This document shows positions 1 to 46,831 of a DNA stretch of 46,831 bases, piece by piece. Every line of letters begins with the position of its first letter. Position 1 is the first letter of the stretch. The position numbers and the translations under genes were made by a program. The notes under the pieces are model-generated. The model saw only the letters and a list, made by a program, of their open reading frames with translations, was not told the DNA's origin and did no database searches. Origin of the DNA: a bacterium (lineage in GTDB: Bacteria > Latescibacterota > Latescibacteria > Latescibacterales > Latescibacteraceae); assembly GCA_021372535.1 (NCBI GenBank), contig JAJFUH010000217.1, forward strand, positions 1 to 46,831, written 5' to 3'.

Positions 1-2
1 AA

Positions 3-473
3 TATAAGGAGCGGTACGGTACGCTCAAGGACATGCCCGGAACGGAGTGTATCAAAAACGACGAGCTTGTTGCGCTCGATATCGATATCCTTGTTCCGGC
101 AGCGTATGAACATACCATCAACGGGGATAATGCCGGAAACATTAAAGCTTCCATTGTCGCCGAAGCGGCGAATGCCGGTATTTCTTACGAGGCCAATAAA
201 ATTCTCCATGACCGCGGCATTCTCGTCATGCCCGATATTCTGGTCAATGCCGGCGGACTGGTGATATCGTATTTCGAATGGGTACAGGACAGGCAGGAAT
301 TTTTCTGGCAGACACTTGAGATCGAGGAACGGTTTCAGACCATTATGGTTTCCACATACCGTCAGCTCGATGCTGTCATGCACAAGGAAAAAATCAGCAT
401 GCGCACCGCAGCCCTCAAGCTCGGGATAGGGAGAATCGCAGAGGCGATGAAATACCGGGGTCTCTGCCCGTAA
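3..473 (+). CDS. Glu/Leu/Phe/Val dehydrogenase, C-terminal part (5' end outside window)
   Basis: Open from the left edge, so only the last ~156 codons are present. Glutamate dehydrogenases interconvert glutamate and 2-oxoglutarate using NAD(P). The visible part is the end of the Rossmann (cofactor) domain and the C-terminal helices: the family strings ILVPAA, IVAEAANAG, VMPDILVNAGG and SYFEWVQ are all present in the usual order. These motifs fit glutamate dehydrogenase better than leucine or phenylalanine dehydrogenase, but the catalytic lysine region lies outside the window. The frame stays open upstream of the first ATG (33), so that ATG is not the start. It is followed 59 bases later by the prenyltransferase gene on the same strand. 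Confidence 0.9.
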   Translation, partial: YKERYGTLKDMPGTECIKNDELVALDIDILVPAAYEHTINGDNAGNIKASIVAEAANAGISYEANKILHDRGILVMPDILVNAGGLVISYFEWVQDRQEFFWQTLEIEERFQTIMVSTYRQLDAVMHKEKISMRTAALKLGIGRIAEAMKYRGLCP

Positions 474-532
474 CGGGATACAATCCTTGACAATACCATG
501 GTTATAACGGTTCATAATCCCGGAGGTCGGCC

Positions 533-1402
533 ATGACAATCGGAGATCTGGCCGGATGTCTCCGGGTCAGGCAGTGGTCGAAAAACAGCCTGCTCTTTGC
601 GGCTCTCATTTTTGCCCGTCACGCTCATCAGGCGGATTACCTGTCACGGTCATCGATCGCGTTTATCCTCTTTTCGCTGATTACCGGAGCGGTGTATACC
701 CTCAACGATATTGTGGACATTGCAAAAGACCGTGAACATCCCCTGAAAAAAACCCGTCCCATAGCTTCAGGCCGTATCAGTATAAAAACCGCCTGGTTCA
801 TGGTTATCATATTGTTTGCCGCGTTAATTCCCCTGTCGTTTCTCTTTGATACCGGTTTTGGTCTGGCCGTGCTCGTTTATATCTTTTTACAGATCGCATA
901 CAGCGTTTTTTTAAAAAACGTTGTAATTCTCGATGTTTTTGTCATCAGCTTCGGTTTTCTCCTGAGGGTCATTGCGGGAGCGCTCGCGATTCATGTGGTG
1001 ATTTCGAACTGGATACTTGTCTGCACCATGCTGCTTGCTCTTTTCCTCGCGCTTTCAAAACGCCGGCACGAGCTTGTGCTCCTCGAAAACAACGCCGACT
1101 CTCACCGTCAGATTCTCAGGGAGTACAGTCCGTACCTTCTCGATCAGATGATCGGAATCGTGACCTCGGCAACGCTTGTGGCATACATGATCTTTACCCT
1201 TTCCGATGAGACGACAGCCAAATTCGGTTCAGGCATGATACTGACCGTGCCGTTTGTCCTGTATGGCATTTTCCGGTACCTGTATCTCGTGCATCAGAAA
1301 AAGGTCGGAGGCCAGCCCGAGGAAGTGCTTCTGTCTGATATTCCTCTTCAACTCGATATTCTCGGGTACGGAATTGCCGCCCTGATAGTCATTTATTTCT
1401 GA
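533..1402 (+). CDS. UbiA-family prenyltransferase, DPPR synthase-like
   Basis: A 289-residue integral membrane protein with about eight hydrophobic segments. The aspartate-rich motif NDIVDIAKDREHP (around residues 59-71), followed by KKTRPIASG, binds the Mg-diphosphate group in UbiA enzymes. The opening RVRQWSKN and the HPLKKTRPIASG spacing are most like decaprenyl-phosphate phosphoribosyltransferase (DPPR synthase), which moves phosphoribose onto a polyprenyl phosphate. The exact substrate is inferred. Start: a GGAGG at 521-525 sits just before ATG 533. It lies in line with the dehydrogenase gene upstream and an inositol-monophosphatase-family gene downstream. A link to polyprenyl-linked sugar metabolism is possible but not shown. 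Confidence 0.85.
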   Translation: MTIGDLAGCLRVRQWSKNSLLFAALIFARHAHQADYLSRSSIAFILFSLITGAVYTLNDIVDIAKDREHPLKKTRPIASGRISIKTAWFMVIILFAALIPLSFLFDTGFGLAVLVYIFLQIAYSVFLKNVVILDVFVISFGFLLRVIAGALAIHVVISNWILVCTMLLALFLALSKRRHELVLLENNADSHRQILREYSPYLLDQMIGIVTSATLVAYMIFTLSDETTAKFGSGMILTVPFVLYGIFRYLYLVHQKKVGGQPEEVLLSDIPLQLDILGYGIAALIVIYF

Positions 1403-1495
1403 ATTGATCGAAAGCCGGGGATTATGGCATTCCGGCCCTATCGACACTGAAATATCCGTAATGTTGCCCGTACTATTATATTAAGGATTGTACCC

Positions 1496-2317
1496 ATGAC
1501 GACGTGCCCTGAAAATGAATACCATGATCTGTATGAAACCCTCTGCGCCGCCGCACGTCTCGGAGGATCGATTCTCCGGGAACATTTCGGGAAGCAGAAA
1601 GACATTATGTATAAAGGGAGAATAAATCCTGTAACGAATGTCGATCTCCAGTCCGAAAAAGCAATAATCGACCTCATCAAATCCCGTTATCCGGATCATG
1701 ATATCATTACCGAGGAATCGCACATCGAGCTCATGGGTTCTCCGTTTCGATGGATCATCGATCCGCTGGACGGTACGGTGAATTATGCCCATGATTATCC
1801 GTTCGTTTCCGTCTCGGTAGCCCTCGAGATCGATGGTCGGCTGGAAATCGGAGCGGTATTCGACCCGGTGCGCGAGGAATTTTTCTCCGCGCGGCGCGGG
1901 CATGGCGCACAGTGCAACGGCAAGCCGATCTCCGTCTCGAAGATCGATTCGCTCGAAAAAAGCCTTCTGGCGACGGGATTTTCATACGATATCAGGGAAA
2001 ACCCATACAACAATCTGGCGCATTTCAGTCATCTTATCATGTCCGTGCAGGGAATACGCCGTGACGGATCGGCGGCGCTCAATCTCTGTTACAGCGCCAT
2101 GGGACGGTTCGACGGTTACTGGGAATTGAGCATATCGCCGTGGGACATTGCCGCCGGGACGCTTATAACCACCGAGGCAGGGGGTACGGTTACCAATCTC
2201 AGGGGCGAGCCGCTCTCGATCTATATGAATCAGATTGTGGCAACAAACGGGAAGATTCATGACGAACTTGTCGGCCACATCCGTCATGTCGATCGCGAAC
2301 AGTATAACATGACCTGA
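1496..2317 (+). CDS. Inositol monophosphatase family protein
   Basis: A 273-residue soluble phosphatase of the IMPase/FIG superfamily, which removes phosphate from inositol-1-phosphate or related sugar phosphates using Mg ions. The metal-binding signatures are intact: TEESH (about residues 67-71), WIIDPLDGTVNYAH (about 85-98) and, late in the protein, SPWDIAAGTLITTEAGG. Length matches SuhB-type enzymes. An AAGGA at 1483-1487 is followed eight bases later by ATG 1496. Substrate cannot be read from sequence; inositol-1-P, histidinol-P and fructose-1,6-bisP enzymes share these motifs, and a HisN-like role is conceivable because other histidine genes lie 6-14 kb away. It follows the DPPR-synthase-like gene by 93 bases. 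Confidence 0.9.
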   Translation: MTTCPENEYHDLYETLCAAARLGGSILREHFGKQKDIMYKGRINPVTNVDLQSEKAIIDLIKSRYPDHDIITEESHIELMGSPFRWIIDPLDGTVNYAHDYPFVSVSVALEIDGRLEIGAVFDPVREEFFSARRGHGAQCNGKPISVSKIDSLEKSLLATGFSYDIRENPYNNLAHFSHLIMSVQGIRRDGSAALNLCYSAMGRFDGYWELSISPWDIAAGTLITTEAGGTVTNLRGEPLSIYMNQIVATNGKIHDELVGHIRHVDREQYNMT

Positions 2318-2340
2318 GCTTCTATCCCGATCGATAATTG

Positions 2341-2494
2341 AACGCGGATTCACGCGGATCGAGCGGATTTACGCGGATTCGTTTTTTATATATATATTCT
2401 TTTGATGTTATCGATTAATTGTCACTAAAGATAGTATTAATAATCTATTATGTATCTTTGTGCCTTTGTGTCTTCGTGTCTTCGTGTCTTCGTA
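2341..2494 (+). repeat. Composite intergenic repeat, copy A
   Basis: About 150 bases. The left end carries four tandem units of the type ACGCGGAT/GCGGATT (2341-2380), the middle is AT-rich, and the right end is a tandem TTTGTGTCTTCGTGTC run (2457-2494). It matches the reverse complement of copy B at 3671-3802 end to end, with about the same order and spacing, so the two form an inverted pair around the DUF362 gene. No coding potential. Similar CGCGGAT and TTCGTGTC runs recur between genes in many environmental bacterial genomes (general knowledge); what moves them is not known to me. Confidence 0.75.
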
Positions 2495-2585
2495 GTTGAA
2501 TAATTTCATGAATATTCCGGGATAGATAAACAAAGTCCGTTTTGACGATAACCACCATATATCACCATTCTGGAAAGGTTTTTCA

Positions 2586-3656
2586 GTGAACCGCTCACGT
2601 GTATCAGTATTCGGAACATCCCCGGCGACAGTGCTCGATGATTACGGCAAACTCATGCGCAAGGCATCATACACCGGTACGGTGAAGCCGGGAGATGAGA
2701 CTGTGCTCGCTGTCGACCTCTCGTGGCATCACTTTTTCCCCTCGGTCTCGACAACGCCGTGGCAGCTCGACGGAGTCCTGAAGACGCTCATCGATGACGG
2801 ATTCGCGCCGGAACGGCTGAGCGTCTGTTACGGATGGCGGGATGGCGTCTCGACAAAAAAGGGAGAGGTGTTCAACCGGTTTGTGCCCGTACTCGAGCGG
2901 TACGGCATCGGCGCCTTTCACTTGAGCGAGGGGGAACGATGGATACGGTACGAGCCCAAAACAGCTCTGCGTATACTGCCGGAGATTTTCCCCGAAGGGA
3001 TATACATTCCCGAAAGGCTGTCGGGAAAATCGGTCATCCTTCTCCCCACTATGAAAACCGAGGCGCTCTCGATAATCGCCGGGGCTCTATACACATGCTT
3101 CGAGACGCTGTTCGACAGGAACAGCACCCGGGCATACGGGGCATTTCACGAAGCGCTTGCCGATGCCTTCACAATAGCCGGAGATGTATTCGGAGGGATT
3201 TTCACGGTCATGGACGGCGTTTTTACCGGCGAGGGACCCGGACCGCTCAGCTACATGCCCAACGAGCGGAATCTTCTGCTTGCCTCGTCCGATCCCGTGG
3301 CGCTCGATGCGGTCGCAGCGTTCCTCATGGGCATCGACCCGCTGTCGATTCCGTTTATAAGGCTTGCACACGAGGACGGCCTCGGAACGGGGGATTTGAA
3401 TGTTATCGATATTGACGGGGAAGATATCTCCTCAGTCCGTTTTGCCATGAATACCGGGAAAACCGGAATGGATACCCGCCTGCGCCTGCTGGAAAAGGGT
3501 CTCGCGGGGTCGCTTCTCCGCCCTCTTGCGCGGATTCTGACCGTTATGTACAGCGATTTCCACTGGTATGTCCGAATCGGCGAGAAGCGGATCAGAACCA
3601 CCATGAAAGGTGAGTGGCTGAAAGTGTTTGAAGGATACCGGAAAAAAACCGGATGA
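2586..3656 (+). CDS. DUF362 domain-containing protein
   Basis: A 356-residue protein without membrane segments or a signal peptide. The stretch SSDPVALDAVAAFLMGIDP (about residues 235-253), followed by GLGTGDL, is the typical DUF362 core. DUF362 is often found in proteins with iron-sulfur clusters, but no cysteine cluster is visible here, so this is the cofactor-free form. Its function is not known. The start is a GTG at 2586, preceded by GGAAAGG (2572-2578) at good spacing. It stands alone between two inverted copies of a composite repeat, and the next gene downstream (PHP domain) is convergent. Confidence 0.75.
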   Translation: MNRSRVSVFGTSPATVLDDYGKLMRKASYTGTVKPGDETVLAVDLSWHHFFPSVSTTPWQLDGVLKTLIDDGFAPERLSVCYGWRDGVSTKKGEVFNRFVPVLERYGIGAFHLSEGERWIRYEPKTALRILPEIFPEGIYIPERLSGKSVILLPTMKTEALSIIAGALYTCFETLFDRNSTRAYGAFHEALADAFTIAGDVFGGIFTVMDGVFTGEGPGPLSYMPNERNLLLASSDPVALDAVAAFLMGIDPLSIPFIRLAHEDGLGTGDLNVIDIDGEDISSVRFAMNTGKTGMDTRLRLLEKGLAGSLLRPLARILTVMYSDFHWYVRIGEKRIRTTMKGEWLKVFEGYRKKTG

Positions 3657-3670
3657 TTCATAAATTTTTT

Positions 3671-3802
3671 ACCACGAAGACACAAAGACACAAAAAATAC
3701 ATAAGATATTATTTATACTACCATTAGCAATTATCAATCGCTTATGTCTAAAAGACATAACAAATCCGGGAAATTCCGTACAATCCGCGTAAATCCGCGT
3801 TC
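3671..3802 (-). repeat. Composite intergenic repeat, copy B (inverted relative to copy A)
   Basis: Read on the minus strand it starts with GAACGCGGATTTACGCGGAT, runs through an AT-rich middle (TATAAATAATATCTTATGTA) and ends in TTTGTGTCTTTGTGTCTTCG. This is the same architecture as copy A at 2341-2494. Together the copies flank the DUF362 gene in opposite orientation. The right end reaches to within about 25 bases of the PHP gene's stop codon. Confidence 0.75.
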
Positions 3803-3827
3803 TATTACATTTTCCGATAAATCGGAG

Positions 3828-4559
3828 CTAACCCGCAGCATCGACCCCCAGAAATTCAGCGGTGCTTTCGAGCGTTCTGTTGACTATCGTCAGGCTGTCG
3901 GGCCCGAACGGTTCCAGAAACGCCGCGGCGAGAGCGAAATCCCCCATCTCGGTGAACACGTGACCGTCCGAATTCACCGCAAGCGGCGTGCCTTTACGGC
4001 GCGCGTGGTCGAGCATCTCGGAGAGCCAGTCGAGATTGACCTTATCCATTTTCAGGTGCGAGTTGTTGATTTCGAGCGCTGTGCCGGTTTCCGTCGCAAC
4101 ATCGGTCAGCTCGTCGAAATCGACCGGGAGCGTGCTGTAATAAGGGTGAGTGATGATCTTGAGCGCGGGATAGTTACGCATGGCGTTGACCAGCGCCCGG
4201 GTATTGATCTCTTTACCCGGACTGGACGCGAAGGCGTCATGGGGGTGAAGCCCTGCCAGGATGGCTTCATACCGGTAACCCGGGAACTCCGGCAGGTCAA
4301 GCTCGCCCCCGGCGCTCATGACCGAAGCCTCGATTCCCTTGAACACCCTGATACCGTCTATTACGCGCGGAATACGCCTGAGCAGCACCGAGAAATGGGC
4401 TCGCGGTGTATCGAGCGCGGGACCATGGTCGGTAAGCGCAAAGCCCCGTAATCCCCTGTTACGTATAATGGACACGATTTCAAGCAGTGTGTGAAATCCG
4501 CATGTGCTCCGTATGGAATGGACATGAAGATCGCATTCGAATATACCGGTGGGTTTCAT
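3828..4559 (-). CDS. PHP-domain metal-dependent phosphoesterase (YcdX-like)
   Basis: A 243-residue PHP-fold protein. Metal-binding histidines and acids appear in family order: CDLHVHS (about residues 9-15), LTDHGPA (about 42-48), KGIEAS (about 74-79), AGLHPHD, ITHPYY, ALEINNSHL and VNSDGH. PHP domains hydrolyse phosphate esters with two or three bound metals; the nearest known relatives are YcdX-type phosphatases and the PHP class of histidinol phosphatases. A histidinol-phosphate role is tempting given the his genes upstream but is unproven. No strong ribosome-binding site is seen before ATG 4559. It is the last gene of the long minus-strand block, about 100 bases after glyS. Confidence 0.85.
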   Translation of the reverse strand: MKPTGIFECDLHVHSIRSTCGFHTLLEIVSIIRNRGLRGFALTDHGPALDTPRAHFSVLLRRIPRVIDGIRVFKGIEASVMSAGGELDLPEFPGYRYEAILAGLHPHDAFASSPGKEINTRALVNAMRNYPALKIITHPYYSTLPVDFDELTDVATETGTALEINNSHLKMDKVNLDWLSEMLDHARRKGTPLAVNSDGHVFTEMGDFALAAAFLEPFGPDSLTIVNRTLESTAEFLGVDAAG

Positions 4560-4660
4560 CTGTTGTAGTGTAATCGTAATTCCTTTCTGTTCTGCGCACT
4601 TCCATAAAAAAACCTTGGTCTGTCACATCATGCCCATAATCCGGGCTGATTACCCCTTCC

Positions 4661-6031
4661 TTATTCCACATACGTTTCTTCGAGTACATCGACCGTTTCC
4701 GGGCGCTTATAGTTAATCATGGCGTCCCTGATCATGGATTTCAGGTCGGAAATTCTGACCCGTGACTGAACCATGCTGTCACGGTCGCGGACAGTGACCG
4801 TATCATCCTCGCGTGTCTGGGAATCGATGGTGATACAGTACGGCGTTCCCGCTTCATCCATGCGACGGTAACGGCGCCCGATCGATCCGCCTTCGTCGTA
4901 GAATACGGGGAATTCGCTCTTGAGCTCCTGGTGGATTTCATGGGCGCGCTCCGACATGCCGTCACGTTTTACGAGGGGGAAGACCGCCGCCTTGATCGGC
5001 GCCACGAGCGGGGAGATGCGCATGACTATGCGGTTTTCGGTTTCGCCGGGCTCTTCCTCGTAGGCATCCGTGAGAACTTCGAGCATGGTCCGGTCGACAC
5101 CCGCCGATGTTTCAATGATATAGGGGATAAAACGCTCGTTGTTTTCCTGGTCGAAATAACTCATGTCCTTGCCGGAGAACTCGGTGTGCCGTTTGAGGTC
5201 GAAATCGGTCCTGTTGTGCACACCCTCGAGCTCCGACCAGCCGAAGGGGAAACGGTACTCGATATCAAAGGCCGATTTGGCGTAATGAGCCAGCTCGTCC
5301 GGGCCGTGCTCGTGCCACCGGATGCGTTCGGGACGGATTCCGAGACGGAGGTGGAAATTCCACCGCTGCATGCGCCAGTAATCCATCCACGAGTCAGCAG
5401 TCTCAGGCTTGACAAAGAACTGCATCTCCATCTGCTCGAACTCGCGCGACCGGAAAATAAAGTTTCCCGGCGTTATCTCGTTGCGGAATGCCTTGCCGAC
5501 CTGAGCGATTCCAAAAGGAATTTTCTGGCGGGACGCATTGAGCACATTGAGAAAGTTGACATAGATTCCCTGGGCTGTTTCGGGACGGAGATAGGCGATG
5601 GAAGCCGAATCTTCCACCGGGCCGATATGGGTCTTGAACATGAGGTTGAACTGACGGACATCGGTGAGCTCGCCACCGCATTCGGGACACTTGGTAGTAT
5701 CGATCTGGTCGGCCCGGAACCGCCGTTTGCATTCCTTGCAGTCGACCATGGGATCATGGAATCCCTCGACATGCCCCGATGCTTCCCAGACGCGGGGGTG
5801 CATGATGATGGAGGCGTCGATGCCCTCGATGTTTTCATTCTCCTGGACCATCGCCTTCCACCAGAGCCGCTTGATGTTGTTCTTAACCTCGACTCCGAGG
5901 GGGCCGAAATCCCAGCAGGCCGACTGGCCGCCATATATCTCGGATGACTGGAAAATGAACCCGCGCCGTTTGCACAGGCTCATGAGTTTTTCCATTTTCA
6001 CCGGTGTCTTGTTCGTATGCTGCTTTGCCAT
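4661..6031 (-). CDS. glyS: Glycine--tRNA ligase (dimeric, single-subunit type)
   Basis: A 456-residue class II aminoacyl-tRNA synthetase that charges tRNA-Gly. It is the alpha2 type of many bacteria, archaea and eukaryotes, not the alpha2beta2 GlyQ/GlyS type usual in Proteobacteria. Visible motifs are MSLCKRRGFIFQSSEIYGG at the N terminus, CKECKRRF and CPECGGELT (a zinc-ribbon-like insertion, about residues 97-120), RPETAQGIYVNF (motif 2 region), RSREFEQMEMQFF, and a C-terminal anticodon-binding domain from about residue 345. Start ATG 6031 is preceded by GGAGG with a four-base spacer. It lies 184 bases downstream of recO and may have its own promoter. Confidence 0.96.
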   Translation of the reverse strand: MAKQHTNKTPVKMEKLMSLCKRRGFIFQSSEIYGGQSACWDFGPLGVEVKNNIKRLWWKAMVQENENIEGIDASIIMHPRVWEASGHVEGFHDPMVDCKECKRRFRADQIDTTKCPECGGELTDVRQFNLMFKTHIGPVEDSASIAYLRPETAQGIYVNFLNVLNASRQKIPFGIAQVGKAFRNEITPGNFIFRSREFEQMEMQFFVKPETADSWMDYWRMQRWNFHLRLGIRPERIRWHEHGPDELAHYAKSAFDIEYRFPFGWSELEGVHNRTDFDLKRHTEFSGKDMSYFDQENNERFIPYIIETSAGVDRTMLEVLTDAYEEEPGETENRIVMRISPLVAPIKAAVFPLVKRDGMSERAHEIHQELKSEFPVFYDEGGSIGRRYRRMDEAGTPYCITIDSQTREDDTVTVRDRDSMVQSRVRISDLKSMIRDAMINYKRPETVDVLEETYVE

Positions 6032-6119
6032 GTATCCTCCGTCCGTGTATTGTACTATAAACTATTGTTATCAACCATTCAGGATGATTAGTGATAATGA
6101 TTCGCCATAAAGGTACGGA

Positions 6120-6147
6120 GTAGGGGTAATTCATGAATTACCCCTAC
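6120..6147. repeat. Perfect 28-bp palindrome
   Basis: The arm GTAGGGGTAATTCA (6120-6133) is followed directly by its exact reverse complement (6134-6147), with no loop. It lies between recO and glyS. Similar GTAGGGGC...GCCCCTAC palindromes occur as dispersed repeats in many bacterial genomes (general knowledge). It could act as a weak terminator or an RNA-processing hairpin after recO, but no uridine run follows on either strand. Confidence 0.7.
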
Positions 6148-6178
6148 AATAATACTATTACATCGGTCAGGAAAAAAA

Positions 6179-6219
6179 TCCGCGAAAATCGTCCTGATCT
6201 GCGAAAATCCGCGTTCTAT
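6179..6219 (-). repeat. Partial copy of the CGCGGAT-type repeat at the recO 3' end
   Basis: On the minus strand it reads TAGAACGCGGATTTTCGCAG followed by a diverged second unit. It shares the CGCGTTCTAT edge (plus strand) with copy B at 3671-3802. The TAG stop codon of recO (6216-6218) lies within the repeat edge, so insertion of the repeat may have set the end of recO. The TTCGTGTC half is absent. Confidence 0.55.
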
Positions 6220-7013
6220 CGGGTTTTGTGTTCGGACCGGATCAGTTCCCCTTCAGGAAATTTCCTCAGGAACGCGAGCGATTTTATCGGTCTCGATGTT
6301 CCGGAATGGTAGGCGAGAAACTGGAGGATGGTCTTTTCGACCTCCTGCCGCTGGCTGCCGCTTATGCTGAGTCTCGGCAGTTCTCCGGCTTCCGCGTCGA
6401 GAAGGCTCTTCATGATCATGAGCGCGCCGGCGCTTACCCTGAACCCGTACCGGTCCTCAGCCGGAGCGCAGGAACACAGCACACCGCCATCCGAAAAGCT
6501 GAAGAACACCGAGGAACTCCTGGGCCGTTTTCCGCACCTGACGCAGGCATCGAGCAGGGGCCGGTAACCGGTCGCCGAAAGGAGGCGCATCATGAACCGC
6601 CAGAGATGTTTGTCGGCATCTTTTTTTGCGCTCGCCTCGAGATCGCCGAGGGATTCGACGAGTAATCCGAATGTTCCGGCCGAGACATCCTCCTCCGCCG
6701 TGTGGGTCTGGGTTGTTTCAATCATGCATGAAGCGATCGCGAGGAGTTTCAGGTCATCCTTTATCCGTGAGTAATCGTTATCGATCTCCGTATTTGCAAG
6801 TGTCTGTATATCGCGTGTATCTTTCTGATAATAAATGCATTGTATCAACGTCACCGGTTCGAGCGATGCCCCGAATCTGCTTTGGGGACGGCGCGCTCCT
6901 TTTGCCATCACCTTGACGAGGCCATAGTGTTCGGTTATGAATGTGACAAGCTTCGAGGAATTGGACATCCTCATGGTTTTCGACACTATGGCCCGGGTTG
7001 AACGAAGTCCCAT
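6216..7013 (-). CDS. recO: DNA repair protein RecO
   Basis: A 265-residue protein of the RecFOR recombination pathway, which loads RecA onto SSB-coated single-stranded DNA. The N-terminal OB-fold starts with STRAIVSKTMRMSNSSKLVTF (split across residues 4-24) and includes VMAKGARRPQSRF (about 35-47). A CVRCG (about residue 158) pairs with a later CSC to form the usual zinc site. Length is normal for RecO. ATG 7013 shares one base with the TGA stop of the DUF502 gene (TGATG), so translation is probably coupled. The stop codon lies in a CGCGGAT repeat edge, so the last residues may not be native to the family. Confidence 0.93.
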   Translation of the reverse strand: MGLRSTRAIVSKTMRMSNSSKLVTFITEHYGLVKVMAKGARRPQSRFGASLEPVTLIQCIYYQKDTRDIQTLANTEIDNDYSRIKDDLKLLAIASCMIETTQTHTAEEDVSAGTFGLLVESLGDLEASAKKDADKHLWRFMMRLLSATGYRPLLDACVRCGKRPRSSSVFFSFSDGGVLCSCAPAEDRYGFRVSAGALMIMKSLLDAEAGELPRLSISGSQRQEVEKTILQFLAYHSGTSRPIKSLAFLRKFPEGELIRSEHKTR

Positions 7014-7672
7014 CAGTCCGACCTGTCAATCAAACTCGATATTTCAGGGAAAACCGTGCCGGCGCTCATGATAAGCTTCATCGCGTCTTCGATACTTATG
7101 GCGAGCGTAATAAGATCATCATCGGGAACAATAACCACCATACCCGAGGTCGGATTGGGTGTTGTGGGAATAAACACGCAGCTTGCACTTTTACCCAGTC
7201 GATCGCAGAACGGTCCGGAACAGTGATTGGTGACAAATCCCACAGAATAAATACCTTTTCGGGGGTATTCCACGATTACAGCCCTCTCGAAAAGAATTCC
7301 GCCGCCTTTTCCAAATGCATCGGCAAGCTGCCGAATCGCAAGGTAAACGCGGTTAACCAGCGGGATATAGTTTATTGCCCGTTCCCATATCTCGAAAATT
7401 TTTCTGCCGGCGTAATGACGGACCGACATACCGATGATGATAATTACAATGACGAGCGTCAGAGCACCCAGGCCGGGCAGGGATTTTTTCCCCAACGGCT
7501 CAAACAGGTACCGGGCATAAAATTTCCCCAGGATGCCGTCAAAAATTACAAACAGCCGCTGTATTATCCAGATCGACAGCGCGGTCGGAGCGAGAACGAG
7601 TAATCCTGTGGTGAAGTAGTTTCTCAATCTCAGAAGAAAAGGACTTTTATTTTTTGTTTCTTTACCGGGCAT
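7013..7672 (-). CDS. DUF502 membrane protein
   Basis: A 219-residue protein with two strong membrane segments, about residues 15-35 (FTTGLLVLAPTALSIWIIQ) and 53-73 (LGALTLVIVIIIIGMSV). These are followed by a soluble part with the DUF502 signatures INYIPLVNRVY and FIPTTPNPTSGMVVIVP. The family is widespread in bacteria and plants, but its biochemical role is unknown to me. The gene overlaps the FtsB-like gene upstream by 11 bases and touches recO downstream (TGATG), so all three are probably made from one transcript. Confidence 0.88.
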   Translation of the reverse strand: MPGKETKNKSPFLLRLRNYFTTGLLVLAPTALSIWIIQRLFVIFDGILGKFYARYLFEPLGKKSLPGLGALTLVIVIIIIGMSVRHYAGRKIFEIWERAINYIPLVNRVYLAIRQLADAFGKGGGILFERAVIVEYPRKGIYSVGFVTNHCSGPFCDRLGKSASCVFIPTTPNPTSGMVVIVPDDDLITLAISIEDAMKLIMSAGTVFPEISSLIDRSD

Positions 7673-7997
7673 CTTTTTTCCCCGTCTGACCGCTGTCGGG
7701 AAGGGAAATTTTAAAAATTTCCTCCCCTTTCTTTATCATGCCGTATTCACGGCGTGCAATTTCCTCGATGTAGGTAGAATCGCTGAGGAGACGTTTCCGT
7801 TCGAGGAGCAGCGCTTCCTTTTTAATCAATGCTTCCTTAAGAACTTTCTCTTCCTTATGTTTCATCCTGATAAAACGCATGATATCGGTGATGTTTCTGC
7901 AGGAGTTATAAAAAAAATACACCGTCACAATAACGATGACGGATACGATCACATACCATCCCGGTTTCCGATTTCTTTGACGTTTCAGAGCAGTCAT
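7662..7997 (-). CDS. FtsB/DivIC-family septum formation initiator
   Basis: A 111-residue bitopic protein with a basic N terminus (RQRNRK), one membrane helix at about residues 13-30, and a coiled coil (about 38-75, rich in K, E and L). It ends in SDSTYIEEIARREYGMIKKGEEIF, which is the family hallmark (IE.IAR...gm...GE). FtsB/DivIC proteins join FtsL and FtsQ/DivIB in the divisome and help activate septal wall synthesis. It starts 11 bases after the hisI stop and overlaps the next gene, so division, DUF502 and recO functions are transcribed with histidine biosynthesis. Confidence 0.85.
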   Translation of the reverse strand: MTALKRQRNRKPGWYVIVSVIVIVTVYFFYNSCRNITDIMRFIRMKHKEEKVLKEALIKKEALLLERKRLLSDSTYIEEIARREYGMIKKGEEIFKISLPDSGQTGKKDAR

Positions 7998-8008
7998 AAG
8001 TACCGCAA

Positions 8009-8398
8009 TCAGTTTTTGTATACATCGTCAGGATCGAATACACGCTGAGCCACAATGGTAAATGAACCATCCTTCGGATCGATAGTACGGTAGAAGCACG
8101 ACCTGTACCCCTTGTGGCAGGCAGCTCCGTGCCCCTGTGAGGTTACCCTGAAAAGGAGACAGTCCGCGTCGCAATCCACGAAAACTTTCCGCACCACCTG
8201 TGTGTTGCCGGAGCGTTCCCCCTTGACCCACAGTTCCTGCCGCGACCGCGACCAGTATGTCATCACGCCGGTTTCGAGGGTTTTTTTCAGGCTTTCAAGG
8301 TTCATCCAGGCGAACATCAGGACATCGCCGGTTTCATCGTCCTGGGTAATGACCGGGACAAGGCCCTTTTCATCGAATTTTATGGTTTCAATGTCCAA
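8009..8398 (-). CDS. hisI: Phosphoribosyl-AMP cyclohydrolase
   Basis: A 129-residue enzyme for the third step of histidine synthesis, opening the adenine ring of phosphoribosyl-AMP. The metal-binding pieces are all present: a DCDADC motif (about residues 75-80) and CHKGYRSCF (about 94-102), together with MFAWMN and TYWSRSRQELW. Only the HisI half is present; the HisE pyrophosphohydrolase domain that is often fused behind it is missing. The start is TTG 8398, which has an AAGGAG seven bases upstream. It lies between the HepT toxin gene and the FtsB-like gene. Confidence 0.95.
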   Translation of the reverse strand: MDIETIKFDEKGLVPVITQDDETGDVLMFAWMNLESLKKTLETGVMTYWSRSRQELWVKGERSGNTQVVRKVFVDCDADCLLFRVTSQGHGAACHKGYRSCFYRTIDPKDGSFTIVAQRVFDPDDVYKN

Positions 8399-8444
8399 GA
8401 AAAATCTCCTTGTTCACAAGAATTCTCAATACTTCTCGCTTTAA

Positions 8445-8786
8445 TTAAAGGATTTTCAGGATACGTTCCAATTGAGATTTAAACACAGGCAAATCAGCGG
8501 CTACGATCTCCCAAATAATCTCACGATCTATACCAAAGTATTGATGTACAATACGATGGCGCAGACCTACAATTTTATTCCATTCGATTGTAGAATGAAT
8601 TTCTTTAAATTGAGTAGGAAGGCGGTTAGCTGCCTCACCGATGATTTCGAGATTCCGTACCACGGCATCAACTGTCTTTTCATCATACATGAATGAATCA
8701 GCGGAAAATCCTGAAACATACCGTTCAATTTTTTCAATGGATTCCAAGATATCTTCTATAAGTATCTTTTCAGGACGTTTAGACAT
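8445..8786 (-). CDS. hepT: HepT-like HEPN toxin (DUF86 ribonuclease)
   Basis: About 113 residues from ATG 8786; a GTG at 8810 in the same frame is less likely. It is an all-helical HEPN protein. The RX4HXY catalytic motif is intact as RHRIVHQY, preceded by the conserved NLEIIGEAANRLP. HEPN toxins of this class cleave RNA, and their MNT partner neutralises them by adding AMP to the tyrosine of that motif (known for characterised HepT/MntA pairs). The ATG overlaps the stop of the antitoxin gene by eight bases, so antitoxin and toxin are coupled. The pair is inserted between proA and hisI. Confidence 0.9.
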   Translation of the reverse strand: MSKRPEKILIEDILESIEKIERYVSGFSADSFMYDEKTVDAVVRNLEIIGEAANRLPTQFKEIHSTIEWNKIVGLRHRIVHQYFGIDREIIWEIVAADLPVFKSQLERILKIL

Positions 8787-9069
8787 AAACAATATCCTGT
8801 TCAATTTCACGCCAGTGTCGTGAATTTATTGCACGGTGCGAAATCACATCAACATGTTCACCAAGCAGATGTTCAATTTCATCAGCAAGGGTGACAAAAT
8901 CCAGCCCGATGGATGGATCTACATCGACAATGATGTCTATATCGCTTCCCGGTATTGCATCACCTCGTGCAACCGAGCCGAACACTCCGATGCGTCGCAC
9001 CTTGAATCGTCGTTCGAAATGCGGTTTGTTATGAGCAAGTAGTTTTACGATTTCCTCACATGATTTCAT
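8779..9069 (-). CDS. mntA: MntA-type minimal nucleotidyltransferase antitoxin
   Basis: A 96-residue nucleotidyltransferase. The GSX10DXD catalytic signature is complete: GS at about residues 31-32 and DID at about 43-45 (GSVARGDAIPGSDIDIIVD). In characterised systems MntA uses ATP to AMPylate the HepT toxin. It is the first gene of the pair, overlaps hepT by eight bases and begins 41 bases after the proA stop. The ribosome-binding site is weak. The module's base composition looks slightly more AT-rich than the flanking biosynthetic genes, which fits acquisition. Confidence 0.9.
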   Translation of the reverse strand: MKSCEEIVKLLAHNKPHFERRFKVRRIGVFGSVARGDAIPGSDIDIIVDVDPSIGLDFVTLADEIEHLLGEHVDVISHRAINSRHWREIEQDIVYV

Positions 9070-9110
9070 AGATAGTAATTCTTTCGTTAAGCATTAAAAA
9101 TAATAATTTT

Positions 9111-10370
9111 TCACACCCGAATATTCCCGTTTCCGTACACCACCCACTTGTACGTGGTGAGGTCGGCGGTTCCCATCGGTCCGCGGGCATGGAGCTTGTC
9201 CGTGGAAATACCGATTTCCGCGCCGAGACCGTATACTCCGCCATCGGAAAAACGGGTCGAGGCATTCACCATCACCGACGAGGAGTCGACATTGGTCACA
9301 AAATACTCCGCCGCGGTTATGTCGGAAGTCACAATGGCATCCGTATGGCGCGAGGAGTACGTGTTGATATGATCGACAGCCTCTTCGAGCGAATCGACGA
9401 TACGAACCGCGAGTATCAGATCGAGGTATTCGGTATACCAGTCGTCCTCGACAGCGACCTTCATGTCAGGAACAAGCGCCCGCGACCTCTCGCATCCCCG
9501 GAGCTCGACCTTCTTTTCCCTGAGCGCTTTTGCTGCACGGGGCAGAAAGACCGTGGCGACATCACGGTGCACGAGAAGCTTTTCGGCGGCATTGCATACG
9601 CCGGGACGCTGCGTTTTGGCGTTCACTATGATATTGAGCGCATCATCGAGATTCGCCGATTTATCGACATACACATGGCAGTTCCCCTCGTAGTGCTTTA
9701 TAACGGGGACTCTGGCGCCATCCACAACCGCTTTGATCAGCTCCTTGCCGCCGCGCGGACTGAGAAGGTCGATAATGCCGGCAGCCTCGATCATATGTTT
9801 CACCCCTTCGCGCCCGGTCATCCCGATCATCGAAATCGCGCCATCGGGAATACCCTGCGAGACAGCGGCCGTATTGAGAATACCGGCCAGGACAAGGTTC
9901 GAGTTGATCGCCTCCTTGCCGCCGCGCAGGAGGACGGCGTTACCGGCCTTGAGGCACAATCCCGCGGCATCGGCGGTCACGTTTGGTCTCGACTCGTAGA
10001 TAAATCCGATGAGTCCGATAGGGACACGCATTTTGCCGACACGAATGCCGGAAGGCCGCCGGACGACATCGGTCAATATGCCGACAGGGTCGGGAAACGA
10101 CGCGATTTCTCGGAGTCCCTGCGCCATACCATCGATCCGTGAATCGGTGAGGGTCAGACGGTCTATCATGGCATCCTTCAGACCGTTCCGGTTCGCCGCG
10201 TCGATATCGATATTGTTTGCATCTCGGATTTCGGCTTTACAGGCAATAATCGCATCTGCCATCGCACGGAGGGCGTTGTCTTTTACCGCGCTTCCGATGC
10301 CTGCCATTTTCGTTGCGGCGCTCCGTGCTTTTTTCGCCTTTTCGATAACGTGCGTGTAGATATTATCCAT
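9111..10370 (-). CDS. proA: Glutamate-5-semialdehyde dehydrogenase (gamma-glutamyl phosphate reductase)
   Basis: A 419-residue enzyme for the second step of proline synthesis, which reduces gamma-glutamyl phosphate with NADPH. The catalytic cysteine lies in QRPGVCNAAEKLLVH (about residues 254-268). Other family strings are GLIGFIYESRPNVT, KAGNAVLLRGGKEA and, near the C terminus, NASTRFSDGGVYGLGAEIGIS. Full length. It begins 18 bases after the proB stop, the usual proBA arrangement, and is followed by the mntA-hepT module. Confidence 0.97.
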   Translation of the reverse strand: MDNIYTHVIEKAKKARSAATKMAGIGSAVKDNALRAMADAIIACKAEIRDANNIDIDAANRNGLKDAMIDRLTLTDSRIDGMAQGLREIASFPDPVGILTDVVRRPSGIRVGKMRVPIGLIGFIYESRPNVTADAAGLCLKAGNAVLLRGGKEAINSNLVLAGILNTAAVSQGIPDGAISMIGMTGREGVKHMIEAAGIIDLLSPRGGKELIKAVVDGARVPVIKHYEGNCHVYVDKSANLDDALNIIVNAKTQRPGVCNAAEKLLVHRDVATVFLPRAAKALREKKVELRGCERSRALVPDMKVAVEDDWYTEYLDLILAVRIVDSLEEAVDHINTYSSRHTDAIVTSDITAAEYFVTNVDSSSVMVNASTRFSDGGVYGLGAEIGISTDKLHARGPMGTADLTTYKWVVYGNGNIRV

Positions 10371-10388
10371 TATCGCCGCCCTTTCGTG

Positions 10389-11528
10389 CTACGATCTGTT
10401 TTCGGTATGAACCATGTCGTTGCGGTGAATAACGGTTGTCCCGTTTGTATATCCGAGAATACCGTCGATCTCATTCGAATGCGCGCCCATAATTTTCCTT
10501 ATCTCGTGGTGATCGTAGAGGGATACACCCCGCGCGATCTCGGTTCCATCCGGGCTCAGCACCGCCACGACATCCCCGATATCAAACGAACCTTCGGCGC
10601 CGGTAATTCCTTTCGGCAGAAGGCTTGCGTTTTTCTCTCTGATGGCTTTTGCCGCACCCTCGTCAACCCGTATCCGCCCCCGAACCTTTGCAGTCATCGC
10701 TATCCAGTGATGGCGTGCGTTGAGACCGTTACCCTCGGGACAAAAGAGCGTTCCCACATCTTCCCCCGCGAGAATCTGCGACAGTTTTACCGTACGGCCA
10801 TGCGCAATGATCATTTTACCGCCGCTGCTCAGAATCCTTCGGGCAGCCTCGATTTTGGTACGCATACCTCCGACTGCGGCATTATCGCCGGAACCGCCGC
10901 AGAGCCCGGTGATTTCAGGTGTTATACGCGTCACTATCGGTATGAGTTTACCCTCGCCTTCTTCGGGGTGACGGTCATAGAGGCCTTCGACATCGGTGAA
11001 AAGGACAAGCAGGTCGGCATCGACAAGGCTTGATACATAAGCCGAAAGGTTGTCGTTGTCGCCAACCTTGACTTCCTCGGTGCCCACGCTGTCGTTTTCG
11101 TTGATGACCGGCACGACCTTCATGCGGAGCAGCTCGTTGAGGGTGTTCTGAACGTTGACATACCGTTTACGGTCGTCGATGTCGTCGATGGTCAGCAGAA
11201 CCTGCGCAATGGGAAATCCGAACAGCCCGAGCGATTTTTCAAAGGCGTTCATGAGCAGATTCTGCCCGATGGATGCAAGCGCCTGAAGCTGGGGAATCGA
11301 TTTCGGGCGCTGACGGATACCCATACGTCCCATGCCGGCGGCGATAGCTCCGGAGCTCACGAGCACGATTTCATAGCCGTTTTTCCTCAAATCGGCGATA
11401 TCGAGCGCCAGCCGCGCCAGAGCTTCATAATCGAGCGTGTACGGGCCGCTCGTGAGCATTTTTGTGCCAAGCTTGAGGACAACACGGCGAACCCTGGCAA
11501 GCAGTTTTTTCCTGTCAGTGTTTTTCAG
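10389..11528 (-). CDS. proB: Glutamate 5-kinase with C-terminal PUA domain, probable CTG start
   Basis: Phosphorylates glutamate to start proline synthesis. The first in-frame ATG (11457-11459) lies inside the kinase fold, after the conserved [11 protein letters not shown] strand, so it cannot be the true start. Reading upstream there is no ATG, GTG or TTG before an in-frame TAA at 11547-11549. A CTG at 11526-11528 overlaps the aroF stop as CTGA and has AAGGA eight bases upstream, so I choose it, giving 379 residues. The kinase domain has [13 protein letters not shown] and [11 protein letters not shown]. The PUA domain occupies about the last 95 residues ([30 protein letters not shown]). Confidence 0.9.
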
Positions 11529-12541
11529 AGACTTTTTCCTTCTATTTTAAGATACTTTTTCAGTGTTTTTACCAGTTCGGCAAACTCATCGGGAAGCAGG
11601 CTCTGCGCGCCGTCGCTGAATGCTTCCTCGGGATTCGGATGAACCTCGATCATAAGACCGTCCGCCCCGCAGGCGACCGCGGCTTTACTCATCGGCCCGA
11701 CAAGCTCCCGTATCCCGGTTCCGTGCGAAGGATCGACGATTACGGGCAGATGGGTCCTGCTTTTCAGCAGCGGAACCACGGAAAGATCGAGCGTATTGCG
11801 CGTCGCCGTTTCGAATGTCCGTATACCGCGCTCGCACAGGATGATATCCGCGTTCCCCTCGCTTGCGATATATTCGGCGGCCATAAGCAGGTCCTGCAGG
11901 GTGGCCGACATCCCCCGCTTGAGTATGATCGGCTTGTGGATTTTCCCCAGATCCTTGAGCAGGGCATAGTTGGTCATGTTGCGCGCTCCCACCTGGAGAA
12001 TATCGGCATATTTGTTAATGAGCAGGACATCCGTGGGAGTTATGACCTCTGTCACGATCTTGAGCCCTGTTATCTCGGAAGCCTCCTTGAGAAACTTGAG
12101 GCCTTCCTCTTCGAGCCCCTGGAACGCATAGGGGGAAGTCCGCGGCTTGAATGCACCGCCCCTGAGATACTGGGCACCGGCCTTTTTCACCACCTCGGCG
12201 GTTTTAATGATCTGTTCACGGCTTTCGACGGAGCAGGGACCGGCGACAAGCATGAATTCATCCGCCCCGACCGTATGTTCCCCTATTCTGACGACGGTCG
12301 GATCGGACTTGAGCTCTTTACCGACAAGCTTGTACGGAGAGAGAATCGGCATGACCACTTCTACACCGGGTACGCTCGACAGAGATTCGAGGCGGAATTT
12401 TCCGCGCTCGTCACCTATCGCCCCGATAACCGTTTTCTGTTCGCCGTAGATGGGATGCGGTGTATATCCGAGCTGCCGTATACGATCTATGACATGTCCG
12501 ATCTGTTCTTTCGATGCGCCATTCTGCATGACGATAATCAT
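11525..12541 (-). CDS. aroF: 3-deoxy-7-phosphoheptulonate synthase, class I-beta
   Basis: A 338-residue DAHP synthase that joins phosphoenolpyruvate and erythrose-4-phosphate at the entry to aromatic synthesis. Residues 1 to about 70 form the ferredoxin-like regulatory domain found in Thermotoga-type enzymes ([14 protein letters not shown]). The barrel starts near [12 protein letters not shown] (about 96-107) and includes [32 protein letters not shown] and IVDPSHGTG. Feedback control by tyrosine or phenylalanine through the N-terminal domain is known for relatives and inferred here. Its stop codon overlaps the CTG start of proB; hisF lies 77 bases upstream. Confidence 0.95.
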
Positions 12542-12618
12542 ATGAATTAGCTCCTTTTTAGCATTGAACCCTGGGATGATGTTTTATCCGGATGAGGATA
12601 AAAGACAGTACGGGAAGG

Positions 12619-13395
12619 TTACAACCTGACGGTCACTCCTCGTTCCGCGAGATACTCCTTTGCTTCCCGGACGGAGTATTCGCGGTAATGAAAGATCGAG
12701 GCGGCGAGTGCCGCGCTTGCACCTCCCGAGGTCAATGCCTCGTGGATATGATCGAGATTGCCGCAGCCGCCGGACGCTATCACCGGTATGTTGACTGCAT
12801 CGGCGACAGCCCTTGTCAGCTCGATATCGTAACCGTCCTTTGTGCCGTCACGATCCATGCTCGTGAGCATGATTTCCCCGGCGCCGCGCTGCTCGACCTC
12901 TCGGGCGAACTCGATGGCGTCGATACCGGTCGGGGTTCTGCCGCCATGGGTGTGAACCTCGAAATAGCCGTGCCCGCCATGGGGAACGGTTTTCGAGCGT
13001 TTGGGGTCTATGGCGACAACGATGCACTGGTTTCCGAACCGCTCGGCGCCCTTGTTGATGATGTCGGGCGTCGTAACCGCGGCGGTGTTGATGGAAACCT
13101 TGTCCGCTCCGGCTTTCAGGATTTCGCGGATATCCTCCACGGTTCTTATGCCGCCGCCCACGGTGAACGGGATGAATACTTCCTCGGCAACACGGTGTAC
13201 CATATCGAGTACGATATCGCGGGCATCCGATGAGGCGGTGATATCGAGGAACACGAGCTCGTCCGCCATCTCGGCATCGTAGAACCGCGCCTGTTCGACA
13301 GGATCGCCGGCATCGCGAAGATTGATGTAGTTGACTCCCTTGACAACGCGGCCGTTGTTGACGTCAAGGCAGGGAATTATTCGTTTTGCGATCAT
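12619..13395 (-). CDS. hisF: Imidazole glycerol phosphate synthase, cyclase subunit
   Basis: A 258-residue beta/alpha barrel that uses ammonia from HisH to convert PRFAR to imidazole glycerol phosphate and AICAR. The first catalytic aspartate is in [15 protein letters not shown] (about residue 11) and the second in VAIDPKRS (about residue 130). [16 protein letters not shown] and [13 protein letters not shown] bind the two phosphates. Full length. Normally hisF directly follows hisA; here the two are about 840 bases apart, with a DUF2442 remnant and hicBA between them and an AT-rich ~150-base leader before hisF. Confidence 0.96.
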
Positions 13396-13548
13396 AAGAT
13401 TTTTTCAGTTTTATGTTCTTTAAAAAGAATATTTCTAAGTTTATTATTTTTAAATACATCGTGTGATATTTTTAAATTGTTTTACCCTATTATAGCAAAG
13501 AATTATCATTTATAGTATGCGCGGTTATATGAGCATTGATAAAATTTG

Positions 13549-13758
13549 CTAGTTGTCTTCTTTAGTAAAAATCCCTGCTGCCTTCAACAGATATTTCAAA
13601 AGACCGATTTTCAATGGTTTGTCGCCATGAACCGGTACTGATAAACGTATATTTGATCCTTGCTGACCATATATATGATGACTACCCTTTATTCTCAGTA
13701 AAGTCCACCCGTTCTTCTCGAGAATCAGTATTAATTCCTTGCCGCTCATAATGGTCAT
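13549..13758 (-). CDS. hicA: HicA-family mRNA interferase toxin
   Basis: A 69-residue double-stranded-RNA-binding-fold toxin. It shows the HicA core: [14 protein letters not shown], with the catalytic histidine in GSHH (about residues 26-29), and [23 protein letters not shown] near the C terminus. HicA toxins degrade mRNA until bound by HicB. ATG 13758 overlaps the hicB stop as ATGA, so translation is coupled; an alternative ATG lies three codons in. The order hicB-hicA is the reverse of the classical hicAB order but is also common. Confidence 0.87.
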
Positions 13759-13958
13759 ACAACAATTTCCAATATCTTATCACCAATTTTTGTATCAATG
13801 GATCGAATATCGACAGAAAGACACCCCTCAACCGCCTCATACAGATTGCCGAGCAATTCCTCGAACGTATCGCCCTGAGTTGCACAACCCTGAATTGCCG
13901 GTACCTCTGCCCAGTACCCACCTTCCTCGGCTTTGTGAATAACGACTTTCATTTTCAT
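13755..13958 (-). CDS. hicB: HicB-family antitoxin (short form)
   Basis: A 67-residue antitoxin made only of the partial RNase-H-like HicB fold: [30 protein letters not shown], then LYEAVEGCL. It has no DNA-binding tail, so it probably cannot repress its own promoter in the way long HicB proteins do (inference). A GAGGG lies nine bases before ATG 13958. It is translationally coupled to hicA by ATGA. The module is inserted between hisA and hisF, just downstream of a DUF2442 remnant. Confidence 0.85.
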
Positions 13959-14202
13959 GGTGTATTACCCTCAGATGAATTATATCAATCGGTGATCCGC
14001 GTTTCAAGACACTACGATCAGTATCTTCTTCCATCCATTCCGGCAGTGGTTTGCCGGTCGCCATGCTGTAGACCGTTTCCAGTGCGATATCGACATCACC
14101 GGGCCAGCACAAAACACCTAATTCCTTATGAACATAAACCTGTTTGAAATAATCAATGTCGGAAAAACGGCTGAATACACCGTCAAGTTGATAATAGCCT
14201 TT
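13837..14202 (-). pseudogene. DUF2442 gene remnant, 5'-truncated and running into hicB
   Basis: On the minus strand an open frame begins right after a TAA (14203-14205) and reads GVFSRFSDIDYFKQVYVHKE, LGVLCWPGDVDIALETVY, then MATGKPLPEWMEED. This matches the second half of DUF2442 proteins (F..L.D..YF..V.V..E.GT..WP...DI....LY). The first ~30 residues of the family are missing, and no ATG or GTG precedes the match. The frame then continues without a stop through the start of hicB to 13837, which is unlike an intact gene. I read it as a decayed partner of the adjacent toxin-antitoxin genes. A real gene with a TTG start (14112) is possible but would lack most of the domain. Confidence 0.5.
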
Positions 14203-14237
14203 TTAAATCAATTATTCCTTTTCACCGTTCTCAAAAA

Positions 14238-14963
14238 TTATTCCGCCGCCTCTATCGCCTCTTTCAGGTCAAGCGTACCCTCGTAAATGGCCTTGCCGGT
14301 GATGACCGAGTCGACACCGAGCGGTTCAAACTCTTTCAGCGCCCGTATGTCCCCGAGCGATGATACTCCGCCCGACGCCACGATCTTCAGCCCCGTTTCA
14401 CGGGCCATGCGCTCCGTTTCGGCAAGGTTCGGGCCGGTGAGCATACCGTCACGGCTGATGTCGGTATAAACTATTCGCGACACACCGAGCCGTTTCATTT
14501 CGAGGCCGAGCTCGACCGCCGGACGACCGCCGTCCGCAGCCCATCCGCGTGTCGCCGCTATGCCGCCGCGGGCGTCGATGCCGACAATGATTTTTTCGGG
14601 GCCGTACATTTCGACAGCTTCTTTAACAAGGCCGGGATTTTCCACAGCGACAGTCCCGAGAATGACACGGCCGATACCCATGCCGAGGAGAGCGTCAATG
14701 CGCGCCATGTCGCGAATACCGCCGCCGAGCTCGGTGACCATATCCACATGTTCGACTATCTCACGGACAGCGCTGTCGTTGACTCCCCGACCCTCGAAAG
14801 CGCCGTTGAGGTCGACGATATGGAGTATGCGCGCCCCCGCTTCCTGCCATCTGACCGCCATAGTCCAAGGTACGCGGGCGTAGACCGTTTCATCTTCCAT
14901 CCGCCCCTGGAGGAGACGGACGCATCGCCCGTCCTTTATGTCGACCGCCGGTATGACAATCAT
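14238..14963 (-). CDS. hisA: ProFAR isomerase (phosphoribosyl-formimino-AICAR ribotide isomerase)
   Basis: A 241-residue beta/alpha barrel for the fourth step of histidine synthesis. The general base aspartate is in VIPAVDIKDGRCVRLLQG (about residue 8) and the general acid region is VYTDISRDGML (about 165-175). The phosphate-binding loops ELGGGIRD and IVASGGVSSL are intact. ATG 14963 overlaps the hisH stop as ATGA, so the two are coupled. hisF, the usual next gene, is displaced by the hicBA insertion. Confidence 0.96.
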   Translation of the reverse strand: MIVIPAVDIKDGRCVRLLQGRMEDETVYARVPWTMAVRWQEAGARILHIVDLNGAFEGRGVNDSAVREIVEHVDMVTELGGGIRDMARIDALLGMGIGRVILGTVAVENPGLVKEAVEMYGPEKIIVGIDARGGIAATRGWAADGGRPAVELGLEMKRLGVSRIVYTDISRDGMLTGPNLAETERMARETGLKIVASGGVSSLGDIRALKEFEPLGVDSVITGKAIYEGTLDLKEAIEAAE

Positions 14964-15565
14964 GAGCGTACTTTAACGAAGTTGCCGAGTATTCTGAGCC
15001 CCATCTCCTGGCTCTTTTCCGGATGAAACTGTATTCCCCAGATACGGTCACGGCCGACGATGGAGGCATACATGATGTGGTAATCGGTTTCGGCGATGGT
15101 CACATTCTCTTTTTCCGCCGGATCGACATAGTACGAATGGACAAAATAAAAGTACGAATGATCCGGTATTCCTTCCATGAGCGGGTCCTCGCGCCGTATG
15201 TGGGCCTGGTTCCAGCCGATTTGGGGAACGAGACCCTCGGTGAAAAGGCGCACTCTGCCTTTGAAAATATCGAGGCCCTTGTGGATGCCCTTTTCCTCGC
15301 CCTCCGTGAACAACACCTGGAGACCGAGGCAGATGCCTAAAAACGGGATCCCGTTCTGAACAGCCTCCCGAATCGCTTCACCAAAGCCCTGTTTCCGGAT
15401 GTTTATCATCGCATCACCGAATGCTCCGACACCGGGCAGAACGATGTGTGATGTGTCGCGAAGGTCGTCCGGCTTATCGCTTACCCGGGCAATGGCGCCG
15501 ACATGCTCGAAAGCTTTACGGACACTTCCGAGATTTGCCATGCCGTAATCTATGATCGTAACCAC
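14960..15565 (-). CDS. hisH: Imidazole glycerol phosphate synthase, glutamine amidotransferase subunit
   Basis: A 201-residue class I glutaminase that supplies ammonia to HisF. The catalytic triad is visible: cysteine in GICLGLQVLF (about residue 79) and histidine and glutamate in QFHPEKSQ (about 182-188). The N terminus ITIIDYGMANLGS-like is typical (VTIIDYGMANLGS here). The start is GTG 15565 with AAGGAG five bases upstream. Overlaps hisA by four bases. About 90 bases separate it from proC. Confidence 0.96.
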   Translation of the reverse strand: MVTIIDYGMANLGSVRKAFEHVGAIARVSDKPDDLRDTSHIVLPGVGAFGDAMINIRKQGFGEAIREAVQNGIPFLGICLGLQVLFTEGEEKGIHKGLDIFKGRVRLFTEGLVPQIGWNQAHIRREDPLMEGIPDHSYFYFVHSYYVDPAEKENVTIAETDYHIMYASIVGRDRIWGIQFHPEKSQEMGLRILGNFVKVRS

Positions 15566-15655
15566 ACTGTCTCCTTAAAAAACCTGCACCTGAAAACTCA
15601 TGGCTCAGAAATAAAAACCACGAGCAAAAAAAATCCTCTCCGGCTGAACCTGACA

Positions 15656-16459
15656 TCACTTTTTCCCGAGTGCCTCGGATTTCAGCGTCGCGGCTTCGAC
15701 AGCGCCTATGAGCGCCGCACGGAAAGCATGCGATTCGAGCACCGAGATACCCGCGATGGTCGTACCGCCCGGTGAAGTGACCATGTCGCGGAGGGCCGAG
15801 GGAGCAAGGTTCTTCTCGAGTATCATCTTTGCTGCACCGAGCACGGTCTGTGCGGCAAGCTTGAGCGCAGCCGGACGGGGAAGCCCCATCTTCACGCCGC
15901 CATCGCTCAACGCATCGATCATGATGGCGACATATGCCGGGCCGCTTCCGGAAAGCCCCGTGACCACGTCCATGAGCTTTTCGCCGACCTCGGTGACATA
16001 TCCGAGGGCGCCCATGATTTCTGTCGCTTTTCTGACATGTTCATCGGTGGCTTTTTCACCACGGCAGACAGCGCTTGCGCCCTCGCTTATCATGCAGGGA
16101 GTATTGGGCATGACACGGACAACCGGTTTATCGGGAATGATGGCCTCGATGGTCTTTGCGCTCAATCCTGCCACGATGGATATGACCAGTTTCCCCGGGG
16201 GAACATCCCTGAGTTCGTGAATAACCTCGAGGGCGATATTCGGTTTGACACCGATGATAATGGTATCGACCGCTTTCCCCAGTTCTTTGATCGAGCCTGA
16301 GATGGCGCATCCGTCGCCGCGGGCCGCTTCGTTTCTCTCCGGCGCCGTATCGTACACACAGATGCTTGAAGCCTTGTATAAACCGGCATCGATGAGACCC
16401 CTGATAATCGCGGAACCCATGTTGCCGTATCCGATAATTCCCAAGTTAACCGATTTCAT
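15656..16459 (-). CDS. proC: Pyrroline-5-carboxylate reductase
   Basis: A 267-residue enzyme for the last step of proline synthesis. The N-terminal NAD(P)-binding motif is GIIGYGNMGSAI (about residues 7-18). The dimer domain has VTGLSGSGPAYVAIMIDAL and the family signature DMVTSPGGTTIAGISVLE (about 225-242). Full length. It lies between ilvE and hisH; with proB and proA about 4 kb downstream, all three proline genes are in the same block. Confidence 0.96.
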   Translation of the reverse strand: MKSVNLGIIGYGNMGSAIIRGLIDAGLYKASSICVYDTAPERNEAARGDGCAISGSIKELGKAVDTIIIGVKPNIALEVIHELRDVPPGKLVISIVAGLSAKTIEAIIPDKPVVRVMPNTPCMISEGASAVCRGEKATDEHVRKATEIMGALGYVTEVGEKLMDVVTGLSGSGPAYVAIMIDALSDGGVKMGLPRPAALKLAAQTVLGAAKMILEKNLAPSALRDMVTSPGGTTIAGISVLESHAFRAALIGAVEAATLKSEALGKK

Positions 16460-16512
16460 GTCTATCCCCCCGGTCAGTTATCCGGTTGATTATTATGTTT
16501 AATGGCGGTTGT

Positions 16513-17433
16513 TCAAACATAGAGCAGCCATCCGTACCGGTCCTCGGCTTCGCCGGATACGATGTTGAAAAATTCCTTCTGAAGTCTGCCGGTGATCGGG
16601 CCGCGAACACCATTGCCGATTTTGACATGGTCGACTGCGCTGACCGGAGTCACTTCAGCAGCTGTGCCGGTGAAGAAAACTTCATCGGCTATATAGAGCA
16701 TTTCACGTGGAACAGGCTGCTCGAAAACCGGTATACCCATCGACTTGGCAAGGGTGATGATGGAATCGCGGGTAATCCCACGAAGAATGCTCGCAGCGGG
16801 CGATGGTGTGTATATGGCGCCGTCACGGACAATGAATATGTTTTCACCGGAGCCTTCGCTGATCATGCCGCGCGTGTCGAGGCCGATACCCTCATCGAAT
16901 CCGCTCGCCAGCGCATCGGTTTTAATGAGCTGACTGTTCATGTAATTCGCACCGACTTTTGCTATGTTGGGCATCGTGTTGGGTCCCAGACGGTTCCACG
17001 AGGACACACAGACACTGACCCCCTTTTCCAGCGCATCGGCGCCTAAATATGCGCCCCATCCCCAGACAGCTATGACGGTATCGAGCGGACAGTGCTGCGG
17101 ATTCACACCGAGCTCGCCGTATCCGCGGAAAATGATGGGCCGGATGTAACATGATTCCAACTTGTTGACCCTGATAGTTTCAAGGGTGGCATCGACAAGC
17201 TCCTGAATCGTATAGGGCGAATCGGTCCGGTAGATTTTCATGGAGTCCACGAGTCTTCTCATGTGATCGTGAATACGGAAACATGCCGGACCTTTTTGGG
17301 TCTTATAGCACCGGGCACCCTCGAAAAACGACGTACCGTAATGGATGACATGTGACAGAACATGAATTTTGGCGTCTTCCCAGTTGACAAATTTGCCGTT
17401 GAACCAGATTTTTTCGGCTTTGACCATACCCAT
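16513..17433 (-). CDS. ilvE: Branched-chain amino acid aminotransferase
   Basis: A class IV PLP aminotransferase that makes leucine, isoleucine and valine from their keto acids. The PLP lysine is in [10 protein letters not shown], and [23 protein letters not shown] is the family signature. I choose ATG 17433 (306 residues, [13 protein letters not shown]) because GAGGAG lies eight bases upstream; an ATG at 17484 would add 17 residues that do not look like the family. It appears to be the first gene of the amino-acid block. Confidence 0.95.
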
Positions 17434-17635
17434 TGAACCGTCTCCTCGGATTAAGTCTATGAATAAAGATATACGGACATTCAATTACCTTGTGATAACC
17501 ATGAATTGACAATTTTATTAATATAGTGTAAAATGAGGGTAAAATCAACGAATTGTATCATCTTGCGCCCCCCCATTTTTTTTGAAACATATCTTATGTT
17601 GATGCTTTCCTTTGTAATATCCGTCTTTTTCACTT

Positions 17636-17665
17636 CTGCCTTGTGCCTTGTGCCTTTTACCCGTC
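17636..17665. repeat. Short tandem GCCTTGT repeat between genes
   Basis: Three adjacent units GCCTTGT, GCCTTGT and GCCTTTT. It sits at the 3' end of the PAP2 gene, before ilvE. The style resembles the TTCGTGTC tandem runs of the composite repeats at 2457-2494 and 3671-3690, but the unit sequence differs. Confidence 0.4.
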
Positions 17666-17669
17666 TTTT

Positions 17670-18554
17670 TTAAAACATACGTGTCAATGTAATTACCGGG
17701 GTATTTTCTCCTTCTGTACGCATAGACAGTGCTGTGTGGTTTTCGATGTGCATCCACGGTATAAACCATCCGCACAGGGAGCCGAACGCCGCTCCGACTA
17801 CGACATCGGTCGGAAAGTGCTGTCCGGCCCTGACACGAAGCACCGCAGTAGCTGTGGCGCACGGAAGCCCGATACACCATACCGGCTTTGTCCATCGCGA
17901 CCCGGGATTGTATTTCTGAAACATATATCCCCCTAACACTGCGCCCTGAAACGCATTTGCGGCATGTCCCGACCACATGGACTTCGTGCCTGCCAGTGAC
18001 GTCCGTCTCTCAAGGGGGACAGCATCGTTATAGACATACGGGCGGTATCGACCGAATGTATTTTTGGCGATGTCGGTGGCACTGTTGACTATAAGGGATG
18101 CCTCTGCATAAAGCACAGCGCTCGTGACAAGGTAATACCACGATCCCTTCCGTGAGAGCGCCATTGTAAGAACCGGTGTCAGCATGGGAAGTAAATTATC
18201 GGGCTTTATGGTGACGTAGCTCCATGAGTCAGCAGAGGTGGAATAATACTTCCGCGTAAAACGGTCTATTGCAGGTATGTCGCCGGGATTCGCACGTGAC
18301 AGATTCGGCGAGGAAGAATGGTCAAGGCTGTATTGTCTCGCGATTTCCAGGCCCGCACCTGCCGTAAGGAACAGCACTTCTTTTTTGACACCGAGGTCAA
18401 AGGGCTTGCGTGTATCACCATAGCACGAGCCGGAGGGATACAGCAGTAATCCGAGCAGAAAAAGGATCACCAGATCCGAAACAGGGAATCTCATCACCCG
18501 AACCTTTATAGTGTTCGAGCAACCATGACAACGGGCTGGAATAACGGAATTCAT
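17670..18554 (-). CDS. PAP2-family phosphatase, exported or membrane-bound
   Basis: A 294-residue protein with a hydrophobic N-terminal segment (about residues 26-45). The three PAP2 motifs are recognisable: KNTFGRYRP (KX6RP), MWSGHAA (a variant of PSGH in which serine, glycine and histidine are kept) and RVRAGQHFPTD (the R...HX3D part). Such enzymes remove phosphate from lipid phosphates such as undecaprenyl diphosphate or phosphatidic acid. The acceptor here is unknown. ATG 18554 has AGGA six bases upstream; an internal ATG at 18494 would give a cleaner signal peptide. Stands apart from its neighbours. Confidence 0.82.
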   Translation of the reverse strand: MNSVIPARCHGCSNTIKVRVMRFPVSDLVILFLLGLLLYPSGSCYGDTRKPFDLGVKKEVLFLTAGAGLEIARQYSLDHSSSPNLSRANPGDIPAIDRFTRKYYSTSADSWSYVTIKPDNLLPMLTPVLTMALSRKGSWYYLVTSAVLYAEASLIVNSATDIAKNTFGRYRPYVYNDAVPLERRTSLAGTKSMWSGHAANAFQGAVLGGYMFQKYNPGSRWTKPVWCIGLPCATATAVLRVRAGQHFPTDVVVGAAFGSLCGWFIPWMHIENHTALSMRTEGENTPVITLTRMF

Positions 18555-18691
18555 AACAGTTCCTGCGTGATCGATACGATTTTATCAAATTTAACGCGGG
18601 AGATGACGAGTGGATTCTATTGAAAAGAATGGCAAAACGGTTTTGATTTTCCCATCAATCCACATCAGTAAATTTGCACGGTCAGCCGATT

Positions 18692-19555
18692 TTATCCAGG
18701 GAAAACGGAGAAGTCCGGGTTGTCCCGTTCCCATTTTTTCAGCGAGGAATAGAGCCGGGTCTGTGAAAATTCAGCGAAACCGAAAGCGATCCGCATGATG
18801 CTGTCAATCTGTTCGTAGCTGATATTTTTCGCATGCCTGCCGCCGAATACGGTTCTGAGACCGATGGCAAGAATATGAATCATATCGTGCCCCCGGCATA
18901 CTTGCCACGGGTCATGACGGTTACTCCGGACGAGACCGGCAATCCTTAATCTGAGCTCCTCCCGGTCAAACGGGACCGTATCAGAGCTTGCCCTCACCTC
19001 TTCGATCATGTCATCGATATCCATTCTCATCGTTTTCCCCTCCGTGACAATCACCGCGGCGAACGAAATATCCCTGAATTTCAGGGAAAGATTGTCCTGT
19101 TTCGATGAGGAAATCCAACGCAGGTATCCCAATGGCAGAGCGGCATGGAGGATCATCTCGCGGATCGGACTGCCGGTTTTTCTGATCTTCTGCGCCGAAC
19201 CGAATTCCGCAAGCACGGTTTCGAGCGCTCCGGACGAGAGTATCATCGTTTCGAGGTCATGGGTATCGGTCATCAGGATGTTCACGCTGCCGGGATCGGT
19301 GCCTTCCATCCTCCAGTAGTCGCTGTCGATGACGGCAAGAATGCCGGTATACCGGTCTTTCTCGAGCACTCCCATCGCAATGAGCACATTGCTTTTCCCG
19401 TGTGCAGGAATGATACTGCACCGTTTCCTGTCGATAAAACGGCCGTATACGCGGGCATCAGAATCGCCCTCGACCATGAGCACCGTCCCGGCGTACACAG
19501 GACGCATCATGCGGATGGTATTTGCAATCTCGTGCGGAGTAAGAAACTGCTTCAT
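18692..19555 (-). CDS. DUF4435 TOPRIM-like protein, AriB-type effector of a PARIS-like system
   Basis: A 287-residue protein with a TOPRIM-type acidic core: VEGDSD (about residues 28-33, glutamate 29), AVIDSDY (about 74-80) and TDTHDLE (about 96-102). The rest is DUF4435-like. In PARIS, AriB is a DUF4435 nuclease held inactive by the AriA ATPase and released by phage anti-restriction proteins, after which it cuts host tRNA (known for characterised systems). ATG 19555 overlaps the ATPase gene's stop as ATGA. Assignment rests on the domain pair and order, not on an alignment; other ATPase-DUF4435 pairs exist. Confidence 0.75.
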   Translation of the reverse strand: MKQFLTPHEIANTIRMMRPVYAGTVLMVEGDSDARVYGRFIDRKRCSIIPAHGKSNVLIAMGVLEKDRYTGILAVIDSDYWRMEGTDPGSVNILMTDTHDLETMILSSGALETVLAEFGSAQKIRKTGSPIREMILHAALPLGYLRWISSSKQDNLSLKFRDISFAAVIVTEGKTMRMDIDDMIEEVRASSDTVPFDREELRLRIAGLVRSNRHDPWQVCRGHDMIHILAIGLRTVFGGRHAKNISYEQIDSIMRIAFGFAEFSQTRLYSSLKKWERDNPDFSVFPG

Positions 19556-20688
19556 TCGCGGGGGCCCTTCAGCTCGACTGCAAGATCCCAGCGGTCATGG
19601 ATGATCTGAGGTGAGTGCGTGGCGATGAGCACATCGAATCCTGCAAGCCCGATGATATCCTGAATATCCCTGATGAACTGCTGCTGCCAGAAAACATGGA
19701 GCGACAGCTCGGGTTCGTCGATGAGGATGAGGGAATCGGGTCTGACCTTGAAAAGCAGCTCGTAGAGGAGCACCACGACATGCTGTTCGCCCGACGAGAG
19801 GTTTTCAGGCAGCAGTTTGCGACCGTCCGACGCGATGAATATGAAACCGTCCCGCCTGCTTATCTCCATGCGTTTCTGGAGGAACCTGCTGTTGACAATC
19901 TTCATGAGGAGTTCGATTTTATCGGTAAGGTCTTTGAAAACGCTCAGTTTCTTTTCCACGTCCCCGATATATACCGACAGTACATTCATATTCGATTCAT
20001 CGATATGATCAATGACGCCCATGGTGGTTTCTTCCCGCTCAAGAAGTCCGGCATCCATGAGCCGCGCTCGTTTCACTTCGATGTCCCGAAATCTTTTCTT
20101 CAGCTCATCGAGCGACAGTCCCGTTTTATTACTTCCGGTAACAAGGCGAACGGGAAATGACCGGTCAAGGGACTGTGAAAGCGCCGCATATTCGGCAAGC
20201 TTTTTCTCGATGAGATTCCTGAGCTCCTCCGTATATTCGGTTATCGTGTACTCGTTTCCGGGGTGTGTCGAGTCTGAGAGCTGGATAAGCCGTTCCGTAT
20301 GGATGAAGCGTACATCGATGATTTCCTTCAACTCTTTGAACCAGGCCGGTTCCTCGATATGCCGATCGGGATTTTTATCAAGGAGAAACGTTTCGGGCTT
20401 CGTTCCAGGTCTGGTGAATTCAAAAAACAGCTCATCGCCGTTATCGTTCCTGCGTTTTCTGAGACCGAGCATTCCACCATCGTCGAAATCAACACACACA
20501 TCGCTGAACGGGATTCGGTAGAAATCCTCGTACCCGGGATTAAAAAGCTCGTTGACGAGGGTGAGGGTGAATGTTTTTCCGAATCCGTTCGGGCCGTAAA
20601 TAATCGTTATCCGTTCGCCGGTGTTGAGCGGTATCTCGTGATTGAATATCCCGAACAGGTTTTTAACCGATATATGCCGTATTCTCAT
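19552..20688 (-). CDS. AAA/ABC-type ATPase, AriA-like sensor of a PARIS-like system
   Basis: A 378-residue ATPase of the SMC/OLD-like class. Walker A is GPNGFGKT (residues 32-39), the ABC signature LSSGEQH (297-303), Walker B LILIDEPELSLH (320-331), and the switch histidine lies in IATHSPQII (355-363). Between them is a helical insert (about 110-270). In PARIS, AriA forms a scaffold that binds AriB. I choose ATG 20688 because AAGGA lies six bases upstream and the protein then begins MRIRHISVKNLFG; an ATG at 20733 lacks these. It is the first gene of a two-gene operon with the DUF4435 gene. Confidence 0.8.
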   Translation of the reverse strand: MRIRHISVKNLFGIFNHEIPLNTGERITIIYGPNGFGKTFTLTLVNELFNPGYEDFYRIPFSDVCVDFDDGGMLGLRKRRNDNGDELFFEFTRPGTKPETFLLDKNPDRHIEEPAWFKELKEIIDVRFIHTERLIQLSDSTHPGNEYTITEYTEELRNLIEKKLAEYAALSQSLDRSFPVRLVTGSNKTGLSLDELKKRFRDIEVKRARLMDAGLLEREETTMGVIDHIDESNMNVLSVYIGDVEKKLSVFKDLTDKIELLMKIVNSRFLQKRMEISRRDGFIFIASDGRKLLPENLSSGEQHVVVLLYELLFKVRPDSLILIDEPELSLHVFWQQQFIRDIQDIIGLAGFDVLIATHSPQIIHDRWDLAVELKGPRE

Positions 20689-20798
20689 ACACTGTCCTTT
20701 CATCTGCCATATGCAGTTTGTAAGGAAATCCATTACGGCGCTGAATGCAATATTTTTTTCGGAAACGATTTATCCCGGCTATTTACAGATGCAAAGGA

Positions 20799-20839
20799 AC
20801 GCTGATTTACGCGGATTGGGCGGATATAAGCGGATAAAT
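20799..20839 (+). repeat. Partial copy of the CGCGGAT-type repeat upstream of the PARIS-like operon
   Basis: Reads AACGCTGATTTACGCGGATT followed by GGGCGGATATAAGCGGAT. This matches the first end of composite repeat copies A and B; the TTCGTGTC end is absent. It lies about 110 bases upstream of the ATPase gene start. The rest of 20689-21040 is AT-rich, and I see no other gene in it. Confidence 0.6.
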
Positions 20840-21040
20840 ATTGTTAAAATAATTATTGTAATACATAAAGTTCCTTATGCTTTAATAAATAATATGTTAT
20901 AAATCATCACGATTTCGCGAAAAATTACAGTCATGAAATATCCAAGTTAATTTTCTCTTGTGTCAACTGCTGAAACATGGTATTTTTGCGCCTCAATAAT
21001 TCGGAAGGTAACAGTTTTACTTATAATAGAGTTATAATTC

Positions 21041-21370
21041 TTGAAAACAGTCATCCTTTTAACCATATCCAACATCTTCATGACATTCGCCTGGTACGGG
21101 CATCTCAAGCACAAGAATAAGGCGCTCTGGGTTGTTATTCTCGTGAGCTGGATGATAGCGTTCTTTGAATACTGTTTCCAGGTTCCCGCTAACCGTATCG
21201 GTCACGCCTCTTTCACCGCCGCACAGCTCAAGACCATTCAGGAGGTTATCACGCTCGTTGTGTTCAGCGTCTTTTCGGTGCTGTACCTCCGTGAGGAGTT
21301 CAAGTGGAATTACCTTGTCGGTTTTCTCTTCATGATCTGCGCCGTGTTCTTCGTCTTTAAAAAATGGTAA
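21041..21370 (+). CDS. DUF486 (DMT-like) membrane protein
   Basis: A 109-residue protein with four hydrophobic segments. It matches the DUF486 family: ISNIFMTFAWYGHLK at the N terminus, EYCFQVPANRIG in the middle and FSVLYLREEFKWNYLVGFLF near the end. It resembles half-size drug/metabolite transporters, and its role is unknown. The start is TTG 21041, because an in-frame TAA lies two codons upstream and the family begins exactly there. A TATAAT at 21022-21027 lies only 14 bases before the start, so the 5' leader may be very short. No partner gene adjacent. Confidence 0.85.
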   Translation: MKTVILLTISNIFMTFAWYGHLKHKNKALWVVILVSWMIAFFEYCFQVPANRIGHASFTAAQLKTIQEVITLVVFSVFSVLYLREEFKWNYLVGFLFMICAVFFVFKKW

Positions 21371-21457
21371 GGCAGAAACCTGTTACGCCCTTTCATTAAT
21401 AGATGAGACAGTCTGATGCGCATGTCAGCGGCAAAAAACACTGTGCCCCTGTCTGTA

Positions 21458-22864
21458 TCATTTCAGGCCGGGAACGGGAATATCTGCCCGCATCTCCCGG
21501 TAGAAGCGATGACGCATGTTGCCGAGCCACTGCTCCGGGTGCGGTTCGTTGAGGTCGATTTCCGCAACGGTAAAGCCGGGACGGTCTTTTGCCTCGGCAA
21601 GCAGATTGGCCCAGGGATCGTAGATGGTGCACCCGATGTCATAGCCGCAGCTCACCACATAAACCTGATTCTCGATGCACCGTGCCTGTGTTAAGGTGGC
21701 GTTCCCGCCCCAGATGGGGAGGAAGACGATCTCCGCGCCCTGAAATGCGAGCGCCCGGGCCGGCTCCGCATACTGGTTGTCCCAGCAGATCATAATGCCG
21801 ATACGGCCGAAATCAGTGTCGAACACGGGGTAGGAATTTCCGGGGGTGACGCCGCTTTCGACCTCCTCGCGCGGGAGGTGAACCTTGTGGTAAATCCCGG
21901 CGACTCTGCCCTGACGGTCAATAAGAACGCCGGTATTGTAAACTGCAGCGCCATCCCGTTCGCCGAGGGCTGCCACAATATACATGTTCCATTTCCGGGC
22001 AACCTCACCAAGCCTCTGCGTCGTCGGGCCGGGGATCGGCTCGGCAATGTCCGTATACTGCGCCCCCCGGACTCCAACGAGATTGATTCCCTCGCCGAGA
22101 CAGACTATGTCGCATCCTTTTTTCCCGGCATCTCCGGCGAGCTTACAGAACTGCTCGACGCTTTCCGTACTCGACGCCGTGTTTCTCGGAAAGCAGTTGA
22201 CAGTACCCACGCGCACGATCCGTTTGGGAGGCGCGGGAACCTGCGCCAGCCTGATGCCGTCCCACCAGACCGTACCCTGATCGCAGAATCCGAGGTGCAG
22301 CTCTATCATGACCGAGGCCGTCCCAACGGGAGCCCGGAAGATACCGCTCACCTCCTGCCAGCCTTCATGAACGACCCCATCGGGGATATATTCCGGCTGA
22401 CCGATCCGTTCGTCTTTTCTGTCACGCCAGTCGAGACGGGCAAGAACCTGTATTCGCGGGTTGGGAACGCTCCGCACGGTGTATGACGCCTCGAAACGGT
22501 AGTAATTCCCTCCCGATATACCGGTAACCATCCTGCGCCAGCACCCGTTTGCAGAGCTGTTGGACGCGCCGGAAATGCCGAGACTGCCCTCGCCGCCGAT
22601 GCTCGGAAGAGCGGCGACAAAAAATTCGGGACTGATTTCGACGCGCTGGCTGTACTGCACCCAGCCTCCGGCGGCAGCCGATTCAACCGACTGGAAGGTA
22701 TCCGCCTGAAACAGTATGGTCTCCCGCGATGGCTGACCAAATACTGTTCCCGACAGAATTACTGCGGTAACAACCACAAGGATGATGAAATACCGTCCGA
22801 ATACTTTCGAAGAGTGGTCATTGATCATGTGTCCGAAACGATGAACTGACGATGCGGCGTACAT
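21458..22864 (-). CDS. Exported carbon-nitrogen hydrolase with N-terminal beta-sandwich-like domain
   Basis: A 468-residue two-part protein. Residues about 22-43 form a signal peptide or anchor. Residues about 45-212 look like a carbohydrate-binding-type beta sandwich (GGWVQYSQRV, YRFEASYTVRS, VWWDGIRLAQVP). Residues about 216-468 are a nitrilase-superfamily domain with the glutamate in CLGEG (258), lysine in YHKVHLP (327) and cysteine in ICWDNQY (360). Nitrilases cleave amides, ureides or nitriles and are usually cytoplasmic, so export with a binding domain is unusual. GGAG lies eight bases before ATG 22864. Substrate unknown. Stands alone. Confidence 0.82.
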   Translation of the reverse strand: MYAASSVHRFGHMINDHSSKVFGRYFIILVVVTAVILSGTVFGQPSRETILFQADTFQSVESAAAGGWVQYSQRVEISPEFFVAALPSIGGEGSLGISGASNSSANGCWRRMVTGISGGNYYRFEASYTVRSVPNPRIQVLARLDWRDRKDERIGQPEYIPDGVVHEGWQEVSGIFRAPVGTASVMIELHLGFCDQGTVWWDGIRLAQVPAPPKRIVRVGTVNCFPRNTASSTESVEQFCKLAGDAGKKGCDIVCLGEGINLVGVRGAQYTDIAEPIPGPTTQRLGEVARKWNMYIVAALGERDGAAVYNTGVLIDRQGRVAGIYHKVHLPREEVESGVTPGNSYPVFDTDFGRIGIMICWDNQYAEPARALAFQGAEIVFLPIWGGNATLTQARCIENQVYVVSCGYDIGCTIYDPWANLLAEAKDRPGFTVAEIDLNEPHPEQWLGNMRHRFYREMRADIPVPGLK

Positions 22865-23310
22865 GGCTTATTCTCCGATACAGTTAGGGGGTTGTCGGTC
22901 TTCGTTACATAACGATACATATACGGTCGGTGCGAAATCAACAGAATTATCACGTATGGAACAAGGATTTCCCCGGAGCGGACGGAGATACAAAGATTTT
23001 TATTTTTTGCACATATTCATTGAACTGCCCGGACTTTACCAACGCAGAGCATGAGATGACCGTCAGCCGTGCAAGCCATGGCACGATGCAAATCATGAAA
23101 AAACATCGGTTATCGTTCAATTCATATTTTTTTTAAAAGGTTTGATTTTTTTTTAAACCTTTTTGGAGTTGCAACGTCTTAAGTATGCTGTATCAGTTTG
23201 CACCGGCAGATATAAGAGTTTTAATAACCATGAGTAACAACCGTTGATAACCAGGGGTATGATATAATTATACCGTACTGTTAAATCGAGAAAATATTCT
23301 CATTTCGATT
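22865..23310. other. Long non-coding stretch upstream of the export operon
   Basis: About 450 bases without a convincing gene on either strand. It holds a hairpin (23136-23164) and is AT-rich to the right, followed by a promoter-like site at 23311. Short open frames here lack family features. Confidence 0.6.
23136..23164. terminator. Inverted repeat in T-rich context, possible terminator
   Basis: AAAAGGTTT (23136-23144) and AAACCTTTT (23156-23164) form a nine-base perfect stem with an 11-base T-rich loop. The neighbouring runs of T precede rather than follow the stem on the plus strand. No gene is known to end here, so a structural or regulatory role is as likely as termination. Confidence 0.35.
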
Positions 23311-23339
23311 TTGACAAAGGTTTTCAAATTGATTATCTT
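23311..23339 (+). promoter_or_regulatory. Predicted sigma-70-type promoter for the export operon
   Basis: TTGACA (23311-23316) matches the -35 consensus fully. It is followed after exactly 17 bases by TATCTT (23334-23339), a four-of-six match to the -10 box. It lies about 75 bases before the first adaptor gene's ATG and points towards it. The genome's own promoter consensus is unknown. Confidence 0.5.
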
Positions 23340-23412
23340 ACGAGTTTACACAAAGTAAATATTAATGCGTACGGTGATTTCAGACTAAAGAAATAAAAAA
23401 TAAGGACATTCC

Positions 23413-25083
23413 ATGCAAATTGAAGTTGCTCTCGATCGCGCGGTTGGAAAAATAATCAAACATGTGCTTACGGCGTATAATGCTTTCAGGAATCACCGTA
23501 TTGTATTTACCGGTGGAGCTCTGGTAATCATCATCCTTCTTGTCACAGTCATTTCGAGCAGGAGCAGTACGGTTCATGAAGGCCATTGGATACCGGTCAT
23601 GAAAGGCAATTTCCCGGTCGATATTGTGGAGAGCGGAGAAATACGTGCGGCAAATTCGTATTATCTCAGTGCGCCGCGGGAATGGAGAATGACGCTCCAG
23701 ATTACCGAAATGGTTCCGGAGGGAACGGTCGTAAAGGAAGGGGACGTTCTCGTCCAGTTTGACGCGAGTACCTTATATACAGAACTTGATACGGCAATTG
23801 ATCAGTTCAAAGCGCAGGAAGCCCAGGTTCTGAGTGTCAAGACTCAGCAGGAATCGGTCATGTCCGAACTTGAATCGAACCTTCAAATGTCGGAATATTC
23901 GCGTGATGCTGCCCAACTCCAGCTGGAGCAGTTGAAATTCGAATCGGAGGTTCGCAAGGAAGATGCCCGTCTTGCTTTCGAAATAGCTCTCATCGGGTAC
24001 GATGAGACGATGACACGAATCTCCAGCCAGAAAATAATCAATGAATCCGGGTATAAAATAGAGCAGCAGCGTCTTAATCATTATCAGGAGCATGTTGATA
24101 ATATTAAAAGAAGGATCGATGCGCTCACACTCCGCGCCCCGGTTTCCGGTATGGTCGTATACAACGAAATTGGAGGCTGGCGCGATATGCCGCTCCATAA
24201 GGTAGCCGCCGGCGAAACAGTCGGACCGGGAATGACGGTGATGTATATACCGGATCTCAACGAGATGGAGAGTGTCATCCGTGTCAACGAGATCGACGCA
24301 TCCAAGATTAAAATCGGGTACAAAGCGCGACTGCGGCTCGATGCCTTCATCGACAGGGTATTCAACGGCACCGTGATCAGTATCGCCCCCCTCGCCGACA
24401 GGGCCGAAGAGACTTCACAGATCAAGGACTTCGAGATTGTCATCCGTATCGAGGAGTCGGATCAGCTTCTCAAGCCGGGCATGTCCGCCAAAACACGGAT
24501 AATTTTTGAAGAAATTCCCGATGCGTTATATGCACCCGTTGGCGCCGTGTTTGAACTGGATGGCAAACCTGTGGTTTTCCCGCAGCGGACATTTCCTGAT
24601 CCCGTCCCAATCACTACCGGTAAACGAAATGACCGTTATATCATTGTTCAGGGGGACATCAGACAGGGTGATGTTATTTCTCTCTCATCGCCGAATCCTG
24701 ATGCACACCCTCTGGGATGGTTCGCTGATATACAGCGTAAATCCACAGAACTTGAAGAGCTTGTCGATCACCTGAATACCATGTCAAAAGAAAATATTAA
24801 TAAACCCGTCATTCCAAAAACACAGGAACCCGATGAACGCATCAAGGCAATGGCAGCCACCCTTGAAAAGGCCGGATGCCCGCTGACAGCAGAACAGATT
24901 AAGATGCTTACGGAGGCGCTCAAGAGCCCCGAAGGCTTTAAAGCGTTCGGTGAAATCCTTACTGATGTTCAGCAGAAGGTGCTCAGGGATACACGGGGAC
25001 AGCAGAACAGTACTTCCGACCGTCCCGCGAGAGAGAACGGACAGCGGCCGGCAGAGCAGGTACAAAGGCAGCCCGGCGGGTGA
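23413..25083 (+). CDS. Periplasmic adaptor (HlyD/MacA-like), first of two
   Basis: A 556-residue membrane-fusion protein. One membrane helix spans about residues 30-50. Two half lipoyl motifs (GTVVKEGDVLVQFD, about 105-118, and LTLRAPVSGMVVYNE, about 238-252) bracket a coiled-coil hairpin (about 120-230). The barrel and membrane-proximal parts follow, with LKPGMSAKTRI. The last ~110 residues are a polar tail without clear homology, ending in a Gln/Pro/Gly-rich stretch. Adaptors bridge an inner-membrane transporter and a TolC channel. AAGGA precedes ATG 23413. First gene of a four-gene operon. Confidence 0.88.
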   Translation: MQIEVALDRAVGKIIKHVLTAYNAFRNHRIVFTGGALVIIILLVTVISSRSSTVHEGHWIPVMKGNFPVDIVESGEIRAANSYYLSAPREWRMTLQITEMVPEGTVVKEGDVLVQFDASTLYTELDTAIDQFKAQEAQVLSVKTQQESVMSELESNLQMSEYSRDAAQLQLEQLKFESEVRKEDARLAFEIALIGYDETMTRISSQKIINESGYKIEQQRLNHYQEHVDNIKRRIDALTLRAPVSGMVVYNEIGGWRDMPLHKVAAGETVGPGMTVMYIPDLNEMESVIRVNEIDASKIKIGYKARLRLDAFIDRVFNGTVISIAPLADRAEETSQIKDFEIVIRIEESDQLLKPGMSAKTRIIFEEIPDALYAPVGAVFELDGKPVVFPQRTFPDPVPITTGKRNDRYIIVQGDIRQGDVISLSSPNPDAHPLGWFADIQRKSTELEELVDHLNTMSKENINKPVIPKTQEPDERIKAMAATLEKAGCPLTAEQIKMLTEALKSPEGFKAFGEILTDVQQKVLRDTRGQQNSTSDRPARENGQRPAEQVQRQPGG

Positions 25084-25222
25084 CAGCGGCAGATTCCGGA
25101 AGGTTTATACACATAAAAAATATATACAAAATAATGATAATGAAAATTGTATCGACAAAAAATAACCCGTTATGCTGTTGTTTTCTTCTCGTACAAAGGC
25201 AGCAGCGGCAGGAGTGGTATTC

Positions 25223-26548
25223 ATGAAAATGTCTGATGTCAGAAATCTCTTGAAAAAACGTATCGTCATGGTTATCGGGCCCATTGTATTCATTCTGGGA
25301 ATCATTCTGATATTCCAGGTTAAAAGCAGCGCATCGAGCGTTGCCCTCTTTAACGTAAAACGCGGTGAATTTGTAATCGATATCCAGGAACGCGGCGAAT
25401 TAAACTCTTCATCGTCGGTCACAGTATCGGTGCCTGACCGTGTGTATGGCGACGTACGTATCGTCAGGGTTGTCGAGGATGGCGCCATGGTTAAAGAGGG
25501 TGATTTCCTCGTACAGTTCGATACGAGCGAAGCTGAGCGCACGGTAACCGACCGTCAGAACGAGCTTGATAATGCCCTTGCCGAACTGGCAAGCACAAAA
25601 GCGAGCATAGAATCAAACATGAAACAGCTCGACAGCTCGTATAAAACCCAGCAGTATTCCTATGAACAGGCAAAACTCCGTTTCGAGCAGATGAAATACG
25701 AGGCTGAATCAAAACGCCGTGAACAGGAGCTGAACTTCAAAAAAGCCGACCTTGCTCTCCAACAGGCGCAAGAAAAAATCGAATCACAGAAGGTAATCGA
25801 CCAGGCGAATATCGCTAAAGCTGAAGTACGGGTAAAACAGGCGCAGATGCGCAGAGATCAGGCGCAGGATCAGTTGGACGCCATGACGCTCAGGTCTCCC
25901 AAAGCCGGGCTTGTCGTTCTTCAGGAAATATACAACTGGTCTACACGCACCCGTGACAAGGTCAAGGTAGGCGACACACCCCACAGGGGTATGGTGCTCG
26001 TGAGTATCCCCGACCTCTCGGTCATGCTTGCAAGAACCCAGATCAACGAAGTTGACATAAGCCGTGTACAATTGGGTCAGCAGGCCGTCATTACACTCGA
26101 CGCCCTCCCGGGACCAACATTTTATGGTACGATAACCAATATTGCAACTCTCGCGCGCCGCGACGAAGGATCGGATGTCAAGGTATTTGACGTCGATGTC
26201 ACGATTAACGAAAAGGATGAACGGCTCAAACCCGGAATGACTGCACAGTGCACTCTGGTGACAGGGAGAATTTCCGATGTGCTTTATGTTCCGCTCGAAT
26301 CGGTTTTCGAAAAGGCGGACACGACCGTGGTCTATATCAAGGACAGCGGTTTCAGCCAACGTCCGATCAAGGTGGGGAGAAGTAACAGCGACTACATCAT
26401 TGTCGAGGACGGTCTCAAAGAGGGAGAACAGGTTGCTCTCAGAGACCCGACTCTTCCGCTCGAGAATCTTGGCGCCGGGGAAAAAGTGGCAACATCCGAA
26501 GTGAACAAACAGAATAATAACGGCTCGTCTCGATTGATGGGAAGGTAG
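25223..26548 (+). CDS. Periplasmic adaptor (HlyD/MacA-like), second of two
   Basis: About 441 residues from ATG 25223, which has AGGAG eight bases upstream; an in-frame ATG at 25172 has no such site. It has a membrane helix near the N terminus (VMVIGPIVFILGIILIF), lipoyl halves (GAMVKEGDFLVQFD and MTLRSPKAGLVVLQE) and a coiled-coil hairpin rich in Gln, Glu and Lys. LKPGMTAQCTLV marks the barrel. Its sequence is clearly paralogous to the preceding adaptor, so the pair arose by duplication and may act as a mixed ring (inference). The permease gene follows after nine bases. Confidence 0.9.
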   Translation: MKMSDVRNLLKKRIVMVIGPIVFILGIILIFQVKSSASSVALFNVKRGEFVIDIQERGELNSSSSVTVSVPDRVYGDVRIVRVVEDGAMVKEGDFLVQFDTSEAERTVTDRQNELDNALAELASTKASIESNMKQLDSSYKTQQYSYEQAKLRFEQMKYEAESKRREQELNFKKADLALQQAQEKIESQKVIDQANIAKAEVRVKQAQMRRDQAQDQLDAMTLRSPKAGLVVLQEIYNWSTRTRDKVKVGDTPHRGMVLVSIPDLSVMLARTQINEVDISRVQLGQQAVITLDALPGPTFYGTITNIATLARRDEGSDVKVFDVDVTINEKDERLKPGMTAQCTLVTGRISDVLYVPLESVFEKADTTVVYIKDSGFSQRPIKVGRSNSDYIIVEDGLKEGEQVALRDPTLPLENLGAGEKVATSEVNKQNNNGSSRLMGR

Positions 26549-26557
26549 TATAATCAT

Positions 26558-27793
26558 ATGCATTATAGTGAAAACCTGACTTTAGGACTCGAAGGCCTTC
26601 GGACTCATTTACTCCGGTCGCTCCTTACCATGCTCGGTATTATTTTCGGTGTGGGTGCTGTTATAGCTATGCTCTCGATCGGCGAAGGCGCAAAACAGCA
26701 GGCCCTTGAACAGATACAGCTTATGGGTATGCGTAATATCATCGTGCAGGATATCCCTATCGAGGACAAGGAAACGGGCCTGGGACGATCTAACCTTTCG
26801 CGGGGCCTCCGGTGGGCTGATGCGCGTGCGGTCGAGGAAGTTAATCCGCTCGTTGAACTCACCGTACCCCAGCGTGAAATGACTCTTGACATCACATATA
26901 AAACCGAGCGGACCAAAACATCGATTGTCGGAACGACACCTGAATATGGCCCGGTGCTGAATTATACCCCCCGTGAAGGCACTTTTTTTACTTATCTCGA
27001 TGTCGATGAATCGAGAAGGGTGTGTGTGCTCGGAGGCGGCATCAAGCGGAAACTCTTTTTCTTCCATGAGCCGCTCGGCGAACAGGTTAAAATCAGCAAT
27101 CAGTGGTTTACCGTTGTTGGTGTTATGGAAGATAAAATCGAATCGGGCGGCGGGAAAACCGATCTCCCGATCCGCGACATGAACATGGATGTCTACATTC
27201 CCATTACGACATCCATGAAACGGTTCCCCATGCAGCCGTTCGAGAGTGAGCTCAACCGCTTTGTCGCCCTTGTCAATGATACCGAAAAAATCCAGGAAGC
27301 CGCAAATATCATCAAACACACCATGGACCGCCGTCATAATGGTATCATCGATTATAACATCGTCATTCCCGAATCGCTGCTCCGCCAAAGCCAGCAGACC
27401 CAGCGCATCTTCAACATCGTCATGGGAGCGATCGCAAGCATATCCCTTCTCGTGGGCGGTATCGGCATCATGAACATCATGCTCGCCTCCGTTCTCGAAC
27501 GAACCCGTGAAATAGGAATCCGGCGGGCAGTCGGCGCCACACGGAAGGACATTCTCGGGCAGTTCCTGTTCGAGGCGGTCGTGCTGAGCTTCACCGGCGG
27601 ACTCATCGGTATCATGGTCGGATTTTCTCTGACCAAGATCATTTCCATGTACGCGAACTGGCGGACCCTTGTATCGTTGCAGGCAATTTTCCTTGCTTTC
27701 TGGGTTTCCGTGGCGGTAGGTATTATCTTCGGATATTATCCTGCCCGGCGGGCTGCACAACAGGAACCAATAGAATCTTTACGGTATGAATAA
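26558..27793 (+). CDS. MacB-type ABC transporter permease (FtsX fold), no ATPase domain
   Basis: A 411-residue permease. One membrane helix near the N terminus (LLTMLGIIFGVGAVIAML, about residues 24-41) precedes a large periplasmic domain (about 45-280), and three helices lie at the C terminus. The conserved cytoplasmic loop reads ERTREIGIRRAVGATRKDIL. MacB-family transporters drive shape changes in the periplasm that push substrates through TolC. MacB itself has an N-terminal ATPase; here there is none, and no ATPase gene lies in the operon, so the nucleotide-binding subunit must come from elsewhere or the system works differently. Confidence 0.92.
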   Translation: MHYSENLTLGLEGLRTHLLRSLLTMLGIIFGVGAVIAMLSIGEGAKQQALEQIQLMGMRNIIVQDIPIEDKETGLGRSNLSRGLRWADARAVEEVNPLVELTVPQREMTLDITYKTERTKTSIVGTTPEYGPVLNYTPREGTFFTYLDVDESRRVCVLGGGIKRKLFFFHEPLGEQVKISNQWFTVVGVMEDKIESGGGKTDLPIRDMNMDVYIPITTSMKRFPMQPFESELNRFVALVNDTEKIQEAANIIKHTMDRRHNGIIDYNIVIPESLLRQSQQTQRIFNIVMGAIASISLLVGGIGIMNIMLASVLERTREIGIRRAVGATRKDILGQFLFEAVVLSFTGGLIGIMVGFSLTKIISMYANWRTLVSLQAIFLAFWVSVAVGIIFGYYPARRAAQQEPIESLRYE

Positions 27794-27814
27794 TAAACGG
27801 AGGATTGTGTCGGA

Positions 27815-29359
27815 ATGAACGGAAACAGAACCTTACGATTCACCCATTTCAAATACGGTCTCATATGTCTCGGTTTGGGCATGGTACTGTTCGGAGCAGG
27901 AGAACCGGATGCACAGCAGTATGTCCTGTCCCTGCAGGATGCCATCGATATTGCTCTCGAGAAGAGCTACGATATGAAAACACTCCGCCTTTCGCTCTCC
28001 CAGGCCGAGGAAGGATACCTTGCTGCCAAATACCGTTTCCGTACAAATATCGACATGGAGATGGATGTACCGAACTGGTCCGAACGTGTTTCGGCGGTCA
28101 CTGTTCCCAACTCCCTCCCTGTCTACAACAGTTTCGGCACGCTGAAAACTCAGGGACAGCTCAATGTCAATCAGCCGCTTCCTACTTCCGGAACGCTGAC
28201 CCTCAGCTCCCAGCTCTACCAGTCGGACGAAAAAACCTACCTTGCCGAGAGTGACAGCGACCTCAAGCGAAAGGATTTTCTTTCTTCGTTGAGCATGCAG
28301 TTCAGACAGCCGCTTTTCACCATGAACACGCTTAAAACCGGACTCAAACGCGCAGAACTCAACTATGAACGGGCGTCACGCCAGCTTTCACGGTCGCAGC
28401 TCGATAATATTTACAATACCACTCAATCGTTTTTTTCGCTCTACCGGAGTCTGAGAACTTACGAAATCAACAGCGAAACCCTCGAACAGAAAAAAAGCAT
28501 GTACGATCTGGCCAAATTGAAATTCGAGGCCGGTCTCATTCCCGAGGTCGAAGCGCTGCAGATGGAGGTCGATTATGCGGAAGCCCGGGCTAATCTCATG
28601 TCGGCTGAGGCAAATATGGAAACCCAGCGCGATAATTTCAAGCAGGATATCGGGCTTATGCTGTCTGACGAAGTAACTGTCAAAACGGATGTCAGTTTCA
28701 AGCGCTTTGAAATCGATCTCGACAAGGCAATAAAAGAAGGTCTCGCCCGCCGCGCCGAAGTCCGCGAGCGTGAAATCGAACTGGAACTCCAGAAAATAAC
28801 GGTGCGGGAAACCGATGCACGGAGTGAATTCCGCGCCGACCTCACGGCATTCTACGATCTCACCGGTGTAAGTAATCCCAGCCTGTCCTACAATTCTTCA
28901 ACCAATACACTGTTCAACTCGAGCTGGGATGACCTCCAGCGCCGCCCCAGAAACCGCGGCGTAACGCTTACCTTTTCAGTCCCCATCTGGGACTGGGGTG
29001 TCAACAAAGCCGAGGTGGCGAGCGCACAAGCGGTGCTGAAGAGAAACGAACTCTCCGTCGAAGAGCAGAAAAAAACGGTCGAAAGCAGCATTCGTGATGC
29101 TGTCCGGCGGGTCACCGAGGCGGTGAGCCGGCTCGAAGTTCTCCAGAAAAGCCAAGAAGTCGCCCAGCGCAGCTATGATATCTCGCTCGAACGCTTCAAT
29201 AACGGTGAAATCACGAGCCAGGACCTGGCGCTTGACAACAACCGTCTGTCTCAGTCGAAGATGGCATACCTGAACGCCTATATCACATTCCAGCTCGCGA
29301 CAGCCGACCTCAAACGTAAAACGCTCTGGGATTTTGAAAACAATCAGCCCATAGAATAA
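27815..29359 (+). CDS. TolC-family outer membrane efflux protein
   Basis: A 514-residue protein with a hydrophobic signal sequence (about residues 12-30). Two outer-membrane-efflux repeats follow, starting at LSLQDAIDIALEKSYDMKTLRLSLSQAEEG (split about 35-65) and at IDLDKAIKEGLARRAEVREREIELE. Long Gln/Glu/Arg-rich helices and ...SYDISLERFNNGEITSQDL near the end are typical. It forms the trimeric outer-membrane duct for the adaptors and permease encoded just upstream. It is the last gene of the operon and is followed by a strong hairpin at 29393-29438. GGAGG lies 11 bases before ATG 27815. Confidence 0.93.
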   Translation: MNGNRTLRFTHFKYGLICLGLGMVLFGAGEPDAQQYVLSLQDAIDIALEKSYDMKTLRLSLSQAEEGYLAAKYRFRTNIDMEMDVPNWSERVSAVTVPNSLPVYNSFGTLKTQGQLNVNQPLPTSGTLTLSSQLYQSDEKTYLAESDSDLKRKDFLSSLSMQFRQPLFTMNTLKTGLKRAELNYERASRQLSRSQLDNIYNTTQSFFSLYRSLRTYEINSETLEQKKSMYDLAKLKFEAGLIPEVEALQMEVDYAEARANLMSAEANMETQRDNFKQDIGLMLSDEVTVKTDVSFKRFEIDLDKAIKEGLARRAEVREREIELELQKITVRETDARSEFRADLTAFYDLTGVSNPSLSYNSSTNTLFNSSWDDLQRRPRNRGVTLTFSVPIWDWGVNKAEVASAQAVLKRNELSVEEQKKTVESSIRDAVRRVTEAVSRLEVLQKSQEVAQRSYDISLERFNNGEITSQDLALDNNRLSQSKMAYLNAYITFQLATADLKRKTLWDFENNQPIE

Positions 29360-29392
29360 CTGATTCCCTTTTTTAATCCGGTCAATAACGGA

Positions 29393-29438
29393 AAACGGCT
29401 CCTGCACATTATTGTTCGATAATGCACAGGAGCCGTTT
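29393..29438. terminator. Bidirectional hairpin terminator between tolC-like and GH38 genes
   Basis: Arms of 20 bases each (29393-29412 and 29419-29438) pair with only two mismatches around a six-base loop; AAACGGCTCCTG pairs fully with CAGGAGCCGTTT. It sits in the 107-base gap between two convergent genes, the usual place for a shared terminator. Confidence 0.8.
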
Positions 29439-29466
29439 CCATATCACCGCATCTTTGCAAATTGTA

Positions 29467-32400
29467 TTAACGAATCGGCACGATGCGAAGGGTAAGGATC
29501 TCGTAGGGTTTCACACTCAGGAAAACCCGGTTTCCGTCTGTTTTAAGCGGGTGCCGGTTTTCTTCAAGCAGGTTTGTCCTCCACGCTCCGGCGATCCCGA
29601 ATCCCGCTGTCAGGATAATATCTCCGCGGGTGCGCCGGCTTTCATACAAACGGACAATGATACCATCGCCGTCCTCGGCTGCTTTCACCGTCTCGATCAC
29701 CACCGAGGGTCTGTCAACCCTGACAAGCGCCTCGCCAGGCTTTATCGGGCTCTTCGGGTGATTTACTCCCGTGGTTTTCACGGAGGTCTTTTCCGGAACG
29801 AGAGCAATAAGAGGATCGTTGAGCGAGTATGCCTCGGCAATGGTATGCTCATCCCATCTCCCCTCATGGGGAAAGAGGCTGTAAGTGAAGCGATGCTCCC
29901 CTTTATCGGCTTCGGGATCGGGATTGCAGGGGCTTCTGAGCAGACTGACCCGGATTACATTATCCCTGATGTCATGGCCGTACTTGCAGTTGTTCAGAAT
30001 GCTGACGCCATAGCCGCCCTCGCTCAGATCGACCCATTTCTGCGCGCAGGTCTCGAATCGCGCCCAGTCCCAGCTCGTATTGCGGTGCGTGGGACGTTCC
30101 ACATTGCCCCACTGGATTTCACAGGTCGCCACGGGGGAAAGGATGTCCACCGGGAACGCAACCTTGAGGAGAACATGCCGCTCGCGCCAGTCGACGGATG
30201 TTTCAAAATCGAGCCGCGGACTGTTGTAATTCAGCGAAATACGCTGGACATAGGGGCTGGACAGGATTTGACGCCTGATTTCGATTGTGGCACGGAGAGG
30301 CCCGTTCTCAACGACCCTGACCGATGACGCCGGTTCGCTCAGCCACATCTTGTCGTCATAGTAGATGAACACATCCCATGCCTCCCATTCGACCGGCCGG
30401 TCCTCGAAAGCCTGAAACACATTCGCAGCGGCTCCCGCAGGAAGCACCTCGCGCCCGCACACCTTATCATAGATGCGGGTGATATCTCCATTCCTGTCGA
30501 ACTCGACGCGGATATAGTTGTTTTCGAGCAGTTCGGGAAATGCCGAAAGTCCGGTTTCCCCGGGCATGGATTCGCGTTCATCACGGTAAAGCGCGTTGAC
30601 GCTGTATGGCTCAAGCTCGCCACAATCCGCCCGGATACCGTCAGCGAACTGCTGAATCATCACCGGCGTCCCGTCTTTACGGCGCAATCCTTTCCCGTGT
30701 AGGGTATTCCTGACGATGAATGCAGGATCGCTCCGCCTGAAGGAGGAGGGGTTGATGACAATGACATCTCCCCCGGCAGCGCAGGAAATCACCCCGGCAG
30801 CTTTATCACGGACTGTTCCGGCGATTCTTTTCACTTCGGCGTACTGTTCCAGCGATTCTTTGTATACCTCGTTGATGCTGCTTCCGGGAATGATATCATG
30901 GAACTGGTTGAGGCAGACAAGCTCCCATGCCTGCCTGATGTCCTCGGCCGGATACAGGTAATTCTTGTCCGAAAGCGATGCGAGGACTGCGAGAAATTCG
31001 GCGTCATGAAGCAGAAATTCGCTCTCACGGTTGGCCTTTTTGTTACGGCTCTGCGATGTATACGTTCCGCGGTGGAGCTCGAAATAAAGCTCACCGTTCC
31101 AGACGGGCAGCTCGGCGCCTTTTTCGGCTTCAAGCTTACGATAAAATTTGCCGACATGCTTCTGATTCATCCGGGGCATACCCGGAAACGCCTCCATTTC
31201 TCTGATGTTTTCGAGCATTTCACGGGTCGGTCCGCCGCCGCCGTCACCGTACCCGTACGCCATGAGGAGTTCCTGGCCGAGCTCTTTCTGCTGGAAATTT
31301 TTCCATGTACCGAGCACCTGAGCTGGCGCCGCGTTCGCGTTGTAAGTGGACATGAACTGTCCGAGCTGGGTGGCGCCGAGGTCCGGGGATGTGCTGAAAT
31401 GGGTCAGCACCCGGGTGCCGTCCAGGCCCTGCCACCAGAATGTGTCGTATGGCAGACGGTTGTACTGGTTCCAGCTTATCTTGATGGTGAAGAAATATTC
31501 GAGACCGGCCTCTTTTATGAGCTGGGGAAGGCTCCACGAGTACCCGAACACATCGGGAAGCCACAGAACGGGCGATTCGGCATCGGAGCCGAAGTGCCTG
31601 CGAAAAAAGGTGCGCCCGAGCAGAAACTGGCGCGCCAGCGATTCGGGACCGCTGATGTTACAGTCGGCCTCGACCCACATGCCGCCGATAACTTCCCACC
31701 TGCCCTCGCGCACACGTTCTTTCACATCCTCGAACAGATCGGGATAGTCGCGGCGCATGTAATCATAGAGCTGCGGCTGGCTCTGGGTGAAGTGATACCC
31801 GGGAAACTGCTCCATAAGCCTGAGAACCGTATGGAACGTCCGCCCGACCTTCCGGCGGGTCTGCCCGAGCGTCCAGAGCCATGCAACATCGATATGGGAA
31901 TGACCGGTCGCGGTGATGTCCGCATCGAGCGGTGCGCCGGCGTTTTCTATACCCCGTCTCAGTACTTCGTATGCGTTTCCCACACTCCCGTAAAAGCGGT
32001 CGCCGATGGGTTCGCGCATATCGAGCACCCGGAAAGCGTCGTTGAGCGAATTGAGCAGGCAAAACCGGACGGGACTGTTCGCATCGAGAGCATTGACCGC
32101 GCCGAGCGCAACCCGTGCAGCGGCGATAAAATCACGGGTCACCGTATCGATGAGCACAACCGAACAGGGACGCATGAAAAGCCGGGTTTTCTCGGTGGAT
32201 TTGATAAAATCTCCCCCGAGTCCGGTCCAGCCATTGAGCGCAAGAACATGTGAAGCGCCGTCGCGCCACTGAACGGGAAGCATGATTTCCCGGTGGTGAC
32301 GGTCGCAGGAGGCATACGGGACACCGTCCACATAGGCAAGCGCCTCCGGATGGCTGAAATCCCCGGCATCGCCGAGGGGCAGATAGAGGGCCGCCGGAGC

Positions 32401-32661
32401 GCCGGACTCCCATTCGGAGGGAACGGTGAACGATGACCGGAGGGTGAAATTCATCACCCACTCTCCCCAGTATGTTTCGGGTTCGATGATCTCCCATCCG
32501 CTGTCATCGACATCGGTGCCGGCAAGCGGGTCCGCCATGGGATCCGGCCTCTGCAGGAACCGGAAAGGAGGAAGCGGGCTTTTACGACGGTATACAAGCT
32601 GTTCGATAATCGCAAGGAAACGGGCTATCTTTTCCCGTGTAAAGCGGATTTCATGAAACAT
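29467..32661 (-). CDS. Glycoside hydrolase family 38 alpha-mannosidase
   Basis: A 1064-residue enzyme that removes alpha-linked mannose. The N-terminal domain (about 1-245) precedes the catalytic barrel, which opens with GHSHIDVAWLW (about 253-263), where histidine and aspartate bind zinc. The nucleophile aspartate is in LWLPDVFGYS (Asp 370). IGGMWVEADCN and YGYGDGGGG are other GH38 signatures; the C-terminal half is the beta-rich region (about 640-1064). No signal peptide is seen, so it is probably cytoplasmic. AAAGGAG lies six bases before ATG 32661. Divergent from a putative sugar epimerase with a shared 250-base control region. Confidence 0.95.
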   Translation of the reverse strand: MFHEIRFTREKIARFLAIIEQLVYRRKSPLPPFRFLQRPDPMADPLAGTDVDDSGWEIIEPETYWGEWVMNFTLRSSFTVPSEWESGAPAALYLPLGDAGDFSHPEALAYVDGVPYASCDRHHREIMLPVQWRDGASHVLALNGWTGLGGDFIKSTEKTRLFMRPCSVVLIDTVTRDFIAAARVALGAVNALDANSPVRFCLLNSLNDAFRVLDMREPIGDRFYGSVGNAYEVLRRGIENAGAPLDADITATGHSHIDVAWLWTLGQTRRKVGRTFHTVLRLMEQFPGYHFTQSQPQLYDYMRRDYPDLFEDVKERVREGRWEVIGGMWVEADCNISGPESLARQFLLGRTFFRRHFGSDAESPVLWLPDVFGYSWSLPQLIKEAGLEYFFTIKISWNQYNRLPYDTFWWQGLDGTRVLTHFSTSPDLGATQLGQFMSTYNANAAPAQVLGTWKNFQQKELGQELLMAYGYGDGGGGPTREMLENIREMEAFPGMPRMNQKHVGKFYRKLEAEKGAELPVWNGELYFELHRGTYTSQSRNKKANRESEFLLHDAEFLAVLASLSDKNYLYPAEDIRQAWELVCLNQFHDIIPGSSINEVYKESLEQYAEVKRIAGTVRDKAAGVISCAAGGDVIVINPSSFRRSDPAFIVRNTLHGKGLRRKDGTPVMIQQFADGIRADCGELEPYSVNALYRDERESMPGETGLSAFPELLENNYIRVEFDRNGDITRIYDKVCGREVLPAGAAANVFQAFEDRPVEWEAWDVFIYYDDKMWLSEPASSVRVVENGPLRATIEIRRQILSSPYVQRISLNYNSPRLDFETSVDWRERHVLLKVAFPVDILSPVATCEIQWGNVERPTHRNTSWDWARFETCAQKWVDLSEGGYGVSILNNCKYGHDIRDNVIRVSLLRSPCNPDPEADKGEHRFTYSLFPHEGRWDEHTIAEAYSLNDPLIALVPEKTSVKTTGVNHPKSPIKPGEALVRVDRPSVVIETVKAAEDGDGIIVRLYESRRTRGDIILTAGFGIAGAWRTNLLEENRHPLKTDGNRVFLSVKPYEILTLRIVPIR

Positions 32662-32819
32662 GATTTTCTCCTTTATCTGCGAACACTATTTCACCTGAGT
32701 CAGCATGCAATTCAAGAAGGATTTATATTGTACATAAAATGCCTTTTACATACAATCAAAACTTTTTTACTGTTATTGCCGCAACACCGATTTCTTTGGA
32801 GAAACAGGCTGAAATCGCT

Positions 32820-32844
32820 TTACATCGGTCGGACACCGATGTAA
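32820..32844. promoter_or_regulatory. Perfect 10-bp inverted repeat, possible operator
   Basis: TTACATCGGT (32820-32829) and ACCGATGTAA (32835-32844) flank CGGAC. It lies between the divergent mannosidase and epimerase-like genes, about 70 bases before the latter and 160 before the former. The size and spacing suit a dimeric repressor such as a LacI- or GntR-type regulator, but no regulator gene is adjacent. Confidence 0.45.
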
Positions 32845-32915
32845 TTTACGAAACATGGGGAAAAAATCCTGTACGTCGAATTCACCGTTTCTCACAACCT
32901 TCCGGGGAAATAATG

Positions 32916-33974
32916 ATGAATAGACTCTCGTGTTTGTTCTTAGCCGTATCATTGATTTTCACAAGCTGTTCTCAAGACAGGAATTCTGCCATGAAATTTT
33001 CATATATGATATCGAAAGATTCTGCTACAGGCTGGAACATCGTCCGGCTCACCGCCGAAAAACCCGGGATTCCGCAGAAAAGCATGTCCATCGCTGTCAC
33101 GCCGGAATGCGGCAGCAACATGTTCTCGTTTACGGCAGGCGGGAGAGAGCTTATCGCAAGTCCGGACAGCCTGAGCGAGCTTATCGCGCGCCGTACGGGC
33201 TGCCCGATTCTCTTCCCCACTCCCAACAGGGTCCGTGAAGCCACATACCGGTTCATGGACGAAATCTATACCATGGGATTTCCCGGCGAGAAGATATCGC
33301 ACCTCATTCACGGGCTCGTATGGGATGATGCATGGAAGTTCGACAAGCCCGAGATCGGGAAGGACGGCATCTCGCTTAAAACATGGTATGTGTTCGATGA
33401 AAACAATCCCCGGTTCCCCGGCTATCCGTTCAAATGCACCCTTACGGTGACCTTTACGCTCATGGAAGACCGTGTCCGCATAGCATACGAGGTTCAAAAC
33501 CAGGACAACCGGCCGCTCGGATTCGGTTTCGGTCTCCATCCGTTCTGGAAGGTCATCGGCGACAAGAAGTCCGACCTCGTCCAGGTCGGTCTGCCCTATC
33601 ACATGGAGGCGATAGATCTGCTTCCCACGGGGAAACTCGAACCGGTCGGTGGAACGCAGTGGGACCTCAACAATCCGAAACCCGTCTCGGAACTCTCGCT
33701 CGATGATGTGTATTTCGGTGCGACGCCGGAAAGCATCGTCCGGGTGATGTATGAATCGATCGGTCTCGAAATCGGACAGAAAGCGACTGCCGATTTCACC
33801 CATGTGGTGGTCTACACTCCCGACCGCGACTATTTCTGCATCGAAAACCAGACGTCATCGACCGATGCCCACAACCTCTTCGACAGGGGATTACTAAAGG
33901 AATCCAATCTCCAGATTGTCCAGCCGGACTCACAAACCGGCGGGCATGTGGATTATATCATAACGTGGAAATAA
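32916..33974 (+). CDS. Aldose-1-epimerase-like (galactose mutarotase fold) lipoprotein
   Basis: About 352 residues from ATG 32916 (a second ATG lies just before it at 32913; GGGGA is upstream). The N terminus is a lipoprotein signal ending in IFTSC, so the mature protein is probably lipid-anchored. The rest matches the aldose-epimerase fold: SIAVTPECGSNMFSF, GCPILFPTPNR, HLIHGLVWDDAW (with the conserved histidine) and GFGLHPFWKV, and a late IENQTSSTDAHN. Aldose epimerases invert sugar anomers. The exact sugar is unknown, and the pairing with an alpha-mannosidase suggests mannose or glycan use. Confidence 0.8.
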   Translation: MNRLSCLFLAVSLIFTSCSQDRNSAMKFSYMISKDSATGWNIVRLTAEKPGIPQKSMSIAVTPECGSNMFSFTAGGRELIASPDSLSELIARRTGCPILFPTPNRVREATYRFMDEIYTMGFPGEKISHLIHGLVWDDAWKFDKPEIGKDGISLKTWYVFDENNPRFPGYPFKCTLTVTFTLMEDRVRIAYEVQNQDNRPLGFGFGLHPFWKVIGDKKSDLVQVGLPYHMEAIDLLPTGKLEPVGGTQWDLNNPKPVSELSLDDVYFGATPESIVRVMYESIGLEIGQKATADFTHVVVYTPDRDYFCIENQTSSTDAHNLFDRGLLKESNLQIVQPDSQTGGHVDYIITWK

Positions 33975-34125
33975 GGCCGTACCCAGTTTTCACAGTATGA
34001 AATCTTTTATTCCTTTTATAATAAACGGACAGAGGAATAAGCGGTGTCGAGGCGTTCTGCTCCGCTGCGACGCGTGCGTATACAAGAGTCAAAGCCCGAC
34101 AAGCAGCCCCGAATGATCATTACAT

Positions 34126-35211
34126 TCAGAGTCCGTCCTCCAGATTACCGATAAATTCATCCATGCACCTTATTCCGAAAGCATACCGCGCAGCCGCCTG
34201 ACGTTTGTCGGCGAGCGGGAGCATGCAGAGGGCATAAAAAGCGTTGATGAACGGCGATCTGACGTTCCACCCCTTCTCCTGAGTAAAGACATCGGCATAC
34301 CGTGGTTCCCTCAGGAGATCGGCATACCAGCCGTCAAGACCGAGACGGTGGAGGTTTTCGAGCTTGCCCGACCGGTTGCCGATGACGAACTCCATGCTAT
34401 TCCCCGTGATATCGAGGGTAAACTGACCTGTTCTCAGGGCGGGCAGTTCACCGGTGAGCCAGCCTTCCATTTTGTTGAGATCGAGCATGAAATCCCCACG
34501 GTGCACTCCGCGGACGCTGACAGGGTCAAGGAGAATCCACCGTCCCGTCTTTGTGTTGCAGAGTATGTTTTCCGGGAAAAAATCGCCGTGGAGAAAACGG
34601 TCGCGGGCCGGGATGAGCAGCTTCCTCATGAGGGGCGTATCCTCGAAATACTCTGTCAGCGCGGGAATGTTCCGGACAGTCCGCCGGTTGAGCCGCAGAC
34701 CGTTCAGAGAAAAAAGCTGGCGGAAATTCTCTTCGTTCGACGCCCATGTCAGGCTTTCCCGTATGGCGCGAAGCATGGTTTTCTCCGCATAATCAGCCTG
34801 CGGTTCACAGTCATCGAGCCGGAAATACATGAAAGCGGTATCGATGATCTCACCGATAATTCGCCGTGCCGCCTTTCGGGTAAGCGCACCTTCACACAGG
34901 AGGACCGACATGGTCTCCCATCCCTCCTCCGGCGGATAATAGGGCATATCGTAGAATATCACCGTGGGAAGACCGGGTGAATCCTCGGTCAGGTCGCCGA
35001 GATTCGTCCTGAGCAGCGCGGGGAAAAACGGCTTCAACTCCTCACGAAGACTCATCAGCAGCCTTATCTCACGGACAAGGGCAATCCTGCTGAAGTGGAG
35101 CGCACCGGGATTGGAAGCCTTCCTGATGATCCGCTGTCCCGCACAGGTGCCCAGATACAGCGTTTCGGCAAATCCGGGCCCCTTGAATATACGTTCGATG
35201 CGAAATTCCAT
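34126..35211 (-). CDS. Aminoglycoside-phosphotransferase-fold (kinase-like) protein
   Basis: About 361 residues from ATG 35211 (MEFRIERIFKG); an open frame extends to 35259 but lacks support. The catalytic core reads HGDFFPENILCN (HGD at about 208-210, Asn 215) and LLDPVSV (Asp 229), the Brenner-type motif shared by aminoglycoside, choline and homoserine kinases. The N-terminal lobe has an RIIRKAS stretch where the ATP lysine would lie. Substrate unknown. The gene is convergent with the epimerase gene. No antibiotic-resistance claim is justified from this fold. Confidence 0.7.
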   Translation of the reverse strand: MEFRIERIFKGPGFAETLYLGTCAGQRIIRKASNPGALHFSRIALVREIRLLMSLREELKPFFPALLRTNLGDLTEDSPGLPTVIFYDMPYYPPEEGWETMSVLLCEGALTRKAARRIIGEIIDTAFMYFRLDDCEPQADYAEKTMLRAIRESLTWASNEENFRQLFSLNGLRLNRRTVRNIPALTEYFEDTPLMRKLLIPARDRFLHGDFFPENILCNTKTGRWILLDPVSVRGVHRGDFMLDLNKMEGWLTGELPALRTGQFTLDITGNSMEFVIGNRSGKLENLHRLGLDGWYADLLREPRYADVFTQEKGWNVRSPFINAFYALCMLPLADKRQAAARYAFGIRCMDEFIGNLEDGL

Positions 35212-35614
35212 AATGGTATCTACTCCGCGAATATGTACGTTCACTTCCAGGCAAAGCAATATACGATTATATACAATACTGAATCAAGAGAGAGAAGTCC
35301 AACTGGCAACCAATTGATATCAAAACTGAAATATCGTGTAATATTGATCATAAATAGAATATATGATTATAAGCCGGTGAATGAATAATCCCGTTGAAAA
35401 GCCCCGCGGTCACAACCGGTTTTCGGAAAAAGAATGGGTGCTGTCCGAGCGAGCCGAAGGCTCGTGAGTTCACACATTCCCGAAAAACGGGTAGTGAACG
35501 GGGAAAAAGGCTTTTCACGGGCGCCCTTTCCTTTGGATACTTTCCTTGGGGCGCGCAAAGGAAAGTATCGTCTCAGGAGTGTTCTTTAAAAAATTGGAGT
35601 CGCCAGTATTTATA
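35212..35614. other. Non-coding stretch with a repeat hairpin
   Basis: About 400 bases between divergent genes with no convincing gene. It contains a strong hairpin (35537-35568) in the sequence style GCGCCCTTTCC...TTTGG and, further right, a promoter-like site. One frame gives a short peptide ending near 35367 that matches nothing I recognise. Confidence 0.55.
35537..35568. repeat. Perfect 11-bp inverted repeat (dispersed-repeat style)
   Basis: ATACTTTCCTT (35537-35547) and AAGGAAAGTAT (35558-35568) with the loop GGGGCGCGCA. The phrase CGCCCTTTCCTTTGGATACT around it resembles a widespread intergenic repeat seen in many Gram-negative genomes (general knowledge; copy number in this genome not known). 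It lies in a 500-base intergenic region. Confidence 0.6.
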
Positions 35615-35643
35615 TTGCCTGTTCACAATAATGACAGTATACT
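35615..35643 (+). promoter_or_regulatory. Predicted promoter for the Tat-exported protein gene
   Basis: TTGCCT (35615-35620; four of six to consensus), a 17-base spacer and TATACT (35638-35643; five of six). It lies 70 bases before ATG 35714 and points towards it. Moderate support only. Confidence 0.4.
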
Positions 35644-35713
35644 TTCAGGTTGAACAGCATGTACTGAATACATATGAACCTCACACTTTAACCTAATCTC
35701 GGAATCTCGCCCG

Positions 35714-37051
35714 ATGAACCGAAGAGATTTTACAAAAACAGTCCTTGCCGCCTGCGGAGCAGGTATTTCAGCATATGGTACGGTGTCCGGGCAGGAAACG
35801 ACCTTTCAAAAAGCGTCCGGAAAAAAACCGTTCGGAGTCCTCTATTACGAAAAGGCCTGTGAAATCTGGGACAGGGAGTCGATGTCCGAACTCCCCGTTC
35901 TGGCAGAGGCAGCCGACCGCGCCATATACGCGCTCAGAAACGGCCGCAAACTATACAGCCATGTCATTTTCGGTCACATGCTTGAAGCAGAATTCCGCTC
36001 TGCCCGCGCCGGAAATCCGGGGTATCTCCCCAACTGGACCCGGCAGACGACGGATGATTCATATAACCTCATCGGAAAGGACGACTTTCTGTTCTTCGAC
36101 TATGCGCTCCCCCGTGTGAAGGCAGCCCGTGACCGCGGCGCATTCACCGTGGGAATCCGGGTTCCGTACCTTCCCAACATGACAATTCCTGACGGCGCTC
36201 TTTCCCCGACATACCGTTTGTACGGGAATGTCACCACCGAGGAATGCGCGAGCCTTGTCCTGACACCGGGTGTTCCTTTCACGGACGGTGTGCTCTATAT
36301 TCCCGAAATACCGGCTGTAAGGGCATGCCCCATATCGGTGCAGGGAGCGGGACCGCTCTACTGGATGCTCACCGCCGAAATAGCACTTCGCCACAGAAAT
36401 CCCGCTGTTTCCGGAACTGCCGTCAAAGCACTGGAATACATCACTTCCATAAAGGAACGCGGGGAGAAAATCAAGTCGGATATAGGTCATATCGACGATA
36501 CCGCCCGTTTCATGGTCCAAAGCGTCATAAATGGAGGCCGTTACTGGACATTCAGCGCCGGCTGTGAAATGGCGATCGAGAATTATATCAGGGCATCGGG
36601 TCTTGCCATGTGCCTTCTCCTGCAGGCTGAGGATGCGGTGAAAAACGTCAAACCGGGCGATTTCGCTCTGATTGCAGGGGAATTTTCCGATGTCAGGGAT
36701 AATGTTGAAATGGCGCGCCTGCTTAAAAGCAAGGGAGTATCAGTCATCTCCATCGGCCCCGCTCACACCGAGGGGAGCAGCGGCGACGATCTGGCGCGAG
36801 AGGCAAAGTATCATATCGAAACCTACTCCCCCGAACGCGATGGTATTCTTGGTCTTCCCGGGTTCGATAAGAAGCTCTGTCCCGCCACGGGAGTACTGTA
36901 TGCCCTTACCCTCTGGATGCTGAACAGCCAGTTCATCGAGCAGATGATCGGGGCTAACAAAACTCCCGGCCTCTATATGGGCGTACATCTGATGGGAGGA
37001 AGCGAATACAACCAGGTCGTTCGGGCTATTGTCGACCAGCGGGGATATTAA
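35714..37051 (+). CDS. Tat-exported protein of unknown function with SIS-like features
   Basis: A 445-residue protein. MNRRDFTKTVLAA is a twin-arginine signal, so the folded protein is probably exported. The middle reads FGVLYYEKACEIWDRE and LYSHVIFGHMLEAE, then KPGDFALIAGEFSDVRDN followed by LLKSKGVSVISIGP. These resemble the arrangement of SIS (sugar isomerase) domains, with a glycine loop and a later beta-alpha unit, but the match is weak and I would not assign a reaction. It lacks neighbours on its own strand; the next gene (hypE) is convergent. A 500-base promoter region precedes it. Confidence 0.6.
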   Translation: MNRRDFTKTVLAACGAGISAYGTVSGQETTFQKASGKKPFGVLYYEKACEIWDRESMSELPVLAEAADRAIYALRNGRKLYSHVIFGHMLEAEFRSARAGNPGYLPNWTRQTTDDSYNLIGKDDFLFFDYALPRVKAARDRGAFTVGIRVPYLPNMTIPDGALSPTYRLYGNVTTEECASLVLTPGVPFTDGVLYIPEIPAVRACPISVQGAGPLYWMLTAEIALRHRNPAVSGTAVKALEYITSIKERGEKIKSDIGHIDDTARFMVQSVINGGRYWTFSAGCEMAIENYIRASGLAMCLLLQAEDAVKNVKPGDFALIAGEFSDVRDNVEMARLLKSKGVSVISIGPAHTEGSSGDDLAREAKYHIETYSPERDGILGLPGFDKKLCPATGVLYALTLWMLNSQFIEQMIGANKTPGLYMGVHLMGGSEYNQVVRAIVDQRGY

Positions 37052-37099
37052 CGGGCTTTCGTGGAAAATCCCGGAAATTCGGGATAACGGATGACTGCC

Positions 37100-38122
37100 T
37101 CAACAGATTCTCGGCAGCAGCTCGCCGACAGGCATGTCGAGAATACGCCGTCCACCGGAAGCAGTGGAAAGAATGACTTCACCGTGAGGAGAATCCGCGA
37201 CCATACCGATCATTGCGGCGTCCGGGCAGTTTCCCATCGTGCGGAGGAATGTTACGGCGTCACTGGCGACTGCATCATCAACTATGGCCAGGAACCTCCC
37301 TTCGCAGGGAAGATAGAGGGGATCGAAACCGAGCAGGCCGCATACGGCGCTTACCGGATCGCTCACCGGCACAACGGACTCCTGCACAACGATGCCTACT
37401 CCGCTTGAACCGGCGATTTCATTGAGGGTTGCGGCAAGCCCGCCCCGTGTCGGATCGCGGAGGACATGGATGGATGCTCCGAACCGGTCGAGAAACGGCA
37501 GCACCGTCCCCGTGAGCGGCGCGGCATCCGACCTGACCGCTCCCCTGAGGGAAAGACCGTTCCGCTCGGCAAGAACAGCGATGCCGTGCTCACCGATGGT
37601 TCCCGATACGAGAATCGAGTCCCCGGCATGTGCATTGCTGCCGCTCACACTGATTCCGGCGGAAATAACACCGATACCGGCAGTGTTGATGCATATCCCG
37701 TCCATTTCGCCGGAGCCGACCACCTTCGTATCCCCGGTGACCACAGAAACTCCGGCCTCGATGCTCGTCTGACCGATACTGTGCACAATACGCTCCAGGT
37801 CTTTCAGAAAGAACCCCTCCTCGATGACAAACCCGAGAGAAAGATAGAGAGGCCGGGCGCCCTTCATGAGCACATCGTTCACCGTGCCGCACACCGCGAG
37901 GCTCCCGATATCACCGCCGGGAAAAAAAATCGGCTTCACCACGAACGTATCGGTGGAAAACGCGATACGGACGGAATCGATGGTGAGCTCTGCGGCATCA
38001 TCGAGAGCGGCGAGCTCGGGCGAGTCGAGGTGGCGGAGAAACACATCCCTGATGAGATTGTGCATCATTGCGCCGCCCGAACCATGGGCAAGAAGAATCC
38101 GTTCATCGTCCTTGTCAGTCAC
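37100..38122 (-). CDS. hypE: Hydrogenase maturation protein HypE
   Basis: A 340-residue maturation enzyme that dehydrates a thiocarboxamide on its C-terminal cysteine to make the cyanide ligands of the [NiFe] site. The C terminus is the required PRIC. The ATP-binding fold shows AHGSGG (about residues 10-15), DDAAELTID, FSTDTFVVKP and GDTKVV. The start is GTG 38122, overlapping the hypD stop by eight bases, with GGGAG upstream. A longer reading frame upstream of it is hypD read in another frame and is not real. Confidence 0.95.
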   Translation of the reverse strand: MTDKDDERILLAHGSGGAMMHNLIRDVFLRHLDSPELAALDDAAELTIDSVRIAFSTDTFVVKPIFFPGGDIGSLAVCGTVNDVLMKGARPLYLSLGFVIEEGFFLKDLERIVHSIGQTSIEAGVSVVTGDTKVVGSGEMDGICINTAGIGVISAGISVSGSNAHAGDSILVSGTIGEHGIAVLAERNGLSLRGAVRSDAAPLTGTVLPFLDRFGASIHVLRDPTRGGLAATLNEIAGSSGVGIVVQESVVPVSDPVSAVCGLLGFDPLYLPCEGRFLAIVDDAVASDAVTFLRTMGNCPDAAMIGMVADSPHGEVILSTASGGRRILDMPVGELLPRIC

Positions 38123-39224
38123 TTCCGTATGCTCCCTGTCGTTTTGAGTATTTAAAGAAGGCCGCGCATGTTCCCTCACCTGAAACCATGCAGGGCCCGA
38201 CCGGGCTTTCCGGCCTGCACACACGAGCGAAGAGCGGACATTCCGGCGGCGCGCAATGTCCCTTGAGTATCTCGCCGCAGCGGCATCCATCGGGTTCATG
38301 ACCGGCTTCGATTTCGACGGGGAACCGCAGGGCTGCATCGAAATCCCGAAATTCATCCCGGAGAGCAAGACCGCTCGAAGGTATCATGCCGAATCCCCGC
38401 CAATCGCTGTCAGTCACCTCAAAAACACGGTCGATAACCGCCCTGGCCTGTTTGTTTCCTTCAGGTTTGACCACACGGCTGTACTGAATCGCCACCGTCA
38501 TGTCATCCCGTTCGATCTGATCCGCCAGCATGAGGATACCCTGGATTATATCGGCTGTCTCGAAGCCCGTGATAACACAGGCGTGGTGATAACGCTCCGC
38601 AATGTCCCGGTACGGTTCGCTTCCAAGCACAGCCGAAACATGCCCGGGCAGCATGAAACCGTCCACCGCAAGCAGTCTGTCGGAAATCAGGAGTTCGAGC
38701 GCCGGCATGACCAGCTTGTGAGCGGAAAGGATGGAAAAATTCTCTACTCCGTGTTCGCGGGCATACAGAACGGATGATGCCACAACCGGGGCTGTGGTTT
38801 CAAAGCCGACAGCCAGAAATACAACCTCCGCTCCGGGCATCGAGCGGGCCATTTCTATGGCAGAAAGCGGAGAGTAGACAATTTCGACAGAGTATCCCTC
38901 GCTTCTCAGTCCGGCGAGCGACCCGCTGCTCCCCGGCACCCGCATCATATCCCCGAATGTCGCAAGTACAGCATCATACCTTCGCGCCATGGCGATTGCA
39001 GTGTCAAGGTACGAGGCGGGGGTCACGCACACGGGGCATCCGGGTCCCGACAGAAGCCTCAGCTCCGGCGGCAGCAGTGAAGGAAGCCCCGCGCGGTGAA
39101 TGGCCATCGTGTGCGTCCCGCAGACCTCCATGAGCGTCACCGGTCGTGTGAGGCGGAGAGACGCAAGGCGTTTGCTGAGGTCTTTCATAAGACCCGGATC
39201 GCGAATTTTTTTTACCTCGTTCAC
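38115..39224 (-). CDS. hypD: Hydrogenase maturation protein HypD
   Basis: A 369-residue scaffold that, with HypC, assembles the Fe(CN)2CO group. The cysteines are in place: MEVCGTH (Cys for iron), GPGCPVCVT (CxxC) and a C-terminal [4Fe-4S] set within CRCGEILKGHC, ECPLFARVC and GPCMVSGEGTC. I prefer GTG 39224 because the protein then starts VNEVKKIRDPGL as in other HypD proteins; a TTG at 39290 overlapping the hypF stop (TTGA) is the alternative. Its binding partner HypC is not encoded in this window. Confidence 0.94.
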   Translation of the reverse strand: MNEVKKIRDPGLMKDLSKRLASLRLTRPVTLMEVCGTHTMAIHRAGLPSLLPPELRLLSGPGCPVCVTPASYLDTAIAMARRYDAVLATFGDMMRVPGSSGSLAGLRSEGYSVEIVYSPLSAIEMARSMPGAEVVFLAVGFETTAPVVASSVLYAREHGVENFSILSAHKLVMPALELLISDRLLAVDGFMLPGHVSAVLGSEPYRDIAERYHHACVITGFETADIIQGILMLADQIERDDMTVAIQYSRVVKPEGNKQARAVIDRVFEVTDSDWRGFGMIPSSGLALRDEFRDFDAALRFPVEIEAGHEPDGCRCGEILKGHCAPPECPLFARVCRPESPVGPCMVSGEGTCAAFFKYSKRQGAYGSD

Positions 39225-39286
39225 CTGTAATCCCGTTCCGGAGGATGTAAAATTACCTGTATTGTTCCGTCTCCGATAACCGTCTG

Positions 39287-41740
39287 TCAAATCCCGCGGT
39301 TCCGCATACAGGCGGCGGCTGTATACGCCTGCCCCAGTGAAATGCCGCCGTCATTGACCGGCACCTGACGGTTGGTGAGCACGGTAAAACCATGTTCTTT
39401 CAGCACATCCCGGAACCGTACAAACAGGATGAGATTCTGCCAGCACCCGCCTGAAAGCGCCACTGTATTGATTCCGGTACTTTCACGGGCATATTCGGCG
39501 ACTTCGAGAAATGACGCCGCGAGCGTATTGTGAAAAGCGGCGGCAAGCCCGGAGACCGGTTTTCCCCGGCGGGCTTCTTCCATAAGTCCCCGGATGAGCG
39601 GAATATAATCGATAATACACCCGTCCGAAACATGAATGGACGCTCCGGGAATATCCGCGGTACAGCTTCCCCACAGTAAAGGATATGAATCATATATTTC
39701 GGGCGGCGATTTGCGCACGGTATAGGGGAGTGTTTGCGGCGTATGTTCACCGGCGGCGGCGGCTGATTCGAGCATCATCGCAGCCTGCCCCTCGAATGCT
39801 GAGCGGTGCCGGATATCAAGAAGAGAGGCAGCGGCATCGAAAAGCCTCCCAAGTGAGCTCGTGCGGGGAGAGTTCAGCCCCGCGCTGCATGCCTGATCGA
39901 GCAGCTCGCGTTCATGAGGTGAAAGATGCCGCAGGCAGGGCATATCGAATGACAGCCACCGGTCGCCGTATGCCGCCCGGAGATGAGACAGCGCCATCCT
40001 CCACGGCTCCCTGACGGCGGCGGTACCGCCCGGCATCGGCACATAATCGAGATGCGCGAACCGAACAAACGAAACGGGAGAGCTTATCAGTACTTCGCCG
40101 CCCCAAATCGTTTCATCGAGACCGTATCCCGTGCCGTCCATCGAGAATCCGATAACCGTGCCGGTATGCCCGTGCTCGGCAAGAACGCTCGTTATATGGG
40201 CATGGTGATGCTGTACACCGACCACGCCGTAAAGCTCGTCGCTGCGCTCCGAAAGACACTGCTTGCAGTACCGGGTGGACAGATAGTCCGGGTGAAGGTC
40301 GCAGGCATACACTCGCGGATCGAGCTCCAGAATACCGGTGAAATGGTCAACCGCCTCCCTGAAAAATCCGAGTGTGGGAATGTTTTCCAGATCGCCGATA
40401 TGCTGGCTCACGAAAGCCCGGTGACCGTCAGTTACGCAGAGGGTATTCTTGAGCTCTCCGCCGAAAGCGAGCACCGGGGGGACAGGCTCGGGCAGAAAAA
40501 CCGGTACGGGGGCAAAACCCCGTGACCGCCGCACGAAAGAAATTTCCTCGCCCCCGGCATTCACCACGGAATCATCGCAGCGAACAGCAATTTCCCGGTC
40601 GTGGATGAGAAACGCATCCGCAATTCCCGACAGCCGCCTGAGGGCTTCGTCGTTATCCTTGCAGATGGGGTCCTCGCTCAGATTCCCGCTTGTCATGACC
40701 AGTGCATCGAAGACCGGCTTCCCGCCGGCAAAATCCCCGCCGGCCTGCGGATGGAAAAAGAGAAGATAGTGGAGCGGCGTGTACGGCAGCATGATCCCGA
40801 GGTAATATGTTCCCGGCGCAACCGAAGGGGCGACAGGCGAAGACTTTGCGCGCCCGTCAAAGCGGGGTGCAAGCACTATCGGACGTTCATGACTTTCGAG
40901 CGCGGCTCTTCCGTTTACGGTCAGGTGTATCATTTTCCGTGCACTGCGGATGGTGCCGGTCATAAGCGCGAGCGGCTTCTCCTCACGGTGTTTCAATGAA
41001 CGCAGCCGCTGCACCGCTTCGTCCTGTGCGCCATCGACAGCAAGATGAAACCCGCCAAGTCCTTTAACCGCAACAATCCGTCCCATTCGAAGCAGTTCGA
41101 CAGCAGCAAGAACGGGGTCGCCGGGAATATCGCGACCGTCGCCGTCCACGAGCCGCAGCTTCGGCCCGCAGTGCGGGCATGCATCGGGCTGGGCATGAAA
41201 CCGCCGATCTGCGGGATCATGATACTCGCGCTCGCAGTCGGGACACATGATAAAACCGGCCATGGTCGTAAAACCCCTGTCATACGGGAGCCGCCGGATG
41301 ATGGAAAACCGAGGGCCGCAGTTGGTGCAGTTGATGAAGGGATAGAGATAACGGCGGTCGTGCTGATCGAAAAGCTCACGCAGGCAGTCCCCGCAAACAC
41401 ATACATCCGGGGAGATAAGCGCCTGCGGCTTACCGGTCCGGTCGCTTGCCCGAATCTCGAAGGTTAAGTATTTCCGTCCACCCGGCTCGTTATCGAGGAC
41501 AGTGCGGCGGAGCTCGACTATCCGCGACAAAACAGGCGCCCGGCTCATGAGGCTTGAGATAAAGACCTCGATATCCTCCGGCGCCCCTTCCGCTTCGATA
41601 ACAACGCCATCAGGGTTGTTCTTCACATATCCGCAGAGACGGCAGTCATGGGCAAGGTTATGGACAAACGGGCGGAACCCCACACCCTGCACAATACCGC
41701 GGATTTCGATACGTTCACATTTGTAATGGATTGTTTTCAT
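39287..41740 (-). CDS. hypF: Carbamoyltransferase HypF
   Basis: An 817-residue enzyme that converts carbamoyl phosphate for cyanide-ligand synthesis on HypE. Domains run in order: an acylphosphatase domain (RGIVQGVGFRPFVHNLA, about 14-30), two zinc-finger-like regions (CVCGDCLRE...CTNCGPRF and CPDCERE...CPHCGPKL), a YrdC-like domain, and a Kae1-like domain carrying HHHAHITSVLAEHG and SMDGTGYGLDETIWGGE. The C terminus has ALSGGCWQN. Full length. It starts 10 bases after hypB and is the largest gene of the maturation cluster. Confidence 0.96.
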   Translation of the reverse strand: MKTIHYKCERIEIRGIVQGVGFRPFVHNLAHDCRLCGYVKNNPDGVVIEAEGAPEDIEVFISSLMSRAPVLSRIVELRRTVLDNEPGGRKYLTFEIRASDRTGKPQALISPDVCVCGDCLRELFDQHDRRYLYPFINCTNCGPRFSIIRRLPYDRGFTTMAGFIMCPDCEREYHDPADRRFHAQPDACPHCGPKLRLVDGDGRDIPGDPVLAAVELLRMGRIVAVKGLGGFHLAVDGAQDEAVQRLRSLKHREEKPLALMTGTIRSARKMIHLTVNGRAALESHERPIVLAPRFDGRAKSSPVAPSVAPGTYYLGIMLPYTPLHYLLFFHPQAGGDFAGGKPVFDALVMTSGNLSEDPICKDNDEALRRLSGIADAFLIHDREIAVRCDDSVVNAGGEEISFVRRSRGFAPVPVFLPEPVPPVLAFGGELKNTLCVTDGHRAFVSQHIGDLENIPTLGFFREAVDHFTGILELDPRVYACDLHPDYLSTRYCKQCLSERSDELYGVVGVQHHHAHITSVLAEHGHTGTVIGFSMDGTGYGLDETIWGGEVLISSPVSFVRFAHLDYVPMPGGTAAVREPWRMALSHLRAAYGDRWLSFDMPCLRHLSPHERELLDQACSAGLNSPRTSSLGRLFDAAASLLDIRHRSAFEGQAAMMLESAAAAGEHTPQTLPYTVRKSPPEIYDSYPLLWGSCTADIPGASIHVSDGCIIDYIPLIRGLMEEARRGKPVSGLAAAFHNTLAASFLEVAEYARESTGINTVALSGGCWQNLILFVRFRDVLKEHGFTVLTNRQVPVNDGGISLGQAYTAAACMRNRGI

Positions 41741-41750
41741 GACACGGACA

Positions 41751-42401
41751 TCAGCTTTTCGTTCCCTGGAAAAGGAATTCGGCGAACCGGTCTATCCCTT
41801 CACCGGTTTTTGCGGAGGTCATGAGCACGGTCAGGTTCGGATTGATCGATCGGGCGTGGTTTTCGAGAACCTGAGGCCGGACATCGACATAGGGTGCAAG
41901 ATCGGTTTTGGTGATAACCACGGCATTCGCCGACACAAACGCGGCGGGATACTTGAGGGGTTTGTCTTCGCCTTCCGCCACACTCAGCACGATAACCCGG
42001 CACTCTTCACCCAGATCAAACGCGACCGGACAGATCAGATTTCCTACATTCTCGATGACAAGCACCTTCAGCTTCGAGAGGGGCAGATGCGACATGGCCT
42101 CATCGACCTGAACAGCGGCCAGATGGCACTCGTCCCCCGTTTCTATCTGAACTGCTTTTACACCCAAAGCCTCGATACGGCGCATATCGTTGTCGGTCTT
42201 CACATCGCCCTCGATGACAGCAATCTCCGAAGTGTCCTTGAGTTTTCGGAACGTTGCTTCCAGCAGCGAGGTTTTCCCGCTGCCGGGCGAACCGATGAGA
42301 TTGAGACACCGTATACCCTTTTCCCGCAGCTCTGAACGGATATTGGCGGCAATTTCATCGTTCCGGGTCAGTACCTTCTGTTTCAGTTTCACCTCGGCCA
42401 T
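41751..42401 (-). CDS. hypB: Hydrogenase nickel incorporation GTPase HypB
   Basis: A 216-residue SIMIBI GTPase that helps insert nickel. P-loop GSPGSGKTS, EGDVKTDND, VIENVGNLICP and TKTDLAPYV give the G1 to G4 motifs. The metal-site strings GDECHLA and CPVAFDLGE are intact. It lacks the N-terminal histidine-rich or CXXCGC nickel-storage segment of some relatives. Start ATG 42401 has GGGAG just upstream; a GTG at 42413 in frame lacks one. The usual partner HypA is not adjacent. First gene of the hyp cluster. Confidence 0.95.
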   Translation of the reverse strand: MAEVKLKQKVLTRNDEIAANIRSELREKGIRCLNLIGSPGSGKTSLLEATFRKLKDTSEIAVIEGDVKTDNDMRRIEALGVKAVQIETGDECHLAAVQVDEAMSHLPLSKLKVLVIENVGNLICPVAFDLGEECRVIVLSVAEGEDKPLKYPAAFVSANAVVITKTDLAPYVDVRPQVLENHARSINPNLTVLMTSAKTGEGIDRFAEFLFQGTKS

Positions 42402-42468
42402 GTACTCCCCCACTTTATGAGTGCATTATTCTTTATCAACAACGCCCGAAGAAACGCTCCTCAAACGA

Positions 42469-43695
42469 CTATAAAATCATGAACAACACCACATTCAACA
42501 GGATGAGAGAACCGACAGCCAGACGCGGATACGGTTTCACGAGATAATTGCTCAGAATCATGCTTATCAGAACGGTCAATCCGAACGCGGTTCCCGACTT
42601 AACAAGCACATGGACATTCCATGCATTCAACAGAATAGCAGAGAGCGCGGGCAGCGGATAGTGAATCACATAAACGGTGTACGAATTGGCTGCGAGAACC
42701 TTGTGCACTGGTGACGGGCGGTTCCAGAACCGTCGTGCAAAGGAAACGAGACCGCCAAACAGGAAAAGAGCCAGAAACGACCGTGAAAACGACAGCAAAC
42801 ACTTGTTAAACACGGTCAAGGGGGCAGGAAGGGAATTATCCAGATGGATATGAACGATCAGCGCGAGCAAGGATACCCCGGTCCAGATACCTATCGAGCC
42901 GAAAGATCTGCCTTCAGCAAACCATTTCGCGGAATAGGCATAGACTCCCAGGGCAAAAAAGACAATCTGGGAAACGAGGCGCGAGGGTTCAAAATGGATA
43001 AGATTGAAGACAAGGACTGCCTGATAACCCCATTTGAGGTAAAGTTTTACGATAAAGAATCCCACCGAGGTGATCAATCCTGTGATCAGGAGCACCGTAA
43101 ACATGCCGGCAGCCGAATGAGTTTTCGGAATGTGGGCGAGTGTATTCCGTATGAAGGCAGATTCCTTCTCCGCTTTATATAACCCTGCGAACAGGATTAA
43201 AACCGAAAGAAGAACCGAAAGAAACCAGAGATGCCTCAGTGAAAACTGGTCCGGACTGTGAACATATCCCGAATGAAATGTCACGGCGCTTTTCATCACC
43301 TCAATCCAGTAATTCCAGTACCCGACAGGCGGTGTACCGTCACCGGCAACCCGGCTGCAGTACATGAAATACATCGCGACCGGAACGATAAAGACCGCCC
43401 CTATCAGCTGTGGTATTCCCAGCCTTTTCAGCTTGTTCACGACAAAGTGCGCCGTTCCATACCGTTCAATCGAGGGCAGGGCGAAAAAACCGGCCGCAAA
43501 AAAGAGAACGGGCATCATGAAAATGTCGGTAAGCATGACAATGTAGTTGAAAATCGCCCCGCTGACAGCCGATCCATGAGTTTCTGCGCCATACACGAGA
43601 GCGATATGCTGAAGAACGACGAACATAATGATGAAAAAACGGAGATCATCGAAGAATACGAGGCGATCATGGGAATTATCGAGAGAGGAAGGCAT
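42469..43695 (-). CDS. Acyltransferase-3 family membrane protein
   Basis: About 408 residues from ATG 43695, with GGGGAG eight bases upstream (another ATG lies two codons before). There are about ten membrane helices. The start, RLVFFDDLRFFIIMFVVLQH, has the arginine and histidine typical of the acyltransferase-3 family, which adds acetyl or other acyl groups to surface sugars or lipids. The acceptor is unknown. It does not appear to be part of the hyp cluster beyond sharing the strand. Confidence 0.8.
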   Translation of the reverse strand: MPSSLDNSHDRLVFFDDLRFFIIMFVVLQHIALVYGAETHGSAVSGAIFNYIVMLTDIFMMPVLFFAAGFFALPSIERYGTAHFVVNKLKRLGIPQLIGAVFIVPVAMYFMYCSRVAGDGTPPVGYWNYWIEVMKSAVTFHSGYVHSPDQFSLRHLWFLSVLLSVLILFAGLYKAEKESAFIRNTLAHIPKTHSAAGMFTVLLITGLITSVGFFIVKLYLKWGYQAVLVFNLIHFEPSRLVSQIVFFALGVYAYSAKWFAEGRSFGSIGIWTGVSLLALIVHIHLDNSLPAPLTVFNKCLLSFSRSFLALFLFGGLVSFARRFWNRPSPVHKVLAANSYTVYVIHYPLPALSAILLNAWNVHVLVKSGTAFGLTVLISMILSNYLVKPYPRLAVGSLILLNVVLFMIL

Positions 43696-43805
43696 CGTCA
43701 TATCTCCCCGGTATCGCTTAATTATCCTATATCCGTTTAAAGATAACTTTTCAGTGAATTATACAATATACATGCGCTGAAATACCTTATTGAGTATAAA
43801 ACAGG

Positions 43806-45086
43806 TTATGCACTTTCCTGTGTATTCGGCAGAGCGGACGAGCTTTCCATGACCGTGGAAGCAGGGCGAAGCATGAACGCCCCAATGGCTCCCATGAGCG
43901 CAACGCTGCCCGCAAGGAGGAACGCCGGGCCGAAAGAGCCTGCCGCATCGGCCATGGCACCTGCGACGCTCGGTCCGATTGCCTGTCCTATCCCGAAGAA
44001 AAGCGTGATGAATCCCAGCGCCGCCGGGGCAAGACGCGGGCCGAGCACATCACCACATGTTGCGGCCATAATCGCCGGTATGCTCCATGCTGTCAGGCCG
44101 AACAGCACCGCCGAAAGGGTGAATCCCGCAGGCTCGGGCCAGAGCGCGAACAGGCTGAATGCCGCCGCCTGGATAAGATACACGATTATCAGGGCCCACC
44201 GTCTGCCGATAACATCCGATACGGTTCCCCAGATCAGCCCGCACAGGACGCTGACCCAGCCCATGGTCATGAACAGTCCTCCGGCGGCTTCACGGGTATA
44301 TCCGCCCCCGGCGATCAGGTGTTTGAAAAAGAATGTCATATAGATGATATAGGAGAAGCCGAAGGCAACATACACAAACCCGAGATGCCAGACCGAAGCC
44401 GAACGGTACACCCGTCCCCACTGAAGCCCTCCTCCCGGGCGCGAAGGAGGAGCCGGATCATTCCCTGACGCTCCCAGCGGGCTGAGCCCGATATCTGATG
44501 GCCGGTTCCGCAGGAGAATATATGCCCCGGCTGCAAGGAGAACGGTTATTCCGCCGAACAGGAACCAGCATACTCTCCACCCGTTCTCAGCATATGCCGA
44601 GAGGACCCGGGGAACGAGGGGGCCGACGACAATGAGCGCAAGTGACGATCCGGCTACCGCGATTCCCGTCGCAAAACCACGCCGTCGCGCCGCAAACCAT
44701 GACGCCATGAGACCCATGACCGGGACATTGCTTGCGCCGCTCCCGACACCGGTCACCGCCCGCCAGAGGGCAGCTGCCATGAACCCATGAGCCAGGCCGG
44801 TCATCACCATGGAGGCGCCTGCCAGCATGAGACCGGCGGTGATAACCACGCGCGGCCCGAACCGCGCCGCCAGCGCTCCCCCGATAACCGACAGAGCGAG
44901 GTAGCCAACCAGATTTGCCGAAGCAAGCACACCCGCCTGTGTATTTTCCATCCCTAAGCCCACCTGCATGGCGGGCAATACGACCGTATAGCCGAATCGA
45001 GCCAGCCCGAGCGAACCGAACACTACGAGTGTACCCATGAAAAGTACAATCCAGCCATAGTGAAATCGTGAAGAAGGCGGTGCCAT
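43806..45086 (-). CDS. Major facilitator superfamily transporter
   Basis: About 426 residues from ATG 45086 (MAPPSSRFHYGW), preceded by GGAG six bases upstream; ATG 45098 is an alternative. Twelve membrane segments. The first loop shows ARFGPRVVITAG, the second half has GTVSDVIGRRWAL; both are degenerate MFS loop motifs. Substrate unknown. The family resembles YbfB/OFA-type carriers, but this is weak. It lies 117 bases downstream of the aldolase gene, so a shared transcript is possible. Confidence 0.85.
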   Translation of the reverse strand: MAPPSSRFHYGWIVLFMGTLVVFGSLGLARFGYTVVLPAMQVGLGMENTQAGVLASANLVGYLALSVIGGALAARFGPRVVITAGLMLAGASMVMTGLAHGFMAAALWRAVTGVGSGASNVPVMGLMASWFAARRRGFATGIAVAGSSLALIVVGPLVPRVLSAYAENGWRVCWFLFGGITVLLAAGAYILLRNRPSDIGLSPLGASGNDPAPPSRPGGGLQWGRVYRSASVWHLGFVYVAFGFSYIIYMTFFFKHLIAGGGYTREAAGGLFMTMGWVSVLCGLIWGTVSDVIGRRWALIIVYLIQAAAFSLFALWPEPAGFTLSAVLFGLTAWSIPAIMAATCGDVLGPRLAPAALGFITLFFGIGQAIGPSVAGAMADAAGSFGPAFLLAGSVALMGAIGAFMLRPASTVMESSSALPNTQESA

Positions 45087-45215
45087 GAATATCTCCATTC
45101 CCGCTTCAGTAATCTTTTATCGAATACATAACCACGCTGAGTATCATTCGATTATTAAATTTGAACTGGTGATATGGTATACCTCTACATGCTCTTTTCG
45201 CTGATTGAATCAGTG

Positions 45216-46244
45216 TTATTTTTCCAATATGTTCCTGATTGCCCGGGAAACGATATCCGCGAGCTCGGTATCGGTAATCTCGTGTTTATGCGGCACGGCT
45301 GCCGGCGGCGAAGCGTTTATTTTCGAAGAAGGCTTGCAGGAGGAACATGTGGAGCAGGAGCCTCCGGTCGGGCAGATGTTTCCGGGGAGAGAACACGCCT
45401 CGGCGCTGCCGAATACCCGCATGCGGTCCATGACCACCTCTTTTATTCTCGCCTGCGCTTCCTTGAGCAGGTCCTGGATGAAATAATCCTCCGATGCGGC
45501 GAGCAGCTCGCGGACACGGTCGGTGGCCATCTTGCTCATTTCGGTGAAGAAGTTGATTTTCCGAATCCCGAGGGATACAGCCTTGCGGAAGTCATTGTCG
45601 GAAATACCAGAACCGCCGTGCAGAACGAGCGGTATCCCGGTACGCCGTTTCAGTTCTCCGATAAGCTCAAAATCGAGCTCGGGCGCACCCTCGTAGAAAC
45701 CATGCACATTCCCCACCGATACCGCCAGAGCATCGATACCCGTTTCGGCAACGAAACGTTCGGCCTCGCCGGGATTGGTGAAAAACTCGCGGCGGGCTTT
45801 TGCGGTTTTTTTCCCTCCCTCGGCGCCCCCGACCTGACCGAGTTCGGCTTCGACACTCACCCCTACGGAATGGGCCATTTTCACAATAAGCCGTGTTTCC
45901 TCGATGTTCTGTTCGAGGGGTTTCTTCGATGCGTCGTACATCACGGCGGAAAAACCGCAGCGCAGCGCCCTCACAACCGTCCCGATCGAGAGACCGTGAT
46001 CGAGGTTCAGCACCACCGGAACACGGGCGTTGTCAGCCATGTATTTGACTGCCGGAGTAAACTGTTCGATATTGATATAGGTGAAATGAACCTCCGCTAT
46101 GTTGAGAATCACCGGGGAGTGAACGGCTTCGGCGGCTTCGAGAATCCCGTTGAGGAATTCAAGGTTGATGACATTGAACGCTCCGAGTGCATACGAGTTC
46201 TTTTCGGCGTGTTCGAGAAGATTTACGGTGCTTACAAGACCCAT
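45216..46244 (-). CDS. Class II fructose-bisphosphate (ketose-bisphosphate) aldolase with Cys-rich tail
   Basis: A 342-residue zinc aldolase. The catalytic core reads LNLDHGLS (zinc histidine and aspartate, about 80-87), VEAELGQVGG, VGNVHGFYEG and LVLHGGSGIS, the class II order. Ketose-bisphosphate aldolases of this shape act on fructose-, tagatose- or related bisphosphates, so the sugar is uncertain. I choose ATG 46244, with GGAG six bases upstream; a longer frame upstream lacks family similarity. After the barrel there is a tail of ~60 residues with five cysteines (ACSLPGNICPTGGSCSTCSS and one more) not found in normal family members. Confidence 0.92.
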   Translation of the reverse strand: MGLVSTVNLLEHAEKNSYALGAFNVINLEFLNGILEAAEAVHSPVILNIAEVHFTYINIEQFTPAVKYMADNARVPVVLNLDHGLSIGTVVRALRCGFSAVMYDASKKPLEQNIEETRLIVKMAHSVGVSVEAELGQVGGAEGGKKTAKARREFFTNPGEAERFVAETGIDALAVSVGNVHGFYEGAPELDFELIGELKRRTGIPLVLHGGSGISDNDFRKAVSLGIRKINFFTEMSKMATDRVRELLAASEDYFIQDLLKEAQARIKEVVMDRMRVFGSAEACSLPGNICPTGGSCSTCSSCKPSSKINASPPAAVPHKHEITDTELADIVSRAIRNILEK

Positions 46245-46514
46245 CTTAAACTCCGGAAATAGTATCGCTGTGATGTCAGGTTGCAGGATTATCAAAACAC
46301 GGTTTATGCCCGCATTTCTCAACTCTGATTGAGGGTAAAAAGGCATATACTTACCGCATTGGTTCAAAATAACGCGGTTTTTATCATTTTGCAAGAGCAG
46401 TGTTGATAAGACCGGAGTATCTGTATGAATTCATCCAGTACTTGAGAGGATTTGTATCAGTTCCGCGGATAATCAGTATTGGTAACCGATTATCGGTGTA
46501 AATCGATATTATTT

Positions 46515-46661
46515 TTAACTTTCATTATTTTGAGTGTCTTGCGTTTCGGACGCTTGAATAATCTGACTGAATTTATCGGACCTTACTAACCCGTATTTTT
46601 TCCCAACTTTTTCTATACGTAAGAAACGCCTTGTTTCACATTGTGTTTCAATAGTGTCCGG
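46515..46661 (-). pseudogene. Possible truncated gene fragment
   Basis: On the minus strand a 48-codon frame runs from just after a TAA (46662-46664) to a TAA (46515-46517) and reads ETRRFLRIEKVGKKYGLV, then RSDKFSQIIQASETQDTQ. It has a natural amino-acid mix but no start codon. Its upstream edge coincides with TAGTGTCCGGTTAAAATT on the plus strand, which looks like an insertion-sequence end (impression only). It could be the 3' remnant of an interrupted gene. Identity unknown. Confidence 0.3.
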
Positions 46662-46772
46662 TTAAAATTGTTATAAAAGTTCGAAATATACTGTAAACAG
46701 GGCATTTACCGGCATATGGATTGTTTAAGATTTGATTGTTACCCCTTTTCTCCACCCTAACTCACCCCCTGC

Positions 46773-46797
46773 CCCCTCTCTTGCCACAAGAGAGGGG
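46773..46797. repeat. Perfect 11-bp inverted repeat with three-base loop
   Basis: CCCCTCTCTTG (46773-46783), loop CCA, CAAGAGAGGGG (46787-46797). A hairpin of the CCCTCTCTTG...CAAGAGAGGG kind that recurs between genes in many bacteria (general knowledge). It is not next to a gene end in this window. Confidence 0.55.
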
Positions 46798-46831
46798 AAG
46801 CGCCCGCTAACATCTATTTTATCAAGGTGTT

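Follow-up and report, generated by a model that had tools for sequence, protein, structure and literature searches.

The gene pair and its conserved motifs

The window, by which we mean the whole stretch of 46,831 nucleotides that was analysed, carries two adjacent genes on the minus strand between positions 18,692 and 20,688. The genes and their features are given below, with the evidence for each in parentheses.

19552..20688, minus strand: first gene, AriA-like ATPase of the ABC/OLD type, 378 residues (open reading frame, PADLOC, Pfam, PDB sequence and fold matches)
20572..20595, minus strand: Walker A, GPNGFGKT, ATPase residues 32–39 (sequence and conservation)
20290..20487, minus strand: variable middle module of the ATPase, residues 68–133, 66 residues (alignment of 17 ATPases)
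19780..19800, minus strand: ABC signature LSSGEQH, ATPase residues 297–303 (LSSGE invariant in 17 of 17)
19708..19731, minus strand: Walker B, LILIDEPE, ATPase residues 320–327 (DEPE invariant in 17 of 17)
19552..19555, minus strand: ATGA overlap of the start and stop codons of the ATPase and DUF4435 genes (sequence)
18692..19555, minus strand: second gene, putative AriB-like DUF4435 TOPRIM nuclease, 287 residues (open reading frame, PADLOC, Pfam, fold)
19457..19474, minus strand: TOPRIM motif VEGDSD, AriB-like residues 28–33 (alignment; E29 falls in the column of E. coli AriB E26)
19319..19333, minus strand: TOPRIM motif VIDSD, AriB-like residues 75–79 (alignment)
19250..19270, minus strand: TDTHDLE, AriB-like residues 96–102 (E102 in 23 of 23 alignment rows)
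18884..18898, minus strand: C-terminal CRGHD, AriB-like residues 220–224 (G222 in 23 of 23 rows, H223 in 21 of 23)

The first-pass annotation had described an ATPase with these Walker and signature motifs, followed through an ATGA overlap by a DUF4435 protein with a TOPRIM acidic core. All of these elements were located: the ATPase motifs lie in an open frame of the minus strand, the overlap is at 19552–19555 and the TOPRIM residues (E29, D33, D77, D79, D100 and E102) are in place. Across the alignment of 17 ATPases, N34, G35, G37, K38 and T39, together with LSSGE, DEPE and H358 (within a THSP stretch at residues 357–360), are invariant, and P33 is kept in 16. The 23-row alignment of AriB proteins keeps E29, D77, E102 and G222 in every row and D33 in 22. 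Because they are conserved across both alignments, the ATPase and TOPRIM motifs are not chance occurrences. The ATGA overlap suggests that translation of the two genes may be coupled. An alternative in-frame start of the ATPase at 20733 is possible; the related ATPases of a Poribacteria genome and of Laspinema (L005 and L006), however, share the MRI stretch found at the 20688 start and line up from there.

Profiles, predicted folds and membership in PARIS

The published detection rule for PARIS combines AAA_15 at 32 or AAA_21 at 27 with DUF4435 at 27 (Rousset et al., 2022; PMC9122126). The ATPase scores 68.6 bits against AAA_21 (cut-off 27) and 66.3 bits against AAA_15 (cut-off 32.1), and the second protein scores 43.7 bits against DUF4435 (cut-off 27), so that the rule identifies the pair as PARIS. 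The layout is also that of PARIS, with the ATPase and TOPRIM genes adjacent on one strand and overlapping by ATGA. In PADLOC the AriB profile matches the TOPRIM protein with an E value of 1.3e-21 (75.9 bits; a B185-type AriB scores only 39.2 bits) and two AriA profiles match the ATPase (7.3e-23 and 3.5e-20). For the ATPase, one PtuA profile narrowly outranks AriA (1.4e-23 versus 7.3e-23). Other AriA-like ATPases that are partnered with DUF4435 proteins receive similar PtuA scores, and the tie is therefore uninformative.

The best sequence match of the ATPase alone in the PDB is AriA (1.1e-14), and a profile of 11 ATPases, that of the window included, aligns with positions 3–423 of the solved AriA (E value of 3.3e-31), the first chain other than AriA being PtuA (5.3e-17). 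No AriB chain was found in the PDB by sequence from the TOPRIM protein (P0001) or from the profiles A1 and A5, and the top PDB matches of the TOPRIM-protein profiles are designed TIM barrels. Protein queries from L039 and L013 likewise missed the B185 AriB in the PDB. Among the PHROGs the pair matches viral families of unknown function, phrog_7507 (1.4e-49) and phrog_20954 (2.2e-27).

The structure predicted for the TOPRIM protein (pLDDT of 92.6 from 12 sequences) aligns with that of AriB (8ux9_A; Z of 15.9 and r.m.s.d. of 4.2 for 255 of 287 residues). With Foldseek the only matches below 0.001 are AriB chains (9.7e-6 and 1.7e-5), the next match being at 0.25, and the best entry outside PARIS is an OLD domain (Z of 7.3). 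The model of the ATPase (pLDDT of 83.0, with two weak stretches) aligns with AriA (8v46_C; Z of 25.7 and r.m.s.d. of 4.1 for 356 of 378 residues); its first 16 Foldseek rows are chains of PARIS entries, and the best entries outside PARIS are Smc5/6 (Z of 16.4, r.m.s.d. of 10.3) and PtuA (Z of 16.2). Both the AriA fold and an AriB fold with the catalytic glutamate of the TOPRIM domain in the E29/E26 column (23 of 23 rows) are thus present. By rule and by fold, the pair is PARIS; we regard it as a well supported, sequence-divergent representative. The domain pair and gene order of PARIS, which the first-pass annotation had recognized from the sequence, are borne out by the detection rule, the PADLOC profiles and AriA and AriB as the best folds.

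Relatives, distribution and genomic setting

In the 26 loci where both genes are present (L003–L007, L015–L019, L028–L035, L037–L039, L083, L084 and L086–L088, several of which are near-copies), the ATPase gene comes first and the DUF4435 gene second, on one strand. This order holds for pairs of bacteria and of one archaeon as well as for those on plasmids and in phages; among the exceptions are L036, which is cut, and L013 and L014, which are ambiguous. The ATPase and AriB tree distances of 17 pairs correlate with an r of 0.894, which was reached in none of 10,000 permutations (shared host history being uncontrolled), and such agreement is expected of partners that move together. Two loci of the same phylum differ in layout: L011 193–2289 is a one-gene ORF spanning the ATPase and an AriB-profile match, which looks like a fusion, and L012 1012–2661 is probably a one-gene ATPase–TOPRIM ORF of the same kind. 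On a viral contig (L085 3983–5368) a B185-type AriA has no AriB-like ORF of at least 80 residues listed beside it.

The pairs of Poribacteria (L005), Laspinema (L006) and a Methanomassiliicoccales archaeon (L007) are among the nearest relatives (35–43% identity for AriB and 39–51% for AriA). Their ATPases are longer, at 436–460 residues with a middle module of 125–132 residues, compared with 378 and 66 residues in the window. The Poribacteria genome has a second, separate DUF4435 match at G064:C1:466605-466988. Pairs from an enterobacterial plasmid, P2-like phages and other viral contigs (L015, L019, L029–L034, L037 and L038) lie on the same side of the B185 split as the window pair, with the same gene order, and share its T-D-x-H-D-[LV]-E and C-x-G-H-D motifs. 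Identity between the window pair and L015, L019, L031, L032 and L038 is 22–25% for AriB and 33–34% for AriA; these five pairs reside in mobile elements, whereas the window pair does not visibly do so. In a Yersinia P2-like phage a related pair lies between the CI repressor and the integrase, and the IMG/VR contigs L029–L031 resemble this phage setting as judged by eye. The L032 pair is present in 13 of 5,426 E. coli genomes; a search of E. coli genomes for the pair L015, from a Salmonella plasmid, gave no match. On another viral contig (L035 5395–8358) a gene of 987 residues follows the ATPase–DUF4435 pair. We take its product to be SIR2-like, which suggests that this pair and its neighbour form a small defence cluster.

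Within the phylum the distribution is patchy. The AriB profile matches in seven of 64 genomes, three of them strongly, including the host itself, and a close relative of the AriB-like protein is found in the host genome and in two of 59 others. None of the other three family genomes analysed (G001, G002 and G003) has a close AriB relative, and for the ATPase only a weak partial match of 24.6 bits was found, in G003. A gene of the window that we take to encode a glycyl-tRNA synthetase was detected in six of ten genomes (strongly in G001, G003, G006 and G023, partially in the archaeon G066 and weakly in G064, the Poribacteria genome with L005; not in G005, G009, G044 or G065), and it gives no placement for the Poribacteria locus. 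The lineage-wide conservation that a housekeeping role would predict was not observed (three of 64 phylum genomes, the host included). The congener G001 retains the genes of window positions 14238–17484 at 68–86% identity, after which a different gene occupies the 1.1 kb remaining on its contig; the HlyD/FtsX-like genes found from 23413 onwards in the window sit on another G001 contig. Synteny thus breaks around the unit, and this part of the sequence varies among relatives.

The first-pass annotation had also placed the pair in a chromosomal setting without neighbouring phage genes, and the surroundings are indeed chromosome-like. Eight neighbours scanned against Pfam comprise an aminotransferase, PAP2, DMT_6, CN_hydrolase, two HlyD-type proteins and a HicA/HicB-like pair. 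The neighbour scans (eight proteins in Pfam, nine in PADLOC and four in PHROGs) brought up neither defence genes nor phage hallmarks. A LolE-like permease at 26558–27793 matches two CARF-LolE profiles in PADLOC, which we attribute to the shared permease part, and two phrog matches of the CN_hydrolase neighbour were taken as generic. The HicA toxin (63.6 bits) and its HicB-like/UPF0150 partner lie at 13549–13958 on the minus strand, 5 kb from the unit, flanked by genes that we take to be histidine-biosynthesis-like. Elsewhere in the host genome there is only one N6_Mtase match (PF02384; G000:C37:897-1466), in a frame of 795 residues.

The CGCGGAT repeat noted upstream of the unit in the first-pass annotation exists, at about 20800–20837, but has no bearing on the unit. 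A search of the host genome with a 16-base core pattern and up to two mismatches found the CGCGGATTGNGCGGAT repeat interspersed throughout (86 + 71 = 157 matches, against none for the reversed control). The repeat therefore does not mark the locus and was rejected as a part of the PARIS unit. Recent insertion was rejected on composition, the GC content of the locus being within the range of its surroundings. An inverted pair of 16 nt (94%) at 18126–18141 and 21304–21319 flanks the unit from within the two adjacent genes and was attributed to chance. There is no tRNA in the window. Promoter-like sites are at chance level (four found, 3.9 expected), one of them (10/12) being upstream of the ATPase at 20966–20937, and the seven terminator-like sites (2.6 expected) are spread over the two strands, most of them within genes. 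We therefore assign the unit no promoter or terminator of its own.

Distance from E. coli B185 and the proposed mechanism

The prototype, PARIS of E. coli B185 (AriA–AriB; PDB entries 8ux9 and 8v45–8v49), is triggered by Ocr and cuts tRNA-Lys, tRNA-Thr and tRNA-Asn. The window pair has in common with it the predicted folds of both subunits, the Walker and TOPRIM residues (including the correspondence of E26 with E29) and the C-terminal RGH, and its gene order is that of the B185 relatives L083, L084, L086 and L087. Identity on structural alignment is low, at about 17–21% for AriA and 12–15% for AriB. The B185-type pairs were gathered via the AriA of B185, and they represent the prototype since L086 finds the solved AriB at 6.2e-70.

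Trees were built from 24 ATPases and 23 AriB proteins, unrooted and without an outgroup. Near-copies and close kin (L029, L030, L033, L034 and L037), the cut locus L036, fusions or weak matches (L011–L014) and repeats of other loci (L008–L010) were dropped. In both unrooted trees a clade of B185, L039 and L088 excludes the window pair (0.989 and 0.995), which joins L005 and L006 (0.989 and 0.877). The first-pass annotation had held that the PARIS label would fail if the ATPase aligned with RecF/OLD housekeeping proteins and the DUF4435 protein clustered away from AriB. The ATPase aligns over its full length with AriA and not with RecF/OLD; the DUF4435 protein does fall outside the clade of B185 AriB, but its profile match and its fold both keep it in the AriB family. 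A profile–profile comparison of the two AriB types gives a weak and partial match (E value of 1.8e-4, probability of 48%, 120 columns in the TOPRIM half). Against Pfam DUF4435 the Salmonella plasmid protein L015 scores 213 bits and the window protein 43.7 bits, while the B185-type L086 has no match under 0.001; it is therefore less the window protein than the B185 type that departs from the Pfam family.

The two types also differ around the active site. The second TOPRIM motif is D-x-D in the window protein and 17 other rows (18 of 23) and D-x-E in the five B185-type AriB proteins, and the spacing from the catalytic glutamate to the aspartate is 62 residues in B185 AriB compared with 48 in the window. 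The extra part of B185 AriB in this interval is where K60 and K64 are located. In E. coli AriB these two lysines are described as holding the tRNA anticodon loop, and their change to alanine as abolishing defence; the E26A change removed the cleavage products (PMC12409363). No lysine pair of the window protein was aligned with the K60/K64 segment, the alignment between the glutamate and aspartate anchors being uncertain. K54, at the start of the following helix and a lysine in 15 of 23 rows, may stand in for K60/K64, although this is a guess.

Three other readings of the locus were weighed. The pair might be a PARIS-like sensor and effector whose TOPRIM protein cuts DNA, as OLD and GajA do, and not tRNA. 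The D-x-D of its second motif, where the B185 type has D-x-E, and the lack of a clear counterpart to the tRNA-gripping segment are both in its favour, and outside PARIS the best folds for the TOPRIM protein are OLD nucleases (Z of 6.4–7.3). The OLD matches span only 122–165 residues, however, and the AriB match is far better and full-length, so that we consider DNA cleavage unlikely.

Septu PtuAB, Gabija GajAB and class 1 OLD likewise join an ABC/OLD ATPase to a nuclease, and the comparable PtuA and AriA scores of the ATPase would suit a Septu-, Gabija- or retron-type system, or a class 1 OLD protein split in two. The partner here is a DUF4435 protein, whereas that of Septu is the HNH protein PtuB; Gabija has a fused ATPase–TOPRIM protein and a UvrD-like helicase, and OLD and Gabija are described with another nuclease or a fused TOPRIM domain (PMC10568477), unlike the separate genes of the window. 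The eight neighbours scanned against Pfam include no HNH protein, helicase or reverse transcriptase. All three systems match the window proteins less well in fold than PARIS does (for the ATPase, Z of 25.7 to AriA versus 16.2 to PtuA), which makes such an assignment very improbable. We give as little credence to the view that the ATPase is a housekeeping repair protein aided by the nuclease, whether RecF/Rad50-like or resembling the archaeal OLD-family Cran1 as described. The generic similarity to ABC/SMC heads and the chromosomal neighbours would fit such a role; the absence of close relatives from the congener and the family (save the weak ATPase match in G003), the patchy distribution, the relatives in phages and plasmids and the failure to find conservation in most members of the phylum all argue against it. 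In the literature, such pairs are filed under OLD-ABC plus TOPRIM systems in PMC12839542, IbfA is described as a one-gene ATPase–TOPRIM defence protein (PMC12111858) and shared domains are reviewed in PMC10952713; the last two papers bring no decisive argument to the window pair.

Returning to PARIS, AriA hexamers of the E. coli system are reported to hold AriB until it is freed by a phage protein, of which Ocr and Ptr1/Ptr2 of T5 are examples, whereupon an AriB dimer cuts tRNA (PMC11455837; PMC12409363). Several PARIS triggers are therefore already known. In the PARIS of a Salmonella BREX island, an ATPase–DUF4435 pair (PMC9009780), neither Ocr nor Gp5 is described as raising activity and none of the phages tested there as being affected (PMC11341690). 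The window pair is probably a divergent two-gene PARIS module in which an AriA-like ATPase holds an AriB-like RNase until a phage trigger leads to abortive infection. By analogy with the E. coli system, the ATPase assembly would keep the TOPRIM protein inactive, and a phage protein made during infection would bind the ATPase and release it. The freed TOPRIM protein would then cut host RNA, most likely tRNA, and growth would stop before the phage matures. Release of a held nuclease is the likeliest mechanism because of the folds and the catalytic residues; the trigger and the exact RNA target may differ from those of E. coli B185, as the first-pass annotation had suggested for the trigger, where the support is indirect.

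One part of the ATPase, the middle module, varies greatly in length and is for that reason a candidate for the sensor. It has 66 residues here, compared with 122–132 in the five nearest relatives and 55–119 in the other 11 of the 17 rows; it is the shortest of its clade, and among the 17 rows only that of the Aliivibrio ATPase (55) is shorter. The interval corresponding to window residues 93–133 ranges from 31 to 101 residues across the 17 ATPases. The short module may result from an assembly error. A more speculative proposal, which we hold to be possible but somewhat doubtful, is that PARIS comprises two or more ancient lineages with a common sensor–nuclease chassis that differ in trigger and RNA target. 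The window pair would then belong to the side that lacks the tRNA-gripping lysines of B185, with the fast-changing middle module of its ATPase as an exchangeable sensor, shortened here, that answers to something other than Ocr, and with a nuclease that cuts another RNA.

Taken as a whole, the pair genuinely belongs to the PARIS family, as a member that was largely to be expected. A literature search on DUF4435 and AriA/AriB/PARIS found no paper that names the window's side as distinct from B185; most subscription papers lay outside this search, and the newness of this side is therefore weakly evidenced. The pair extends PARIS to a sparsely sampled phylum (64 genomes) by predicted fold, beyond profile score, and it represents a side of the family without a clear counterpart of the one tRNA-contact segment that was tested in E. 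coli. If the trigger or the target does differ, the study of B185 alone would understate what PARIS senses and cuts. Such a difference could bear on the unexplained failure of the BREX-island PARIS of Salmonella to respond to Ocr (PMC11341690), if that system belongs to the same side.
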